From Romeriopsis navalis LEGE 11480 (GTDB taxonomy: Bacteria; Cyanobacteriota; Cyanobacteriia; Leptolyngbyales; Leptolyngbyaceae), in the NCBI RefSeq assembly GCF_015207035.1, contig NZ_JADEXQ010000001.1, positions 62,001 through 126,000 of the forward strand: a stretch of 64,000 nucleotides of DNA, in the 5' to 3' direction. The translations under genes were made by a program, and so were the position numbers. The notes beneath the pieces were generated by a model. The model searched no databases. It was not told the DNA's origin and saw only the letters and a list, made by a program, of their open reading frames with translations. Below are positions 1 through 64,000 of the stretch, piece after piece (the stretch's first letter is position 1; each line of letters begins with the position of its first letter).

Positions 1-55
1 ATGCAGTCTGTGGCAATCGGGGTTTTGCGGAGTTCTGGGCGTTTCGCTGCATCGC

Positions 56-733
56 TTAGGATGATCCGCCCAGATAACTTTGAAGTTGATAAATTAGGGC
101 CGCACAGAAAGGAGGGAGTTGCCCGGATGCATCGGGTTGATTGAGGCCATCGATAAATTGTTGGATTTCGCGGTTTGTCAAATTAGGCAATAGATTGGTG
201 AGGCCCAGTCCCTCTATCGCTTCTCGGCGTCCCCGATCGAGTTTCGAGTGGTCGAGTCCGAGGCGTTCGATTGTGGTTTTTGCAGCAGGTTCTCGGGTTG
301 GCGCAATTGTGGGAAGGATCTCCCCCAGCGCTGTGTAGCGGAAGTAGGCGGCACAATCCGGATCTAGTGGTGTCACCAGCAAATCAGCGTTGTACCAATC
401 GCTTTTCTGATGGCCGCAGAATTCCTGAAGTGGTTTTGGTTCGAGATTTTCGGTTTCTGGATAGCCAGGACAGGATGCAAGGAAGTTGCTGTAGGCGAGT
501 TTTTCGGCGGGGAAATGTTTGCGAGGTTTGAGGTGTTCGATATGACTGCTGGGGGCGCTGATACGTTGCCCGCAATAGCAGCAGATGTAGCCTTGTTCTT
601 GGAGTAAGGCGGCTAGGACTTCGGTTTTCTCGGGTTTTTGGAAGTTCTCCCAGGTCGGTTGCCAGTTCTCATTTGCCTGCTGCTTCCAGGTGGTGAAGCT
701 GGCCGGTTCGGAGTCTTTCTGAATGAATCTCAT
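56..733 (-). CDS. ptuB: Septu-type HNH nuclease PtuB (TIGR02646-like)
   Basis: A 225-residue protein with a compact zinc-finger HNH core near residues 50-75: a CCYCG knuckle followed by SHIEHLKPRK, the usual layout of the TIGR02646 HNH family found in Septu and in some retron effectors. In those systems the HNH subunit cuts nucleic acid when the partner ATPase senses phage. Its start codon overlaps the stop of the upstream ATPase gene in an ATGA (730-733), so the two are probably translationally coupled and work as one complex. No reverse transcriptase gene lies between this pair and rsmI, so plain Septu is more likely than a retron, although the sequence past position 1 is not visible. Family assignment is by motif only. 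Confidence 0.82.
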   Translation of the reverse strand: MRFIQKDSEPASFTTWKQQANENWQPTWENFQKPEKTEVLAALLQEQGYICCYCGQRISAPSSHIEHLKPRKHFPAEKLAYSNFLASCPGYPETENLEPKPLQEFCGHQKSDWYNADLLVTPLDPDCAAYFRYTALGEILPTIAPTREPAAKTTIERLGLDHSKLDRGRREAIEGLGLTNLLPNLTNREIQQFIDGLNQPDASGQLPPFCAALIYQLQSYLGGSS

Positions 734-2061
734 CGGCCCAGAATTTCTTTCCGTCGGATCAAGACATCGGCTTTGGCGAATTCGGGTTCATCTTCGCCGA
801 TACGGTGTTCTAAATTGTCTTTGAGTTTTTTGGCGGCAGCTAAGTCGCCGGAGTCGATTAGCTGGAATAGCTTTTGGAGATTGTGCTTGCTCCATGCGGG
901 ACGTTCGGGCACGCCCATGACATCTTCGAGGATTTGGTTGGTATCGCGTCCGTAGGTGCCTTCGGGATGGGTGGCAATGACTTCTCCGGCCTCATCCCGT
1001 TGGAGCAGGTAAATATGGTCAGATTTCACATCACTGATCAGCTGAGGAGAGTGGGTTGCAAGGAAGAATTGGCAGTTGGGAAAGGTTTGCTCAAGTTTTG
1101 GAACGATGCCGCGTTGCCACTTGGGATGGAGATGGGCATCGATTTCGTCGATCAGAATAATGCCTTCGCCTTCCAGCGGATTTTCGCGGGCAGGGTTGCA
1201 GATGGCAAGGCGGCGGGCGATGTCGCCGATGATTGTCAGCAGGGATTTTTCGCCATCGGAAAGTTGGCTAATGATTAGCTCTTCGCCGTGCTTGGTGATG
1301 ACCATGCGGAGGGGCGATCGTTTAACGCGGAGGTGGCTGAATTCAGGTAGAAAGTTGGGAATTGCTTTTCGAATGGCTTCGAGCTGTTGATCTCGATACT
1401 TAGAATCCGATTCGAGTCGGATCTCGTTTTCTAAGTCTTCGTGTTCTTTAAACCAGGCAAAGAATGCGGAGAAGTCTAGTTTCCCTTCGAGTGCTTGAAT
1501 ATTTAGGAAATTAGAGCGGTTTCGGTGTGGATGTTCCTGATCTGGCTGTTCGTCAAATGGGTGTTTGGGAATGACACGGCTCGTTGGATAGTAAACCCCA
1601 AGTGGGATATTAGTTGTATCAGGATGCGTTTTGATTTTTTCTATAAGTTTATTTTTGATGCGTTCTGAAAAATCCTGAATTGTTTCTCGGCTTATACCGG
1701 ATGTGGAGTAGGCATTGTCGATTGCCTCAGATGTGAAGAACGCATGGGAAGAACGATTCGCATCGCGAGACACCCGAAAATGCCAGGTACCTTCTTCACC
1801 TTCACTAGTTTGGAAATTAATAGAATTCTGGGTGTGTTCGTGTCCTATTTTGACCAATTCTCCATTAGCCAATTTGACTAATCCTCTAGGTAAGAGGAGA
1901 TCTGTATATAGAAAAACAAGCCTTGCAAGGCAATCTAAGATGCTAGATTTACCTACTCCGTTTATCCCGATTAATATGTTTACACCGCTTCTGAACTCCA
2001 AATCGAGAGTTTCAATTCCACAGAATGCGTTGATTTGGAGCCGCTTTACCTGCATTGACAT
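730..2061 (-). CDS. ptuA: Septu-type AAA ATPase PtuA
   Basis: An SMC/Rad50-like ATPase of the AAA_15 class. Visible motifs are Walker A GINGVGKSS near the N-terminus, an ABC-like signature LSDGEKSLL, Walker B GIILIDEIDAHLHP and the H-loop ATHSPQL. In Septu systems this subunit senses infection and controls the HNH partner, which here follows directly with a 4-base overlap. The frame is open back to an ATG at 2127, but homology to the usual beta-strand start begins at MSMQVKRLQI, so I placed the start at 2061; 2055 is equally possible. No clear ribosome binding site helps decide. A 153-base spacer and co-direction with rsmI leave either read-through or an own promoter possible. Confidence 0.8.
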   Translation of the reverse strand: MSMQVKRLQINAFCGIETLDLEFRSGVNILIGINGVGKSSILDCLARLVFLYTDLLLPRGLVKLANGELVKIGHEHTQNSINFQTSEGEEGTWHFRVSRDANRSSHAFFTSEAIDNAYSTSGISRETIQDFSERIKNKLIEKIKTHPDTTNIPLGVYYPTSRVIPKHPFDEQPDQEHPHRNRSNFLNIQALEGKLDFSAFFAWFKEHEDLENEIRLESDSKYRDQQLEAIRKAIPNFLPEFSHLRVKRSPLRMVITKHGEELIISQLSDGEKSLLTIIGDIARRLAICNPARENPLEGEGIILIDEIDAHLHPKWQRGIVPKLEQTFPNCQFFLATHSPQLISDVKSDHIYLLQRDEAGEVIATHPEGTYGRDTNQILEDVMGVPERPAWSKHNLQKLFQLIDSGDLAAAKKLKDNLEHRIGEDEPEFAKADVLIRRKEILGR

Positions 2062-2280
2062 GGTTGGTTTGGCCTGTAAATCTGGGTCGCCCTCAACTGA
2101 AAGTCGGGGCTGAGAGCGTAGCTGCATTGAGCATGCAGAAAAATTGATGGCTCCTCTTGCATGAGTCTATTTCTGCTGACTTTGGCTGATTAGTCCCGAA
2201 TTTCTTCGAAGATGGATTGCGCTATCTACAAATAGTCTATCAATAGTTTCGAGATAGCGTAGATCGTTGATTCAGCCTGT

Positions 2281-3117
2281 TTATAGCTCCAAAGAAAGTT
2301 GATAAATCTCGCGTTTTGGTAGATTTAGCTCCTGGGCCAACTGTTTACTAGCCTGCGATCGACTCAGCCCATCCCCCAGTAACCGCTGCAACGCCTGCCG
2401 CAAATCTGCTTCAGAGACAGTAGTGGCGACAACTTCGGCACCGGCAACGACGATCGTATATTCGCCTTTCGGGTCACGTTTGGCGTATTCGGCAATGGCT
2501 TCTCCAACGGTGCCGCGCCAGAATTCCTCATGCATTTTGGTGAGCTCACGGGCAATCGTCAGGGGCCGTGACGCCCCGAAAACGGTGGCCATACTGGCGA
2601 GGGACTCCCGCAACCGATGCGGTGACTCGTAAAACACCATTGTCCGATTCTCTGGCTGGAGCTGGCTTAAAGCGTTTTGGCGTTCTTTCTCTTTTGCTGG
2701 GAGAAATCCTTCAAAGGTAAATCGGCGGCTGTCCAAACCCGCAGCGGCGATCGCCGTAATCACTGCCGTGACACCGGGAATTGGCACCACTGGTATGTGG
2801 TGTGCGGCGCAGGCTTTGACTAATTCGTAGCCGGGGTCTGAGACGCAAGGCATTCCGGCATCAGTGACCAGGGCGATCGCCGTGCCCTGCTGCAATTTAT
2901 CAATTAGCTCCGGAATCCGCGTGGCCCGATTATGTTCATGGTGGCTGATCTGTGGAGTTTTGATTTGGAAATGGTGCAGTAGTTTACCCGTATGCCGGGT
3001 ATCTTCAGCCGCAATCAGATCGACCTGTTTGAGGACATCGATCGCCCGGAACGTCATATCTTCCAAGTTGCCGATCGGGGTACCAACGACGTAAAGCGTG
3101 CCTGCGGTGATTTCCAT
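2281..3117 (-). CDS. rsmI: 16S rRNA (cytidine1402-2'-O)-methyltransferase
   Basis: Matches the RsmI family along its whole length (about 278 residues). It has the N-terminal VVGTPIGNLEDMT loop, AAEDTRHTGKLL, the HHEHN segment and the LVTDAGMPCVSDPGY block typical of tetrapyrrole-methylase-fold enzymes. RsmI methylates the ribose 2'-OH of C1402 in the ribosomal P site using S-adenosylmethionine, in the cytoplasm. I placed the start at the ATG of MEITAGTLYVVG (3117) because the ten residues before it are not typical of the family; the longer ATG at 3147 is possible. It is a housekeeping gene upstream of the Septu pair on the same strand. Confidence 0.93.
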   Translation of the reverse strand: MEITAGTLYVVGTPIGNLEDMTFRAIDVLKQVDLIAAEDTRHTGKLLHHFQIKTPQISHHEHNRATRIPELIDKLQQGTAIALVTDAGMPCVSDPGYELVKACAAHHIPVVPIPGVTAVITAIAAAGLDSRRFTFEGFLPAKEKERQNALSQLQPENRTMVFYESPHRLRESLASMATVFGASRPLTIARELTKMHEEFWRGTVGEAIAEYAKRDPKGEYTIVVAGAEVVATTVSEADLRQALQRLLGDGLSRSQASKQLAQELNLPKREIYQLSLEL

Positions 3118-3302
3118 ATAGGCATGATAAATCAGTCTGCGAACCACTGCTGGGTGGTGCAGTCAACGGAAACGGGGATGTGTGCGATCACCATTTCCAA
3201 GTGGTGAATTCCCGTGTCTGATCCCCCGCTGCCAAATTTGCTACACATAGATTGTCCATCGCTTCTTATAATTGTTAATGCAATGTAACAATCCCAATCG
3301 TT

Positions 3303-3779
3303 ATGACAACTTCTCAAGCAGTAACGGGTGGCCTGTCGCGTCAGCAGCACCTGCTGATCGCGGCCTTGATTTGGACAGTGGTCGGTGTTGGCTTGTTCAC
3401 GATGGGCCTGCTGTTTTGGTTCCACTTGCCTTATCTCGGCAATTTGGATCCGAAGCATTTGGCGATCGGTGCGTTGATGATTGGGATTGGTTTGGCCAAG
3501 GGCAAGTTTGTCCTGGATAAGACGGCGAATCGGGTAATTGAGCGGACTAATAGTTTGCAAGAGCCGAATCCGGCCAAAAGTATTTTTCAAATGTTTGGGG
3601 TGAAGACGATCGCCCTTGTGGGTTCGATGATGTTTATCGGCTATATCCTTCGAGCTACCGGCGTTAGCTACGAAATTCGCGGGTTGGTTTATCTGGCCGT
3701 TGGTCCCGCACTCTTGCTCAGCTCACGCAATTACTGGATGTCAGCTTTTAAACCGGCTGATACTGAGATCTCTGCTTAA
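3303..3779 (+). CDS. Conserved membrane protein, unknown function
   Basis: A 158-residue protein with about four hydrophobic segments (roughly residues 16-42, 54-70, 99-120 and 125-142) and short polar ends, so most likely an inner or thylakoid membrane protein. No catalytic motif was recognised. It starts 33 bases before the coding region of the CysQ-like phosphatase on the same strand and may share its transcript. It is divergent from rsmI. I do not recognise a named family. Confidence 0.7.
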   Translation: MTTSQAVTGGLSRQQHLLIAALIWTVVGVGLFTMGLLFWFHLPYLGNLDPKHLAIGALMIGIGLAKGKFVLDKTANRVIERTNSLQEPNPAKSIFQMFGVKTIALVGSMMFIGYILRATGVSYEIRGLVYLAVGPALLLSSRNYWMSAFKPADTEISA

Positions 3780-3812
3780 ATCAAATAGCAGAATTTGGTG
3801 AGGTCTGGAATT

Positions 3813-4670
3813 GTGTTCGATCGACTAACGGAAATACTGGATCTCACGATTAAAGTTGGCTGGGAAACTGCCTCGATTTTGCGTCAAGCGGAGACAGCAT
3901 TTGATGTAGAGAAGTCTGGTGAAAGCCCTGTCACCAGTGCTGACCTCGCAGCCAATCGCTGTATTTTGGACGGTCTTCAAGCCGCTCTGGGCACGGAAGA
4001 GTTTGCCTATTTAAGTGAAGAAACCTATGCGACCCAGCCGCCGGAAGCGCGGTTGGGTAAACCTTGGGTCTGGATTATTGATCCACTTGATGGGACGAAA
4101 GATTTTATTCAAGGGGCTGGCGAATACGCTTCCCATATCGCGTTAACCCATAAAGGGCGTCCGGTTTTGTCTGTTGTCGCTTGTCCCGGGAAAGGTCGGC
4201 TTTACTCAGCCGTGAAGGGTCAAGGGACGCATGTTGCAACTCAAAATGGCGATCGCCAACGACTCACCGTTTCGACAAAAGCTGACCCCAAGGAATTAGT
4301 CTTGCTCACCAGTCGCAATCATCGCAGTGGCCCGCTGGAAAATTTGATTACACAGTTGCCGCACCATTCGCAAAAAGCGGTGGGCAGTATCGGCGGTAAA
4401 TTAGCGGCGATTGTCGAGCAGCAAGCTGACTTATACCTGACAATTTCGGGTAAATCAGCCCCGAAAGATTGGGATTTTGCTGCGCCGGATTTAATCCTCA
4501 CTGAAGCGGGCGGAAAGCTAACAACGTTTGATGGTTTACCCCTGACCTATAACCAAAAGGATGTCAGCCAGTGGGGTGGAATTATGGCCAGTAATGGCCC
4601 TTGCCACGTGGATTTATGTGCGATCGCCAATCGGGTAATGGCGATTGATGAAGGTTGGCTAGAAGGTTAG
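3813..4670 (+). CDS. 3'(2'),5'-bisphosphate nucleotidase, CysQ-like (inositol monophosphatase superfamily)
   Basis: Carries the metal-binding signature of the inositol monophosphatase superfamily: EE within YLSEET, IIDPLDGTKDF, and the C-terminal DWDFAAPDLILTEAGG. The spacing fits CysQ-type enzymes, which hydrolyse 3'-phosphoadenosine-5'-phosphate from sulfate assimilation; inositol or fructose phosphatase activity cannot be excluded. The frame is open from a TTG at 3795, but the GTG at 3813 (MFDRLTEIL) is the more usual start. It follows the small membrane protein gene and is convergent with the methyltransferase gene downstream. Confidence 0.85.
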   Translation: MFDRLTEILDLTIKVGWETASILRQAETAFDVEKSGESPVTSADLAANRCILDGLQAALGTEEFAYLSEETYATQPPEARLGKPWVWIIDPLDGTKDFIQGAGEYASHIALTHKGRPVLSVVACPGKGRLYSAVKGQGTHVATQNGDRQRLTVSTKADPKELVLLTSRNHRSGPLENLITQLPHHSQKAVGSIGGKLAAIVEQQADLYLTISGKSAPKDWDFAAPDLILTEAGGKLTTFDGLPLTYNQKDVSQWGGIMASNGPCHVDLCAIANRVMAIDEGWLEG

Positions 4671-4707
4671 TCTGGTCTCAACCGATTGCTTTGGTTTAAT
4701 CCATCGC

Positions 4708-5355
4708 CTACATCATGCGCCGAGCAATCACTGCGTAAAAGGGATCGCTGCCGGGTAAACCAAACATTTGCAAGAGTTTTAGCGTCTTGGCTTCACTTTG
4801 GATGACTTCAGGCGTGCTGAATCGCGGCACTGAGCCAAAGTAAGACTTGACTAGGGCGATACGATCGCGCTCCGAGCCATCGCGCCAGGATGCAATCGCC
4901 TTTTGATAGAACATGCGATTGGAAAAGCTAAAGATGGCAATGCCGTCGGTTTTGAGTACCCGATAGATCTCGCTGAAAATCGCTTCGGGATACTGTAAGT
5001 ACTGGACCGATACGGTGCAAAGTACCGCATCAAACGAGGCATCTTCTAGCGGTAGCTTAGGCTCGTGATTCAAGTTCTGGACAAAATAGTGATTCAACCG
5101 GGGGTTGCGCGCTAGTTCTGCGGAATTCATGCCGTGCCCTTCGACATGTTCGAAGCTCACATCATCGGGTAGGTGGGAAACCCAGCTACTCATCAGGTCA
5201 AGTATGCGGGTATTGGGCTTAAGCCGATCGCGATATAGCGCTGTCAGTTGTTGAATAAATCCCTCATCAACATGGGTGACAAAGCGCGGTGCATCATAAA
5301 ACTGCAAGTCATCTGATTCGTCGAGTTTGCGGCGTTCATGAGGTTTTAAGGGCAT
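4708..5355 (-). CDS. Class I SAM-dependent methyltransferase
   Basis: About 215 residues with a Rossmann-like methyltransferase fold. Motif I is atypical: ILDLMSSWVSHLP replaces the usual glycine-rich DxGxGxG, a form seen in a conserved bacterial group of uncharacterised methyltransferases. Later motifs are regular: PLEDASFDAVLCTVSVQYL, IYRVLKTDGIAIFSFSNRMF. The substrate is unknown. The start is set at the internal ATG of MPLKPHERRK (5355); an ATG at 5370 is in frame. It lies 86-100 bases downstream of the ABC exporter gene on the same strand, so co-transcription is plausible. Confidence 0.78.
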   Translation of the reverse strand: MPLKPHERRKLDESDDLQFYDAPRFVTHVDEGFIQQLTALYRDRLKPNTRILDLMSSWVSHLPDDVSFEHVEGHGMNSAELARNPRLNHYFVQNLNHEPKLPLEDASFDAVLCTVSVQYLQYPEAIFSEIYRVLKTDGIAIFSFSNRMFYQKAIASWRDGSERDRIALVKSYFGSVPRFSTPEVIQSEAKTLKLLQMFGLPGSDPFYAVIARRMM

Positions 5356-5456
5356 GGGCACTCCATCCAAACGACAAGCTCCCAGAAGACCAATTCTAGG
5401 AGCTTACAATAGCTTTTCTATTGTGCGGCGAATGTCTACGAGAATGCAATAGTCGA

Positions 5457-7295
5457 TTAGTTGGTGCCATCACTCATGGCCATTTCGGGTGTGGTCCCCA
5501 AGACAACTTCCTCATAGGTGCCGGACTTAACTACGCGTCCCTTTTCCATCATGTAAATCCGATCGCAATGCTCGATCGTGCTGAGTCGATGCGCAATAAT
5601 AATCAATGTCTTGTGACCACCCAGCGCCTTGACCGCATCGCTGACCAGCAGCTCTGTGGCATTGTCCAGGGCAGAGGTTGCTTCATCCAAGACCAGCACT
5701 TCGCGATCGTGGTAAATAATCCGGGCGATACCCACGCGCTGCCGCTGCCCCCCCGAAAGTCGCGTGCCGCGTTCACCGAGAACCGTATTGAGTCCTTCGG
5801 GCAGGCGTTCGACTAGATCATCAAGCTGTGCAGCGGTGATGGCTTTTTGGAGTCGCTCATGGTCAATCAAATGATCCGGGACTCCAAAGGCGATATTACG
5901 GGCCAAGGTATCGTCAATCAAGAAAATATTTTGGGGCACGTAGCCGACCATATTTTGCCAGGAGCGTAGGTCTTGATAGATTGACTGTCCATCCACGGTA
6001 ATGTCGCCATCACTCGGTGTCAGGAGGCCCAAAATCACATCAATCAGTGTGGTTTTACCTGCACCAGAGCGGCCGATAATGCCGATTGATTCACCCCGGT
6101 TAAGCGTTAGCGCCACACCATCAAGCGAAGGGTCAGCACTGCTGTCATAGCGGTAGGTAATTTGGTCAAGGGAAATACTTTGTGTGAAGGGTAAAGTGGT
6201 GAGTTGGCCCTGCAGGCGATCATTGCTGGCGCGATGTTCGGCGGCCATCAGCTCCGGTGACAACTTTTCGAGTTCTTTGAGGTCACGGTACATATTGTCC
6301 AATGAATACTTTGCATAACGCACATTGCTAATTGAACCGACTAGCGTAATTAGGGCTGGGAGCATGCGCACCGACGCGAGCGCAAAAATGCCGAGGACCG
6401 AACTGAGACTTTCTGCATTGTTCGGATTCATCTTCAAGTAAATGAAGGTGAAGGCCACAAGGAATGTCACCATAAATGCCTCGAGGGCATAGCGCGGCAA
6501 ATTATTAAAGGCGATAAAGGAGGCCGTGGACGTGGCATATCGCTGAGTTTGGACCTGGGCTTGGGTTTCGAAGTAGGATTCGCAGCCGAGTACCCGGACT
6601 TCCTTGATGCCACCGAGTGCATGGTTGATGATCCGAATACTCGCCTCAAAGGATTCGGTTTTATCGCGCCCCCAACGGGCAATGCGCTGTTTGAAATGTT
6701 GGAGTAAACCAAAGGCGACGAGGAACATGCCGCATACCACCAACATAGCCAGGCTATTTACGATGACAAGCAGCAGAATAATCGCACCAATCACACAGGC
6801 ATTGGAAATGATAAATAGCTGTGGCATGACCACCGTGGTGGTGAACTGCTCGGTTTCGTTCACCATCTTCTGAATCAGCTCAGAAGAATTGTGGGTGAGA
6901 TGAAACGTATAGGGCGCGCGGGAATAAGTATGGAGGAGGCGGCCAAATAGCTTGCCGCGCTGTGCATAACTAAATTTGAAAATATAACGCTGAACGCAAA
7001 AACTTAAATAGGATTTCAAGTAAGTCACAATCACAACTGCCACCCCAAAAATTGGCAGAATCAGTTGTGGTTCTTCCTCGACCAGTTGGCCCAAGCCAAT
7101 TATCCGAAAAAAGTCGAGCACAAATGGATATTGCTCAGCAAATTTGGGATTGGTCACGAGTGCAATGAATGGGCCGACCATTCCAATGCCGATCGCTTCA
7201 ACGAAGGCCGCGATGACCGCGCCACATACCAGTATGATTAATTTTTTGCGGCTAGCAGCTAGGACGTAGAGAAATCGCGACAAATACTCAATCAT
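5457..7295 (-). CDS. ABC exporter, fused permease-ATPase (MsbA-like)
   Basis: A half-transporter of about 612 residues. The N-terminal half has around six membrane helices (residues 15-320). The C-terminal half is the nucleotide-binding domain with Walker A GRSGAGKTTL, Q-loop GYVPQNIFL, signature LSGGQRQRVGIAR, Walker B VLVLDEATSAL and H-loop IIAHRLSTI. Such homodimers export lipids, oligosaccharides or peptides across the inner membrane. The start is set at 7295 because a GAGGT box sits just upstream of this ATG; an in-frame ATG at 7313 overlaps that box. The neighbouring polysaccharide export genes suggest a glycan or lipid-linked substrate, which is inference. Confidence 0.88.
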   Translation of the reverse strand: MIEYLSRFLYVLAASRKKLIILVCGAVIAAFVEAIGIGMVGPFIALVTNPKFAEQYPFVLDFFRIIGLGQLVEEEPQLILPIFGVAVVIVTYLKSYLSFCVQRYIFKFSYAQRGKLFGRLLHTYSRAPYTFHLTHNSSELIQKMVNETEQFTTTVVMPQLFIISNACVIGAIILLLVIVNSLAMLVVCGMFLVAFGLLQHFKQRIARWGRDKTESFEASIRIINHALGGIKEVRVLGCESYFETQAQVQTQRYATSTASFIAFNNLPRYALEAFMVTFLVAFTFIYLKMNPNNAESLSSVLGIFALASVRMLPALITLVGSISNVRYAKYSLDNMYRDLKELEKLSPELMAAEHRASNDRLQGQLTTLPFTQSISLDQITYRYDSSADPSLDGVALTLNRGESIGIIGRSGAGKTTLIDVILGLLTPSDGDITVDGQSIYQDLRSWQNMVGYVPQNIFLIDDTLARNIAFGVPDHLIDHERLQKAITAAQLDDLVERLPEGLNTVLGERGTRLSGGQRQRVGIARIIYHDREVLVLDEATSALDNATELLVSDAVKALGGHKTLIIIAHRLSTIEHCDRIYMMEKGRVVKSGTYEEVVLGTTPEMAMSDGTN

Positions 7296-7339
7296 TCGAT
7301 TCGAAGACCTCATTCAATCGGCACCCAAAAGGCACATTA

Positions 7340-7362
7340 ATAACTCATAACTTTTGATAACT
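7340..7362 (-). promoter_or_regulatory. Triple ATAACT repeat upstream of ABC exporter
   Basis: Three copies of ATAACT begin at 7340, 7347 and 7357 (AGTTAT on the minus strand), close upstream of the exporter start. The spacing is 7 and 10 bases, about one helical turn in total, as in sites bound by dimers of response regulators. The binding protein is unknown. Confidence 0.3.
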
Positions 7363-8100
7363 GCGCATTTCCAGCGGTTGTCCAGTCGCTGGGCTAAAAG
7401 ATTCAGCGGTCGATTTTGCGGTCAAGGGAACTTAAAAATAAGTGGTCCAACTGGGCGTTGGAGCAACTTAAAATCTTTGAATATAAAATTAGTTGGCACT
7501 AGAAGTTAAATTGGTGTCTTCAGCATTCCCCACTTGCGGGTTGAATGAACTCGTCATCGCAATGCATGGTTGAGTAGAACCCTGAACCCGGCTGAGTGAT
7601 AAGTGGTGAGTTGCAATTATAAAAGTCACCATACAGGTAAAAATACCAATGTATGGGCAATGGATATATACATATTAAAGTATGCGACCCACTGCAAACC
7701 GTCTATATCCTAGGCGACAGATTTCACTTCCGTGTCTGCCTTTATTTAGTCTTTAAACAATTAGGGATGATGAGCCACTCTACTTTTGACCGGGTAAAGA
7801 CTCCGTGAAGTCTGTTGCTGATTATCCGGAGGGGCGGTAGATTTTGGCAATATTGGATTGCGAGTTGTTTATGGGTCCAGCGGGCACAATGAAGCTATGG
7901 AGCATGATCCGGTTAGGTCACGATTGATTTAAGTGTCTAAGTCCGGAGGTTCGATGCTAAAACTAAACAGTATTCTTTGATTGCTAGGTTTGTCTTAGGC
8001 ATCTAATAATCCTCCGCTCATTCCATATGTGCAAGAATCTAAAGTCACCTGTTAAGACGTTTATTCTGCGTAGTTACTCGGATCGTCCTGATTCGAGCAC

Positions 8101-8118
8101 TAACTATAGTTATAGTTA
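8101..8118 (+). promoter_or_regulatory. TAACTATAGTTA palindrome upstream of polysaccharide export gene
   Basis: A perfect 12-base palindrome at 8101-8112 continues into a further AGTTA copy. It lies about 45 bases before the export gene start. It shares the AGTTAT core with the repeats at 7340-7362, so one regulator may serve both promoters; this is inference. Confidence 0.3.
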
Positions 8119-8159
8119 ATCACCTGTATCCTTATTAATCCTTAGTTTTTGGTACTGCA

Positions 8160-9665
8160 ATGGTTTTTCAGCAACATCAGCGAGCCTCCGCGTTGATCGG
8201 TACTTTTGCATTGTTAGCGGTGCCGTCGGCAACGATGTTGTTACCGCGACCGGCTGTTGCTGTGCCGCTGCGGAGTACGTTTTCAGGGCCGTCCGCCCTT
8301 CCGCCACAAGTTCCGTATCAATCGAGTCAGCCCGTTGCACCGCAGGACTATACCTTGGGGCCGGGCGATCGCGTCAAAATTGAAGTGTTCAAGGTGTCGC
8401 AGTACAACCTCGAAACTCAGGTCTTAGTCGATGGGACAGTGAGTTTGCTGCAGGCAGGGCGTATCCAGGTTGAAGGTTTGACCTTGGATCAAGCGAGTGC
8501 CCTCGCTTCAAGGCGGTATGGCAAGCTTCTGCGCTATCCGGTGGTAACCGTGACATTGCTGACCCCACGGCCGATTCGGGTCGGGGTAGCGGGTGAAGTG
8601 ACTCGTCGTGGCTCCTATGATTTGTCCGTGAATGCGGAGCTCAATAACACTGCCCCAGTGCAGCTGCCCACGGTGACGCGGGCTTTGAAGGTTGCGGGTG
8701 GCATCACGCAGTCGGCGGATCTGCGTCGCGTGCAGGTGCGTCGCCCCCAAGCCAATGGCGGCCAGCAAGTAATCGCGCTGAATCTGTTGGAATATGTGCG
8801 GGGTACCCGCCCGCGTGAAGATATTATGCTGCGCGATGGGGATTCGTTGTTTGTCCCTACGGCGGATCGGGTGACGTTGTCGGAGTCCTACGAAATTGCC
8901 ACCACCAGTTTTTCCGCGGATCGAATTCAACCGCTGAATATTACGGTGGTCGGTGAGGTTTATCGACCCGGTACCCATACCGTTGAGAGTAATGTGCGGG
9001 TTGAGCAAGCGGGTAACCCCGGTACCCCGCGCGATGCGTTTAATCAAACCCGGATTTATCCGACGATTAGCCGCGCCTTGCAGACGGCGGGCGGGATTAA
9101 GACGTTGGCGGATGTCCGCAATGTGAAGCTGCGGCGAATGACCCAATCGGGTCAAGAAAAGGAATACAATATCAACCTCTGGAAGCTGCTCCAAGAGGGT
9201 GATCAGAAGCAAGATATCATTCTTCAGGATCGCGATACGATCGTTGTACCAGTGGCAAAATCATTGCCGGCCGGGGAGATGTCGCAAATTGCGACGTCGA
9301 GTTTCTCGCCTGACCAGATTCGCGTTAGCGTTGTGGGCGAAGTTGGTCGGCCTGGATTAATTGAAGTGCCGCCGAATACACCACTGAATAAAGCCATTTT
9401 GGCCGCCGGTGGGTTTAATCAAAATGCCGATCAAAAGACGATCGAGTTTGTCCGGCTAAATCCGGATGGCACGATTTCGAAACGTCAAATGCCGATCGAT
9501 TTCGCGCAGGGTGTGGATGAGCAGAAGAACCCCGCCCTGCGCAATGAAGATGTGATTGTTGTCGGTAAATCCCGTTTGTCAACCGTGGGACAAGGAATTG
9601 GTCAAGTGTTTAATCCGCTTGGTGCGATCGTGAATGTCTTCCGTGCAATTTTTGGGGGTAATTAG
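8160..9665 (+). CDS. Outer-membrane polysaccharide export protein (Wza-like, SLBB domains)
   Basis: A 501-residue secreted protein. A signal peptide ends near residue 35 (after AVAVP). Next comes the polysaccharide export domain starting at DYTLGPGDRVKIEVFKV, then repeated SLBB/soluble-ligand-binding beta-grasp units, each starting with a VxVxGEVxRPG-type strand (GVAGEVTRRGSY, VVGEVYRPGTH, VVGEVGRPGLI). Proteins of this family form the outer-membrane channel or periplasmic adaptor for capsule and exopolysaccharide. It is followed by the Wzc-like kinase gene on the same strand after about 120 bases, an arrangement typical of a Wzx/Wzy export system. No polymerase or flippase gene is in the window. 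Confidence 0.9.
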   Translation: MVFQQHQRASALIGTFALLAVPSATMLLPRPAVAVPLRSTFSGPSALPPQVPYQSSQPVAPQDYTLGPGDRVKIEVFKVSQYNLETQVLVDGTVSLLQAGRIQVEGLTLDQASALASRRYGKLLRYPVVTVTLLTPRPIRVGVAGEVTRRGSYDLSVNAELNNTAPVQLPTVTRALKVAGGITQSADLRRVQVRRPQANGGQQVIALNLLEYVRGTRPREDIMLRDGDSLFVPTADRVTLSESYEIATTSFSADRIQPLNITVVGEVYRPGTHTVESNVRVEQAGNPGTPRDAFNQTRIYPTISRALQTAGGIKTLADVRNVKLRRMTQSGQEKEYNINLWKLLQEGDQKQDIILQDRDTIVVPVAKSLPAGEMSQIATSSFSPDQIRVSVVGEVGRPGLIEVPPNTPLNKAILAAGGFNQNADQKTIEFVRLNPDGTISKRQMPIDFAQGVDEQKNPALRNEDVIVVGKSRLSTVGQGIGQVFNPLGAIVNVFRAIFGGN

Positions 9666-9786
9666 GATGATGCACTGTGATGTTTGCCTAGTTTACTGCT
9701 CGCGAATTTGCCGCTAAATTGCTTGCTAATGAGCCTCGTTGCTCCGCTTTACCAACCCATACCCGTTTTCGTGCATAGAGGTCATT

Positions 9787-11967
9787 ATGGACAATGGACA
9801 ACTACCACCTTCAGTGAATGGACAAGCTAAGCGTCCCCTCTGGCTCCCTAGTTTAAGTAATCCGCTGGAAGATAATGACACCTTGAACCTGAAGGAAATG
9901 GGGGCATCGCTCAAGCGCTATGCTTGGTTGATTTTGCTAACGACGGCGGGCTTAGGGGTGGCCGGCTATTTGCTGGGCCGGGCGCAGCCAGTCTATGTCG
10001 GTTCTTTGCAGGTCTTGGCCCGGACGAAGACCTCTTCGGACGATGTGATTAAAAAGTTGGCGCCAGCGCTAAATGCGGGGCGGGAACCAAGTTTTGAGCA
10101 GGTAGATTCGGTCAGTGGGACCAAGATTCGATTGTTGTCCACCGAGCCAGTGCTGAAGCCGGTGAGTGAACAGTTGAATGACCAGTATCCCAAGCTGAAA
10201 TGGTGGCATTTAGCGACGGATGTGAAAATCACACCAATTACTGGCACGAGTGTGCTGAAGGTGGAATATTCGGCGGCGGATAAGGAGAAAGTTAAAACCG
10301 TTTTAACTGCGTTGGGTCAAGCCTATGTGGCTTATAGCTTGGAAGAGCCGAAAGCCGAAGTGCAGCAAGCCAAGGAGTTTTTGGATTCGCAACTACCGGC
10401 TTTGGAAAACCGCGTGAGCCAACTGCAAAACCAGTTGCAGGACTTCCGTCAGAGCAATAGCTTTTATGAGCCCGCATCGAAGAATTCGGTGGTAACGGAG
10501 CAGCTCAGCACGTTTCGGAAGCAGCTGATTGAGAATCAGGTGGCGTTAGAGCAGGCGGTTGCGCGGTACCAGGAAATTCAAACGGCGAACCAGTTGCGTC
10601 CGGGGGAGGGGAAAGTTGCGTTGGCGTTGACCGAGAGCACCCGCTATCAGCGTCTGCTGCAACAACTGGCGACATTAGATAATCAGATTGCAGAGCGTGC
10701 CGCGATCTTCCAACCGAATCATGAAGAGGTAATGATTCTGCGCGATCAGCGCAGTCAGTTGCTGCCTGCCTTGGAAGCGGAAGCCAGCCGCGTCCAGGCC
10801 GAAGCGGCAAGTCGAGTTCAGGATCTTTCGGCCCGAAAAGAGGCGTTGTTGGCTCAAGAGGCGGAGTTGACTCAAGATGTTAAAAGTCTGGGCGGTCTGG
10901 CCCGACGATATGCCGATATCCAGCGAAATCTGACGATCGCCACCACTAACCTCAATCAGTTATCCGCAACCCGCTCCACCTTGGATCTCAATACCGCCCA
11001 GCGTCAGACGCCCTGGGAAGTGATTGCGCCGGTGATTGAGCCGAAGTTAACGAGCGTGATGCAGAATACGGTGTTAGGCGCGGTCGCGGGTTTGGCCTTG
11101 GGCTCACTGTTAGCCCTGCTGGCGGATCGTTCGAAGAATGTGTATTACTCGGCCTCACAAATCAAGCAAGCGTATAAGTATCCCGTATTGGCGACGATTC
11201 CCCATAACCGCGAACTGGGTCGAACGCAGCCAATGAGCTTGTCTCAGGCAGCTTTTGCCTCCAATCGTCGCCGTAAGTTTGGCATGTTGCCGTTCCTTGA
11301 AGCGCTGCGCTCATTGCAAACGAATTTGCGTTTGTTAAATGCTGATCAGCCAATTAAATCCGTGGTGATTAGTTCGGCGACACCGGAAGATGGCAAATCG
11401 ACGATCGCGGCTTACTTAGCCCAGGTCGCTGGCTCAATGGGAAATCGGGTTTTGTTGGTCGATGCCGAAATGCGCCGCCCACAGATTCATCACCGCATGG
11501 GCTTGCAAAGTAGTCGCGGGTTGAGTGATTTGCTCGTGTCGAATGCTAGCCCCCGGGAATACATCATTGAAGCGAACGATAATGTGGATGTGCTGACCGC
11601 AGGGCAGTTGCCACCGGATCCAATTGGGTTATTGTCATCGCAGCGGATGCAGCAACTGATGGACCAGTTTGCGCGGGATTATGACGTGGTGATTTACGAT
11701 ACGCCGCCATTGGCGGGTTTTGCTGATGCCCATTTGGTGGCGACGAAAACCGATGGTTTGTTGTTGGTGTCGCGGGTGGCGAAGACCAATCGTGACATGT
11801 TTGATCAAGTGATTGATGGGTTGGGGCTGCTGCCGACGAAGGTGTTGGGCTTGGTGATTAACGATTCGAAGCAGCCGATGAATCAAGGTCTTTATTCGTC
11901 CTACTACGATTTCCAGGACGTGCCGAAGCCGGCGGCTGTGCCTTTGGTGACTGGTGCACGTCGCTAG
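9787..11967 (+). CDS. Polysaccharide co-polymerase with BY-kinase domain (Wzc-like)
   Basis: About 726 residues. An N-terminal membrane helix (about residues 40-60) and a second near residue 440 bracket a long periplasmic coiled-coil of Wzz type. The cytoplasmic C-terminal half is a bacterial tyrosine kinase: Walker A ATPEDGKSTIAAY, Walker A' VLLVDAEMRRPQ and Walker B DVVIYDTPPLAGFADA. These proteins set chain length and gate export through the partner outer-membrane protein encoded upstream. The C-terminal tyrosine cluster is short (GLYSSYYDF, three tyrosines). The start is the ATG at 9787, preceded by a GAGGT box; the open frame extends upstream to 9739 without support. Confidence 0.9.
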   Translation: MDNGQLPPSVNGQAKRPLWLPSLSNPLEDNDTLNLKEMGASLKRYAWLILLTTAGLGVAGYLLGRAQPVYVGSLQVLARTKTSSDDVIKKLAPALNAGREPSFEQVDSVSGTKIRLLSTEPVLKPVSEQLNDQYPKLKWWHLATDVKITPITGTSVLKVEYSAADKEKVKTVLTALGQAYVAYSLEEPKAEVQQAKEFLDSQLPALENRVSQLQNQLQDFRQSNSFYEPASKNSVVTEQLSTFRKQLIENQVALEQAVARYQEIQTANQLRPGEGKVALALTESTRYQRLLQQLATLDNQIAERAAIFQPNHEEVMILRDQRSQLLPALEAEASRVQAEAASRVQDLSARKEALLAQEAELTQDVKSLGGLARRYADIQRNLTIATTNLNQLSATRSTLDLNTAQRQTPWEVIAPVIEPKLTSVMQNTVLGAVAGLALGSLLALLADRSKNVYYSASQIKQAYKYPVLATIPHNRELGRTQPMSLSQAAFASNRRRKFGMLPFLEALRSLQTNLRLLNADQPIKSVVISSATPEDGKSTIAAYLAQVAGSMGNRVLLVDAEMRRPQIHHRMGLQSSRGLSDLLVSNASPREYIIEANDNVDVLTAGQLPPDPIGLLSSQRMQQLMDQFARDYDVVIYDTPPLAGFADAHLVATKTDGLLLVSRVAKTNRDMFDQVIDGLGLLPTKVLGLVINDSKQPMNQGLYSSYYDFQDVPKPAAVPLVTGARR

Positions 11968-11973
11968 CTTCCG

Positions 11974-12756
11974 TTATTCATTCACCCGACAAAATTCCTG
12001 CAAGTTGAGGGTTTTTCCCGCTTCACTAGCAGGAATTTGGGTATTGACGGCGAGACGATAAAAATGATTGAACCGATCGCGATTAACGCTGTCCGGCAAA
12101 CTGGCGGCACGGTGTTGGAGAAATATTTTTTGAAATTTTTGCGTGGGGGTCGCGGTGTTGGAATCCCTTGTAGGCACAATGCAGCGTTGGCAGGGATTGA
12201 TGCCGTGGAATTTGATATCCCCGATCGTGAATTCCTTGCCTACACCGGCAATGCCAAACAGCTGATCTTCCCAAAATGCCGGTACGCCCGATAGTTCCAG
12301 ATTGCTCCGAAACCGTCGGCGCATTTCGGCGGCATTAGTGCCGGGATACCATTGGCTCACCGTTTCGAGGGAGGCAGTGCTGATGATGGTCGGACCCGGT
12401 GAGTCTAAGTCGTCAGGAAACCCCGTGGTGGTATTGCGACTGAGATGAACGGCGAAGCCGAAATAGTTACTGAGCCAGGCGGCGAAGGCATCCTGGTCGG
12501 CGGTTAAATCAAAGGTGACGGGTGCTGCCGACTGTACACCAATGCTGATGGTTTGGGTATCAAGGTTGAAGGTCGAGCGTAACTGCTGAATTTTGGCGGT
12601 GCGTTTGGCATTGACAATTTTTTGCCCTGCGTCAACGATGGCAAATTCTCGATCGTGTTTCAGGGCGCCGCTGGGTAAAATCATGGCGGATTCCACTTCA
12701 ACCCCATCCAGGGATTTAATCGGAAATAGGATAATGCGATCGAGCTTTGGGGTCAT
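11974..12756 (-). CDS. MOSC domain protein (YcbX-like)
   Basis: A 260-residue protein with the MOSC N-terminal beta-barrel (LDRIILFPIKSLDGVEVE) followed by a MOSC domain carrying the conserved cysteine motif NPCQRCIVPTRD. The family binds or transfers the sulfurated molybdenum cofactor; E. coli YcbX reduces N-hydroxylated compounds with a redox partner. Here the usual C-terminal ferredoxin domain of YcbX is absent, so any electron donor is separate. The gene is convergent with the BY-kinase gene, with only six bases between them. Substrate unknown. Confidence 0.85.
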   Translation of the reverse strand: MTPKLDRIILFPIKSLDGVEVESAMILPSGALKHDREFAIVDAGQKIVNAKRTAKIQQLRSTFNLDTQTISIGVQSAAPVTFDLTADQDAFAAWLSNYFGFAVHLSRNTTTGFPDDLDSPGPTIISTASLETVSQWYPGTNAAEMRRRFRSNLELSGVPAFWEDQLFGIAGVGKEFTIGDIKFHGINPCQRCIVPTRDSNTATPTQKFQKIFLQHRAASLPDSVNRDRFNHFYRLAVNTQIPASEAGKTLNLQEFCRVNE

Positions 12757-12816
12757 AAATAAACCATCTCTGAAATCAGCTTAGATTTATGCTATGCCAA
12801 GCATTGGTCGGCAGCG

Positions 12817-13884
12817 TTATTGCAAACGATGTTTTAACCAGAGGGCGAGGAGGGGCAGCGCGACCCGATAATTTTCCTCTGCATCGTAGATTAAGCCTTT
12901 TTGAATCAAGCTGGATAAGGCTCCCTGGAGCGTCCCGCCACGGGAGAGATCATGTTTGCTGCGGTATTCCTGGGCATGGGGGCGATCGGTGGGATCAAGG
13001 GCCAGGCTTTCTAACACGCGAATTTGGGTCGGTGGCAGCAGCAGAATGAGTGATTCAAAGGTGACGGCTAAATCTTCAACCAACTTGATGGCGCTGGTGT
13101 GAATCGCTGGCCGCTGAATGGTCGTTTGGGCTGGCTGGGTTTGATGTTCGAGTCGGATGCGTTGGGCGAGGGCGATCGCTTCCCCAAAATTGCCTTGGAC
13201 ATAGTGGGCGAACTGTGTGGCGGCATCGGCTGCCACAATGATGCCGGTGGTTTCAAATGATTGGGTAAACCATTTTGTCATGATCCCATGGGCCAAAGGT
13301 TTGAGCGATAAAACTGACATTTCTGGATGTGCGCCACTGCTCTCGGCCACCGTGGCGATCAAGGTATAGCTGACGCGGGGCTGGATATGGATTTGGTGTT
13401 TAAGCTGGGTGGCCCATTGCTGTTGTTTGTCCCACGATCGCAGATGGGGAAAATTTTGTAAGACGAGCACCACCCGGTAGTTCAAGGTTTCCGCAATAAG
13501 TTGTGGTAAGGCTAGGAGAAGTTGGAAAATCTCCCAGTTAGGGGCGCTTCCCCAAGTCAGTTGGGGACAGCGGTGCGGATCAAACTGCAATGGGGCTTGA
13601 CTCCACTGTGCGATACAGCGGCGTTCCCGAGGGCTGTCAAACCCACGGGTGAAGGCCATTGCCATCAGATTCAAAAACCGTTGATAACTGGTGGCCTTGA
13701 GACAGTCGATTTCGATAACTTTGGTATGGCAGGCAGCGGCGGCGGTCCGGATCAGCGTTTTGCGACCAATTCCCGGTACCCCGGCTAACAGCATGTCCCC
13801 ATCAGCCGATAAAATCTGACAGGCCTGCTTGAGTTCGGACTGGCGGCCAATGATGTGATTTGTGGGGAAAGGTTTTTGTCGCAC
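12817..13884 (-). CDS. AAA/STAND-like ATPase with degenerate P-loop, C-terminal winged helix
   Basis: A 355-residue protein beginning IIGRQSELKQACQIL, the usual entry of Orc/STAND-type ATPases. The P-loop reads AGVPGIGRKTLI, where the canonical lysine is replaced by arginine or displaced by one position. A hydrophobic VVLVLQNFPHL strand may be the Walker B remnant, without the usual acidic pair. The C-terminal 80 residues (TQIRVLESLALDPTD through GGTLQGALSSLIQKGLIYD) look like a winged helix. This layout fits a DNA-associated or signalling ATPase of unknown role. The gene stands alone between a MOSC gene and the divergent P-type ATPase gene. Confidence 0.65.
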   Translation of the reverse strand: MRQKPFPTNHIIGRQSELKQACQILSADGDMLLAGVPGIGRKTLIRTAAAACHTKVIEIDCLKATSYQRFLNLMAMAFTRGFDSPRERRCIAQWSQAPLQFDPHRCPQLTWGSAPNWEIFQLLLALPQLIAETLNYRVVLVLQNFPHLRSWDKQQQWATQLKHQIHIQPRVSYTLIATVAESSGAHPEMSVLSLKPLAHGIMTKWFTQSFETTGIIVAADAATQFAHYVQGNFGEAIALAQRIRLEHQTQPAQTTIQRPAIHTSAIKLVEDLAVTFESLILLLPPTQIRVLESLALDPTDRPHAQEYRSKHDLSRGGTLQGALSSLIQKGLIYDAEENYRVALPLLALWLKHRLQ

Positions 13885-14136
13885 ACCGGCGATCGCTTTA
13901 CAATGGTGAAATCTGAGTGAGCACTAAAAAATAGTGCCCCATTCAAAACATTTAAGCATGAAGCATCCCCAAATTGTCTGATTTTGTCCAGGTTGAGCTG
14001 GCGGCTGGAAGGGCTAATGCGTTGGCGGATTGTTTGAGATTCAACGCAATTTTTTAGTCAGTTTTGTTTGATCGTTTTTCACATAAGTGCTGTTTGATTG
14101 ACTGTCTGTTCTTGATTGTTTCTGTGAGTGTTGGCT

Positions 14137-17028
14137 ATGCCTGCAAACGATTTACCGGTAAATTCTGTTTCGGCACAGTTGTCGCCGACCTATGACGCGG
14201 TTTGGCAAAGTCAAACGGTAGAACAGACCGTGGCCGCACTGCAAACGGATTTGGAATCGGGATTGTCGGCGCAACAGGTGAGCGATCGGCAGATCAAATT
14301 CGGGTCGAATGAGCTGGAAGAAAAAGCGGGTCGTGGGACATGGGAAATCATGATCGACCAGTTCAAGAACATCATGCTGATCTTGCTGATCGCCGTGGCG
14401 TTTATTTCCGCTGCACTGGACTTGATGAATTTGCTCAATGGCCAAGTCAAGCCAAATGATATTCCGTTCAAAGATACGATCGCGATTTTGGCGATTGTTA
14501 TCCTCAATGGCGTACTGGGCTACTTGCAGGAAAGTCGGGCGGAAAAAGCGCTCGCCGCGCTGAAGCAATTGACCTCGCCACGGGTACGCGTGACGCGCGC
14601 GGGCAAAATTACTGAAATTGACTCGAAGGAATTGGTGCCGGGGGATGTGATTCAGCTCGAAGCTGGGGTGCAAGTCGCGGCGGATGGTCGCTTGATTGAA
14701 GCGGCAAACCTCCAGGTGCGCGAATCGGCCCTGACGGGGGAAGCCCAAGCGGCGAATAAACAGCCGCACAAAATTTTGACGGGTGATACGGCGCTGGGCG
14801 ATCAGGTCAACTTGGTATTCCAAGGTACGGAAGTCGTCCAGGGGCGTGGCACCGTCGTGGTGACGAATACAGGTATGCAGACAGAGCTGGGCAAGATTGC
14901 CACGATGCTCCAGGATGTAGAAAATGACCCGACGCCGTTGCAGAAGCGGATGGACCAGTTGAGCCAAACTTTGGTGACGGGGTCGATGACGTTGGTGGTG
15001 ATTGTCGTCGTCGGTGGAATTATCTTTGCCGGTTTGGATAAATGGCAACAGCTGGTAGAAGTGTCGCTGTCGATGGCAGTGGCGGTGGTGCCAGAAGGTT
15101 TACCGGCGGTGATTACGGTGACATTAGCGATCGGCACCCAGCGAATGGTGCGGCGCAATGCCCTGATTCGCAAACTGCCAGCGGTGGAAACCCTCGGTTC
15201 GGTGACCAATATTTGTTCCGATAAGACCGGCACGTTGACCCAGAACAAGATGGTGGTGCAGTCCTTGCATACCGCAAGTAGTGCGGTGCAGATTTCTGGT
15301 GAGGGCTATATCCCCCAAGGCGATTTTGTGGTGGGCGGGCAGCCGGTGAATCCTCAAGATTACCCGGAAGCACGGGCGCTATTGCTTGGTTGCGCTATGT
15401 GTAATGACTCAATCTTGCAGCAGGACGGTCAGCATTGGCAGATCTTGGGTGACCCAACGGAAGGGGCGCTGGTTGTGGCGGCGGCGAAGGCGAATATTGA
15501 ACGTGACCAGTGGAAGAGTAAATTGCCGCGCGTCGGGGAGTTTCCGTTTACGTCGGAACGCAAACGGATGAGTGTAATTGTGCAAGATGTAAATGGGGCA
15601 CTGCGATTGGAGTCAGCCCTGCCGGATGTGCCCTACATGATGTTTATGAAAGGGTCGCCGGAGTTGGTATTGGAACGCTGCAGCGAAATTCAGCAGGCCC
15701 ACAATGCTAAGCCATTGACAAATGCCCAGCGGGAGACAATTCTGGCGTCGAATAATGAACTGGCGGGCAAAGGGCTGCGAGTTTTGGGATTTGCCTATAA
15801 GCCGTTGCAGGATGTGCCGCCTCAGGATACGGAGGACTCCGCAGAGCAAGGTCTGGTTTGGTTGGGGTTGATTGATATGCTGGATGCGCCGCGTCCCGAG
15901 GTGAAAGATGCGGTGGTTCGCTGTCAGTCGGCGGGGATTCGGACGATGATGATTACGGGTGATCATCAGTTGACGGCCCAGGCGATCGCGCAAGACTTAG
16001 GGATTGCCCGAGCGGGTGAACCGGTGCTGGTCGGGCGTGATTTAGAAAAAATGGATGCGCAGGAGCTGGAACAACAAGTCCAGAATGTGAATGTCTATGC
16101 GCGGGTGGCCCCAGAGCATAAGCTGCGGATTGTCCAGGCATTGCAGAATCAAGACCGGATTGTGGCGATGACTGGTGATGGGGTGAATGATGCGCCCGCA
16201 CTGAAGCAGGCTAATATTGGTGTGGCGATGGGGATCACGGGCACCGATGTCAGTAAGGAAGCGAGTGACATGGTGTTACTGGACGACAACTTTGCAACGA
16301 TCGTCGCGGCAACGGAGGAAGGCCGAGTCGTCTATACGAATATTCGCCGGTTTATTAAGTATATTTTGGGCTCGAATATTGGTGAAGTGCTGACGATCGC
16401 TGCGACACCTTTAGTGTTGAACGGTGTGTTTGATGTGCCGTTGACACCGTTGCAAATTTTGTGGATGAATTTGGTTACGGATGGTTTGCCGGCTTTGGCT
16501 TTAGCCGTGGAACCAGCGGAGCCGAATGTGATGGACCGGGCGCCAAATAATCCGAAGGAAAGTATCTTTGCGCGGGGGTTGGGCATATATATGGTGCGGA
16601 TCGGAATTGTCTTGGCAATTCTGTCGGTGACGCTGATGTGGTGGTCACATGGTTATACCCATGCGAATTTGACGGCGGCGGACCCGAATGGCGATCGTTG
16701 GAAGACGATGGTATTTACCACGTTATGTCTGGCGCAGATGGGACATGCGATTGCGATTCGATCGAACAGTCAATTAACCCTGACGCTAAATCCGCTGACG
16801 AATCCCTATGTTTGGGGTTCGGTGATTTTGACTTCGGTATTGCAGTTGATGTTGGTTTACGTAGAGCCGTTGCGGAATTTCTTTGGGACGCACTATTTGA
16901 ATGGAACGGAGTTGGCAGTTTGTATTGGTTTCAGTCTGCTGATGTTTGTTTGGATTGAAGGGGAGAAGTTGTTCACACGTAAGGCACAGCCGGCACCGCG
17001 GTTGGCCGCGAATGATGATTGGTCCTAG
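14137..17028 (+). CDS. P-type Ca2+-transporting ATPase (type IIA/PacL-like)
   Basis: About 963 residues with all P-type landmarks: the phosphorylation loop [18 protein letters not shown] in the actuator domain (usual form TGES), KGSPE in the nucleotide domain and [13 protein letters not shown] at the hinge. Ion-site residues match calcium pumps: PEGLP in helix 4, NIGE in helix 5 and NLVTDG in helix 6, corresponding to the site II ligands of SERCA. It should export Ca2+ (or Mn2+) from the cytoplasm using ATP. The ATG at 14137 is preferred over the GTG at 14128. A strong terminator follows at 17068. Confidence 0.92.
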
Positions 17029-17067
17029 ATCACTAGAGTTTGATTGACGTTAATGTTGAGGTTTTGG

Positions 17068-17093
17068 GGGCAGCCGTTGGGGCTGCCCTTTTT
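17068..17093 (+). terminator. Intrinsic terminator of the P-type ATPase gene
   Basis: An 8-bp GC-rich stem (GGGCAGCC/GGCTGCCC) with a 5-base loop, followed by five T residues, 40 bases after the stop codon. Confidence 0.9.
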
Positions 17094-17187
17094 GTTCGTG
17101 GTTGTGGTGTAATAGGGGGGCATTAGATTGGCTATTGTTGATTGAAATCGTTTGGATTGTCTGTGGGTTGAGGGGTGTTGTTGGTTT

Positions 17188-18369
17188 ATGTATCTGAAGT
17201 CGCTGCATCTCTCAAATTTTCGAAACTACGCGGAGCAGTCGGTGGATTTTACGTCGGCGAAGACGATCCTGTTGGGGAATAATGCTCAGGGGAAGTCGAA
17301 TCTGCTCGAAGCCGTGGAATTGCTTTCGGCATTAAAGTCCCATCGAACATCGCGCGATCGGGATTTTGTTCTCGATGGTGAAACCGCGGCGAGTATTGTG
17401 GGTCAATTAGCAAAGCAATCGGGGAATGTCGAGTTAGCCCTGACGCTTCGGCAAAGTGGGCGGCGATCGGTGTCTCAAAATGGGTTAGGCATGCGGCGGC
17501 AGTTGGATTTCCTAGGCACGCTGAATATGGTGCAGTTCTCTTGTCTGGACCTTGACTTGGTGCGGGGTGGACCGGATGAGCGGCGGCGCTGGTTGGATGG
17601 CTTGTTGGTGCAGTTGGAGCCGATTTATGCCTATGTCCTACAGCAGTATGTGCAGGTACTCAAGCAGCGCAATGCCCTATTAAAAAAAATGCAAAAGGCA
17701 TTGCTGAAGCGCGATCGTTTAGCCTTGGATGCGGAAGCGCCGCCCGCGATGCCGAGTTTACAGGAATTAGCACTATGGGATGCTCAGCTAGCTGTGGCGG
17801 GGGTACGGGTGATGCGGCGGCGGGCGCGGGCGATTGCCCGATTAGCGCCAATCGCGGAAGCCTGGCATCGATCGATTAGCGGCAATACCGAGACATTGAC
17901 GATTCGCTATTTGCCGAATGTCCCTTTGGAGACAGATGTGCCCGAGCGGATTCAAGCGGCATTTTTGGAAAAAATTGAGGCGCGGACGATGGCAGAGCGC
18001 TATCAGGGCAGCTCGATGGTCGGGCCGCACCGGGATGAGGTGGACTTTACGATTAATGGGACACCCGCAAGGCAATATGGGTCGCAGGGACAGCAGCGGA
18101 CGTTGGTTTTAGCACTGAAGTTGGCGGAGTTAAAGTTGATTGAAGAAGTGATTGGCGAACCACCGCTGTTACTACTAGATGATGTGTTGGCAGAACTGGA
18201 TCTCAGTCGGCAAAATCAATTACTCGAAGCGATTCAAGATCGGTTTCAAACGTTGATTACAACAACGCATTTAGGGTCGTTTGATTCCCAGTGGTTGAAT
18301 TCGTCACAGATTTTGTATGTCGATAGTGGCTCATTGTTGACCCAGGAAGAATGGGTGGAGCAGTTTTGA
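17188..18369 (+). CDS. recF: DNA replication and repair protein RecF
   Basis: A 393-residue RecF: it begins [14 protein letters not shown], followed by Walker [10 protein letters not shown], the ABC-type signature region [11 protein letters not shown] and Walker [13 protein letters not shown]. RecF binds gapped DNA and helps load RecA with RecO and RecR. The frame is open to 17152, but the ATG at 17188 gives the standard N-terminus. It is monocistronic here, separated from the ATPase by a terminator and convergent with the CHAT gene. Confidence 0.95.
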
Positions 18370-18439
18370 TGTGGGATGATTACCGGTGCGGATGATTGTG
18401 CAATTTCCCTGGTCTCAACGTGCCTCAATTGTTCGCGCC

Positions 18440-21253
18440 TCAATTGTTCCAGGAGTAGGTGGCAACCGCTGGATTCTGATAAATCACCGGCAACCAACTA
18501 GCACAGGGAAATCGGTCTTCTAAGCCTTGGAGCTTTTCCCTGGCGCTACGAACTGCCTGGTATAGGGGCTTACCGTCAGCGAAATCGACGAGAAAATGCT
18601 TCAAAAAATCTTGCGCCACTAAATCGGCTACCGGTTCCCGCATCACAATCATCTGGGGCAAATCTAAATCAGCTAGATTGGCGGCAATGCCGAGACCATC
18701 GCAGGAATTAAACACTGCTAGCTGTAAGCCTTGGGCAATTGCCTTACGCAGTCCATGCCGGAGTTGACTAATGGATAGTTGTGCCTGGGGATTAATTTGC
18801 AAATAGCCACATTCGGTATTGTCGATCGGGGGTTGTGAGCGGCTATGTCCCGCAAAAAATAGAATGTCCCAATGCTGTTCCCAGAGGGAGTCATTTAATG
18901 ATTGACGATCGGGTTTGACCAGAAATTGCACGGTGGCATTGGGGAGTTGTTCTAGTAAGGCGCGATCCTGTGCCACATCAATCCCCTGATCGTCACCCAA
19001 AATCGCTAGTATGTGCATCGATGAATCGTCGCGCTGGGGCGGGTCAATCCGCTGATAGCTCGGGGTGCTGAGTGCAAGCTCGGCTTGGGGATAACGATCG
19101 AACCAATCCCACGTCTGCAATGGTAAATGGCGCAGTTGTTGATCATCGGTTTGGACCAAAAACCGAATCACATCGTTCGGCGTTAACTGTTCGAGTAAGC
19201 GCTCTTTCAAGGGGCGAAATGTCTTGTGATTGAGCCATTGATTTACTTCTGTGATTAAGGTCGCTGCGGCTGCTTCACAGTCTTGCCAAAATGCCTGACG
19301 GCTGATGTTGGTGATTTGTGTATCGGGAATGTGGATGCGGTAGTTAGCCTGGAGGCTCTGATGATAGGCTGTTGCCCAGGTCTGATAGGCTTGCTGTAAT
19401 GCTGGTGCGGCGGGGAGACTGCCCGTGATTTCGATCGTCGGTGATGCCCCTTCACGGCTAATTTGCAATGTGACGGGAAAGCCATCGGTCAGACTGCCAC
19501 TACCAATTTTGAGCATAACGCAGTGAGGGCGCGGCTGTGGTTTTGTTTGGCTGGCAGGGCTACTCGATGCCGCTAGTAATTGGGTGATTTGTTTGAGGTC
19601 TTGTTGATGGGCACGGTGCAGGTCGATTTGGGCATCTTTCGCGGCGAGTTCTGCTCGATGTTTGGCTTCTAATGCTTGGCGCATCGTGGCGTAGGTTGCT
19701 TGAAAGGATGCATCGAGTTGCTGCTTGTTAGTTTCGGGGGCAACGGCAACTTTGATCACCATCAACCCATCGCCTTTGTGCTCGATACTTTGAACGGTTA
19801 ATTCTGTATCGCCTTGTTCGATCTGTAATTGCTGGAGGGTGCGATTGAAACTCGGCCAATCGACGCCATTTCGAATGATTAAATCAACCGTATCGATTGT
19901 CTGCTGAAACAGTTTGGTGAATTCCCCTGGATTGAAAATTCCACTGCTTGGTGCCCGCTCTTGCTGATGATTTAGCCGGTAGATAAAATCGCATTGAATA
20001 TCACTTAATTGGCTCGTCTGATTGATATTCCAGGCTTCTAGACAGGCGGCGGTGAGGTGGGTCGATCGTAAATCGGCGTCTAGCAGTTGGACGCGGGTTA
20101 AATTAGCCCGGTTGAGGTCAGCGCCGGATAAATCTGCCGCTTGCAAATTCGCATCGGTGAAATCCGCATCGGCAAGTGCCGCATTGGCCAGATAGGCCCC
20201 TTGCAGATTATGGTTACGATAATTTTGGCGCTCCCCCCGATGCGTGGTGACTAACTTGCGGATTGCTGGCTGCTGCAAAATTGTGCCTTCAAGTCGGGCT
20301 TGATTGACCTTTTGCGCCAAGTGAAAATTGGTGCGGGTGAGCTGCGCCTGGGAAAAATCGGTTTGGGCTAAGTTGACCTGTTGAAAATTCGCTGCTGTCA
20401 AATCCGCCGTGCGAAACTTCGTGCCTCCAATCGCGCAGAGAAAAATTGCGGCATGATTAATGGCTTTAAATCGATCGTCTTCCTGGCGCGTGCGCGAACC
20501 CACATATACCGATAAACCACCAAGGAGCAACGCGCAAAGCAACATCCAAGGCCAGGCATCCAAGCCGCTAACGACGGTGGAGCCAATTTGGGCATTTTTT
20601 TTGCCCAGTTCCCAGGAGGCAATTAAGGCGAGACTAAGGCCGCTCATCCAAGCGCCGATCAATAGCCGTGAGTGGCGAGGCCACAATAATTCACTGGTGG
20701 TTATGACGAGTCCGCCGAAGACCACGCCGACTAATGCCCAAGCCCAGGCTCCCGCTAATCGCCAGGCGGTTTCTTGGCCAATATTCAATCCATCACCGCC
20801 CAGCGTGGCCCAGAGGATTGCCTGGGCGATGATCAATAGCCCGGCAACACTGGCCGATAGTGTCACCAGTTTGCCGGTTAATCCCCAGCGGACTAACCCG
20901 GTCATAAAGGCTGGGAGTACCAGCAGGGTGGCGATCCCTGGTAACGGACTTTGTTGGGCAAGATAGATCGGATGGAGCAGCCGCATACTAATCACGCCAG
21001 CGACTCCGCAGCCAGCCCCTGCAACGCCAGCTAAAAGGATAATTGCACTGAGCGTCAGCAACATCCAGCGGCGACTTAGCCCGACCTTGGCTTGACGAAA
21101 ATCCGCCCCCACCAAAATGGCCTCCGAGAAATCGCTGCTACGAATATTGGCCCCGGTAAAATCAGCGCCAGTTAGATCCTGGCCACGAAACGATTGGCCT
21201 TGGAGATTTTGCCTAGCGAAGTTGTGCCGATGGAACTCGGGAGATGGGGACAT
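18440..21253 (-). CDS. Membrane-anchored pentapeptide-repeat CHAT protease-like protein
   Basis: About 937 residues in four parts. First, an N-terminal pentapeptide-repeat block (RGQDLTGADFTGANI). Second, about six transmembrane helices within residues 65-255. Third, a longer pentapeptide block (roughly 285-430, e.g. DADFTDANLQAADLSGADLN), followed by a globular linker and a short coiled coil. Fourth, a C-terminal CHAT domain with the caspase-type dyad: His in FFAGHS and Cys in VFNSCDGLG. CHAT domains are cysteine peptidases related to separase and gingipain and occur in cell-death and defence modules. It is the last gene of a sigma factor-DUF1822-CHAT cassette. The frame is open to 21310; the ATG at 21253 (MSPSPEFHRH) is preferred. 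Confidence 0.85.
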   Translation of the reverse strand: MSPSPEFHRHNFARQNLQGQSFRGQDLTGADFTGANIRSSDFSEAILVGADFRQAKVGLSRRWMLLTLSAIILLAGVAGAGCGVAGVISMRLLHPIYLAQQSPLPGIATLLVLPAFMTGLVRWGLTGKLVTLSASVAGLLIIAQAILWATLGGDGLNIGQETAWRLAGAWAWALVGVVFGGLVITTSELLWPRHSRLLIGAWMSGLSLALIASWELGKKNAQIGSTVVSGLDAWPWMLLCALLLGGLSVYVGSRTRQEDDRFKAINHAAIFLCAIGGTKFRTADLTAANFQQVNLAQTDFSQAQLTRTNFHLAQKVNQARLEGTILQQPAIRKLVTTHRGERQNYRNHNLQGAYLANAALADADFTDANLQAADLSGADLNRANLTRVQLLDADLRSTHLTAACLEAWNINQTSQLSDIQCDFIYRLNHQQERAPSSGIFNPGEFTKLFQQTIDTVDLIIRNGVDWPSFNRTLQQLQIEQGDTELTVQSIEHKGDGLMVIKVAVAPETNKQQLDASFQATYATMRQALEAKHRAELAAKDAQIDLHRAHQQDLKQITQLLAASSSPASQTKPQPRPHCVMLKIGSGSLTDGFPVTLQISREGASPTIEITGSLPAAPALQQAYQTWATAYHQSLQANYRIHIPDTQITNISRQAFWQDCEAAAATLITEVNQWLNHKTFRPLKERLLEQLTPNDVIRFLVQTDDQQLRHLPLQTWDWFDRYPQAELALSTPSYQRIDPPQRDDSSMHILAILGDDQGIDVAQDRALLEQLPNATVQFLVKPDRQSLNDSLWEQHWDILFFAGHSRSQPPIDNTECGYLQINPQAQLSISQLRHGLRKAIAQGLQLAVFNSCDGLGIAANLADLDLPQMIVMREPVADLVAQDFLKHFLVDFADGKPLYQAVRSAREKLQGLEDRFPCASWLPVIYQNPAVATYSWNN

Positions 21254-21333
21254 AAGATATGGGGTGAAATGTAGAGCACTGATGCAAAAAACGGTTGAGT
21301 CGGTTGTCAAAGTTGGTTGTTACTGGGGCCGCA

Positions 21334-22602
21334 TTACATCATAAAGTTCTCGGTTAAACCGGCTTCATCGAGTGATATCCGGACGCTAAACTGCTCACCG
21401 ATTTCGGCGGTGAGTTTGAGCTGAATGTAGCGATCCGATTGGCGGGCAGTGATTTGGCGGAGGACTTGTGCGGAGTCATCCAGTAGTGTCATTTGTAAGT
21501 TTTCTGGCAATGCTGTTGCTTGCTCGCTCGGATAGACCTGGAGCAGTACTGCCATGATGTCGCCTTGGGGGACGATCGCGACGGCTAATGCGACCGTTGC
21601 GCCTGCCACCTGCATGCCGAGATCAATCAATTTCACGCGCCGTACCCCCGCGGCTGGATTGCCGGGATCGATTTTCCAGAGGCTTTCGACTGCGGCCCAG
21701 AGGGTTTCATTATCCGCCGTGGTTTGGAGTAGCTGGACTAATGCGGTGATGGCATCAGGCTTTTGTGCGGCATCGGTGGGCAAGCGATCGCCCAACAAAA
21801 TGGCTGCCTGTCGTTGCTGTAATGCGGCATGTTCGGGGTTGAGTTGGCCAATCCATTGGGCGATTGTCGTTGCATTTGGAGTGAGGGGGTTGCCGCGCAT
21901 TGCGGGAACAAATTGTGGTGCTTGATAAAGCGTGGTGAGCATATCCCAACCCGCCGTCACCTCGGCTTTTAGCCATTGACTCAGATGGAGCAAACCTGGC
22001 TGGGTTGCATCGATTAAGTCCGTTGACGGTTGGAGTTCGATCGCTTCTAAGGCAGCCGCTTCGACGAGCTGTTCTGTGGCGTGAACGGCATAGAACTGAT
22101 GCTGGGCCTGTTGTAAGGCAAGGGTGAGTGACTGGGCGATCGTGGTTTGCTGCTGATGAAATGCTTGGATTGTTGCTTGTTGATGCGTCCCGCTGACCTT
22201 GCTCCCTAAGCCGAAATCGGCCGGATTCGGGCTACTGGGTTGGAGTTGATGATACTGATCACCGATATCCATTAAACAGTCGTAGATCGCGCGTGTGAGC
22301 CTGAACCCGATCGGTTGCACTAATGCGGATTCAAGCATGGCAAACACCTGCCATGTCTGGGCAATCACATCCTGCCTTAAGCCGGTGATGTGCCGGGGTA
22401 GCAAAATATCAATATCGCTTTGAAACTCGACTTGCGCTGATAACAGCATGATGCCAATTTCCGGTGGGGCATCAGCTTGACGCTTGCTGGGTTCACGGAC
22501 AATCATGCCGATCAAGCCATCGCCCAGTTGCCAAATTTCCCCCGGTTGGGGTGTGTGACGGTGGCTAATAGTGGATTTGAGATGGTGTAGGTCGGTACTC
22601 AT
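21334..22602 (-). CDS. DUF1822-like cyanobacterial protein
   Basis: A 422-residue soluble protein without signal peptide or membrane helices. It has an N-terminal beta-strand segment (GEIWQLGDGLIGMIV), a long glutamine-rich helical middle and a C-terminal beta-rich region ending in LTLLD/SVRISLDEAG-like strands. The shape and the position between an ECF-like sigma gene and a CHAT gene fit the DUF1822 family, which is largely confined to cyanobacteria and has no known biochemical function. The LIDLGMQVAG segment near residue 325 is typical. It is transcribed with its neighbours (gaps of 110 and 80 bases) and may regulate or be a substrate of the CHAT protein; this is inference. Confidence 0.7.
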   Translation of the reverse strand: MSTDLHHLKSTISHRHTPQPGEIWQLGDGLIGMIVREPSKRQADAPPEIGIMLLSAQVEFQSDIDILLPRHITGLRQDVIAQTWQVFAMLESALVQPIGFRLTRAIYDCLMDIGDQYHQLQPSSPNPADFGLGSKVSGTHQQATIQAFHQQQTTIAQSLTLALQQAQHQFYAVHATEQLVEAAALEAIELQPSTDLIDATQPGLLHLSQWLKAEVTAGWDMLTTLYQAPQFVPAMRGNPLTPNATTIAQWIGQLNPEHAALQQRQAAILLGDRLPTDAAQKPDAITALVQLLQTTADNETLWAAVESLWKIDPGNPAAGVRRVKLIDLGMQVAGATVALAVAIVPQGDIMAVLLQVYPSEQATALPENLQMTLLDDSAQVLRQITARQSDRYIQLKLTAEIGEQFSVRISLDEAGLTENFMM

Positions 22603-22712
22603 GGGTGTCTCAGTAGCAGTAGCGTTGCAGCAATCAAGCGGGTATTAGGGTTAACGAATTAGCTCGATCGAATATGCCATGATCACAAAAGTTTTTGGAT
22701 AATGCGGGAACT

Positions 22713-23408
22713 TTACCATGACATTTGCGATCTCCCACGGGCTTCGCTAGGGGCGGGGGCCTTGATTTGCGTTGGTGGTTCGAGCCAGCCGAGATGCGCT
22801 GTGAGCTTCCGAATTAGCTCCTTCCAGCGTTTGGAGATGGCGCTTTGGGTCAGGCCTAACTCGGTGGCCAGATCCGTTTGGCGTTTGCCTGTGAGTTTGG
22901 CTTGCCAGAGTTTGAGGAAGCATTTATCCGGCTGGGCGGCATCGAGTTCAAAAATTGCGGCGATCGCCTGCTCCACCAAATCGTTCTGCACCAAACTATC
23001 CAGCGCATTAAAATCATCGGCCACGAGTTCCAGCCATGTTGTTTGCCCCTCGGAGAGGGTTTGATCGAGGCTCGAGCAGCGTTGCCGTTTTTCTTTGCGC
23101 ACCAGGTCAATGATCTCAAACCGGGCAACACTGCTGGCCCAACGATAAAAAGCGGCGGCATCCCCTTGCCGGAATTTCCCGGCCCGGAAGGCTTTTAAGA
23201 GTTTGGTTTGGGCTGACTGGGCGGCATCCTGCCAGTCGAGACCGCTGCCTCGGGTTTGTTTTCGGGCGATGCGCTCGATGCGCTTTATATGATCCGGGTG
23301 ACACAATAATTGCTCACCATCAATATCGGCATCATCGTCGCCCCATGGGGTATTGGGGGAAGGTGATGAATTATCAAGAAGATTACGCACAGGTTCTGAA
23401 GTCAACAT
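22713..23408 (-). CDS. ECF-like sigma-70 family RNA polymerase sigma factor
   Basis: A 231-residue protein with region 2 (LDWQDAAQSAQTKLLKAFRAG through FYRWASSVARFEIIDLVRKEKR) and region 4 (TDLATELGLTQSAISKRWKELIRKL), without regions 1 and 3, as in ECF sigma factors. There is an acidic N-terminal tail (WGDDDADIDGEQ). No separate anti-sigma gene is beside it; the downstream DUF1822 gene occupies that place. It is the first gene of the CHAT cassette and likely drives a stress-inducible transcript, possibly including its own operon. Confidence 0.82.
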   Translation of the reverse strand: MLTSEPVRNLLDNSSPSPNTPWGDDDADIDGEQLLCHPDHIKRIERIARKQTRGSGLDWQDAAQSAQTKLLKAFRAGKFRQGDAAAFYRWASSVARFEIIDLVRKEKRQRCSSLDQTLSEGQTTWLELVADDFNALDSLVQNDLVEQAIAAIFELDAAQPDKCFLKLWQAKLTGKRQTDLATELGLTQSAISKRWKELIRKLTAHLGWLEPPTQIKAPAPSEARGRSQMSW

Positions 23409-23709
23409 TTTTTTAGTCAGTCTTGCGTGAAGTCAATGCACTCAAGTCCGTATCAAGTTAGCTTTTACGGTCATCTCACATCCAGCTAACGCACACCTAA
23501 CTACAGTACCGAGGGACTTATTCACTTGACTCGCATTAGTGCCAAAACTTCGATCGTCACTCCTTCCGGATGGCACTAGCGCAATGCCGCCGTTTGTGAG
23601 GTTGAGTTGGAAGATGCCCCTTGTGGGTACTGCCATCCCATGCGGCTAGCGCTTAGCTTAGCAATATCAACTTTCAAGCTCTCTTTCATCGCTTTAAGGA
23701 GTAATCAAG

Positions 23710-24657
23710 ATGACTCACGCATCAAACCGTCAAAGGATACAACGCTTCATGCTCGGTGGTTTGGCCATGTTGGTCACGGCCCCAGTCCTAGTTGCCCCAG
23801 CCGTTGCCTTTACCCCCGCCCCCGATGGTCCGGATGGCCTACCCGGCATCCCTGGTGGCATTCCGGGTGGCATTCCGGGCGGCATTCCTGAGTTGCCCAA
23901 ACCAAAACTTCCGAAGCCGAAGCGTCCGACGCTGAAGCCCTTTAGTTGCGGTCCCCACCTTGCGACCTTTGTTGTGCGATCGCGTACAGCGAAACGTCGG
24001 GGTCGCGGTATTCGCTGTGTGAAATTTAGTAATGGGACAGTGCGTAACCGTCGAACACCGAAGATCGCCTGGTACGGTGAAGGCAATTGGTCGGGTAAAA
24101 CCTATCGCCATATGGGGCATGCCTTCTACCGTGGACGCAAGGTGATGCAGGGCTATGCCTCGGATATTTACGGCAATGGCGAAAGCTATAAGAATAACTT
24201 TAATGGCAATTTACGTGTTCAGCTCATTAATGCCAATCGCATTCGGGTGACAGGGGCCTGGAATGAGGATTGGATTCGGGTCAAGCGTACGGCCTATAAG
24301 CCCCTGCGTCGTCCTCGGGTATGTGGTAAATACTTTGATCAGTATCGTGTGGCGGACTTAATTTCACCGCTAAGAAGGGGGCGGAAAGGCACCGGTTTAC
24401 GATGTGTCTTAAAGGCTGGTCCAGTAGGCACCTATGCGCCAAAGCGATTCTTCACCACTTGGTTTGGTAATGGCAATTGGCAACGTAACTTATATTCTCA
24501 TGTCGGGACGCGAGCGACAAAAGGGGCTGGTGCTAGTGATATCTGTGGGACCACCTTTGGGCCAGTATGTAATAAATTCCCCTATGGCTCACTGAAAATC
24601 AAGCCAGTTGTGGGTGGTTATAACGTGACCGGGGCATGGCGTGAAAAGTGGCGCTAA
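23710..24657 (+). CDS. Secreted protein with GIPG repeat linker and two homologous C-terminal domains
   Basis: A 315-residue protein. An N-terminal signal peptide ends near residue 33 (APAVAF). A low-complexity linker follows with four GIPG units and a lysine-proline tract (PKPKLPKPKRP). The rest is two related domains of about 110 residues: one starts near RGRGIRCVKFSNG and ends VTGAWNEDW, the other starts near KGTGLRCVLKAG and ends VTGAWREKW; each has a WxGxGNW segment. No known family was recognised. A strong AAGGA ribosome binding site precedes the ATG. The protein is very basic, which suggests binding to an acidic polymer such as a polysaccharide. Confidence 0.75.
   Translation: MTHASNRQRIQRFMLGGLAMLVTAPVLVAPAVAFTPAPDGPDGLPGIPGGIPGGIPGGIPELPKPKLPKPKRPTLKPFSCGPHLATFVVRSRTAKRRGRGIRCVKFSNGTVRNRRTPKIAWYGEGNWSGKTYRHMGHAFYRGRKVMQGYASDIYGNGESYKNNFNGNLRVQLINANRIRVTGAWNEDWIRVKRTAYKPLRRPRVCGKYFDQYRVADLISPLRRGRKGTGLRCVLKAGPVGTYAPKRFFTTWFGNGNWQRNLYSHVGTRATKGAGASDICGTTFGPVCNKFPYGSLKIKPVVGGYNVTGAWREKWR
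23845..23892 (+). repeat. 12-bp tandem repeat encoding GIPG
   Basis: Four tandem copies of a 12-base unit of the form GGCATYCCKGGY, in frame, encode four GIPG units of the secreted protein's linker; the last copy ends in Glu instead of Gly. Such tracts vary in copy number by slippage. Confidence 0.85.
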
Positions 24658-24732
24658 CTTCGGTGCGATATTCTGTGCTCAATGCCTAGCTGCCCGTTGG
24701 TATAGCGAAACTTCAAATCCTAGTTGATGTGT

Positions 24733-24773
24733 AACGATCGCGTTTTTGGTAAAAGACTCGATCGTTTTTTTTT
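24733..24773 (+). terminator. Intrinsic terminator after the secreted-protein gene
   Basis: An 8-bp stem (AACGATCG/CGATCGTT) encloses an inner TTTT/AAAA hairpin and is followed by a run of nine T residues, 76 bases after the stop codon. Confidence 0.85.
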
Positions 24774-24969
24774 GTGACTACTTGGAATATTCCCATAGAC
24801 GCTGCCGTTAATACCTATAGAAGCAAATGAACTCATGTTGCATAAGGTTGCTTCGCTCAGAGTTCATGTTCATTCATACCTCGCGATGTGACTTTCTCCG
24901 CGCTCTATACGTTGCTGAAGCAGCGTGTTTGGACGAAACGCGAGCCGATCTTTATAGGAGTCAGACCCC

Positions 24970-25656
24970 ATGGTGTGTGCCCCAGAAATTCATTCCGTCC
25001 GCCCTTTGAAAATTGTTACTCGCAGCAATGCTAATTCGAGATTGAAATCATCGTCTCTGCGTGATCAAAATCACTTGGATAATGCTAAGGCTCATGATCA
25101 ATTTTCATTACTAGAAATTGTTCTAGAAACGCTGCTTGATGCAGTTGTGATTGTGAATTCGGATGGTGAAATATTGCGTGCGAATGCGAAGGCGATCAAG
25201 TTGTGCGATCGGCTTTTAGTCGAAGAATCGAAGCAATCTGATGTGCGATATCGCTCGGAACATCAGTTGCCGATCGTCATCCGGTCAATTTTGGCGGCAT
25301 TACTCGAAAGTCAGGTGTTATTCCCGGAGCAGCGAGTTTTGCCAGAGTTTGAGGTGTATTTGGACGATGGGACGCCGCTGCGGATTCGCGGTCAATTGCT
25401 CGATATTCCCCGCTCGGATACGGATGTGCCCTATAGCTTAATCACGATTGAAAATCGTCAGGAGTCCTTGCATAGCGTGGCGATCGGGGATGCCCAGCGA
25501 TTTGGGTTTACGCCCCGTGAAACGGAAGTCTGGCATTTACGTTTACTTGGGCATTCCTACCGAGAAATTTCGACGATGTTATTCATCACTGAAAATACAG
25601 TACGGAAGCATGTAAAAAGTGTGCTGGCTAAGCGTCGGGTTGAGCTAGATGACTGA
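24970..25656 (+). CDS. PAS domain LuxR-family transcriptional regulator
   Basis: A 228-residue protein: a 45-residue polar N-terminus, a PAS-like sensory domain (ETLLDAVVIVNSDGEILRAN) and a C-terminal LuxR/GerE helix-turn-helix (FTPRETEVWHLRLLGHSYREI, then TENTVRKHVKSVLAKRRV). No receiver domain is present, so it is not a classical response regulator; a ligand or redox signal through PAS is likely. An AGGAG box lies ten bases before the ATG. It stands alone; no histidine kinase gene is in the window. Confidence 0.82.
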   Translation: MVCAPEIHSVRPLKIVTRSNANSRLKSSSLRDQNHLDNAKAHDQFSLLEIVLETLLDAVVIVNSDGEILRANAKAIKLCDRLLVEESKQSDVRYRSEHQLPIVIRSILAALLESQVLFPEQRVLPEFEVYLDDGTPLRIRGQLLDIPRSDTDVPYSLITIENRQESLHSVAIGDAQRFGFTPRETEVWHLRLLGHSYREISTMLFITENTVRKHVKSVLAKRRVELDD

Positions 25657-25952
25657 GTTATGAACCTGGAAATCACGGTGTAATCGACGAAAATAAGGCT
25701 TGTGATAGATGGCTGTAAGCCCGTGGGGGATTACCTTACCTGTATAGTGGTTCATGGTTTAATTTTAATGCTGTAAAAAGATCCGCAAGATGACGGAGGT
25801 TTCATTTTGCAAAAGGAAATTAAATTCTGGAATTATTCAGGAACTTGATGGGGGTTGGCTTAGTCTGATGGAGTTAGTTGTGGCGCGTATTTGCCGCGTG
25901 GCTTTCTCTTTCTCACTCGACTCCCACACATCTAAAAGCAGGAAGAACCATC

Positions 25953-26651
25953 ATGTTGACCCTCAAGCAAGTTAAGTCCAATGCCGTACTGATGATGGCA
26001 GTGGCGATGCCGGTCGCGACTGTCGCACCGATGTTGACCGCCAGCAACGTCTTGGCGCAGTCGGCACCACCAACCCAGTTAGCACCAAGAACCGTGCGGA
26101 TTGCGCAGGCGCGACCATCACTGTTTAACCGCATTCGGATTTCTGCGGGTGCCGTGATTCCGGTAGGGACTGAGAAAGGTGAAAAGATTGCACTTACGCC
26201 GGGTGAAACAAAGCCATTCACGCTGATGATTCCGCAGAATTTGCGATCGGGCAATGGCGATTTACTTGTACCGGCGGGGAGCAAGGTTGAGGGTGAGTTT
26301 CGGCCAGCCGGTGAGGGGACGCAGTTTGTCGCAAAAACCCTAGTGATGACGGATGGTCGTCGCTATGAGATGGATGCCAACTCGCAAATCGTGAATCGCC
26401 GCGAGAAGATTCGCCAAGGGCTGAGTACTCGTTCGATCTGGCAGGGTGCGGCTGGTGGTGCGGCAACTGCGGCGATTCTGGGGGTATTGACGGGAGATAA
26501 GAAAGTTTCGCTGGGTAATATTTTGGTTGGTGGTGCTGTTGGTGCGGCTGGTGGTGCGGCGATCGGTCGGAAAGAGAAAGAAGTGATTTCCGTGTTGCCG
26601 AATCAAGACTTATCGTTGCGTTTGAACCAAGCCTTGTCTGTGACCTATTAA
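25953..26651 (+). CDS. Exported protein with glycine-zipper segment, unknown function
   Basis: About 232 residues. A signal peptide ends near VLAQS (about residue 36). The middle is beta-rich, with a VPAGSKVEGEFRPAGEG segment resembling TrbI/VirB10-type or LPXTG-independent surface domains. A glycine-rich hydrophobic stretch (GGAATAAILGVLTG, then GGAVGAAGGAAIGRKEKE) looks like a glycine zipper able to insert in a membrane. It is preceded by an AGGAAG box near 25940 that selects the ATG at 25953 over the upstream open frame. Function unknown. Confidence 0.7.
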   Translation: MLTLKQVKSNAVLMMAVAMPVATVAPMLTASNVLAQSAPPTQLAPRTVRIAQARPSLFNRIRISAGAVIPVGTEKGEKIALTPGETKPFTLMIPQNLRSGNGDLLVPAGSKVEGEFRPAGEGTQFVAKTLVMTDGRRYEMDANSQIVNRREKIRQGLSTRSIWQGAAGGAATAAILGVLTGDKKVSLGNILVGGAVGAAGGAAIGRKEKEVISVLPNQDLSLRLNQALSVTY

Positions 26652-26744
26652 TTTCCCGGTTGTGCCGGTTCAACTGTTTTCACTGATGCGTTGACCGACG
26701 ATGGCTTTCGGGTTGATTTTGATTAAGCCTTGGTGCAAATTTAT

Positions 26745-26790
26745 ATCCTGTTGTGTGATGTCGATTGTAACTAGCACAGCAGGATTTTTT
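26745..26790 (+). terminator. Intrinsic terminator after the glycine-zipper protein gene
   Basis: An 11-bp stem (ATCCTGTTGTG paired with CACAGCAGGAT, one G-U) with a 19-base loop and six T residues, about 95 bases past the stop codon. Confidence 0.85.
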
Positions 26791-27223
26791 GTGCGAATGC
26801 GATATCGGTTGTTGTGTATTACGCGCGCTGGGGATGCCGTCGGGTGATGTAATAATTCTCGGAGCGGTGAAATTGTTCATGTTTGATCTATGAAATATGG
26901 ATGTCGATTCTGTTGACCCGTGTTGATCGAGTTTTGAGCCAGTTTCAACGTTTGTGATGCTGCGCGCTTGGCACTTGGTTGAGCCTGCGGCTTGTTCGGC
27001 TGTGAAGCGTTTGTGGGGGATGGATCATTGAGCCGAATAAATCGTGATGCTGAATTGCTCTCGGAAAACTGATAATAGTGACTCAAAGTCAGTTTGCCTG
27101 CGAACGCTGAAAATGCTTTTGAAGTTGCATTTTAGCTATTTTCAACATGCTGGAAGTAGTGGTTTGATTCGGCCAGCCGCGATAGATCATTAGCTAAATT
27201 TTAGATTTCGCTGGAAAATCTAC
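26791..27223. other. Intergenic stretch without recognised gene
   Basis: I see no convincing coding region here. Open frames are short and start or stop arbitrarily. There is a weak hairpin, AGATTT/AAATCT, near 27202-27220. Base composition is more AT-rich than the neighbouring genes. Confidence 0.4.
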
Positions 27224-27252
27224 TTGCAATCACCCTTTTGTGTGAGTACAGT
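27224..27252 (+). promoter_or_regulatory. Candidate sigma-70 promoter of a small RNA
   Basis: TTGCAA at 27224-27229 and TACAGT at 27247-27252 are separated by 17 bases, a good sigma-70-type match. The predicted transcript start near 27259 lies only about 55 bases before a strong terminator. Confidence 0.4.
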
Positions 27253-27258
27253 ATAAGA

Positions 27259-27313
27259 AGAGCACATAAATATCCACTAATTGGGATTGCCTGGGGTAAG
27301 GCGATCCCTTTTT
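27259..27313 (+). ncRNA. Candidate small RNA of about 55 nt
   Basis: A promoter-like pair upstream and a perfect intrinsic terminator at the end define a short transcript with no open frame. The 5' part (about 24 bases) is A-rich and unstructured. I did not find the Yfr1 core ACTCCTCACAC, so this is not an obvious Yfr1. It could instead be a free-standing terminator from a lost gene. Confidence 0.35.
27283..27313 (+). terminator. Strong intrinsic terminator
   Basis: A 9-bp stem (GGGATTGCC/GGCGATCCC, one G-U pair), 8-base loop and five T residues. There is no gene within 600 bases upstream on this strand. Confidence 0.8.
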
Positions 27314-27327
27314 ATTTGAACTTTTAT

Positions 27328-27355
27328 TCAAATTGTTTCAATGCAAACAATTTGA
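27328..27355. repeat. Inverted repeat following the terminator
   Basis: TCAAATTGTTT and AAACAATTTGA form an 11-bp perfect stem with a 6-base loop, followed by GTTTTATT. It lies 15 bases after the terminator at 27283, so it may be a second, weaker terminator or act in the opposite direction. Confidence 0.6.
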
Positions 27356-27412
27356 GTTTTATTGTCACCATGCGATTGCGCTGAAGTCGAGTCGAGCCGT
27401 TTGAAGTGATGA

Positions 27413-27700
27413 GTTATCGTATTTTGGCCGGGTTTTGATAGCGTTAGCTTAGGCTTAAAAAATATAGATCGGGTGAAGCGGTTGTGCCCCTTGGCTGTTG
27501 CCGATCGTCCCGCACGCAACGCGACTGATGATTACTGTGAGCTGTGGATTGTTGTTGAAGCGCTTGAAGCGCTGTGGATGCTCGTTAAGCAGGATTAATT
27601 CGCTGCTGAATGGCGCAAAAAATCAACTGCCGCTAGCCTGTGGCAGGAGTTGCCTATGGCCTTGGTTTTCAAATAGCTGGTTGTGGCCGCAAGTGGTTTA
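27413..27700 (+). pseudogene. Decayed C-terminal fragment of an IS4-like transposase
   Basis: Translating from 27413 gives GFDSVSLGLKNIDRVKRLC then PLAVADR, which resembles the stretch just after the catalytic glutamate of IS4-type DDE transposases (consensus GFxxExTHLTDxxRxKRLLALxALA). About 45 residues later a shifted frame gives KRLKRCGCSLSRINSLL, similar to the usual KxLKxHGRxxxSLFRxGL tail. Stops interrupt the first frame at about 27595 and 27674. No terminal inverted repeats were seen. The match is from memory of the family and is tentative. Confidence 0.35.
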
Positions 27701-28048
27701 ACGAATTGTTTGATTGCTGGTCTTGGTAAAATTGTTCCTCAGAAACTGGTTTCAACGATGACGGCCAAGATTTTTGCCCATAGGGGCCGCTCATCGGTGA
27801 TGGGGAGCAATCTCGGGTCAATGCAAGGTGTAAATGTCAAATTTGTGGCAGGCGTGATGCCGAATTAATTTTTCGCCGTAAAGTAATGACGCACGATCAC
27901 TGCCACTACCGGTCGAAACGGTGGAATGCGAGTGACGATATAAATTGTTCTGATCGTGAATCTCCGCCGTTGGGCCAGAGATAGTAAACTCATAGCCGAG
28001 CTTCGGCATGGTTAGCGGTCGAGGTTTATTCCTTCCCCAGTGGTTTCT

Positions 28049-29158
28049 ATGTCAGGCACGATCGTCATTAAAATTGGTACCTCGAGTTTGACCCAGCCGG
28101 CGACGGGGAACTTGGCCCTCTCGACGATCGCTGGTTTGGTCGAAGTGACGAGTAAATTACGGCACAAAGGCTATTCCGTGATTTTGGTGTCCTCAGGGGC
28201 GGTTGGTGTGGGCTGTGGGCGTCTACATTTGGCCGAACGACCGACAGAGCTGGCAATGAAGCAAGCGGTGGCGGCGGTGGGGCAAGGTCGCTTGATGCGG
28301 ATTTATGATGATATGTTTACGACATTGCAGCAGCCGATCGCCCAGGTTTTACTAACGCGCTTTGATTTGGTTGAGCGATCGCGTTATATGAATGTTTTTC
28401 GTACCTTTGAGGCGCTGCTGAACTTAAACGTCGTGCCAATTGTGAACGAGAACGATACGGTCGCGGTGCATGAGCTGAAGTTTGGGGATAACGATACGCT
28501 CTCGGCAAGGGTGGCGAGTTTGGTCGATGCGGATTGGTTATTTTTAATGACGGATGTGGACCAGCTCTATTCGGCGGACCCACGCAGTAATCCGGCGGCC
28601 TATGCGATCGATCGCGTGGAAAATATTGATCAACTCACGGCCGATGTGGCGAGTGCCGGCACCCAATGGGGCACGGGCGGCATGCTAACCAAGATTGAAG
28701 CGGCGAAGATCGCGACAGCAGCGGGGGTGCGGACGGTGATTGCGAATGGGCGCAATGCCACGAATATTTTGGATGTGATTGCGGGTACGGGCATCAGTAC
28801 GGTGTTTGAGCCGCAGCCCCGTCCGTTTAATGCCCGTCAGCGCTGGTTGGCCCATGGGCTGGTGCCCGCCGGTCAGCTGTACCTCGATGATGGCGCGGTG
28901 CGGGCGGTCCGCGATCGCGGTAAGTCGCTACTGCCGGCGGGGATTGTCGAGATTGATGGCGAGTTTGAGAGCCAGGCGGCGGTGAAGTTGTGCGATCGTC
29001 AAGGAGCAGAAATTGCGCGGGGCTTGGTCAACTACAGTAGTGCTGACCTGCAACAGATTTTGGGGCAAAAAACTGACGCAATTCCTGGAATTCTGGGCTA
29101 TGCCGGGACGGAAACGATTGTTCATCGCGATAATCTGGTGCTCAGTTCGACGGCTTAA
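28049..29158 (+). CDS. proB: Glutamate 5-kinase
   Basis: A 369-residue ProB. The amino acid kinase domain (about 1-250) has [11 protein letters not shown], the phosphate-binding [35 protein letters not shown] and the [15 protein letters not shown] loop. A C-terminal PUA domain (about 270-360) begins near [21 protein letters not shown]. It phosphorylates L-glutamate, the first step of proline synthesis. The ATG at 28049 is favoured over a GTG at 28040. proA is not adjacent. Confidence 0.95.
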
Positions 29159-29316
29159 ATCTGCGAATCCAGACCCTAAAATTGGGAATTCCGTTATCTT
29201 ACCGGGATCCTGATTGACCAGGTTGCGCTAGAATTCAGGGCGATTAGTTTTCTGATTCCGCCTTAGTTGATGTGTATTGGAGAGCTTGAACCTGTTTCAT
29301 TTAGCGCGTGGATGGC

Positions 29317-30090
29317 ATGAACAACAGCGTGACTTCTGAATCTATTAGCCATGAATCAACCGATCGATTCTCGGTGATGGGACATCCCGTGCATTTGCTG
29401 CGCAGCTATCCGCGTTGGCTGACGGCGCGCTTGCGCAACCGGCAGGGCACTCATGTCATTACGTTAAATGCGGAAATGACGATGCAGGCGATTCAGCGAC
29501 CGGCGTTGGCTGAGACGTTACAGCAAGCGGATTTAGTGATTCCAGATGGTGCGGGTGTCGTGCTATATCTGCGCCTGTATGGTCGTAAGGTCCGCCGCTG
29601 TGCCGGTGTCGAACTTGCGGAACAAATGATTCGACAGGCGGCGCAGCAGGACGATCGGCCCGTGTTTTTCTACGGCGGTAAGCCAGAAGTTTTGGATAAG
29701 GCAACCTTAGCTTGGCAGCAGCGGTTGCCAAAGTTGAAGGTGGTGGGGGCAGTGCATGGTTATATTCCACCAGAAGAGGAACCACGGGTATTAGAGAAGT
29801 TAGCGGAGACCCAGCCGAGTTTGATTTTGGTCGGGTTGGGGGTGCCGCGCCAGGAACTTTGGATTGCGGCGCACCGGCATCTGTGTCCTAACGCGATTTG
29901 GATTGGTGTGGGTGGTAGTTTTGATATTTGGTCCGGCTCGAAGGATCGTGCGCCCGCATGGCTGGCAGATAATAACCTAGAGTGGCTGTATCGCCTGTAT
30001 CAGGAACCCTGGCGTTGGAAGCGGATGTTGTCCTTGCCGAAGTTTGCGATCAAGGCGATCGTGTACCGATTGCAAAATCCTCGTCCGTAA
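29317..30090 (+). CDS. WecG/TagA/CpsF family glycosyltransferase
   Basis: About 257 residues. The family pattern is clear: VITLNAEMTMQA, DLVIPDGAGVV, RCAGVELAEQMIRQA, VFFYGGKPEVLDKA, LVGLGVPRQELWIAAHR, WIGVGGSFDIWSGSKDRAP and a C-terminal NNLEWLYRLYQEPWRWKR membrane-contact tail. Enzymes of the family transfer N-acetylmannosamine-type sugars to undecaprenyl-linked GlcNAc at the inner membrane. It likely serves envelope polysaccharide synthesis, perhaps together with the export genes at 8.2-12 kb. A GTG at 29308 is an alternative start. Confidence 0.92.
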   Translation: MNNSVTSESISHESTDRFSVMGHPVHLLRSYPRWLTARLRNRQGTHVITLNAEMTMQAIQRPALAETLQQADLVIPDGAGVVLYLRLYGRKVRRCAGVELAEQMIRQAAQQDDRPVFFYGGKPEVLDKATLAWQQRLPKLKVVGAVHGYIPPEEEPRVLEKLAETQPSLILVGLGVPRQELWIAAHRHLCPNAIWIGVGGSFDIWSGSKDRAPAWLADNNLEWLYRLYQEPWRWKRMLSLPKFAIKAIVYRLQNPRP

Positions 30091-30200
30091 TTGAAATCAG
30101 CGTGTAGTGTGGTAATTGGTTCAATATTCACCGGGTTTCGTGTGAATTATTTCAGGGTCTGTATCTTGCGATCGTTATCCTTCTATTGCAGGTGCAAGTC

Positions 30201-31010
30201 ATGGTGCAAAGCCTTTTGCCAAAACTCAAGTTCCAAAAGCCGGTACGCCGTCCGTCTCAGGCGGCCACAACAGCGGCTCAACCTGCGGCTGTCCGGGCTC
30301 GCCATCCACATTTCCATCGACCAGCTATGACGGGTGAAGGCATTATTCAAATTCATAATGTGACCAAGACTTACCGCAATGGGAGTGAAGCCCTGGTCGA
30401 TTTGAACTTGGAAATTCAGAAAGGTGATTTCTTGTTTGTGACGGGGCCGTCAGGGTCGGGCAAGTCGACGCTGCTGAAGTTGCTCTATGGCGAGGAAAAG
30501 CCGAATCCGGGCCAGGGTGAAGTGATTGTAGATGGAGCGCCGATGCATCGTCTGAAGGGCGATCGCCTAGCGCTGTTGCGGCGGCGTTTGGGCATTGTGT
30601 TTCAGGACTATAAGCTGTTGCCTCGCCGCACGGTCGAAGAAAATATTGCGTTTGTATTGCAGGCCCAGGGCTATACGAAGACAGAGATTACCCGGCGTAT
30701 GCCGTCGGCCTTGAAGGTGGTTGGCTTGCAACATAAGGCGACTTGTTTTCCGTCGCAGCTTTCCGGGGGTGAGCAGCAGCGGGTGAGCATTGCCCGGGCG
30801 ATCGTCAGTACTCCCCCGATTTTGCTGGCAGATGAGCCAACCGGTAATTTGGATCCGGATAATTCGCGGCAGATTTTAGCAATTTTGCGCAAGTTGAACG
30901 AAGCTGGCATGACGATCGTGGTAACAAGTCATGATGAGGCATTTATCCGATCGGCGAATCGACCCATGGTCCAGATTCGGAATGGACAAATCCTCAGTGG
31001 GCCAGAATAA
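30201..31010 (+). CDS. ftsE: FtsE-like ABC ATPase with N-terminal extension
   Basis: The core (from [11 protein letters not shown]) is a FtsE-type ATPase with Walker [23 protein letters not shown]-loop [10 protein letters not shown], signature [15 protein letters not shown] and Walker [14 protein letters not shown]. FtsE with FtsX controls septal cell-wall hydrolases. About 42 residues precede the core; they are basic and rich in Ala, Pro and Arg. A second ATG at 30327 would give a standard 227-residue protein, but the ATG at 30201 has a better ribosome binding site (AGGTG). ftsX is not adjacent. It follows the glycosyltransferase gene after about 110 bases. Confidence 0.88.
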
Positions 31011-31036
31011 ACGCCAAGTTAAATAAAGCGCAGTGC

Positions 31037-31549
31037 ATGATTGATTTATCGTCGGATATGACGATTCGGAATGCTGTTTTGACAGACTTACCCCGAATTG
31101 TCGAAATTTATAATGCGGCGGTGCCGAGTCGGCAGGCGACGGCAGATACCGAGCCCGTCACGATCAAAAGTCGGGTGCCTTGGTTTGAATCGCACCAGCC
31201 CCAAAAGCGGCCGTTGTGGGTGCTGACTAAACGTGAGCGGATTTTGGGTTGGATTGGGTTGCAAGATTTTTATGGCCGTCCGGCTTACTGTGCGACCTGT
31301 GAGTTTAGCTTGTATATTGCACCTGAAGTGCAGCATCAAGGATTGGGCTATGCGCTGTTATCGCAGATGATGCATGATTGCCCGGATTGGGGGGTAAAAA
31401 CGCTGCTGGGATTTATTTTTGAGCATAATCAACCGAGTTTGAAGCTGTGTCGTAAGTTGGGCTTTGATCAGTGGGGTTTACTGCCGGGGATTGCGGAGTT
31501 GGATGATCAGACCAGGGATTTGGTGATTATGGGGCGACGCTTGGTCTAG
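31037..31549 (+). CDS. GNAT N-acetyltransferase (phosphinothricin acetyltransferase-like)
   Basis: A 170-residue single-domain GNAT. It starts TIRNAVLTDLPRIVEIYNAAV, and the acetyl-CoA-binding loop is PEVQHQGLGYALLSQM, followed by EHNQPSLKLCRKLGF. The layout is that of the Pat/Bar-type branch acting on amino groups of small molecules or antibiotics; the substrate is unknown. It begins 26 bases after the ftsE stop on the same strand, so it is probably in the same transcript. An in-frame ATG at 31058 is possible. Confidence 0.85.
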   Translation: MIDLSSDMTIRNAVLTDLPRIVEIYNAAVPSRQATADTEPVTIKSRVPWFESHQPQKRPLWVLTKRERILGWIGLQDFYGRPAYCATCEFSLYIAPEVQHQGLGYALLSQMMHDCPDWGVKTLLGFIFEHNQPSLKLCRKLGFDQWGLLPGIAELDDQTRDLVIMGRRLV

Positions 31550-31581
31550 GTCTTATGGCGTCTCGGTATTGTCCCTGATTG

Positions 31582-31632
31582 AGACGGCACCGAAGCTAGG
31601 CAGCACTGAAAGCTAGACGGCACCGAAGCTAG
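31582..31632. repeat. Short tandem repeat in the 3' spacer
   Basis: Two identical 18-base copies (AGACGGCACCGAAGCTAG at 31582 and 31615) flank a degenerate middle copy, with a period of 16-17 bases. The last copy includes the stop codon of the SDR gene on the minus strand. Confidence 0.7.
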
Positions 31633-32324
31633 ACATTGCCATAAACCGGAATTGCGGCTCCCCGTAAGTCGATCGCGGCTTCCGATGCCAGAAAGCAAAT
31701 CGTGGCGGCTAAGGACTCAGGTTTGACCCATTGGTCGGCTTGGTCATTGCCCATGGAGGCCCGGTTAGTTGGCGTGTCAATGATGCTCGGCAATACAGTA
31801 TTGGCCGTAATATTGAGACCGGTGGTTTCGGCGGCGATCGCCTGCGTCAAGGCCACAACGCCTGCCTTGGAGGCGCAGTAGGCCGCGAGTTGTCCAGCGG
31901 GAGCCACTGCGCCACGGGAGCCGATCGTCACAATTCGGCCATAGCCTTGTTCGCGCATTTTGCGGAGACTATGTTTGCACAGCAGAAATGTTGTGTTCAG
32001 GTTGAGGCTAAAATCCTGTTGCCACTGCTCAAAGCTGTACTCATGGGTTGGCCCCATGGAAAAGCCCCCGACTAACTGAATCAAAACATCCACTCGGCCC
32101 ATCGTTTCAACCAGTTGAGTGACGGCCGCCTCGTCGCGTAGATCCGCGGGTACACAGCGGACTCGCGCTAAATCAGCCGGAGGAAGATAACTTTTCAGTC
32201 GATCGACTTCCTGTGCATCATGATATGGAATCGTGACTTCGCCGCCGCGTGCCAGCACTGCTGGCGTTACGCCCAAGCCCAAGCCACCGGTGCCACCCGC
32301 TAAGAGTACCTGTTTGCCTTGCAT
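31629..32324 (-). CDS. Short-chain dehydrogenase/reductase
   Basis: A 231-residue classical SDR. It has the cofactor loop LAGGTGGLGLGV near the N-terminus, the catalytic serine in IVTIGSRGAV and YCASK with the catalytic Tyr and Lys. It should be an NAD(P)H-dependent oxidoreductase in the cytoplasm; the substrate is unknown. It is convergent with the GNAT gene. Confidence 0.88.
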   Translation of the reverse strand: MQGKQVLLAGGTGGLGLGVTPAVLARGGEVTIPYHDAQEVDRLKSYLPPADLARVRCVPADLRDEAAVTQLVETMGRVDVLIQLVGGFSMGPTHEYSFEQWQQDFSLNLNTTFLLCKHSLRKMREQGYGRIVTIGSRGAVAPAGQLAAYCASKAGVVALTQAIAAETTGLNITANTVLPSIIDTPTNRASMGNDQADQWVKPESLAATICFLASEAAIDLRGAAIPVYGNV

Positions 32325-32666
32325 CTCACGATTACCTTGATTGTGTCTACTCTCAAGCTAAAGGGGATGCGGCGATCGATCCTGGTTATTGCAGGAAGTT
32401 TGCAGGATTGCGAATGGTTGTGTCCGGTGTGTATGGGACGGATAACTGGCGATCGCGGTCTAAATCGCCAGTAAAGCATTTAAATCTGTTGAGCTATGGC
32501 TAGCGGTAAACCTAACGTAAACACACAGAAATGTCGCGCGATCCTAAATCGTTCTTACATCCACTGTGAGCCTCATACCACTGTTGCGGCGAACGCCAAT
32601 CCGGCATTTGTGGCGCTAGGTGGAGACTCATAGTGAAGACCACGATTATCTCCTCAAGCGGTTGCT
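32325..32666. other. Divergent intergenic region; 5' part duplicated at 37 kb
   Basis: No gene is seen. A 9-bp inverted repeat (ACTGGCGAT/ATCGCCAGT) spans 32445-32472. GTTCTTACATCC at 32551 lies 116 bases before the next start; the same 12 bases lie 118 bases before the DUF2808 gene at 37177, so both carry a common leader or promoter. Confidence 0.5.
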
Positions 32667-32975
32667 ATGAAATCACGCATTTCCGCGACGACGTTTGCGA
32701 TCGCTGTATCGGTTGTGGGCTTGGCACCCAAGACAATAGCGATGGACTCCTCACATATCATTGGTTCCTGTCGCCGGGCGGCCATGCGCCCCCACATGGT
32801 AAATAAGTCGTCTACTCCAACCAAAAGGCGGCGACGAAATCCACACCGAAAAAGGTTGCAACGCTTCAAGCACAATAGATTGAGTCGGCTCGATCGTCGA
32901 GTGAGATGGCTGTATCTCACCGCACTAGATGCAGCCAGTGCGGTGAGATGCAGCTATCCACTGTCGGTGATTTAA
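32667..32975 (+). pseudogene. Truncated paralogue of the DUF2808 protein (signal peptide only)
   Basis: The first 26 residues (MKSRISATTFAIAVSVVGLA...) closely match the signal peptide of the DUF2808 protein at 37177 (MKSLISAATFALLLSTVALA...), and both continue with a (D/H)xIGSxRRA motif and a basic segment. The copy at 32667 then ends after 102 residues, with no DUF2808 domain. Its 3' end lies in a 22-bp hairpin. It may be a decayed duplicate or a small basic secreted protein. The upstream leader is also duplicated. Confidence 0.5.
32905..32958. repeat. Long hairpin with 22-bp stem
   Basis: Arms 32905-32926 and 32937-32958 pair along 22 bases with two G-U pairs and a 10-base loop. No T-run follows. 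It overlaps the end of the truncated DUF2808 paralogue. It could be a terminator between convergent genes or the remains of a palindromic element. Confidence 0.8.
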
Positions 32976-33068
32976 TGCGTAATCGGTTGAGTTTGTGGGG
33001 GAGGGGCGATGGTGCAAACAAATCGTTGCGCCCCCATTACTATTTTTGGATTCCTTAATATATTTATT

Positions 33069-34055
33069 CTAGTTAGCCGTCATGGAACTTTCGGCTTCGC
33101 CCATAAGTTCTTGGTCGGCTTTATCCGGCGTTGGTTTTTTGGTTAGTGTCATGGTTGCGACCCCGATCATGATGACGATAAACGCTAATACATGTTCTCT
33201 GGAAGGACGTTCGCCGTTGAGTAAAAATGCATAGGTAATCCCAAACACTGGCGTTAGGAGTGTCCACTTGCCGACCGTCTTGGCGTCTAATCTCTCCAGT
33301 GCGGCGTACCATAAAAACTGTGCCACGACGATAATTAGCAATGCATAGATCGCCATAATTATCCAAAGCTGACCGGAGAACACATCCCCAAAATGGGATG
33401 GGCCGAAGAGCATCATTGCAATGATGAAAAAGACGATCGCCGCCACGAAGTTGCGGCTAAAGACGAGTAACCTGAGGCTGATACTTTTCGTCAGCATCAA
33501 CTTCCCTAAGAGCAAGCTGACGGCATAAGTCACCGCCGATAGCAAAATATAAATGTCTCCGCGATTGATCTGAAAGTTGTTGGTTTGGAAGACGATCGCC
33601 AACACGCCTGTGATAATTAGCGCAAAACCAACCCAATCGACCCACCGGAGTTTCATCCCAAATACGAATGAACCCGCTAAGGCAAACAGGACTGGGCCTA
33701 AGCGACCGAGTAGAACGGCATTGGTGACTTGGGTATGTTGTAGACCTAAGAAAATAAAGGAGGAAAGGGCCGCGGCAACGCAACCGTTGAGGAGTAATCC
33801 CACCAAAACTTTTTTATCCAGGGCCAGCAGGTCTTCGACGATCGGGCGGAGGCCAAACCACGCAATGACTGTCATGGCCGCACATAGGTTGCCGACAAAC
33901 AGGACATTACAAAAGGACAATGGAGTTGTTGCCCCACCACTCAGTTGTGCGGCATTGGCCAGCAAAAAGGCAATCAGTGCGGGGCGCAGGGCCGCCAGCG
34001 CCCGTGATACGACTAAAAGTACCCGGCCATCGATCATATTTGAGAGGTGTTTCAT
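33069..34055 (-). CDS. EamA/DMT-family transporter
   Basis: A 328-residue protein with ten hydrophobic helices arranged as two EamA repeats (the second starts near GDIYILLSAVTYAVSLLLG). DMT-family members of this type often export amino acids or other small metabolites across the inner membrane. It is the third gene of a minus-strand set with cysteine dioxygenase and an ATP-grasp ligase; an 87-base spacer separates it from the ligase. It could export the product of that pathway, which is inference. Confidence 0.85.
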   Translation of the reverse strand: MKHLSNMIDGRVLLVVSRALAALRPALIAFLLANAAQLSGGATTPLSFCNVLFVGNLCAAMTVIAWFGLRPIVEDLLALDKKVLVGLLLNGCVAAALSSFIFLGLQHTQVTNAVLLGRLGPVLFALAGSFVFGMKLRWVDWVGFALIITGVLAIVFQTNNFQINRGDIYILLSAVTYAVSLLLGKLMLTKSISLRLLVFSRNFVAAIVFFIIAMMLFGPSHFGDVFSGQLWIIMAIYALLIIVVAQFLWYAALERLDAKTVGKWTLLTPVFGITYAFLLNGERPSREHVLAFIVIMIGVATMTLTKKPTPDKADQELMGEAESSMTAN

Positions 34056-34142
34056 TCGTGCCGTTGATTGCTATGGGCCCGCTGTGAGGAATTGAGGCTC
34101 CCCGCAAATTGTCTCAACGACTATTTTACGTGATGTGGGTCT

Positions 34143-35165
34143 TTACATGATGCGGGCCAGTTGCTGTGGGCGATCGCGGATACTCGCAAAGTTGATCAGC
34201 CAATTCAGGAAGCGATCAGCAATTGCTTCGCCCGTCAGCTGTTCTAATCGGGCAAAGCCGCCAATATTCCCCGCATTAATTTCGCTAATCCGCCAAACGC
34301 CATCGTGGTCCAGCAGAAAATCGTAGCCGAGTGTATGCAGCCCGCGCGATCGATATTGTTCAACTGTGCCGGCGATCGCCTGCTGCTCGGCGGGTGTGAC
34401 CTCCGACAAAATACAGTCGCCATCAAAGCTCACGTTATTCACCCAATAGCCGCTTCTGGATCGGCGAATATACGCGCCATAGATTTCACCATCGACGACG
34501 ACGATCCGTTTATCGCCCGCAGTCACTTGACTCAGATAGCGCACAAACTGGAGGGGCTCATCGGTGTGACTCAGTAAATAGGTCATCACGGCGGCAAAGG
34601 TGCTAAAGGTTTGTAAGCCCATAAGACTATTGTCAACTTGAAACTGGTCCGACTCAAACCAAATTTTGAATACGCCCCGTCCACCGCAGCTATTTGCGGT
34701 TTTTGCGACGATCGTCTGATGTTGGACAAAGAAATCTTGGGCGGACCCGAGGTCTGCTGTGACTAGGGTGTCCGGCAAATAATCCCGCGCCACCCGGTAG
34801 AGGAAGTCGGGGGTCATCTGGTCCTTTTTCTGGGTGGGTGAGTTGACAAACTTGGTGTACGTTTCCCATTCACTCAGAATATCGAGATATCCAGCGGGGA
34901 AGGGTTTTAAGCGGCGACAAAATACCAAATCAAAGTCGGATAGCCGATGATTTTGGGTGGCATGTTCATCCAGGGTTAAAAAGCCGGCATGGGTGAGGTC
35001 ATGGGGGACAGGAATGACATCGGCTCGATCACCCGGGACAACGGAGCGAATTGGCGCATGGAAAAATTCAATGCGTGGATCGCGGGAGAGATGGCGATAT
35101 AGGGTCGGCACATCTTGGCTGGCTTGGGTATAAATTGTCGGATCACAAATCCACAAAAATTTCAT
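34143..35165 (-). CDS. ATP-grasp ligase, glutathione synthetase-like
   Basis: A 340-residue ATP-grasp enzyme resembling cyanobacterial GshB: NSPTQKKDQ, AKTANSCGGRGVF (nucleotide loop), GDKRIVVVDGEIYGAYIRRS and EINAGNIGGFARLEQ (metal-binding end). Such enzymes join a carboxylate to an amine or thiol amino acid with ATP hydrolysis. A true glutathione synthetase is likely elsewhere in the genome, so the substrate here may be different. An AGGAGT box precedes the ATG by seven bases. It begins ten bases after the cysteine dioxygenase stop, clearly one transcript. Confidence 0.8.
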   Translation of the reverse strand: MKFLWICDPTIYTQASQDVPTLYRHLSRDPRIEFFHAPIRSVVPGDRADVIPVPHDLTHAGFLTLDEHATQNHRLSDFDLVFCRRLKPFPAGYLDILSEWETYTKFVNSPTQKKDQMTPDFLYRVARDYLPDTLVTADLGSAQDFFVQHQTIVAKTANSCGGRGVFKIWFESDQFQVDNSLMGLQTFSTFAAVMTYLLSHTDEPLQFVRYLSQVTAGDKRIVVVDGEIYGAYIRRSRSGYWVNNVSFDGDCILSEVTPAEQQAIAGTVEQYRSRGLHTLGYDFLLDHDGVWRISEINAGNIGGFARLEQLTGEAIADRFLNWLINFASIRDRPQQLARIM

Positions 35166-35175
35166 TGGGTTACTC

Positions 35176-35961
35176 CTAGTGGATTGTGGCGATCGTTTGT
35201 TTGAGGGCGTCAGCGCGGGCGGCCCAAATTGGTGTCGGTGTTTGGCTCAGAATTTTATCTGCTCGATCGAGCATTTGCTGGTGGTGCCGCAGGGTGGTTG
35301 GTCGATCGCCGGTTAATCCCGTTGTGCGCCGCATAATATCTTCCTCTGGTAAGCCGAAAAATACACCGCCATCGGTATATTGGATTGTTTGTTCGAATAG
35401 ATCAAAAATGCGGGCGTCGCCCGTGATTTCGCCCTGATACTCATAGGCCCCGTAGATATGTAGGCTGAGCATTGGGGTATCACTTGGATTGCCCATTTGA
35501 TGAATCAAATCATGATTGACGGCGAGTACGGTACCCGCTTTGAACGGATGAATCGCACTTGTCTGTAACTGGCCCTGTGTGAATCGATAAACGCCATGTT
35601 CGGCAGCGCCAAAGGACTGGACGGCGCCCCACTGGGCGGAGCCATGATCATGAATAGCGCTGAAGTCGCCTGGGAGCCAGGACATCACCATAATCTCGAA
35701 ATTTGGCTCGGCATAAACCAACTGTCGGCCATAGCTATGGCTGACGGGATGGTTGAATTCGGCCCAGGGCAGGAGGTCGGCGACTTGAATATGGGCTGAT
35801 TTGACATAGGCTTGGGCCAGTTCTGGGGTCATCTGGCTAGTTGCCCGCAGATTGATAATTAACTGTTGCAGCCGTGTTGGTAAGCTCGCAATCGTCGGTG
35901 TTGAGTTTGATGGGATTGTGGCAGGCAATATCGTCCTTGGCAGTGCTACGGAATTCACCAT
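35176..35961 (-). CDS. Cysteine dioxygenase family protein
   Basis: A 261-residue cupin. The iron ligands of cysteine dioxygenase are present: HDHG (His104 and His106) and LIHQMGNPS (His154). The family oxidises cysteine to cysteine sulfinate, or a related thiol such as 3-mercaptopropionate. The C-terminal 70 residues extend beyond the minimal cupin. It is the first gene of the operon with the ATP-grasp ligase and EamA transporter. A 20-base palindrome about 125 bases upstream may be its operator. Confidence 0.85.
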   Translation of the reverse strand: MVNSVALPRTILPATIPSNSTPTIASLPTRLQQLIINLRATSQMTPELAQAYVKSAHIQVADLLPWAEFNHPVSHSYGRQLVYAEPNFEIMVMSWLPGDFSAIHDHGSAQWGAVQSFGAAEHGVYRFTQGQLQTSAIHPFKAGTVLAVNHDLIHQMGNPSDTPMLSLHIYGAYEYQGEITGDARIFDLFEQTIQYTDGGVFFGLPEEDIMRRTTGLTGDRPTTLRHHQQMLDRADKILSQTPTPIWAARADALKQTIATIH

Positions 35962-36084
35962 CGGAAACCTTTCCTGTTATTTCTAAAGTTATGGATGAAA
36001 GTTTGATTTCAAGCGATGTCATCGAATTTTAAGTTGATTGCTGTGCTCCCGAAGGGGCCACGGCGATTGATGACATTCTCCAAT

Positions 36085-36104
36085 GCACGATGAATTCATC
36101 GTGC
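36085..36104. promoter_or_regulatory. Perfect 20-bp palindrome upstream of cysteine dioxygenase gene
   Basis: GCACGATGAATTCATCGTGC reads the same on both strands. It lies between the divergent cysteine dioxygenase and GNAT genes, about 124 and 204 bases from their starts, and is a plausible operator for a dimeric regulator. Confidence 0.45.
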
Positions 36105-36307
36105 TGTATAAAATACAATTACCAACGCAAACTGGTTTTAGTCATGGTTGAGTTGGCTGTCTAATCGGACTCAACCGTAGTGCTGCTCGGCATATCGCCG
36201 GATCTAGGTGAGCCATAATGGTATAACGAAGCCAACCTGCAATACAATTTTGGCGATGCATTTATAACCATCTATGTTTGACTCAATCTTTTTGCTGGCG
36301 GTGCCGT

Positions 36308-36832
36308 ATGCCGACTGATCCATCACCGATGATTCGGACCGCAGTGGCGGAGGACTACGCAGCGATCGCGAATATCTATAATCAGGCGATCGCCCAAGGC
36401 GGCATGACCTTTGATGATCGCGATTTTGGGACGGCGGATATTCAAGCCTGGGTGGATCATTTTGGGCCACGCGAAAGGTTACTCGTGATCACTGATGCAC
36501 AACGGATTTTGGGTTGGGGCATTATTAAGCGCTATAGCGATCGGGTTGGCTATCGATTGTGTTGTGAAACCTCGATTTATTTAGACCAAGCCGAAATCGG
36601 TCAGGGCTATGGCAAGTTGTTGATGCAGGTGTTAATCCAAACCGTGCAGGATTTCGGCTATCACCATATCGTCGCCAAAATTCTGGCGAATAATCAGGGC
36701 AGCATTCAGTTCCATCAGCGATTTGGGTTTGAATTAGTGGGCATCCAAAAAGATATTGGGTATCTGCGGGGTGAGTGGTATGACATTGCAATTTTGCAAT
36801 GGATTGCCCCGAGTAATCGTAATAGTGATTGA
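36308..36832 (+). CDS. GNAT N-acetyltransferase (phosphinothricin acetyltransferase-like)
   Basis: About 174 residues, the same branch as the GNAT at 31037: MIRTAVAEDYAAIANIYNQAI, the acetyl-CoA loop EIGQGYGKLLMQVLIQ and ANNQGSIQFHQRFGFELVG. Its substrate is unknown; detoxification of an amine is typical. The start is the ATG at 36308; 36329 (MIRTAV) is also possible. It stands alone on the plus strand. Confidence 0.83.
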   Translation: MPTDPSPMIRTAVAEDYAAIANIYNQAIAQGGMTFDDRDFGTADIQAWVDHFGPRERLLVITDAQRILGWGIIKRYSDRVGYRLCCETSIYLDQAEIGQGYGKLLMQVLIQTVQDFGYHHIVAKILANNQGSIQFHQRFGFELVGIQKDIGYLRGEWYDIAILQWIAPSNRNSD

Positions 36833-37176
36833 TTGCGTGAGTGGTTGATGACGATGATAGTTGATCCGGCAGCCATAACCTGGCGTGATCAGGGATTGAA
36901 TGTGCAGCAATGTAACGAACTTGTTACGGCGATTCAATGTCGTGCCCCAGGGGATTTCTGTAGTTCTCGATACAGTTTTTTTGGAATAGTTTAAATCCGT
37001 GGTTGGGGGTGGCCCGTAATTCCTTATGTAAGCACTCAACGTTGCGCAACACGAAGCCGTTCTTACATCCGCTACATATCTGCAATGAATCAGCGACGGC
37101 AGTCGATTAATGGCTGTGCGTGGAAAAACCGTTGATTCAATCCAGGCAATCCTATCGTTGTATAACAGAGGTTGTG
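36833..37176. other. Leader region of the DUF2808 gene
   Basis: No gene is seen. GTTCTTACATCC at 37059 is shared, with matching distance to the start codon, with the leader of the truncated paralogue at 32667. An AGAGG ribosome binding site precedes the start. Confidence 0.5.
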
Positions 37177-37902
37177 ATGAAATCCCTTATTTCTGCGGCT
37201 ACGTTTGCGTTACTACTTTCCACTGTCGCATTGGCCCCGAAGGCGATCGCCGCACCCGCCAATAAGACGCATGATGTGATTGGTTCTCGGCGACGCGCCC
37301 TTAATCTGAAGTCTCGCTATCACCATTCGATGCCTGAAAAATCGGCCCAAGCGAAGGCGCAAGCGAAGTCCCAGCGCGCGCGTCTGTTGAATTCGACTGG
37401 CCGTCTCCGGTCGTTGCGTTTGGCACAGCAGGCGGCGGCGACTGCTGTAAAGCCGCAAGCTGCGACTCCGGGACAAATCGGTTTTCGCTCCGCCCTGCGG
37501 TTAAATTCATTCACGACGAATTCAGAAGTGAGTGGTTTACCCGCAACCTACCGGGTGAAGCTGATGCTACCGGCGAATGCAGGGCGATCGCTGCAAGCGG
37601 TCAAAATCATGCAGGACGTTAATGTTGACACTGTGCGATTTGATCCGAGTGAGACACAGGTGAGCCTATCCAGTGGGGCGAAAACACCGCTGGCCAGCGT
37701 TGGTGGCGTCGAACAGCCGGGGACAGCAACTGTGGTCTTTAATCCACCGATCGCGCCCGGTGAAACGGTTACGGTTGATTTGCCGGTGCGGGCGAATCCA
37801 TCGGATGGGATTTACTTGTTCGGTGTGACAGCTTTCCCGGAAGGGGAAAATACCCTCGGCCAGTTTCTGGGGTTTGGCCGTCTGCACCTCAACGATCGTT
37901 AA
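37177..37902 (+). CDS. Exported DUF2808 family protein
   Basis: A 241-residue secreted protein: signal peptide to about residue 26 (APKAIAA), a basic Ala/Gln-rich linker and a C-terminal beta-sandwich with VSGLPATYRVKLMLPANAG, VNVDTVRFDPSETQVSL and APGETVTVDLPVRANPSDG, typical of the cyanobacterial DUF2808 family. Function unknown; the fold and location suggest an envelope role. A truncated paralogue lies 4.5 kb upstream, with a related leader. A 16-bp hairpin follows at 37968. Confidence 0.8.
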   Translation: MKSLISAATFALLLSTVALAPKAIAAPANKTHDVIGSRRRALNLKSRYHHSMPEKSAQAKAQAKSQRARLLNSTGRLRSLRLAQQAAATAVKPQAATPGQIGFRSALRLNSFTTNSEVSGLPATYRVKLMLPANAGRSLQAVKIMQDVNVDTVRFDPSETQVSLSSGAKTPLASVGGVEQPGTATVVFNPPIAPGETVTVDLPVRANPSDGIYLFGVTAFPEGENTLGQFLGFGRLHLNDR

Positions 37903-37967
37903 TTAGGTGACAGCGAGCGAGCGTTGTATTCGCGACAGTTCCCACATTTGACACATACTGAAATTTT

Positions 37968-38008
37968 GCGCATGGGCCAATCCCCGATGTGAGGATTGGC
38001 CCATGCGC
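37968..38008 (+). terminator. Hairpin without T-run after the DUF2808 gene
   Basis: GCGCATGGGCCAATCC and its exact complement form a 16-bp stem around a 9-base loop, 66 bases past the stop codon. No T-run follows, so it may terminate less efficiently or protect the mRNA 3' end. Confidence 0.6.
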
Positions 38009-38075
38009 TGTTGGGCGTCGCGGGATTTTGTACACTAGGAATTATGGTGAGTGACTGTTCCTACGGGGTTTGATC

Positions 38076-38903
38076 ATGACGATTGATGATACGCCGCCGG
38101 CCCATGTCCATTTAGTGGATAGTTTTCAGCATGGTTGGCAGAAGCTCAATCTGATCTATGAGCATGAACCGCCGGGTGAAATGCCAGAGGCGGAAATGCC
38201 ATTTCATATGGTGGTGATTGCCCAGGGTGATTTTCACTGTGACGTCTGTGTTGAAGGAACTTGGCGGTCGGTGGATTATGCCAAAGGGGGCATCGCAATT
38301 TTGCCTGCGAGTGAGTTGTTTCCGCGCACTTTGATCGATCGTGAAGTGCCGTTGCTGGAGTTATTTCTGCATCCGACGATCAACGATCCACAGAATCCGC
38401 TACAGCTAGAACCACAGTGGAATATTCGTGATCCGTTGGTGGAGCAGATGGGATTGTCATTGCAGCAGGAATTACTGTTTGCGGGTGCCGCGGGGGCGGC
38501 CTATGCCGATTCAATGGCGATTGCCCTCTCGACGCATTTACATCATCGTTACGGTCAGCGCCGTTTCCCGGCCCCGCGAGGCAAGCTCGCACAATGGCAA
38601 GTAAAACAACTCCGTGATTATATTCAGGCCAACTTGGCCGGAGACTTAACGATCGATCGATTGGCCACACTCGTGCAATTAAGTCCGGGTTATTTTGCCA
38701 CATTGTTTAAGCGGACATTTGGCAATACGCCCTATCAGTATGTATTGCAATGTCGCATGCAACGGGCGCAGGAACTTTTGCGTGCCAGTGATTTGCCGAT
38801 TGTCCAAATCGCCGATCGTGTGGGGTTCCAAACTCAAAGCCATTTCACGCGATTGTTTCGGCAGCAGGTCGGGATGACCCCGAGGCAGTATCGTCAGATT
38901 TAG
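38076..38903 (+). CDS. AraC-family transcriptional regulator
   Basis: About 275 residues. The N-terminal 150 residues form a cupin-like sensor with FHMVVIAQGDFHCDVCVEG. The C-terminal 100 residues contain the paired AraC helix-turn-helices: IDRLATLVQLSPGYFATLFK and IADRVGFQTQSHFTRLFR, ending GMTPRQYRQI. It likely binds a small ligand and activates nearby genes. It is followed after about 95 bases by the ferric-reductase-like gene on the same strand. Confidence 0.88.
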   Translation: MTIDDTPPAHVHLVDSFQHGWQKLNLIYEHEPPGEMPEAEMPFHMVVIAQGDFHCDVCVEGTWRSVDYAKGGIAILPASELFPRTLIDREVPLLELFLHPTINDPQNPLQLEPQWNIRDPLVEQMGLSLQQELLFAGAAGAAYADSMAIALSTHLHHRYGQRRFPAPRGKLAQWQVKQLRDYIQANLAGDLTIDRLATLVQLSPGYFATLFKRTFGNTPYQYVLQCRMQRAQELLRASDLPIVQIADRVGFQTQSHFTRLFRQQVGMTPRQYRQI

Positions 38904-38998
38904 GCGATCGGCGGAATCGGACATTTTTGCGTCGGAATCGGCTATACAAACTTTTCGGGAGTTGGCTATGCTGAACTAACGCATCCGCAGGTGAGATT

Positions 38999-39595
38999 AT
39001 GGTGAAAGGCTGGAAGATTGTGATCGCTACGATGATTGTTGTTGGGGCGATTGTTCTGGGGATTGGTTACGTCGAGGGATTAACGGAGGCGTCGATCCGC
39101 TTAGCGGTGCGTGCAACGGCTCGCATTTCTTGTCTGCTTTTCCTCGCAGCTTTTGTGGCTGCCCCACTCCATCGTTTATGGGCGACGGATGTCTCCCGGT
39201 GGCTGGTGCAAAATCGGCGCTTTTTGGGGCTGTCGATGGCGGTTTCCCATGCTTATCACGGGGTGACGATCGTTGGGTTACATCTTGTGACGCAGGGGTT
39301 ACACCCGCAGATTAATCCGCTAGCGGTTTTAGGCTATGGCTTTTTGCTGGCGATGACGATTACCTCATTTGCATCGCCAGCGCAGGCGATTGGCCGGCGG
39401 GCTTGGCGTGTGTTGCATATTGCCGGAATGCATTATTTTTGGTTGACGTTTGCATTGGAATTTGCGTTGCGGGCCTTCGAAAATGGAATTTATTTTGGCT
39501 TAACGCTATTGGTGTTTGGCGTGATGCTGATTCGGCTGTGGCCTCAGCGTCATAAACAGTCAAAATCATTACGACCCGAATCGGTAACGGAATAA
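38999..39595 (+). CDS. Ferric-reductase-like transmembrane haem protein
   Basis: A 198-residue protein with five to six membrane helices. Paired histidines in SHAYHG and HIAGMHYFW have the positions of haem ligands in the ferric-reductase-like domain (MsrQ/YedZ or NOX branch). No flavin or NAD domain is present, so it would rely on separate electron partners. A separate soluble partner was not seen beside it. A terminator follows at 39822. Confidence 0.7.
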   Translation: MVKGWKIVIATMIVVGAIVLGIGYVEGLTEASIRLAVRATARISCLLFLAAFVAAPLHRLWATDVSRWLVQNRRFLGLSMAVSHAYHGVTIVGLHLVTQGLHPQINPLAVLGYGFLLAMTITSFASPAQAIGRRAWRVLHIAGMHYFWLTFALEFALRAFENGIYFGLTLLVFGVMLIRLWPQRHKQSKSLRPESVTE

Positions 39596-40414
39596 GCCGA
39601 TCGGTAGCATTGCTTGTATCCGTCGGTGTTTGCGTCAGTCGGTGGTGGAATCAATTGGTACTCAAATTAATTGGTGATGGCATCGCTTGCAAATTGCATA
39701 TATCCGTGACTGATTTCTTCATTGCGCCAATAGTCAATGGGTTTTGGGTGCCAATATTAAACGGCTTGGAGAGCACGGGTTGACGCAATTTGCGTAATTA
39801 CCCGGAATTAATAACTCATGCTGCTGCCCTAGCTCCGTAAAATTCTGGAGCTAGGGCAGTATTTTAGCGGGCTAAAGTCTGGTGCGGTTTAAATCTTGAT
39901 GGATGAGTTCCGTGTTTTCTAGAAGGACATTTGTGGGTGTGCTTGTTTACATTAGGGAGTAATGTCAAGGCGAGTTGATGGCGCTGCATTTACCCAAAAC
40001 ATCAACTCTCGATTTTTGTACTTTGTTAATTCGTTGCTGCGATCCATATCAGGCGATCGCGGTGATCTAATTAATTTTGTTCGGCAAATTGTGCCGGCTG
40101 AATCCCTTTAGCGATGGTTGAAGGTGATTAATGCTGGACCTAAATTTGAAGCGTGTTGTAAATCCTCCCGAACCAACTCATGATTGCTTGATGACCTGCC
40201 CAGTAATGGATGCGGGGACAGTGCGGCAACGTCAGTTGCTGACATGTTGCGATTTCGGAGCACGATGCGCTGTTGTTCGTGTAAGGCATCCGGATAAATC
40301 ATTGGTTTATTCGCGATCGTGCTGGCGGACAATTTGGACTGCTTGATCTGGATTCGGTATTCCAGAACTGATTGGCATGATTTATTTCCTCAATGGAGTT
40401 GACTAATCCCCCAC
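39596..40414. other. Long leader region before the NRPS gene
   Basis: About 820 bases without a convincing gene. A terminator hairpin lies at 39822-39866. Beyond it the sequence holds only short frames. The NRPS promoter must lie here, but no clear sigma-70 pair was recognised. Confidence 0.5.
39822..39866 (+). terminator. Intrinsic terminator after the ferric-reductase-like gene
   Basis: A 13-bp perfect stem (CTGCCCTAGCTCC and its complement; two further pairs extend it) with a 10-base loop, followed by TATTTTA. Confidence 0.75.
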
Positions 40415-43400
40415 ATGCTAGGAATTTCATTGCCGCAACTGCGTCGTCCGGCACGATCAGAAATTGATGTCACGCTTGATGCGCCTGCGCCTAGACAAGT
40501 GCGCTATCCGTTGTCGCCGATGCAGCAGGGGATGTTGTTTCATAGTCTTTATCAGCCTCAATCCGGTACGGATATTGAGCAAATTATTTGTACATTAAAT
40601 GAGACGGTGCAAGTTGAATATTTTGTTCAGGCTTGGCAGCAGATCTTAGTGCGGTACGATAGTTTGCGAACGACGATTACGGATGTTGCGACGTTGCATC
40701 CGCAGCAAGTTGTCCATCCACAATTAGCGACACCGTTTGAGCAGCAAAATTGGTGTGATGATTCACCAATGCAGCAGGCAGAGAAGCTGGAGTTGTTGTT
40801 GGCCAGCGATCGGCTCCAGGGATTTGATTTGCTGAATCCGGCAGCGATCTTGCTGCGTCTGCGGTTGATTCAATTGGATGTAGCCAAATTCAAATTTATT
40901 TGGACATTTCATCATCTGTTATTGGATGGTCGATCGATTACGCAAATTTTGCAGGAAGTGTTTGCGCTGTATGATGCCTTGCGGCGAGCCGCGCACTTGC
41001 CGCTACCGATCGTGCGTCCATATCAGGATTACATCGCTTGGCAACAGCAGCAAAATTTCTGTGATGCTCAACCCTTTTGGCAAGATCTGCTGCAAGGCTT
41101 TAACTGCGCGACACCACTGCTGCCGATTCAAGCAATGGGGGAAACGGCAGTTGAACCCGGACATCAGAACATCGCGATCAGTCTTTCATCGGCTCAAACC
41201 GCTGCTTTGCAGGAATATGCGGCAGCGATTCAGGTAACACCGAATACGATCATCCAGGGCGTTTGGGGTATTTTGTTGAGTCGTTATAGCGGTAAGCAAG
41301 ATGTGGTCTTTGGTACGGTACGGGCTTGCCGCAAAACACCGATCGAGGGCGTTGATTCAATGGTTGGCCTGTTGATCAATACGCTGCCAGTGCGGGTTCA
41401 GCCTCAACCCGATTTGTCAGTGCGGGAATATTTACAGGCTTTGCGGGCGCAGCATGTTGCGGTGCGTCCCTATGAGCAGACCCCATTGATGCAGATTCAG
41501 ACCTGGAGTGAAATTCCGGGTGGCACGGCGTTATTGGAAAGCCTGGTGTTGTTTGAGAATTATCAAATCAATGAGCAACTGCAGCAAGCGGACGCAGCTT
41601 GGGCCGATCGTCATGTTGAATTTCGGGAGCAGCCGTCATTTCCCTTAGTATTGATGGCTGCGATGGGAAAAGCGTTACAGCTTAAAGTATCCTACGACCA
41701 GACTCGCTTTGATCGGCCTAGCATGGAGCGGTTGCTCGGGCATTTGCAGATGCTGTTGACGAGTTTGCTCGATCATGCGGACCCGTTAGAGCATCCCGAC
41801 CTGCGACTTGCTGCCCTGACTTGGTTGACCACCGCAGAAACTGAGCAACTGTTGGTGCAGTGGAATCAAACCGATCGATCCTATGCTTCGGAGCGACTGT
41901 TGCATGAATTGTTTGAGCAGCAAGTCAGCCAAAATCCGGCGGCGGTGGCTTTGGTTTATGGCGATCAGCAGATGACCTACGGCGAACTGAATCAACGATC
42001 GAATCAGTTAGCGCAGTATCTGGTGCGCCAAGGGCTAAGTTCAGGAGAAGCCGTTGGGGTTTATCTCGATCGCGGTTTTGAGTTAGTCATTGCATTATTC
42101 GCAGTGCTGAAAGCGGGCGGTGCTTATGTCCCCTTTGAGCCGACTTACCCGGATGCGCGAGTGCAGTGGATTATGGATTCGCTGGCGTTACGCTATATGA
42201 TTGCTGCACCGCAATATCAGGCGAAATTAGTGCCACTCACCAGCCAATTAGCCCAGTTTCAGCAATTGGTTTTGTTAGATTTGGCTGCGACTCAGATGCC
42301 GGGTGTGTTTGATTTCGAGCGGTATGCGGCAGAAAATTTAACTCGTCGGACGTCAGCGACATCGCGAGCCTATATTATTTTTACCTCGGGTTCGACCGGC
42401 ACCCCGAAGGGCGTCGTCGTGAATCACCAATCCGTGACCAATCTGATTGACTGGGTGAATCGTGAGTTCGAAATAAGTGCCACCGATCGCGCGTTATTTA
42501 TCACGTCCGTATGTTTTGATTTATCGGTCTATGACATGTTTGGCTTGTTGGCGGCAGGGGGTTCATTACAGATTGCCTCGAATGCCGAAATTCAAGATCC
42601 CCATGCCTTGATCCGACTGCTTCAGACGGCCCCGATTACGTTCTGGAATTCTGCCCCGCCGATGTTGCAACAGTTGGTGCCATTGCTCAAGCGCCGCCAA
42701 ACGAAGCGGCGTCAGCCGGCTAAGGCGTCCCACTGGTTAGAGGAATTAGACCGACGACAGATCGAGCGGCGCCAAGTGGCTGGGTCCAATTCGCAACTCC
42801 GATTAATTTTTTTAAGTGGGGATTGGGTGCCCATATCCTTACCGGACTTTCTTAAAGACCAATTTCCTGATGCCCAGGTGGTGGCGCTGGGTGGGGCAAC
42901 AGAAGCGACGGTATGGTCGAATTTTTATGTGATTGATCAGATCGATGCCCGCTGGAACAGTATCCCTTACGGCAAACCGATTCAAAATTCCCAATACTAT
43001 ATTTTGGACGAGCAATTGCGGCCTTGCCCGATCGGCGTAACGGGTGAGCTTTATATTGGTGGCGATTGTTTGGCTGTGGGCTACACCGATGTGGCGAAGA
43101 CAGAAGCACAGTTTATTCCCTATCCGTTTGGTCATGGTCCAACGGATCGACTGTATCGAACGGGTGATTTAGCCCGGTTTTTCCCGGATGGCAATATCGA
43201 ATTTTTGGGACGAATTGATCATCAAGTGAAGATTCGGGGGTTTCGGATTGAGCTGGGTGAGATTGCGACGGTTTTGATGCGGCACCCGGATATTGAAACC
43301 GCGATTGTGCTGGCTCAAGACTTACCGATTGGCGATCGGTATGATCCTTGTTTAGTCGCTTATGTGGTGCTGAAGGCGGGGATTAAGCCGGCTGAGGATA

Positions 43401-44557
43401 CGACGGTCTGGTCTTTGACGGAATTTTTGAACCATGAATTGCCCAACTTTTTGCGGGAATATTTACCGGGTTATATGATTCCGCATACGATTAGCGCGAT
43501 TCATCAGATTCCGCTGACGTCGAATGGAAAACTCGATCGTCAGGCGCTGCAGCCCGTGCAATTGATAGGTAAATCATGCTCGATTTATCGGCCACCGACG
43601 ACACTTCTAGAACATCAATTGGTGGAAATTTGGTCGAACATATTAGGTATTGCGACGATCGGTTGTGATGATAATTTCTTTGACTTGGGTGGTCATTCGC
43701 TGCTGGCGGTGGAGTTGATTGCGCAGATTGAAGCGGTCTTTGACCATCAACTTTCTTTGAGTGTGGTGTTTCGTGCCCCAACGGTGTCTGCGATGGCGCA
43801 ATTGCTGAAGTCGGATACGATCGAATATCTGACCGGCGCAATGATTCCGGTCAATCGTGGTGCACCGGATCGTACACCGTTATTCCTCTGCCAGTTTTAC
43901 GATGAAATAGCGCCGTATTTGCCACCGGATCTACCGGTGTATGGTCTGGATGCGGGGATCTTCGATATTCGGCAGCCGCAAGATCATATTTGCCGCTATG
44001 CCAAGGACTATGTCGTCAAAATTCGGGCTGTGCAGCCAGAAGGGCCGTATTATCTGGGGGGCTATTGCTTTGGGGGATATTTGGCCTTAGAGATTGCCCA
44101 GCAATTGAAACAACAAGGTCAGGTTGTTGACTTAGTGGTATTGCTGGAAAGCTATGGTCCGAATATCCCGTTTTATCAATCGGGATTGACGTTGCCAACG
44201 ATGGGTTTGTTATTGGCCAGTGTGAAGCGGCGATGGCGTGAGAAACAACGTCTAAAACGGTTGACGAGATGTTCCGAGATGCGGCTCCCGAACGATGTCG
44301 TGATTCCGCGCGAGCCGGTGCAAGCGGCAGTTCGGCATTATCCACTTGGGGAATACGATGGCGAGGTCTTGCTGTTGAGTGGTGATACGAGCCATTTAGG
44401 GTCAAGATTCTTGCCCCGTTTGGGTTGGGGGCAGACATTCACGGGGAAATGCACCATCAAAACGTTGGATGGTGGTCATATGACGCTCCTCGAATCGCCC
44501 TATATTCAACAGGTTGTTGCGAGTATTGACGCGGCAATGCGATCGCGAACTACTTAA
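40415..44557 (+). CDS. Single-module NRPS (C-A-T-TE), cysteine-type adenylation domain
   Basis: A 1380-residue enzyme. The condensation domain has core SPMQQGMLFHS and active site HHLLLDG (His166-Gly172). The adenylation domain has TSGSTGTPKG (657-666) and A4 FDLSVYDMFG. By alignment to GrsA the pocket reads D702, L703, Y706, N745, F799, S801, L825, V833, W834, K1039, close to the known cysteine code DLYNLSLIWK. The carrier domain has FFDLGGHSL (Ser1095). A thioesterase ends the protein, with Cys1218 in GGYCFGG instead of the common serine and His1355 near its end. Residues 759-794 form an Arg/Lys/Gln-rich insertion. No MbtH or Sfp gene is nearby. Confidence 0.9.
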   Translation: MLGISLPQLRRPARSEIDVTLDAPAPRQVRYPLSPMQQGMLFHSLYQPQSGTDIEQIICTLNETVQVEYFVQAWQQILVRYDSLRTTITDVATLHPQQVVHPQLATPFEQQNWCDDSPMQQAEKLELLLASDRLQGFDLLNPAAILLRLRLIQLDVAKFKFIWTFHHLLLDGRSITQILQEVFALYDALRRAAHLPLPIVRPYQDYIAWQQQQNFCDAQPFWQDLLQGFNCATPLLPIQAMGETAVEPGHQNIAISLSSAQTAALQEYAAAIQVTPNTIIQGVWGILLSRYSGKQDVVFGTVRACRKTPIEGVDSMVGLLINTLPVRVQPQPDLSVREYLQALRAQHVAVRPYEQTPLMQIQTWSEIPGGTALLESLVLFENYQINEQLQQADAAWADRHVEFREQPSFPLVLMAAMGKALQLKVSYDQTRFDRPSMERLLGHLQMLLTSLLDHADPLEHPDLRLAALTWLTTAETEQLLVQWNQTDRSYASERLLHELFEQQVSQNPAAVALVYGDQQMTYGELNQRSNQLAQYLVRQGLSSGEAVGVYLDRGFELVIALFAVLKAGGAYVPFEPTYPDARVQWIMDSLALRYMIAAPQYQAKLVPLTSQLAQFQQLVLLDLAATQMPGVFDFERYAAENLTRRTSATSRAYIIFTSGSTGTPKGVVVNHQSVTNLIDWVNREFEISATDRALFITSVCFDLSVYDMFGLLAAGGSLQIASNAEIQDPHALIRLLQTAPITFWNSAPPMLQQLVPLLKRRQTKRRQPAKASHWLEELDRRQIERRQVAGSNSQLRLIFLSGDWVPISLPDFLKDQFPDAQVVALGGATEATVWSNFYVIDQIDARWNSIPYGKPIQNSQYYILDEQLRPCPIGVTGELYIGGDCLAVGYTDVAKTEAQFIPYPFGHGPTDRLYRTGDLARFFPDGNIEFLGRIDHQVKIRGFRIELGEIATVLMRHPDIETAIVLAQDLPIGDRYDPCLVAYVVLKAGIKPAEDTTVWSLTEFLNHELPNFLREYLPGYMIPHTISAIHQIPLTSNGKLDRQALQPVQLIGKSCSIYRPPTTLLEHQLVEIWSNILGIATIGCDDNFFDLGGHSLLAVELIAQIEAVFDHQLSLSVVFRAPTVSAMAQLLKSDTIEYLTGAMIPVNRGAPDRTPLFLCQFYDEIAPYLPPDLPVYGLDAGIFDIRQPQDHICRYAKDYVVKIRAVQPEGPYYLGGYCFGGYLALEIAQQLKQQGQVVDLVVLLESYGPNIPFYQSGLTLPTMGLLLASVKRRWREKQRLKRLTRCSEMRLPNDVVIPREPVQAAVRHYPLGEYDGEVLLLSGDTSHLGSRFLPRLGWGQTFTGKCTIKTLDGGHMTLLESPYIQQVVASIDAAMRSRTT

Positions 44558-44668
44558 AGCAATATGCACAATATGAACCGAATATGCCGTTGTCATTATC
44601 CGCAACGTGATTCAAAGATGATTGCTAGAGAGTTTAACTAACTTTTACTGTAGACTGGCCGCCGCAAA

Positions 44669-45193
44669 ATGCTGAAACTGAAATCAAAACGTAAACGATT
44701 GCTCTACGTGAGTGGGCTAATTACAGTTGCGGGGTTGCTTGTGGGTGCGAAAGCAATCCATTTTATTTCACGATCGCAGGCGATTTCCGATTGTCCAGCC
44801 AGTGTTGCGGGACAGGCAATGGCCGCAGCGGACAGCAAGTTACATCCTTTGAAGGTTGTGGTTGAGCCGTGGGAAGGACGGCATAACGTCTATGGTGTCT
44901 TTGTTATTCCCAAGGGCCATCGCTCAGACCGATTTGTGACGATTACCTTCGATGATCGGCAAACCTACTGTGGCAGCATTGTGCCGGTTGATCCGAGTTG
45001 GGTCAATATGAAAGTCCAACCGGGGCAGCAGGTTGTTCTGGGATTATTGCGGACGCGCACGGCAATTTGGCTTTTGACGAATGGTAAAAAGTCACAGTTG
45101 GAGCAACCGGCGAGCTGGACGTTATCCACGCAGAAGCCGACCTATTCGCGAGTCTCAAATTCGGCGGCCGAGATGCCGACATCAACGCATTAG
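44669..45193 (+). CDS. Membrane-anchored protein, unknown function
   Basis: A 174-residue protein. The N-terminus is basic (KLKSKRKR) followed by one hydrophobic helix (residues 11-33), so it is probably anchored with the rest outside the cytoplasm. The remainder is beta-rich with two cysteines (SDCPAS and TYCGSIVP) that could form a disulfide. No family recognised. It follows the NRPS gene after 111 bases on the same strand and may share its transcript. Confidence 0.6.
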   Translation: MLKLKSKRKRLLYVSGLITVAGLLVGAKAIHFISRSQAISDCPASVAGQAMAAADSKLHPLKVVVEPWEGRHNVYGVFVIPKGHRSDRFVTITFDDRQTYCGSIVPVDPSWVNMKVQPGQQVVLGLLRTRTAIWLLTNGKKSQLEQPASWTLSTQKPTYSRVSNSAAEMPTSTH

Positions 45194-45261
45194 AATGCTC
45201 CTCACCTTGAGCGAATTGCGATGGTTTAGAGCCGCGTTCTGGCCGGCGCTTGCTCGCAAGC

Positions 45262-45960
45262 CTATAGCATATCCTGTGGTGGAACAGTCCCACTATTCAG
45301 CACCTCAAGCGCGGCGGCGACAACTCGAAAATGTTCATCTTCCTGCATCTTGAGCAGTAAGGCCTTCGCTTGTGGATCAGTGCAAGTTTGGAGGGCTGTC
45401 GTCGCGCGCCAGCGATTGCGCCAATAGGGATCTTGCGTTAGCTGTGTGATTTGCGCTAAGGCATCAGCTTGAAATTCCGTTCCCCAGAGGCGGATAAAGC
45501 CCAAAATCCCGGCTTCTTTGACCGTCTGGATCGAATCCTGTAGGGCGTGGGTAATGATGCGATGTAGGGCGGCAGGATTGCCCGATTCAATCATCAATGA
45601 GACGATCGTTTGTTTCACCAGCCAACTATCCGATCGTGTAAACAGGTTTTCGAGCAATGGAATTGCGTCGTTGCCAAATTCAAAAATTGAGTTAGCGGCT
45701 TCTGCTTGGATATTACTGTCAGCCTCATTATCGAGTAAATCCTGTAGGACTTCAAAGGATTGAGCGGTACGGTGGTTACCGAGCCCCATCACGGCGATGC
45801 GTCGCAGTCCAACGTCTTTCTCGGCGGTGAGCCGCTGTAGGATCGGGATGGCTAGCGCTGATTCCACCTGAGCTAGTTGATTGAGTGACTCAATCCGCTT
45901 ATTTAATGCGGGGTCGCGCAGTTGGGTTTCAAGCTGTTGTAAACGATCGGGACTAGTCAT
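45262..45960 (-). CDS. HEAT-repeat protein (NblB/CpcE-like)
   Basis: About 232 residues made of five to six PBS-lyase HEAT-like repeats (for example VGLRRIAVMGLGNHRTAQSF, NIQAEAANSIFEFGNDAIPLL, TVKEAGILGFIRLWG). In cyanobacteria these helical scaffolds act in phycobilisome assembly or breakdown, but generic protein binding is equally possible. The start is set at MTSPDRLQQ (45960); the frame is open to 46026. Confidence 0.82.
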   Translation of the reverse strand: MTSPDRLQQLETQLRDPALNKRIESLNQLAQVESALAIPILQRLTAEKDVGLRRIAVMGLGNHRTAQSFEVLQDLLDNEADSNIQAEAANSIFEFGNDAIPLLENLFTRSDSWLVKQTIVSLMIESGNPAALHRIITHALQDSIQTVKEAGILGFIRLWGTEFQADALAQITQLTQDPYWRNRWRATTALQTCTDPQAKALLLKMQEDEHFRVVAAALEVLNSGTVPPQDML

Positions 45961-46233
45961 AGCGGACTCAAGAAAATAACTCACTGCCATTTTCCCATAT
46001 CTGCAAATTCCTACAAGTGCAATCATGACTAAAATCCATTGCTAAAAGAATTAGTCCGGAAAAATATGGTGAAATTTATCGGTTTAATATCTTTTTAATT
46101 AACATCAACATCAGAGATTAATTGAAGGTTTCGTCATCATAAATACGGGTAATTTCACCGCAGCTTTGCCTAATTCTATTTAAGTGTAAATACTATGGGT
46201 ATAAGCAACAAATAAAACTGTAGAAATTGACTT

Positions 46234-46953
46234 ATGCGTACGAACCTTTTCCTTGGAATGGCTGTCGTTTTACCTGTAGTAGCATTTGCTAATGCGGCTC
46301 AAGCCTCGGACTTTATCTTTGACTCAACGAACGTTGGTGGAAACACGAATGTGGGTATCCACAAGCACATCCGTACAACCTTCAATGATGAAACTGACTT
46401 GTTTACTTGGAAGTCAACTTTCAAACAGAAAGATAACGGCTTGTTAGCGAATGGGGGTTGGCTAGTCATTAGTAATGGTCCTAACCCTAAGCAGCATGAC
46501 AAAGAATTTACGGCGTTCTATATGGATGGTGTGAATAATCGGCTCACTGCCTATAGCTACGATGGCCAAAATGGTAGTGGGAGCTGGAAGAACAACAAGT
46601 TTCTCGGCTCCTGGGATAATGTACTCCAGGTTGATACTGATCAGGCGAAGGGGGAGCGGACGCTCAGTTTCGCCTTGGATATGACAGACATTAACGGTCG
46701 TGACGATCTTGGGGCTTTCTGGAAAGGGACGCAATTTGATGAAAGCCTGGGCATTTGGTTCCACGGTGCAGCCAATCTGAATGCGAAATATAAGGCTGAC
46801 GGTAGCCTGAAGAAGTTCAACTATAGTGGTCAAGGTTGGTATGACACCTCCTACTCCACGGCCACGCGTGTGCCTGAGCCGGCAGCGATGGCTGGTTTGA
46901 CCGCGGCTGGTTTGTTGGCTGTGAAGACAATCCGTCGCCGTAAGCAAGCGTAA
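46234..46953 (+). CDS. PEP-CTERM sorting domain protein
   Basis: A 239-residue secreted protein. A signal peptide ends near residue 24 (AAQAS). The middle is a beta-rich domain with several Trp and Asn-Gly turns. The C-terminus is a PEP-CTERM signal: VPEPAAM, a hydrophobic helix and a basic tail IRRRKQA. Such proteins are processed by exosortase, which is not in the window. Function unknown; surface or exopolysaccharide association is usual for the class. Confidence 0.88.
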   Translation: MRTNLFLGMAVVLPVVAFANAAQASDFIFDSTNVGGNTNVGIHKHIRTTFNDETDLFTWKSTFKQKDNGLLANGGWLVISNGPNPKQHDKEFTAFYMDGVNNRLTAYSYDGQNGSGSWKNNKFLGSWDNVLQVDTDQAKGERTLSFALDMTDINGRDDLGAFWKGTQFDESLGIWFHGAANLNAKYKADGSLKKFNYSGQGWYDTSYSTATRVPEPAAMAGLTAAGLLAVKTIRRRKQA

Positions 46954-46970
46954 CTGCCGTAAGCAAGCGT
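46937..46970 (+). repeat. 15-bp direct repeat across the stop codon
   Basis: GCCGTAAGCAAGCGT occurs at 46937-46951 and 46956-46970, with four bases between. The first copy encodes the final residues of the PEP-CTERM protein; the second is just past the stop. Confidence 0.8.
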
Positions 46971-47053
46971 TACTATCGTGCGCTAGGTTAAGCTGACTGC
47001 CGTCACCGACCTGCAATTTGTTTGGGCTTCTATCCACTCTTGGGGAATTGGGT

Positions 47054-47092
47054 ATGACCGATATCGGCGATCGCTGATATCGGTCATTTTTT
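47054..47092 (+). terminator. Intrinsic terminator after the PEP-CTERM gene
   Basis: ATGACCGATATC and its exact complement form a 12-bp stem, followed by six T residues, about 100 bases past the stop codon. Confidence 0.9.
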
Positions 47093-47126
47093 CTGATGCG
47101 CGGGTTTGGCGTGAGTCGGTTTAGGA

Positions 47127-48101
47127 CTAGCGGGTTTGGAAGATGTTTTGGACCATTTTACGATCGACGCTACTTGCGGCTTGATCCAGGGCGGTGACTT
47201 CGCTGGCTTCGAGTTGCCAGCCTAAGGCCCCGAGATTTTGCTCGGCTTGGCTCAGATTTTTTGCACCGGGAATTGGCATGGTGCCTTTACTGATGCACCA
47301 GTTGAGTGCGACTTGGGCGATCGTTTTATCCTTGAGTCCCGCGATTTCCTGGAGACAATCGAGTAATCCTTGCATGCCGGGGCGGAGGCGCGGGAAGAGG
47401 AATCCTCGTAATCCTTTGGGAAATGGCCCTTGGGGAGAATATTTGCCCGTGAGTAAGCCGAGGCAAAGCGGACTGTAGGCAATCATCTGGATGCCAAATT
47501 CGTCGCAGAGATCCTTAAGGCCAAGTTCGGTGACAGGATAGGTGGAGAGGAGTGAATATTGCACTTGGAGCGAGACGATCGGGATACCCCTTGATGCAAA
47601 TCGTTTTTGCACCCAGTTCAGGCGTTTTGGGCCATAGTTGGATAAACCAACACCGTGAATCAAACCCTGCTCGTATAGATCCGCGAGGCCATCGAGTAAT
47701 GCCCCTTCTTGCCAAGGCGCATAATTGGCGGTGGGCCAATGCATTTGTGCTAAGTCGATGCGGCCCATACGGGCGATCGACGCCTGACCGGCATTCACCA
47801 TCGATCGCCGGGTCAGTCGCCACGGATAAGCTGCGAGCTTGGTGGCGAGGCAAATTTGATCAGCATTGTGACCGCGATAGGCTTGGTTGAACTGGCCGAG
47901 TAGTTTTTCGCTTTGGCCTTTGAACTTGCCGGTGCCGTAGGAGTCGCCGGTATCGAAGAAGGTGACGCCGCGATCGACGCAAAGATTAAACACCTGTTGT
48001 AAATCCGCATCCATGCTGGGTTCGTAGTCCCACAGCACTTGATTCCCCCAGGCCCAGGTGCCACAACCCATCAGGGGAAAAGAAATTTTTGACTCTGCCA
48101 T
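47127..48101 (-). CDS. Aldo/keto reductase
   Basis: About 324 residues with the AKR barrel pattern: GVTFFDTGDSYGTGK (catalytic Asp and Tyr), ICLATKLAA (Lys), LAQMHWP (His) and the cofactor region AQVALNWCISKGTMPIPGAK. It should reduce a carbonyl with NADPH in the cytoplasm. The substrate is unknown. The start is set at MAESKISFPLMG (48101). Confidence 0.9.
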   Translation of the reverse strand: MAESKISFPLMGCGTWAWGNQVLWDYEPSMDADLQQVFNLCVDRGVTFFDTGDSYGTGKFKGQSEKLLGQFNQAYRGHNADQICLATKLAAYPWRLTRRSMVNAGQASIARMGRIDLAQMHWPTANYAPWQEGALLDGLADLYEQGLIHGVGLSNYGPKRLNWVQKRFASRGIPIVSLQVQYSLLSTYPVTELGLKDLCDEFGIQMIAYSPLCLGLLTGKYSPQGPFPKGLRGFLFPRLRPGMQGLLDCLQEIAGLKDKTIAQVALNWCISKGTMPIPGAKNLSQAEQNLGALGWQLEASEVTALDQAASSVDRKMVQNIFQTR

Positions 48102-48220
48102 GTGTCGGACCTGCCGCGATGCAACGTATGAAATCGCAATTAATTTCACCTATGTCTACTATCGCGTGACCGGTTCCGCCAAGCAAGTCGTGGATGTGCT
48201 GGGCCTCAAGGTGCAAGACA

Positions 48221-48250
48221 AAAAAAGGGAAGGCTGACGACGCCCTCCCC
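48221..48250 (-). terminator. Intrinsic terminator after the DM13 gene
   Basis: On the minus strand a GGGAGG/CCTTCCC stem with one bulge is followed by six or seven T residues, about 60 bases past the DM13 stop codon. Confidence 0.6.
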
Positions 48251-48310
48251 GTGGTATTCGTTCTGTGTGATCTGGTGATGCACCGTGATTGCCGCTGGAT
48301 TGCCCCACGC

Positions 48311-48802
48311 TTATCCCAATGCGGCAAAGCCAAAGGTGACATTGAACTGCCGACACCAAATGACTGCCGACTTCACCGCATTAAGGTCGACATCCGCAGG
48401 AATTTCGTAGCGCTGCTTGCCTTTGACATTTTGTAACCGGCCCAGGCTGACGTAATTCTCTTTTTTGTAACTGCGAGGCTGCTGCTGTGCGTGGAGTAGG
48501 ACAAATAGATCCGGGCCATTGTCGCTCTTAAATTTGCGATCGAATTCTAGATAGCGCTTGCCATTTTCGGTGACGATTTTTGCCATGCCTTGGGTCGGAT
48601 GGTCTGCGCCCACAAAATTACCACTTGTGATTGTCTTGGCTGTGGGCTTGGCCGCAATCTGTGTAACGTTTGGGGTGGTCTCAATCATTTGCGCTGTGGC
48701 CATCGGGCTAAAGGTCATGTTGGCGATAGTGGAAGCGATCACCGCAGTACCAACGGAAACAGAAGCAGTAACAGCAGTAAAAATCAAGTTTTGACGTTTC
48801 AT
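48311..48802 (-). CDS. DM13 domain exported protein
   Basis: A 163-residue protein: a signal peptide or anchor (residues 1-38) and a DM13 domain marked by SGNFVGADHPTQGMAKI, RYLEFDRKF, NGPDLFVLL, YVSLGRLQNVKGKQRYEIP and AVIWCRQFNVTFG. The conserved cysteine is in VIWCRQF. DM13 domains are proposed to take part in redox reactions at the cell surface; that role is not proved. It is followed by a terminator. Confidence 0.85.
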   Translation of the reverse strand: MKRQNLIFTAVTASVSVGTAVIASTIANMTFSPMATAQMIETTPNVTQIAAKPTAKTITSGNFVGADHPTQGMAKIVTENGKRYLEFDRKFKSDNGPDLFVLLHAQQQPRSYKKENYVSLGRLQNVKGKQRYEIPADVDLNAVKSAVIWCRQFNVTFGFAALG

Positions 48803-49002
48803 GGATCGAATCTCTTGATGTGTAGGAGTGAGAGGGAAATATTAATAAAGCAGCAGCAGCGGCATGGGGTTGGGTGATGCCCTTCGCTAACATCGCTCAG
48901 CCTTGGCTTGCTGCTGCTGTTATAGATACAGACTTCACGCCAAACTGGTTTTATATTGTGCGAACTTTCTTTGGGACCCAGCGGTGATGATGCCTGAGTG
49001 CC

Positions 49003-50424
49003 TTAGCCGAGCTTGCTTTGTGTGAATTCGTTTTGAAATACGCGATTGGGGTCAAAGCAATCGCGCACCTGCAAAAATTCATCCAGCCGGGGATAAGCCT
49101 GGACCACGGCTTTTTGTTCGAGGGGAAACCACTTGCCCCAGTGAATCCGGGCTTGAAATAGCGCAAATAGACTCCGGGCGAGGAAGGCTGCGACAAGTTG
49201 GAAATCGTTGCGGGGTTGGGTGTAAGTAATAAAGCTCATGGCGTACCAATCTTCACTGGTACCAGCGGTCATCGATAGTAAGGTCTCATCCGGCTGCACG
49301 CGCCGAAAGCAAATGGGATAGTGGTGGGTAAATTGGCCGCGTAGGGTTTCGGCTGGCTCCTGTAAGCCGATGCGGTTGAGCTGCTGCACGGTTTGCGCTG
49401 TGAGGGCGTGCTGATGATCGTCCGCTAACTTTAAAATGTCGGTAATAAAGTGGCTTGCGGCAATGACTTGGGTTCGAGGCACAAAGGCTTCTAGCTCAAA
49501 GTGGCGAAATAATTCATGCTTCATAATGAGTTGGCGATCGCTGCGATCCGTCACGACCCATTTGGGAAACAGCAAGCGTGGCATCAGTGAGCGAAAGAGC
49601 CAACGCACGAGACGGCGGCTGCGGAGGCTGGCGGCAAAGCACTTGATCAGTAAATGTAAGCCGAGGTCGAGGTTGAGGAACCAGTAGAGTCGATAGAGCT
49701 GAGGGTAGCCGCTCGTGGTTTGGTTGTTGGGAATTGAACGTTCTTGGACAACGTAGGCCCAGTGATGGGGCATCAAGAAAAACTGTTGTAAGGGCGATTG
49801 GGTTTCGAGGGCTAAGGCTTGTTCGATCGTGGTGCAGGGGGTGGCTTTTTCCTGGATGGCATATTGGGGAATGCAAGGCAGCGTAATTTCGGTAATGATA
49901 CCCAAGCAGCCGAGGGAACAGCGGGCGGCGAGTAAGGCGGGGCCGCCCACCAGGGTTTGGATTTGGGCGATTTCCCCGGTGGGGTCAAAGCTGGCAATGC
50001 GAACCGCTTGAACGTAGTGTGACAGGCTGGATTTCCCGGAGCCATGGGTGCCGGTGGCGATCGCCCCGCCGATGGTTTGGGCGGCAATTAAGCCGATCGT
50101 GGGTAGGGTAAAGCCTTGCTCATTCAGCTTTGCCAGGATCGTTTTGATCGGCATACCGGCCCCGACTGAAACATAGGCATTTTGGTAATTGTCAGCAGTC
50201 CGCTGATGCAGTTGAAACTGTTGGAAGTTGCGTAAATCGATGCTAACGTCATCGGATTTAATCCCCTCACTCCAAGCATGACGCGCCCCAATCACGCGAA
50301 TTTGACCCTGCTGATGCTGTTGCAGAATATCGAGGATTTCCGCTTCATTCCGGGGGGTGTAGTGATGCTGTGGGCGGAATTGTAGATTGTGACCGAAGTT
50401 TTGGATCAGTTGGGGATGAGGCAT
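49003..50424 (-). CDS. FAD-linked sugar-lactone oxidase (D-arabinono-1,4-lactone oxidase-like)
   Basis: A 473-residue flavoprotein. An FAD-binding type-4 (PCMH) domain has VIGARHAWSEG, VSVGAGMPIKTIL and AAQTIGGAIATGTHGSG. The C-terminal ALO domain carries the HWGKW motif near residue 440, a hallmark of aldonolactone oxidases. The likely reaction is oxidation of an aldonolactone or alditol with oxygen. It overlaps no neighbour and is 15 bases from the next gene upstream, so it is probably in one transcript with it. Confidence 0.88.
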   Translation of the reverse strand: MPHPQLIQNFGHNLQFRPQHHYTPRNEAEILDILQQHQQGQIRVIGARHAWSEGIKSDDVSIDLRNFQQFQLHQRTADNYQNAYVSVGAGMPIKTILAKLNEQGFTLPTIGLIAAQTIGGAIATGTHGSGKSSLSHYVQAVRIASFDPTGEIAQIQTLVGGPALLAARCSLGCLGIITEITLPCIPQYAIQEKATPCTTIEQALALETQSPLQQFFLMPHHWAYVVQERSIPNNQTTSGYPQLYRLYWFLNLDLGLHLLIKCFAASLRSRRLVRWLFRSLMPRLLFPKWVVTDRSDRQLIMKHELFRHFELEAFVPRTQVIAASHFITDILKLADDHQHALTAQTVQQLNRIGLQEPAETLRGQFTHHYPICFRRVQPDETLLSMTAGTSEDWYAMSFITYTQPRNDFQLVAAFLARSLFALFQARIHWGKWFPLEQKAVVQAYPRLDEFLQVRDCFDPNRVFQNEFTQSKLG

Positions 50425-50439
50425 GTCGGTAGAGCTGCA

Positions 50440-50937
50440 CTAGATACCGAGTTCGTCTGCTAAGTCGATGTATTGATCGAGATGATCAAGCGGCAGCGAT
50501 CGATATTGGGATAATCCTACTGTATCAAACTCATCTAATCCTTCCTGGCATTGAATTCCCAAGATCTGTAAGGCGGGACTGATTTGGGTGACGTGCGTGT
50601 CGGCCAGTTGCTTCCCTCGATAGACTAAGGCCCATTGGCTCCCGGCGCCCCCGAAATAATCAGTCTCGATGACGGCAAACATGGGTGCGGGATCGGGCGC
50701 GATGGCGATCATGATGTGGGCGATCGCCATTTCGCGCAGGAAAATTAAGTCCTGTGGTTTTTCTCCCGGTAATTCTGCATCTAATCCGAGCTTGGCTTGC
50801 CAGCAAGCGGTGTAATAGTGGGTCATCGCAAAGAGGGTTAGATCAAACCCGAGGTCGATCGGTCGTAAATCAAACGACTGAACAACCTCGGGTGAAAAGC
50901 GGCCTTTTAAGATGACGCCAGTAATGGCGTGGGACAT
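50440..50937 (-). CDS. Conserved hypothetical protein
   Basis: A 165-residue soluble protein without signal peptide or membrane helix. It is compact, with segments ITGVILKGRFSPEVVQSFDL, FAVIETDYFGGAGSQWALVY and an acidic C-terminus. I do not recognise a family. It is 15 bases upstream of the sugar-lactone oxidase gene and likely co-transcribed with it. Confidence 0.65.
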   Translation of the reverse strand: MSHAITGVILKGRFSPEVVQSFDLRPIDLGFDLTLFAMTHYYTACWQAKLGLDAELPGEKPQDLIFLREMAIAHIMIAIAPDPAPMFAVIETDYFGGAGSQWALVYRGKQLADTHVTQISPALQILGIQCQEGLDEFDTVGLSQYRSLPLDHLDQYIDLADELGI

Positions 50938-50982
50938 GGTTGATGGTTAGGGCTGGAGATTTGGGGTCCGGTGACCTCGGGG

Positions 50983-52185
50983 CTAAGCCTGATAGCGTTC
51001 ATAGATTTCCATGATCTCTTTGAGTCCATCAAAGAAAGCCTTGACGACCATCGGATCAAAGTGGCTGCCGGTATCTTCTAAGATTGTCTGTAAGATTTTA
51101 TCAATTGGCCAGGCGTCTTTGTAAACGCGCTTACTAGCCAAGGCATCAAACACGTCCGCTAGGGCAATAATGCGGCCTTCGATCGGAATATCTTCCCCTT
51201 TCAAGCCGTTGGGATAGCCGGTGCCATCGTACTTCTCATGATGCGATAGGGAAATCGATGCGCCCATCCGCATCAGGCCGGAGTCGGAATGACCCAGAAT
51301 ATCCGCGCCGATCCCTGGATGACGTTTCATGACTTCCCGCTCTTCATCGGTGAGTCGGCCCGGTTTGAGCAAGATGGAGTCGGGAATCCCGAGCTTGCCG
51401 ATATCATGCATTGGGCTGGCATCAAACAGGAGTTCCTGGGTTTCCACCGGCAGATTCAGGTGCTTTGCCAGGATTTTGCAGTAGTGGCTAATGCGGGTGA
51501 GGTGGTGCGAAGTCTCGGGATCGCGATATTCTGCGGCCGCTGACAGGCGATAAATTGTATCGCGGTAAGCATTATTCAGCTTCTTCTCCAGCATCAAGTT
51601 GTTGTAGGCAACGGCGGCTTGGGAGGCGAGGGATTCGGCCACGCTGGCTTCGAGGTCGGGAAATGGCTGTTTGGTGCCGGTGGTCTCACTGCGGTGATTG
51701 ATCAGTTGGAGGGCGCCTGAGACTTTGCCTTCTAGATCGCGAATCGGCACCGTCAGCATTGATCGTGTGAGATATCCCGTTTGACGATCGAATTCCTCGT
51801 TGAAGGCATAGGGCACATCATCGGGGAGATTGTAGACGTTGCCAATATTCAGGGTTTCGCCCTGATTGACGACGTAGGCCGCAATACTCTTGTGGGTTGG
51901 ATCGTTGAGCGGCAAGCAGGCACATTTCATCAGGTTCGCTTCATCGGCATCACGCACGACTTCCTTGAGCACCTCATTTTGGCTGATTTTGAAATATAGC
52001 GAATCGCCTTGGCGTAGATATAGACTGGCGCCTTCGGCCCGCGTGATCGACTGGGCTTCGGTGACGATGAGTTTCAGCAAACGCTCTAAATTGCGTTCAG
52101 CCGAAAGAGCAATGCCAACCTGAATCAGACGTTGGGTGAGGATTTCTGATTTGCTGCGACGATTGGAAGAGAGTGTAGACACCAT
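50983..52185 (-). CDS. GAF and HD-GYP domain phosphodiesterase
   Basis: A 400-residue protein. A GAF sensor domain (about residues 20-185) is followed by an HD-GYP domain (about 205-390) with HHLTRISHYC, HDIGKLGIPDSIL, KRHPGIGADIL and HHEKYDGTGYPNGLKG. HD-GYP proteins hydrolyse cyclic di-GMP or related dinucleotides. No membrane helix or response-regulator domain is seen, so it senses a cytoplasmic signal. Confidence 0.92.
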   Translation of the reverse strand: MVSTLSSNRRSKSEILTQRLIQVGIALSAERNLERLLKLIVTEAQSITRAEGASLYLRQGDSLYFKISQNEVLKEVVRDADEANLMKCACLPLNDPTHKSIAAYVVNQGETLNIGNVYNLPDDVPYAFNEEFDRQTGYLTRSMLTVPIRDLEGKVSGALQLINHRSETTGTKQPFPDLEASVAESLASQAAVAYNNLMLEKKLNNAYRDTIYRLSAAAEYRDPETSHHLTRISHYCKILAKHLNLPVETQELLFDASPMHDIGKLGIPDSILLKPGRLTDEEREVMKRHPGIGADILGHSDSGLMRMGASISLSHHEKYDGTGYPNGLKGEDIPIEGRIIALADVFDALASKRVYKDAWPIDKILQTILEDTGSHFDPMVVKAFFDGLKEIMEIYERYQA

Positions 52186-52251
52186 GGATCAATGCGTGCG
52201 GGTTGGGATTCAATCTCCAGTATGCCCAACTCGATTTGGCATCTTGTTCCG

Positions 52252-52863
52252 TCATATCACGGGAATCATGTTGAGCAATACCGTTAAAAATCGGTCATTT
52301 TCCATTGGCATAATTTCTTCCCCATGTAACAAATGCTGAATGTGCATGAAATGAACCATTGCGCCGACAATGATCCGGGCGGTAGCCTCTGGATCGGGTA
52401 GGTCTAATTGCGGATGCGCCGTCAAAAAATCCGTTAATTTCTCGATTCCTGGTTTGTGGTATTGCTCAACAAAAATTTGACCGAGCTGGGGAAAGCGACC
52501 GGACTCACCGTAGACCAACCGGATAAATCGCCGAAATGACTTATTGCCGATCATTTCGTTGATCGAAGTATTGGCCATTTTGTGCAGCGCCGATCGGACA
52601 TCGGGGTCATCATGGGCGACAGCAAACACGGTGGAAAACTTCGCATCGGCTAAATGCTGTACCATCGCCGCGAATAAGCCAGCTTTATCGCCAAAGTGGC
52701 TATATACGGTGGCCTTTGAGACACCAGCGGCGGCCGCGACTCGATCCATACTGGTTCCGGCGTAGCCATGTTCCAAAAACTCTTGCATGGCACCCTGCAA
52801 AATCATCGCGGATTTGGCGATCGACAGGCTGCGGTCAGAATTTGTTGAATTAGTACGTGGCAT
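52252..52863 (-). CDS. TetR/AcrR-family repressor
   Basis: About 203 residues. The N-terminal TetR helix-turn-helix reads GYAGTSMDRVAAAAGVSKATVYSHFGDKAGLF. The C-terminal part is the variable ligand-binding domain. It is divergent from devBCA, and a palindrome in the spacer is a fitting operator, so it most likely represses the exporter until a ligand binds. The ATG at 52863 is preferred to the TTG at 52875. Confidence 0.9.
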   Translation of the reverse strand: MPRTNSTNSDRSLSIAKSAMILQGAMQEFLEHGYAGTSMDRVAAAAGVSKATVYSHFGDKAGLFAAMVQHLADAKFSTVFAVAHDDPDVRSALHKMANTSINEMIGNKSFRRFIRLVYGESGRFPQLGQIFVEQYHKPGIEKLTDFLTAHPQLDLPDPEATARIIVGAMVHFMHIQHLLHGEEIMPMENDRFLTVLLNMIPVI

Positions 52864-52986
52864 AGTCCGGTGCAATTTTGGGCAAGAGCAGGCTTCTTGA
52901 TTATGCCGCGATTTGGGCCAAATCGATTGCCGGAAAATTTACCTTGACGAATTTTGAGAAAGCTTCTAGCCTGGAGTTATAAGCTA

Positions 52987-53003
52987 AACTAAACAGTTTA
53001 GTT
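52987..53003. promoter_or_regulatory. Palindromic operator of the TetR/devBCA region
   Basis: AACTAAAC-A-GTTTAGTT is a perfect 17-base palindrome in the spacer between the divergent TetR and devB genes. A TTGACG hexamer at 52944 may be the -35 box of devB. The size and position are typical of TetR-family operators. Confidence 0.65.
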
Positions 53004-53061
53004 CTGATGGAAATATATCATCTGTTCATCACGTTCGGTCAGGCTTGAGAGGCGTCAGTTT

Positions 53062-54396
53062 ATGAGTGGTGTAGTGGTAGATCCGCATTCCGCCCCGCCC
53101 GATGCCGGGCGGTGGCCGAAATGGTGGTTGCCGATCGCGGGGCTCACCGCATTGCTGGTGGTGGGTGGCACGGTGTTGACTGTGCGGCATTTTTCCGCTG
53201 GTTCGGCGCCAGTGGTTGTAGAGTCGCCACCGGCCTTGAAGACGGTTAGTGCGTTGGGGCGTTTGGAACCAGCGGGAGAAATTATTCAGGTGGCGGCGCC
53301 GGCTGGGACAGCGGGAACACGGTTAGAGCAGTTGCGGGTCAAGTTAGGCGATCTGGTGACGGCAGGCAAGGTCTTGGCGGTGCTCGATATTCAGGCCAAA
53401 TATCAAGCCGCAGTCGCGCAAGCTCAGAGCCGGGTGCGGATGAGTCAGGCCAAGTTGGCTAAGGTGAAATCCGGTGCCAAGTCAGGGGCAATTCGCGCCC
53501 AGACTTCCCAAATTGAGCAATTTAGGATTGAGCGGGCTGACCAGATGATGGCGCAACAGGCCAAGATTCAACGGTTGCGGGCAAATCTCAAAGGGGAAGT
53601 CGCCGCGCAGCAAGCGACGGTGGATCGACGGGCAGCGGAGTATCGTAATGCCAAAGTCGATCGTGCGCGGTTTGATCAGCTCTATAACAGTGGGGGAATT
53701 TCCGCTTCCCAGCGCGATAGTGCCAAGCTCAAGGTGGATACGGCCTGGCAGCAGTGGCAAGAAGCCATAGCAATGTTAGAAAAGCAGCGCACGGCGCGGC
53801 AAGCGGAAATTGTCGAGGCCCAAGCGATGCTCAATCGGATTCGGGCGGGACAAGCGCAGCAGATCAAGCAAGCCCGGGCGAACCTCGATCGGATTGCCGA
53901 AGTGCGACCGGCAGATGTGCAGATTGCCCAAGCGGAAGTGGCAGAAGCCCAGGCGAATTTGCGCCAAGCGCAAGCAACGTTAGCCACGGCCTATGTCCGG
54001 GCTCCCCAGTCAGGGCAAGTCCTGAAGATTCATACGCGGGCGGGGGAGACGATTCGGAGTATGGGCGACACCCTCGGTGTGCTTGATTTGGGCCAAACGC
54101 AGCAAATGGTGGCGGTGGCTGAAGTCTATGACAGTGATGTCGGTAAGATTCAGTCGGGTCAAACGGCGACGGTGCGGGCCACATCGATCGGGGAGAAACT
54201 CCAGGGCCGCGTCACTGAAGTTGGCTACAAAGTGCAGCGCCAAAATGTGGTGAACACTGACCCCACGAGTAATATCGATGCGCGGATTGTGGAGGTCCGG
54301 GTGCAACTGGATGCCGGGTCGAGCCAAAAGGTGGCGAAGTTGACGAATCTGCAGGTGGAAGTGTCGATCGACTTGGATCAGGACGTAGCGCGATGA
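53062..54396 (+). CDS. DevB-type membrane fusion protein (HlyD family)
   Basis: A 444-residue adaptor. One membrane helix (residues 24-45), a biotinyl-lipoyl-like hairpin, a long alpha-helical coiled coil rich in Ala/Gln (residues about 115-310) and a C-terminal beta barrel with YDSDVGKIQSGQTATV. This is the pattern of cyanobacterial DevB (TIGR02971-like) adaptors, which link DevC/DevA to TolC for efflux through the envelope. Its stop overlaps the devC start by four bases (ATGA). Confidence 0.9.
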   Translation: MSGVVVDPHSAPPDAGRWPKWWLPIAGLTALLVVGGTVLTVRHFSAGSAPVVVESPPALKTVSALGRLEPAGEIIQVAAPAGTAGTRLEQLRVKLGDLVTAGKVLAVLDIQAKYQAAVAQAQSRVRMSQAKLAKVKSGAKSGAIRAQTSQIEQFRIERADQMMAQQAKIQRLRANLKGEVAAQQATVDRRAAEYRNAKVDRARFDQLYNSGGISASQRDSAKLKVDTAWQQWQEAIAMLEKQRTARQAEIVEAQAMLNRIRAGQAQQIKQARANLDRIAEVRPADVQIAQAEVAEAQANLRQAQATLATAYVRAPQSGQVLKIHTRAGETIRSMGDTLGVLDLGQTQQMVAVAEVYDSDVGKIQSGQTATVRATSIGEKLQGRVTEVGYKVQRQNVVNTDPTSNIDARIVEVRVQLDAGSSQKVAKLTNLQVEVSIDLDQDVAR

Positions 54397-55625
54397 ATAT
54401 TCCAGCGAAACCCAAATCACCCCAGTCGGCCCCGTTGATGCAGCTGAAAAAACTCAACTTCGTCCAACGCTTACGGCGGCGGACCCCGCTGGGCTGGCTG
54501 CAACTCAGCCATGAGAAAGGCCGCTTAGCCGTGGCTCTATCGGGGGTGGCCTTTGCCGATATTTTGATGCTGATGCAGTTGGGCTTTCAGGGGGCGCTGT
54601 TCCAAAGTGCGGTGCGAATTCATGAGACGTTGAATGCCGATATTGTGTTGGCCAGTCCGCAAATGCGGAACATGATGAATCTGAATGATTTCTCGCGGCG
54701 GCGACTATATCAATCTCTGGATGTGGTGGGGGTGGAGTCGGCGGACCCACTGTATGCCACCATGGCCAGTTGGAAGCACCCGACCACCCGCAAGAATGCC
54801 ACGATGCTGATGTTTGGGGTGAATCCCGATCGCCCCTTTGTGCATCGACCCGATATCAATCGCCAACTCGATCGGCTGAAAATTCCCGATACCTTGTTGT
54901 TTGATCAGAAGGCGCGGGGAGATTATCAAGTTGCCCTCGAAGGCTATGCCCAAGGCAAACCGATGACGACTGAAATTAAAGGTCGCAAACAGGAAATTCG
55001 CGGTTTGTTTGAAGTGGGTTCTTCCTTTGGGGCGGATGGTAGTTTGGTGACGAGCACGGAAACTTTTTTACGCTTGTATCCTAATCGTGGGGCCAGCAAT
55101 GTTAGTTTGGGCTTAATTCGGCTGAAACCCGGTGCGGACTTGCAGCAAACCACCCAAGTCTTACGGCAGCATTTGCCGGATGATGTGCGAGTTTACACCC
55201 TAGATGAATTCATTGCCTTTGAGAAAAACTACTGGGCAACGAATACGCCGATCGGGTTTATTTTTCGGTTGGGTGTAGGGATGGGCTTTGTGGTTGGTGT
55301 GATTTTGGTGTATCAAGTTTTATCCACTGATGTGAATGCTCACTTGCAAGAATATGCAACGTTTCGGGCAATGGGTTATTCACAGCTTTATTTATTAGGC
55401 ATTGTTTTGGAAGAAGCGATTATTTTAGCGGTGATTGGCTTTATTCCGGGTGTGGCGATTTCCACGGTGCTCTATCAGCTCACCCGCAATGCGACTAGTC
55501 TCCCCGTGGCGATGTCCTTAGCGCGGGCTGGTGGTGTATTGCTAGCGACGATCGTCATGTGTTTGATCTCCGGCGCAATTGCGACGCGTCGCTTAGGGTC
55601 GGCTGACCCGGCTGATATTTTCTAA
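54393..55625 (+). CDS. DevC-type ABC permease (FtsX/MacB-like)
   Basis: A 410-residue permease: a first membrane helix near residues 45-70, a periplasmic domain and three C-terminal helices (about 285-310, 335-360, 375-400) with ATFRAMGYSQ. It is the membrane component of the DevBCA exporter, which in Anabaena is needed for heterocyst glycolipid deposition; other DevBCA copies export different compounds. The start overlaps the devB stop. Confidence 0.9.
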   Translation: MNIPAKPKSPQSAPLMQLKKLNFVQRLRRRTPLGWLQLSHEKGRLAVALSGVAFADILMLMQLGFQGALFQSAVRIHETLNADIVLASPQMRNMMNLNDFSRRRLYQSLDVVGVESADPLYATMASWKHPTTRKNATMLMFGVNPDRPFVHRPDINRQLDRLKIPDTLLFDQKARGDYQVALEGYAQGKPMTTEIKGRKQEIRGLFEVGSSFGADGSLVTSTETFLRLYPNRGASNVSLGLIRLKPGADLQQTTQVLRQHLPDDVRVYTLDEFIAFEKNYWATNTPIGFIFRLGVGMGFVVGVILVYQVLSTDVNAHLQEYATFRAMGYSQLYLLGIVLEEAIILAVIGFIPGVAISTVLYQLTRNATSLPVAMSLARAGGVLLATIVMCLISGAIATRRLGSADPADIF

Positions 55626-55645
55626 ATCCTTTATTCTCAATTCCC

Positions 55646-56347
55646 ATGGAATACGCGATCGACATTCATCAGCTCAACCACTACTTCGGTCATGGCCAAC
55701 TGCAGAAGCAGGTGTTGTCCGAAATCAATTTGCAAATTAAAACGGGGGAAGTGGTGATTATGACTGGCCCGTCGGGGTCGGGTAAAACGACGCTGCTCAC
55801 GTTAGTCGGGGGGTTGCGGGCGGCGCAGTCCGGCAGTCTGAAAATTTTGGGTGAGGAACTCTGTGGTGCGAAGTCAAAGCGGTTGGTGCAGGCGCGGCGC
55901 AATAATGGTTATATTTTTCAGGCCCATAATCTGCACTATAGTTTGACGGCGATGCAGAATGTAATGATGGGGCTTGAGGTGCATCCCGAATATACGCGCC
56001 AGGATATGCAAGCCCGGGCCACGGAGATCCTACAGCAGGTGGGATTGGGTGATCATATTGACTATTACCCGAGTGATTTATCGGGGGGGCAGAAGCAACG
56101 GGTGGCGATCTCCCGGGCCTTAGTCAGTTATCCGCGTTTGGTGTTAGCGGATGAACCGACAGCGGCTTTGGATAGTAAGTCGGGCCGGGCGGTGGTGGAT
56201 TTGATGCAGAATCTTGCGCGGGAGCAGGGTTGTACGATTTTGCTGGTGACGCATGATAATCGGATTTTGGATGTGGCCGATCGGATTGTGCATCTCGAAG
56301 ATGGTCAGTTGGCGCGCAACGATGTGGCGATCGCCGAGGCTGGGTAA
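55646..56347 (+). CDS. DevA-type ABC ATPase
   Basis: A 233-residue LolD/MacB-type ATPase with Walker [20 protein letters not shown]-loop YIFQAHNLHYSLTAMQN, signature LSGGQKQRVAISRAL and Walker B LVLADEPTAALD. It powers the exporter formed with the two genes upstream, from which it is separated by 20 bases. Confidence 0.93.
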   Translation: MEYAIDIHQLNHYFGHGQLQKQVLSEINLQIKTGEVVIMTGPSGSGKTTLLTLVGGLRAAQSGSLKILGEELCGAKSKRLVQARRNNGYIFQAHNLHYSLTAMQNVMMGLEVHPEYTRQDMQARATEILQQVGLGDHIDYYPSDLSGGQKQRVAISRALVSYPRLVLADEPTAALDSKSGRAVVDLMQNLAREQGCTILLVTHDNRILDVADRIVHLEDGQLARNDVAIAEAG

Positions 56348-56620
56348 AGTTCGTTGCGGCATCATCGTCTATTGAGAAACAGCGATAAAATAAATTGATA
56401 TACGAGTGTGACTGGGAATATTGCGTTGCCATGGTTGATGTCCGCGATTAGGAGGAAATCCTACTCCAGCCGCTGGCTACCCTATATTGTTGCTGAATTG
56501 TGAGCGGGATTTAGATTAATGGAACTCTTTGACCCGCTGCATTCTCGAACTTTTTAGGGATGACAAAGCCGTGAACTCTTTAAAGCCGTGAATTGATAAG
56601 TTTTTAAGATTTAGGTTGCA

Positions 56621-57367
56621 ATGGAACGATCAGTGATTCCCATGTCCTGGGAAGAATTTGAAGTGATGGAGCAGCCCTTTGGCTGGAAAGTGGAGTATGG
56701 GGATGGCCAGGCAAATCTCACGCCGAGGGCAATTGGCGTGACGACGCGCCTCCGCCTAGCTCCGCGTAATTTCTCGCATACACATCAGCTTATTCCGGCG
56801 CATCCCGGCTACTGTGAGCAAATGATTGCCGGATATTTTGAGACATTTGCGGACTCGGTTGAGTTTTGTAGCTGGCCCACAGCCGATATCGAAGCCAGTG
56901 CCGAAAAAGATATTCAGCGGTTCTTTTCTGGGACAAAGGGCGAACCGTTGTCCGCTTCCGTGATCGCCTTAGCCCCAGATGCTCAGCAGTTAATTGGTGT
57001 GGCCTTATTCCTGCTCAAACCACCGGAGCAAACACCGTATATGGACTTGCTCTATGTGCGTCCCGAATTTCAGCATCAAGGCATTGCCACAGCGATGTTA
57101 GGTTGGGGCATCGATCGCCTCCTCGCAGCGGGCTTTCAGACCCTCGATAGTGCCTACCATATCTGCAACGAACCCAGCCAACGCTGGCATCACCGCTATG
57201 GGTTTGAGGATGTTACTGACTGGTACTATGCGCGGCTAAAAGTTGGTTGGTATCGATCCGAGATTGCCCGCCGCAAAAAGCTGGGATTAACTGAGGGGTT
57301 AGATGTCCTGCGGCAGGAATGCGATCATTGGGCGACGCAGGTTGACCCAGAAGATCTAGTCGGTTGA
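56621..57367 (+). CDS. GNAT acetyltransferase with Uma2-like N-terminus
   Basis: A 248-residue protein. Residues 8-45 (MSWEEFEVMEQPFGWKVEYG then ANLTPRA) resemble the N-terminal substrate arm of Uma2-type endonucleases rather than a GNAT. The rest is a GNAT: MDLLYVRPEFQHQGIATAMLGWGIDRLL with the acetyl-CoA loop and NEPSQRWHHRYGFEDV. This is either a fusion or a coincidence of a short segment. The substrate is unknown. The ATG at 56642 is also possible. Confidence 0.75.
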   Translation: MERSVIPMSWEEFEVMEQPFGWKVEYGDGQANLTPRAIGVTTRLRLAPRNFSHTHQLIPAHPGYCEQMIAGYFETFADSVEFCSWPTADIEASAEKDIQRFFSGTKGEPLSASVIALAPDAQQLIGVALFLLKPPEQTPYMDLLYVRPEFQHQGIATAMLGWGIDRLLAAGFQTLDSAYHICNEPSQRWHHRYGFEDVTDWYYARLKVGWYRSEIARRKKLGLTEGLDVLRQECDHWATQVDPEDLVG

Positions 57368-57388
57368 TCCAGCAGACGGATGACGCGG

Positions 57389-57847
57389 CTATTTTTTCGG
57401 TGCTTTTTTGCCCGGCAGCTTCACTGGCGGCAGCAGCTCGCCACCCACGTAAAACCATTGGTCATCTTCTTTGACAAAGCGGGATTTCTCATGTAATTGC
57501 TTCACTTCCACGTTAAACCCCTGGGCCTGAGTGTCACGACATTCCGCAACGTATTCCACCACACCTTTTTTGTCCTTGGGTTGGCCTTTTTGAGTTTTGA
57601 GAATCGTCAACCCGATCCAGTGGGTGAGATTGAAGGTTTGGCGCAGACTCCGGCGATCGTCGTTTTTGCGGGTCGAGGCATGGCGAGTGCGGACGATATA
57701 GTCAATATCACGCTTACAGAAGGCGCTGTAGCGCGATCGCATCAAGGCTTCGGCGGTGGGGGCAACGGCTACGCCGGTATGGTACGGTTCGCAGCATTCG
57801 GTATAGAGCTTGTTGCTCCCGCAGGGACAGGGATTTGGGGCTGACAT
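57389..57847 (-). CDS. YchJ-family SEC-C motif protein
   Basis: About 152 residues. It opens with a SEC-C zinc motif (NPCPCGSNKLYTECCEPYH) and continues with the YchJ/UPF0225 core (RSRYSAFCKRDIDYIVRT, DDQWFYVGGEL). YchJ proteins have no proved function; the zinc motif suggests protein or nucleic acid binding. The start is set at MSAPNPCPC (57847); upstream ATGs at 57886 and 57895 are in frame. It is convergent with the GNAT gene. Confidence 0.85.
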   Translation of the reverse strand: MSAPNPCPCGSNKLYTECCEPYHTGVAVAPTAEALMRSRYSAFCKRDIDYIVRTRHASTRKNDDRRSLRQTFNLTHWIGLTILKTQKGQPKDKKGVVEYVAECRDTQAQGFNVEVKQLHEKSRFVKEDDQWFYVGGELLPPVKLPGKKAPKK

Positions 57848-57980
57848 AGATGGGGCGGCGCTGGTTCGATCGTGGAATAGATTCATGGTTAGCATATCAA
57901 GATTCTCGATTTTGCGTTTATGGGAGCGTCGCGCACTGAGGGATAATGAGGAGGCAGTCGCATGAATGAGGAGTTGATTG

Positions 57981-59213
57981 GTGTTTGACGCTTTGGTAAT
58001 TGGGGCAGGGCCGGCGGGGATAATTATTGCGGCGGCACTATCAGACCAAGGACTGCGCGTTCAAGGGCTAACGGCAACACCGTTGCGTGCCACATGGCCG
58101 AATACCTATGGCATCTGGCGCGATGAACTTGAGGCTTTGGGGCTGGAAGATTTGCTGGGTTATGCCTGGGAGAATTGCGTTTCTTATTTTTCCCAGGGCG
58201 AAGTCGATCACCAGCGAGCCTATGGACTGTTGGATAAAACGCGGCTACAAAATCATTTCCTAACACTGTGCGAACAAGGTCAGGTGGATTGGCGTGAGGG
58301 GATGGCCCAGTCGATCAAGCATCTGGCTGATCATTCCTGTGTGGTGACGCAAGCCGGGGAGGAACTGGTGGCGCGGGTGGTGATTGATGCGACGGGGCAT
58401 AAGCCGGTGTTCGTTGAGCGAGAATATACCTACCCGATCGCCTATCAAGCGGCTTACGGCGTGGTCGGGAAGTTTTCAAAGCCGCCAGTTGAGCCGGGAC
58501 AGTCGGTGTTGATGGATTTTCGCCGTGAGCATTTGACGGCGGCTGATCAAGCACAAAACCTGCCGACCTTTCTGTATGCGATGGATTTTGGTGAAGGGGT
58601 TTACTTTGTGGAGGAAACCTCCCTGGCAGCGGCACCAGCGGTGAGCTTCGAGATATTGCAGCGCCGGTTGAATCAGCGGTTAGCGGCGCGTGGGATTGAG
58701 ATTTTAGAAGAGCATGAAATTGAGCGGTGTCTGTTCCCGATGAATTTGCCGCTGCCGAGTTTTGATCAAGCGGTCGTCGGCTTTGGTGGATCGGCCAGTA
58801 TGGTGCATCCGGCGTCGGGCTATTCGGTGGGGGCACAGTTGCGTCGGGCGACGGATTTGGCCCAGGCGATCGCCACGGCATTGCAAAATCAACAGGCTTC
58901 ACCGCAGCAGATCGCGAAAGCGGGGTGGCAGGGACTATGGCCGAAGGATCGTTTACGGAAGTATTATCTCTATCGGTTTGGCTTAGAGAAGTTAATGCGG
59001 TTTGATGCGACGCAGGTGAATCATCATTTTGAATCGTTCTTTAGTTTGCCCCAAGAGCAGTGGGCCGGATTTTTGGCCGATGGGATGACCCCAGCGGAAC
59101 TTGTCTTTGCGATGATGCGCTTGTTTACGATCGCCCCGAATGATGTGCGGTGGGGCTTGATGCAGTTTCCGGGAGAGGAAGCACCGTTGTTTTGGAAGTT
59201 TTTGACGGTTTGA
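57981..59213 (+). CDS. crtL: Lycopene cyclase, CrtL type
   Basis: A 410-residue flavoprotein: the FAD dinucleotide motif VIGAGPAGIIIAAALS at the N-terminus, NTYGIWRDELEALGL, VIDATGHKP and the cyclase signature GFGGSASMVHPASGYSVG. CrtL enzymes cyclise lycopene ends to beta- (or epsilon-) rings at the thylakoid membrane. Many cyanobacteria use CruA/CruP instead, so this is a useful marker of lineage. The GTG at 57981 is the likely start. It is preceded by the divergent YchJ-like gene. Confidence 0.9.
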   Translation: MFDALVIGAGPAGIIIAAALSDQGLRVQGLTATPLRATWPNTYGIWRDELEALGLEDLLGYAWENCVSYFSQGEVDHQRAYGLLDKTRLQNHFLTLCEQGQVDWREGMAQSIKHLADHSCVVTQAGEELVARVVIDATGHKPVFVEREYTYPIAYQAAYGVVGKFSKPPVEPGQSVLMDFRREHLTAADQAQNLPTFLYAMDFGEGVYFVEETSLAAAPAVSFEILQRRLNQRLAARGIEILEEHEIERCLFPMNLPLPSFDQAVVGFGGSASMVHPASGYSVGAQLRRATDLAQAIATALQNQQASPQQIAKAGWQGLWPKDRLRKYYLYRFGLEKLMRFDATQVNHHFESFFSLPQEQWAGFLADGMTPAELVFAMMRLFTIAPNDVRWGLMQFPGEEAPLFWKFLTV

Positions 59214-59374
59214 TCGTCGGCGCTGCACGTTGAGCGGGTCTGATTGTGCGTGACCCGGATGAGTTTTGTTTTTCTTAAGTGCAATTCTCCAGGAAATTTG
59301 GGTACGCTGGCTGAGTAGGCTGGTTTTATGTCTGCTGGGTTTGAATTTTTGTTTCCCGTATTTGAGATAAGTCG

Positions 59375-59815
59375 ATGAAAACTACATTGATTAGCGCTGT
59401 TTCAGGTTTAGTCGTAGTGCTTAATGTGACGGCCTGGGGGCCTGTTGCGGTGGCTCAACCGGGAAATGCCACAAATAATTTTACGGTGACAGTTAAGAGT
59501 ATTGAGTTTGGGCGTCCTTTACGATCGACAAAATCCGCCCAAAGTCTTATGACCCAGCCGATGTCCCTCGATCGTTTGTTTCGGCGTAAGGCCGTACCGA
59601 TGGATCAAGCGAACCTGATTGGCGACGCGATTCCGACGGCCAGTAATCTTGTCCCGAAGCCGATTAACCCAGTGGAAGTTCTGCAAGATCCGGGTGGTGC
59701 GTTGGAGCGTTTCTTTAATCAAACGCCGATCGAACCGAAGCAATTAGAACCGTTAGAGTTCTTTGAGATTCCGGGCCGTGATACGGGCGTGAAGATGGAT
59801 GTCTTCAATTTCTAA
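59375..59815 (+). CDS. Small exported protein, unknown function
   Basis: A 146-residue protein with a signal peptide ending near VAVAQ (residue 28). The mature part is proline-rich with no cysteines, ending in an acidic and aromatic tail (MDVFNF). No family recognised. A 36-base palindrome follows 17 bases past the stop. Confidence 0.6.
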   Translation: MKTTLISAVSGLVVVLNVTAWGPVAVAQPGNATNNFTVTVKSIEFGRPLRSTKSAQSLMTQPMSLDRLFRRKAVPMDQANLIGDAIPTASNLVPKPINPVEVLQDPGGALERFFNQTPIEPKQLEPLEFFEIPGRDTGVKMDVFNF

Positions 59816-59832
59816 TGATGTATTAATCGATG

Positions 59833-59868
59833 AAATCGGCGCGGGCACAATTGTGCCCGCGCCGATTT
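59833..59868. terminator. Perfect 36-bp palindrome, probable terminator
   Basis: AAATCGGCGCGGGCACAA and its exact complement adjoin without a spacer, giving an 18-base perfect arm on each side. No T-run follows. It lies just after the small exported protein gene and could terminate or protect its mRNA. Confidence 0.7.
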
Positions 59869-60071
59869 GTGTGAAATCATCGATTGATTTTTGTCGGCTA
59901 TTAAATCTCAAAATTAGTGCAACGTCTCCCTTTTGAAGGAGGATCGAACTGTTGCAACCACAAGGTGATTTGGTTTGAGACGATCACCGATGCTGCTGCA
60001 GGGTTATCTGGGGCGATTGTCTGGATTGCTTGCCTGGGTGGTTTTGAGTGGCGCACTGCTAGCAGATAAGC

Positions 60072-60485
60072 TTAGTAATCGACCGTTGGATATACAACTG
60101 CTAGATCATTATTCTGCCAGTGTTGATCCGCATTTGCTTGACGTGTTGTGGCATCGGCTTCCCATTGTGGTTTGGTATTGCCTAACTTACCGTTGTAAAA
60201 GAGATATAACTTATTGTCCGTGACGGTATAGCTGGTGGGGTCGATCGGGAATGTTTTGCCCTCAGAAACAGCAACCGCGCAGAATCCGCCATATTGCGGC
60301 GTATATTGCTGTGGAGACTGATCAAATGTGGCTTTATTGGCGGCGCTACTGAAGTAATAAGTCGCACCGTCAACGGTGCTAGAAATCTCGGGGTTTCCCG
60401 GAACTGCGGCATGCGAAAAGTAAGAGACTGGATCATACTCTTGTAATGCAACGCCCATTTCGTTGGTGTTTTGCAAATGTGCCAT
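60072..60485 (-). CDS. YHS domain protein
   Basis: A 137-residue protein of the YHS family: GVALQEYDPVSYF, YYFSSAANKATFDQSPQQY and PQYGGFCAVAVSEGK with a conserved cysteine. YHS domains bind metals (copper or heme) or small ligands; many members are periplasmic, but no signal peptide is visible here. It is divergent from the LysR regulator gene, 120 bases away, so it is the natural target of that regulator. Confidence 0.85.
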   Translation of the reverse strand: MAHLQNTNEMGVALQEYDPVSYFSHAAVPGNPEISSTVDGATYYFSSAANKATFDQSPQQYTPQYGGFCAVAVSEGKTFPIDPTSYTVTDNKLYLFYNGKLGNTKPQWEADATTRQANADQHWQNNDLAVVYPTVDY

Positions 60486-60543
60486 GATTACCTCGGTTTT
60501 CGGTAAAGCGGTCTTGGGATTCGTCTATGCTGTTTATCATCAG

Positions 60544-60554
60544 CTAACGGTTAG
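60544..60554. promoter_or_regulatory. Palindrome in the YHS/LysR spacer
   Basis: CTAAC-G-GTTAG is a perfect 11-base palindrome midway between the divergent starts, in the place where LysR-type regulators normally bind. It resembles a T-N11-A site only loosely. Confidence 0.4.
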
Positions 60555-60605
60555 GCTTGAGCAAGTATGTTTTTCCGATTGGACCAATAGACAGTATTTA
60601 TCGCT

Positions 60606-61475
60606 ATGGATCTCTACCAGATTCGTTATTTCCTGACGATCGCCGAAGTGGGTAGCTTTACGAAAGCGGCGGAACTGCTTTATGTCTCGCAACCCTCCCT
60701 TTCTGCCGGGATCAAAAAACTGGAAAAAGAATTAGATGTCATGCTACTGGAGCGTGGGGGACGGGGTGTTTTATTGACCCCAGCGGGGCGTTTGTTTCAG
60801 GCGCGAGGTCAAGCTATCCTGGCGGAGTATCAAGCGGTACGCCAAGATTTCCAAGTCTTGAAGGCGCAGCCAACCTTACGGATTGGGATGCTGCATACGA
60901 TTCGTGGGAGTTGTATGGCCAAGGTGATTGGCGCGTTTAATCAGCGTCATCCGCAAGTGAGTATTACGATTTATCATGGCTATCTTCAGGAGCTACAGGA
61001 TTGGTTAGCACAGGGTAAGGTTGATTTGGCCCTTTCGTGGTTGCAAGAACAAGACGATCCTCAAACGTCGCAGTTGTTGTTTCACCAACCGTTAACCCTG
61101 GCCGTGCCACAATCCCACGTGTTTGCCCAAGCTAAGAGTGTCTGTTTGGCTGATCTCGATGGTCAACCGTATATTGAGCGGCTGAATTGTGAATTTTGGC
61201 GATCGAATCAAGACATGTTTGAGTCAGCAGGCGTGAAACCGAGAAATGTCTATTCCTCGAATAATGAAGAATGGGTGATTTCCTTGATTCAAGCTGGAAT
61301 GGGGATGAGCATTATGCCGATTTGGCAAGATTTGGTCAATACGACCTATGTCCCGATGACGGACTTGAGCTTAAGTCGGACGATCGGATTGCGCTGGCGG
61401 GGGCAACAACAGTTAGAAACAGTTGCCTGGTTTCGAGATTTTGCTTTAGAACATGATTGGCAAGTAGCCGGATAA
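60606..61475 (+). CDS. LysR-family transcriptional regulator
   Basis: A 289-residue LysR protein. The N-terminal helix-turn-helix is DLYQIRYFLTIAEVGSFTKA followed by SQPSLSAGIKKLEKEL. The C-terminal effector domain begins near LRIGMLHTIRGS. It is divergent from the YHS gene, which suggests regulation of that gene and of itself. The ligand is unknown. Confidence 0.92.
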   Translation: MDLYQIRYFLTIAEVGSFTKAAELLYVSQPSLSAGIKKLEKELDVMLLERGGRGVLLTPAGRLFQARGQAILAEYQAVRQDFQVLKAQPTLRIGMLHTIRGSCMAKVIGAFNQRHPQVSITIYHGYLQELQDWLAQGKVDLALSWLQEQDDPQTSQLLFHQPLTLAVPQSHVFAQAKSVCLADLDGQPYIERLNCEFWRSNQDMFESAGVKPRNVYSSNNEEWVISLIQAGMGMSIMPIWQDLVNTTYVPMTDLSLSRTIGLRWRGQQQLETVAWFRDFALEHDWQVAG

Positions 61476-61497
61476 TTGGTTGATGTCGCTTGGTTAT

Positions 61498-61542
61498 CGA
61501 TGTCAGTCATGGGGCGATTAAGCCTAGCCACGACTGACATCG
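61498..61542. terminator. Hairpin between the LysR and Rieske genes
   Basis: CGATGTCAGTC and GACTGACATCG pair as the outer part of a stem that continues with one mismatch, 23 bases past the LysR stop. No T-run. It sits between two convergent genes and may act in both directions. Confidence 0.6.
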
Positions 61543-61607
61543 TAATGTCACGATCGGTGAGTAAAATCGGTTGCTTGATGGTGCAATCTCATCGTATGTC
61601 GACCGAA

Positions 61608-62597
61608 TTAGCGCGATAGATTTGGGGTGACGATCGACGGCCAACTCTTGTAGTTGCGTTGGACCCAGTCCATCCCGACTTCATTATTTAGCTTGATCTG
61701 TTGAGGCTGGTTGGGATCAACCTGCTGCAAAATCTGGGTGTCTTGATCAACTACGGTTTTGCAAACGTCCAGTAAACTCTGGCGCATCAACCGGAAGATG
61801 GGGCTTTTTAACTGGGCAAATAAGAGGATGTAGGTGCGTGTGCGATCGATGGCTTCTGGGACGAAGAAATGACACTGGGCAACGGTGCCATAGCTAAAGG
61901 AACTGTTGAAAATGACGGAGGATGGGAAATAATTTTTGAGATGGGCATCGATGATTTTAGGAATGGCTAAAACCACTGGATTGCGTCGAATTTCACTCCA
62001 AGTTGGGGTGGCGGTGGGTGTTTTAAAAGAAGCTTCGGAATAATGTCCTTGGTCGATAAATTCGCCAAACTGGACTTGCTCAATCCGGAATAAATCTCGG
62101 TGGGTGCCATTTTGGTGATTGTAGTCATGGTTGTTCATCAGCATTGGTAGCAAGGGCGTCGCGACACTCGTATCACCGGCCATCCCGATAAATTCATAGT
62201 CAGCGGCGATTTCGTTGAAAATTGTGGGAATCGGAATTTTGGGTGCGTGATCACCGTAGGACCAGATAAAGTCGTTTTGAATAATTAACGCCAATGGCTT
62301 GATGAGTGATTTGGTGGGTTTATGGCTACCTGGCAGAATGGTGCAACCAGTGGCATCAAATTCGAGCGCGTGGAACGGACAGACAACTTTGCTCGATCCA
62401 TCTTGCGCCGTGGTACACCAACCTTCGGAAAGGGCTGCACCCATGTGGGTGCAGGTGTTGGATAAAGCGTGAATCTGATCGTTCTCGTCTTTCCAGAGCA
62501 CGTAGTCTTCGCCATACAGCGAAATTTTCATTGGTTGATTCACAGACAGCATGGACTTATGCGCCAATAACCACGGCGCACCTTCAAGCATTGACAT
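61608..62597 (-). CDS. Rieske non-haem iron oxygenase
   Basis: A 329-residue oxygenase. The Rieske centre has CTHMG and CPFH with the usual Cys-His pairs (spaced by a slightly long 21-residue loop). The catalytic domain has NNHDYNHQNGTHRDLF, with the histidines of the mononuclear iron site. The family hydroxylates aromatic or other small molecules, including chlorophyll breakdown products in phototrophs. A separate reductase is not adjacent. It is divergent from a TetR-type regulator. Confidence 0.87.
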   Translation of the reverse strand: MSMLEGAPWLLAHKSMLSVNQPMKISLYGEDYVLWKDENDQIHALSNTCTHMGAALSEGWCTTAQDGSSKVVCPFHALEFDATGCTILPGSHKPTKSLIKPLALIIQNDFIWSYGDHAPKIPIPTIFNEIAADYEFIGMAGDTSVATPLLPMLMNNHDYNHQNGTHRDLFRIEQVQFGEFIDQGHYSEASFKTPTATPTWSEIRRNPVVLAIPKIIDAHLKNYFPSSVIFNSSFSYGTVAQCHFFVPEAIDRTRTYILLFAQLKSPIFRLMRQSLLDVCKTVVDQDTQILQQVDPNQPQQIKLNNEVGMDWVQRNYKSWPSIVTPNLSR

Positions 62598-62654
62598 AGC
62601 AATCTACTCCAGTTAAATGATTTGACCGCTGAGCGTTGCGACAGCGGCTAAAAG

Positions 62655-62707
62655 TGACAAATTATTCATCTTCGACTATCATAAATCTATACAGTTTGGA
62701 TTTGTCA
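62655..62707. promoter_or_regulatory. Inverted TGACAAAT/ATTTGTCA pair in the Rieske/TetR spacer
   Basis: TGACAAAT at 62655-62662 and ATTTGTCA at 62700-62707 are exact complements spaced by 37 bases. The second copy is just before the ribosome binding site of the regulator. Two separated half-sites may let a bound regulator loop the DNA between the divergent genes. Confidence 0.4.
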
Positions 62708-62713
62708 AGGGGG

Positions 62714-63625
62714 ATGACTCAAATCGTGTCCACGCATGATTCCGATCTACGGCGTCAGCCGCAGCAGCAGCGCAGTCAAGTCAGGATTGAGCAAATTCTG
62801 CAGGCGGCGACCGAGGTCTTTTGGGAGAAAGGCTATGATGCGACGACGACCCATGACATTGCGGAACGGGCTCAAACTGCTGTGGGCAACCTATACCGAT
62901 TTTTTCCCAACAAGCTGGCGATTTTTCATGTGCTGGAGCGAGACCATAAGGCATATTTGGATCGGGTAATGCCTCAGTTGATGACACCGCAGGCATTCCA
63001 GGCACCGTTGGCGATCGTAATTCGGAAAATCCTCCAAACCTATGAGTCGTATTTTGAAGACTTAGCGCCCAGAATTGTCTATATTCAGTATTTCCTGACC
63101 CCCAATATCTGTGCTTATTTCGACGATAGCTTCGACCAGGCCACAATCAGCGGTTTTGCGGAACTACTACGATCGCGCAATCCCACGCTGCCATTGGCAC
63201 AACGTCAACTGATCTCCCAGGTGTTCCTCAGAACCTATCAAGCGCTGTTATTGGTGGCTTTGCGGAGTGATGATGCGCAGCGCGAGCAGTTATATCGTGA
63301 GATTGAAGTGGTCTTGATCAATTATCTCGATCCCTATGTCGGTGATGCGATCTGGTCAAAATTTGTCGATCGGCCCAGTCCCAAACCCGAGGCAATTCAG
63401 GCACAAGTCGAAACCCTAACTCAACAACACCAGCTAAACTTGCGACAACAGGTCGCGATCGCCCACGTACTGAATCATGGGAGCTTGACCATCCAAACCC
63501 TGGAAATGCTTTGCCCAAAGCCCTCACGTCGCACGCTTCAGCGCGATCTGAAACAACTAGTCGCAAAGCAAATACTGGTCAGTGAAGGTGAAACTAACAA
63601 GTTAATCTATCGGCTGCCACCCTAA
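62714..63625 (+). CDS. TetR-family regulator with an extra C-terminal winged helix
   Basis: About 303 residues. The N-terminal TetR helix-turn-helix is clear (YDATTTHDIAERAQTAVGNLYRFFPNKLAI). The middle is a TetR ligand-binding domain. The last 65 residues (RQQVAIAHVLNHGSLTIQTL then SRRTLQRDLKQLVAKQILV) form a second, DeoR-like winged helix, which is unusual in TetR proteins. A strong AAGGGGG site selects the ATG at 62714. It likely controls the divergent Rieske oxygenase gene. Confidence 0.87.
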   Translation: MTQIVSTHDSDLRRQPQQQRSQVRIEQILQAATEVFWEKGYDATTTHDIAERAQTAVGNLYRFFPNKLAIFHVLERDHKAYLDRVMPQLMTPQAFQAPLAIVIRKILQTYESYFEDLAPRIVYIQYFLTPNICAYFDDSFDQATISGFAELLRSRNPTLPLAQRQLISQVFLRTYQALLLVALRSDDAQREQLYREIEVVLINYLDPYVGDAIWSKFVDRPSPKPEAIQAQVETLTQQHQLNLRQQVAIAHVLNHGSLTIQTLEMLCPKPSRRTLQRDLKQLVAKQILVSEGETNKLIYRLPP

Positions 63626-63705
63626 ACAAACTTGCGACATTTTGCTGATTCTTGCGACAAATTCTTGCGAGTGATGATTCAAGCGCTGGTAATTGTGCGT
63701 TGGGG

Positions 63706-64000
63706 TTAGCGAACGGTAATCACGATCGCCTGCTTGCCCGCTGCCGCTAGCTGCATAAACCGTTTAAGCACGTAGAAATATTCCTGATACTCTGTGAGTA
63801 AATCTTCCTTGGGTTCGTCCCAAATCTGGGGATAAATGTCGGCGGCAGACATTGCGGCTAAATTGAAATTTTGAGCAAATTTAGACGCACTGAAATTCGC
63901 CAGTGATTGCTCTACCTGCATGACATCATCGGCATGCAGAATTCGGGCTGGCCCATAGCCGATATCTTCATCGCCTATTGTTTGACCCGCGAGGAGAAAA
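63706..64000 (-). CDS. DUF1877 family protein (C-terminal part, cut by the window)
   Basis: The open frame runs off the window end. Reading from base 63999 it translates LLAGQTIGDEDIGYGPARIL, then SASKFAQNFNLAAMSAADIY with PQIWDEP, and ends YFYVLKRFMQLAAAGKQAIV. The GDEDIGYGPAR and DIYPxIW segments are typical of the DUF1877 (YfbM-like) family, which has no known function. A full-length protein would extend beyond base 64000. Confidence 0.75.
   Translation of the reverse strand, partial: FLLAGQTIGDEDIGYGPARILHADDVMQVEQSLANFSASKFAQNFNLAAMSAADIYPQIWDEPKEDLLTEYQEYFYVLKRFMQLAAAGKQAIVITVR

Follow-up and report, generated by a model that had tools for sequence, protein, structure and literature searches.

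In cyanobacteria, a sigma factor gene, a DUF1822 gene and a gene for a CHAT protease form a recurrent cassette, beyond chance. We think it rather likely that the three products act in one signalling pathway, in which a membrane sensor-protease controls the sigma factor through a two-part DUF1822 anti-sigma factor. The cassette studied here lies in a 64,000-nucleotide stretch of the genome of Romeriopsis navalis LEGE 11480 (contig NZ_JADEXQ010000001.1, positions 62,001 to 126,000), hereafter the window, to which all coordinates refer.

The cassette and its membrane protease

The preliminary description placed three same-strand genes in the order sigma factor, DUF1822 and CHAT. Open reading frame coordinates and Pfam and NCBIfam matches bear this out, with all three genes on the minus strand:

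22713..23408, minus strand: ECF-like sigma factor, 231 aa (Sigma70_r2, 2.5e-7; TIGR02937, 3.5e-13)
21334..22602, minus strand: DUF1822 protein, 422 aa, two-part adaptor and proposed anti-sigma factor (Pfam DUF1822, 2.6e-32, residues 182-421 only; partner-specific covariation of the halves)
18440..21310, minus strand: membrane CHAT protease, 956 aa when counted from the annotated TTG (Pfam pentapeptide and CHAT, the latter 2.9e-9; EACC2-CHAT at residues 598-954)

The same gene order was sought around a sample of 66 cyanobacterial DUF1822 loci. A sigma-like open reading frame on the same strand was found directly upstream in 61 of them; 60 of these 61 frames fall into one BLAST-linked cluster, and that of the window was joined by profile. 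An EACC2-CHAT gene lies downstream in 41 of the 66 loci (40 of these within 500 bp), and about 19 loci have neither an EACC2-CHAT gene nor another recognised protease adjoining. In six loci without EACC2-CHAT, a different protease occupies the third slot, which suggests that proteolysis is the conserved role:

L055, L056, L057 and L101: TPR-CHAT
L099: C14 caspase
L079: tandem trypsin

The R. navalis genome itself encodes seven DUF1822 genes, five of them with an EACC2-CHAT gene next downstream. A DUF928 gene follows the main CHASE2 type in 15 of 21 cases but no other type, that of the window included, and is thus not a general part of the cassette.

The CHAT protein of the window is composed as follows:

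21083..21223, minus strand: pentapeptide block 1, residues ~30-76 (Pfam Pentapeptide_3 and Pentapeptide)
20495..21067, minus strand: membrane region, residues ~82-272 (hydropathy, five clear segments and one weaker)
20015..20443, minus strand: pentapeptide block 2, residues ~290-432 (Pfam Pentapeptide, 4.9e-27)
18449..19519, minus strand: EACC2-like alpha+beta domain and CHAT peptidase, residues 598-954, C-terminal here (full-length profile match)
18845..18847, minus strand: codon of catalytic His822 (TTG numbering), in FFAGHS (His in 50/50 aligned relatives with the column)
18701..18703, minus strand: codon of catalytic Cys870 (TTG numbering), in FNSCDG (Cys in 49/49 aligned relatives with the column)

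Translation more probably begins at Met20 than at the annotated TTG, as the alignment with the relative L128 sets in at residue 31 of the window protein. The two pentapeptide blocks of the preliminary description are present, and its six helices are plausible: hydropathy maxima lie at residues 89, 122, 148, 185, 216 and 252, five of them clear and that at ~216 weaker. The His-Cys dyad of CHAT peptidases, on whose presence in homologues the proposed protease activity had been made to depend, is found in the window and is invariant among the aligned relatives. A sequence search of the PDB with the CHAT protein returned pentapeptide structures only, and the alpha+beta domain was equated with EACC2 of Kaur et al. 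2021 (PMC8195603) by architecture and context. In the window and eight further loci (L128, L137, L138, L139, L141, L142, L150 and L151), the protease half is the C-terminal part of the protein and follows the pentapeptide and membrane segments. Among relatives that are not of the window type, the variable part could be placed in 40, and in all of these the protease half is N-terminal. The window cassette thus belongs to a subtype with a C-terminal protease half that is complete in eight further loci.

A DUF1822 protein with two proposed partners

Covariation across 45 loci, with an alignment-based boundary between the halves of DUF1822, divides the protein between its two neighbours:

21985..22602, minus strand: DUF1822 N-half, residues 1-206, proposed sigma-binding domain (MazF/PemK-like fold predicted from the homologue L131)
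21337..21984, minus strand: DUF1822 C-half, residues 207-422, proposed protease-facing part (HEAT-like helices and Ig-like beta-sandwich in models)

Sigma similarity tracks the N-half (partial rho 0.62, reached in 0 of 1000 permutations) and does not track the C-half (partial rho -0.03), which itself tracks EACC2-CHAT (rho 0.77). The result was unchanged between an uneven automatic split and the alignment-based boundary, and the pattern persists with the window type left out. Among closely related sigma factors, the parts are co-inherited (sigma-protease 0.71, sigma-C-half 0.64, sigma-N-half 0.38), so the sigma-N-half signal reflects a match of classes rather than fine coevolution; the linear linkage of the operon genes may contribute as well.

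Natural losses follow the same division. In six Nostocales loci, a window-type sigma factor is accompanied by the N-half only, with no C-half and no EACC2-CHAT within 15-17 kb. In L143, one of these six, a pentapeptide-membrane protein is kept and its protease part is missing, and L154 and L155 encode the N-half in fusion with WD40 repeats, next to a related sigma factor. Six loci have lost the C-half and the protease jointly, and the two covary, so that the C-half appears to be a substrate or direct partner rather than a bystander. The preliminary description had put DUF1822 in the place of an anti-sigma factor or a substrate; from these comparisons it looks right for both, in different halves, as we propose.

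In the pathway that we favour, the N-half of DUF1822 would bind the sigma factor and most likely keep it inactive, and the EACC2-CHAT protease would recognise the C-half and probably cut it. The pentapeptide and membrane region would anchor the protease and may sense an envelope or membrane signal. Once triggered, the protease would cleave or remodel DUF1822, and the released sigma factor would then turn to its regulon. The earlier idea of a membrane-tethered protease wired to a sigma factor, with DUF1822 in between, has good support from gene-order conservation, the invariant dyad, the covariation and the replacement by other proteases.

Alternatively, the CHAT protein might cleave itself for activation, with DUF1822 an uncut scaffold, positive adaptor or chaperone of the sigma factor instead of its inhibitor. 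Autopeptidase activation is what Kaur et al. 2021 (PMC8195603) propose for EACC2-caspase systems, and L143, which keeps its pentapeptide-membrane protein by the sigma factor and N-half but has no protease, hints that some of the circuit could do without DUF1822 cleavage. However, the joint loss and covariation of C-half and protease argue against this reading, as does the one demonstrated CHAT-sigma module, in which the middle protein is both inhibitor and substrate (PMC10028731), and we regard it as unlikely.

The sigma factor tail and the predicted fold of the N-half

The sigma factor of the window has ECF-type regions 2 and 4 without region 3. All 20 sequences of the sigma alignment match TIGR02937, with region 2 and the region 4 HTH conserved, and a sequence search of the PDB with the window sigma factor found general ECF sigma factors only. 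Its C-terminus carries a short motif:

22716..22733, minus strand: RSQMSW, conserved sigma C-terminus with the motif RSxxxW and proposed peptide for docking to the N-half of DUF1822 (motif conservation)

A strict RSxxxW tail ends 19 of 23 window-type sigma factors and none of 60 sigma factors of other classes, and it is found in 1 of 648 open reading frames longer than 150 aa. Among the exceptions, L132 ends in CSTKQW and L154 and L155 in RRSQxGY; L145, the sole window-type sigma factor with no trace of the tail, comes from a genome in which no N-half was found.

The fold of the N-half was modelled on the homologue L131 with six sequences, since the AF2 model of the window protein is unreliable in this half, where only seven usable sequences exist. 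The AF2 model of L131 is of moderate confidence (pLDDT 69, pTM 0.63), and the best Foldseek matches listed for it are all MazF (E 8.3e-5, TM-target ~0.6-0.7). By profile, the best PDB match of the N-half is also MazF (E 0.044); direct hhalign comparison with MazF is weak (P 0.039), and Pfam PemK does not match. A MazF-like fold is predicted for the N-half. With hhalign, no kinship was detected between the N-half of the window type and the N-domain that ordinary DUF1822 proteins have (E 0.55). In the C-half, the AF2 model of the window protein has pLDDT mostly 65-90 over residues 241-421, and Foldseek gives Ig-like matches (E ~1e-3); by sequence, window DUF1822 had no match in the PDB.

As in MazEF/PemIK, a predicted MazF fold would here meet a flexible, Trp-bearing peptide, as found in MazF-binding MazE; unlike in those systems, the partner is a sigma factor, the catalytic Arg is not invariant, and the N-half is joined to a larger adaptor or to WD40 proteins. 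In the favoured pathway, the N-half would grip the RSxxxW tail much as MazF binds the MazE tail. We tentatively suggest that the MazF toxin fold underlies a new class of anti-sigma factor, in which a MazE-like RSxxxW sigma peptide docks on the MazF-type domain while the other half of DUF1822 serves as a release handle for interchangeable receptor-proteases; this extended version is possible, and we hold it less firmly than the pathway itself.

The same fold would also suit a toxin-antitoxin-like switch, with the N-half an RNase that is restrained by the sigma tail and proteolysis freeing both toxin and sigma factor, leading to growth arrest. Trp-bearing MazE peptides do bind the MazF groove (PMC8145246), and the motif following the RPxLVIS-like one has Ser or Thr in 16/16 N-halves. 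MazF/PemK toxins conserve a catalytic Arg together with this Thr/Ser, yet Arg occupies the RPxLVIS-like position in only 14/16 N-halves and is absent in the window, where the N-half is about 30 loop residues shorter and the Arg-bearing segment is deleted. Together with the weak profile likeness to MazF and the WD40 fusions in two genomes, this makes the toxin switch very unlikely.

Relation to known systems and neighbouring genes

The preliminary description knew of no described function for such a module. The triad is not new, because Kaur et al. 2021 (PMC8195603) already report EACC2-caspase genes with ECF sigma factor and DUF1822 genes, in silico and without experiments. The window shares with those systems an alpha+beta domain directly before the caspase-like (CHAT) domain and adjoining sigma factor and DUF1822 genes. 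However, the constant module is N-terminal and the variable part C-terminal there, an order reversed in the window and its eight relatives, which are thus a variant and not plain members. That text treats DUF1822 as a TPR protein, where our models give HEAT-like, Ig-like and MazF-like parts, and in the portion available it neither assigns the DUF1822 halves to partners nor mentions a sigma tail. Our additions are the subtype with a C-terminal protease, the match of halves to partners, the loci with the N-half only, the MazF-like prediction and the RSxxxW tail. Kaur et al. left the roles of the three proteins open, and the division of DUF1822 allows specific tests.

A tie to cell death and phage defence had also been suggested, and we found no specific pointer to it. 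EACC2-caspase systems are counted among predicted conflict systems by Kaur et al. 2021 (PMC8195603) and some relatives carry STAND, NACHT or NB-ARC sensors, but a protease effector that kills the cell or cuts invader proteins, with the sigma factor merely driving the operon, is highly improbable, given that most variable parts are CHASE2 or periplasmic-binding-protein receptors suited to environmental sensing, that PADLOC gave no match and that a killing protease would have no need of a sigma-class-specific N-half.

The favoured sensor-protease pathway resembles the type III-E CASP module (Csx29 TPR-CHAT/Csx30/CASP-sigma) in its CHAT protease and in a middle protein that pairs through its N-terminal part with an ECF sigma factor and through its C-terminal part with the protease; for Csx30, it was demonstrated that the N-terminal domain binds CASP-sigma and that CHAT cuts in the C-terminal domain (PMC10028731). 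In contrast, the protease of the window is membrane-anchored and no CRISPR-type partner was seen in the neighbourhood. Membership in CRISPR CASP is unsupported: the window sigma factor scores 34.2 bits against the CASP-sigma model NF041236, below the cut-off of 100 (SigBFG and further models also match the same sigma relatives), and no likeness to Csx30 was found in a sequence search of the PDB or among the 50 best Foldseek matches listed for the window DUF1822 model, which is unreliable in its N-half. In its logic, a membrane-linked protease freeing a sigma factor, the proposed pathway would also be analogous to RseA/DegS and RsiW proteolysis, whereas the proteins are unrelated and here the membrane and sensor region is part of the protease itself, and the candidate anti-sigma factor is soluble.

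If the pathway holds, many cyanobacterial receptor-CHAT proteins would gain a plausible output in a sigma factor, DUF1822 would gain a function and the MazF fold a non-toxin role, and the CRISPR CASP switch would appear to be one example of a broader design that links proteases to sigma factors. Should the MazF-fold anti-sigma factor prove true, cyanobacteria would possess a receptor-protease-sigma family of modular build, which would parallel that switch and possibly be related to it in design.

Genes adjoining the window cassette include an ATPase-like open reading frame, a gene of RecF/SMC type and one for a LuxR-type regulator, with no Cas gene among these neighbours. Upstream of window-type sigma genes, the search for a shared promoter element gave an ATTCC-centred motif in six loci, absent from the window. 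Opposite the sigma factor lies a further gene:

23710..24657, plus strand: divergent gene for a putative secreted protein of 315 aa (rare family that adjoins sigma-DUF1822 pairs divergently)

This family occurs in 11 of 291 genomes, and its genes in the window, G019, G024 and G042 each stand directly opposite a sigma-DUF1822 pair; in G019, G024 and G042 the sigma factors are of a class other than that of the window. The secreted protein possibly belongs to the unit, or else to the regulon of the sigma factor.

The cassette and its recurrence

The sigma factor, DUF1822 protein and CHAT protein do lie on the same strand in the order claimed by the preliminary description, as their coordinates and concordant domain searches bear out, and are separated by 110 and 23 bases:

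22713-23408, minus strand, sigma factor (domain searches agree)
21334-22602, minus strand, DUF1822 protein (domain searches agree; Pfam model spans residues 182-421 only)
18440-21310, minus strand, CHAT protein (domain searches agree)

In the CHAT protein, two pentapeptide blocks enclose a membrane region, and a linker then leads to the C-terminal peptidase region (EACC2-CHAT, EACC2 being the alpha+beta domain preceding CHAT). Both pentapeptide blocks and five of the six proposed membrane helices are clear, and the sixth hydrophobic segment is weaker. Because a relative from Plectonema cf. radiosum LEGE 06105 (locus L128) aligns from window residue 31 onward, counted from the annotated TTG, the true start is probably 19 codons downstream of that TTG.

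The 6.47-Mb source genome encodes seven DUF1822 genes, five of them followed by a related CHAT gene, and 81 of the 117 genomes sampled from the phylum carry DUF1822. Adjacency is conserved across the 66 loci that we read (window included), with a same-strand, sigma-like ORF directly upstream of DUF1822 in 61 and EACC2-CHAT downstream in 41 (40 of these at most 500 bp away), fractions that are biased because the loci were mostly drawn from stronger matches. The His-Cys dyad is likewise kept in all aligned sequences having those columns. Sixty of the 61 upstream ORFs form one single-linkage BLAST cluster, to which a profile match adds the window ORF. Many of these ORFs lack a Pfam match of their own and are therefore divergent sigmas. 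At six loci lacking EACC2-CHAT, the protease slot is filled by another protease, namely TPR-CHAT (L055, L056, L057, L101), a C14 caspase (L099) or a tandem trypsin (L079).

Weak DUF1822 profile matches, mainly to the N-terminal part, also occur inside ~1000-aa ORFs of G023, G034, G067 and other ~2-Mb genomes of family f23, being present in most of the small genomes of a different class within the phylum.

Protease architecture and the inverted subtype

Outside EACC2-CHAT, the rest of the protease protein has been swapped freely between loci. Domain search of cluster representatives only assigned the variable part to CHASE2 (two clusters, 27 loci), a periplasmic binding protein (6 loci), nSTAND1-WD40 (3 loci) and, as single cases, NACHT, NB-ARC-TPR, TPR and HEAT. 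The window protein is one of nine in a further, pentapeptide-membrane type with C-terminal EACC2-CHAT (“inverted”); in all 40 of the 40 proteins outside this type, EACC2-CHAT sits at the N-terminus. Besides the window, complete inverted cassettes occur at L128, L137, L138, L139, L141, L142, L150 and L151, and, of 390 genomes, about 16 encode a window-type sigma (>75 bits).

L148 and L157, from two related genomes, combine a window-type DUF1822 N-half with DUF928 and with a protease protein whose EACC2-CHAT is N-terminal and whose membrane region is C-terminal (confirmed as CHASE2 in L148); here the sensor part is naturally exchanged. In the main CHASE2 cluster, 15 of 21 CHAT genes have a DUF928 gene behind them, and no CHAT gene of another type does (DUF928 loci: L040, L060, L065, L066, L069, L070, L071, L072, L080, L087, L089, L095, L130, L148), which suggests a CHASE2-specific partner.

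A two-part DUF1822 protein and the sigma tail

At six loci (L131, L132, L133, L143, L144, L146), the gene after the window-type sigma encodes a protein of 222-265 aa that matches the N-half of DUF1822 (window residues 1-206) alone, and neither the C-half (207-422) nor EACC2-CHAT was found within 15-17 kb. Upstream at L143 lies a pentapeptide-membrane protein lacking the protease part, with 30% identity to residues 29-562 of the window CHAT protein. L154 and L155 encode the N-half as a fusion with a ~1300-aa WD40 protein, beside a related sigma.

Covariation was computed from normalised BLAST similarity over 45 complete loci with 1000 permutations. Sigma similarity tracks N-half similarity (rho 0.62, partial 0.62, 0/1000 permutations) and not C-half similarity (partial -0.03), which follows EACC2-CHAT (0.77); without the window type, the two associations rise to 0.70 and 0.81, respectively. 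Among pairs with clearly similar sigmas, all parts are co-inherited (sigma-protease 0.71, sigma-C-half 0.64, sigma-N-half 0.38), and the covariation is therefore a match of sigma classes with N-half classes. By these comparisons, the C-half and protease are common to several sigma classes. An equal pattern would arise if operon linkage were broken between the DUF1822 halves; even then, the covariation shows where exchange is tolerated.

AlphaFold2 is confident in the C-half only of window DUF1822, predicting helices (244-311) that coincide with a weak HEAT match and a beta-sandwich (328-421) with Ig-like matches (E ~1e-3). For the N-half, a PxPGEIW motif near the N-terminus and the best PDB profile match, an mRNA interferase (E 0.044), hinted at MazF ahead of the fold search. 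With a model of the L131 homologue built from six sequences (pLDDT 69, pTM 0.63), the best 50 Foldseek matches listed were all MazF-family (best E 8.3e-5, target-normalised TM mostly 0.6-0.7), MazF-mt1 being the best. We consider the N-half likely to have a MazF-like fold and not to be a MazF toxin, since it resembles cyanobacterial PemK/MazF weakly when profiles are compared directly (P 0.039), Pfam gives no PemK/MazF match, and the usual catalytic Arg is not kept in every N-half and is absent in the window.

Window-type sigmas end in a variable linker and a terminal RSxxxW, strict in 19 of 23 and found in 0 of 60 sigmas of other classes. Variants are CSTKQW (L132) and RRSQxGY (two WD40-associated sigmas); the L145 sigma lacks the tail and an adjacent N-half, and no N-half was found in its genome (G280). 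Trp-bearing MazE peptides bind MazF, MazF-mt1 included (PMC8145246). We infer that the N-half would be the docking site of the sigma tail.

Relation to known systems and flanking genes

In the CRISPR type III-E switch (Csx29/Csx30/CASP-sigma), the N-terminal domain of Csx30 binds CASP-sigma, and inhibition is relieved when Csx29, a CHAT protease, cleaves Csx30 within its C-terminal domain (PMC10028731). The layout is similar, and by analogy the window cassette would follow the same logic, with a membrane sensor replacing the RNA-guided effector. Membership in the CASP system is not supported by the tests made: the sigma scores far under the CASP-sigma cut-off, general models score as well, and DUF1822 shows no Csx30 similarity among the matches listed by PDB sequence and fold searches.

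EACC2-caspase genes with an ECF sigma and DUF1822 have been reported, with autopeptidase activation suggested (Kaur et al., 2021; PMC8195603); the window cassette is a variant of this arrangement in inverted order. The proposed signal-switched module is supported in outline, with a putative function, and the triad itself is already known in silico. New here are the inverted subtype, a two-part DUF1822 whose halves are partner-specific, a likely MazF fold in its N-half, and the RSxxxW tail of the sigmas.

An ATTCC-centred motif lies 100-200 bases before the sigma start at L129, L137, L138, L139, L141 and L142 (reading TATTCCGAAAT in L138, L141 and L142) and is absent upstream of the window sigma. 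Two genes flank the cassette:

23710-24657, plus strand, putative secreted protein without a Pfam domain (11 of 291 genomes have the family)
24970-25656, plus strand, PAS-LuxR type regulator

Genes of the first family stand directly divergent from a sigma-DUF1822 pair both in the window and in G019, G024 and G042, three Nostocales-type genomes whose sigma class differs from the window's; the family is a possible target or partner of the cassette. Homologues of the regulator (36% identical) lie divergently beside the window-type cassettes of L137 and L139.
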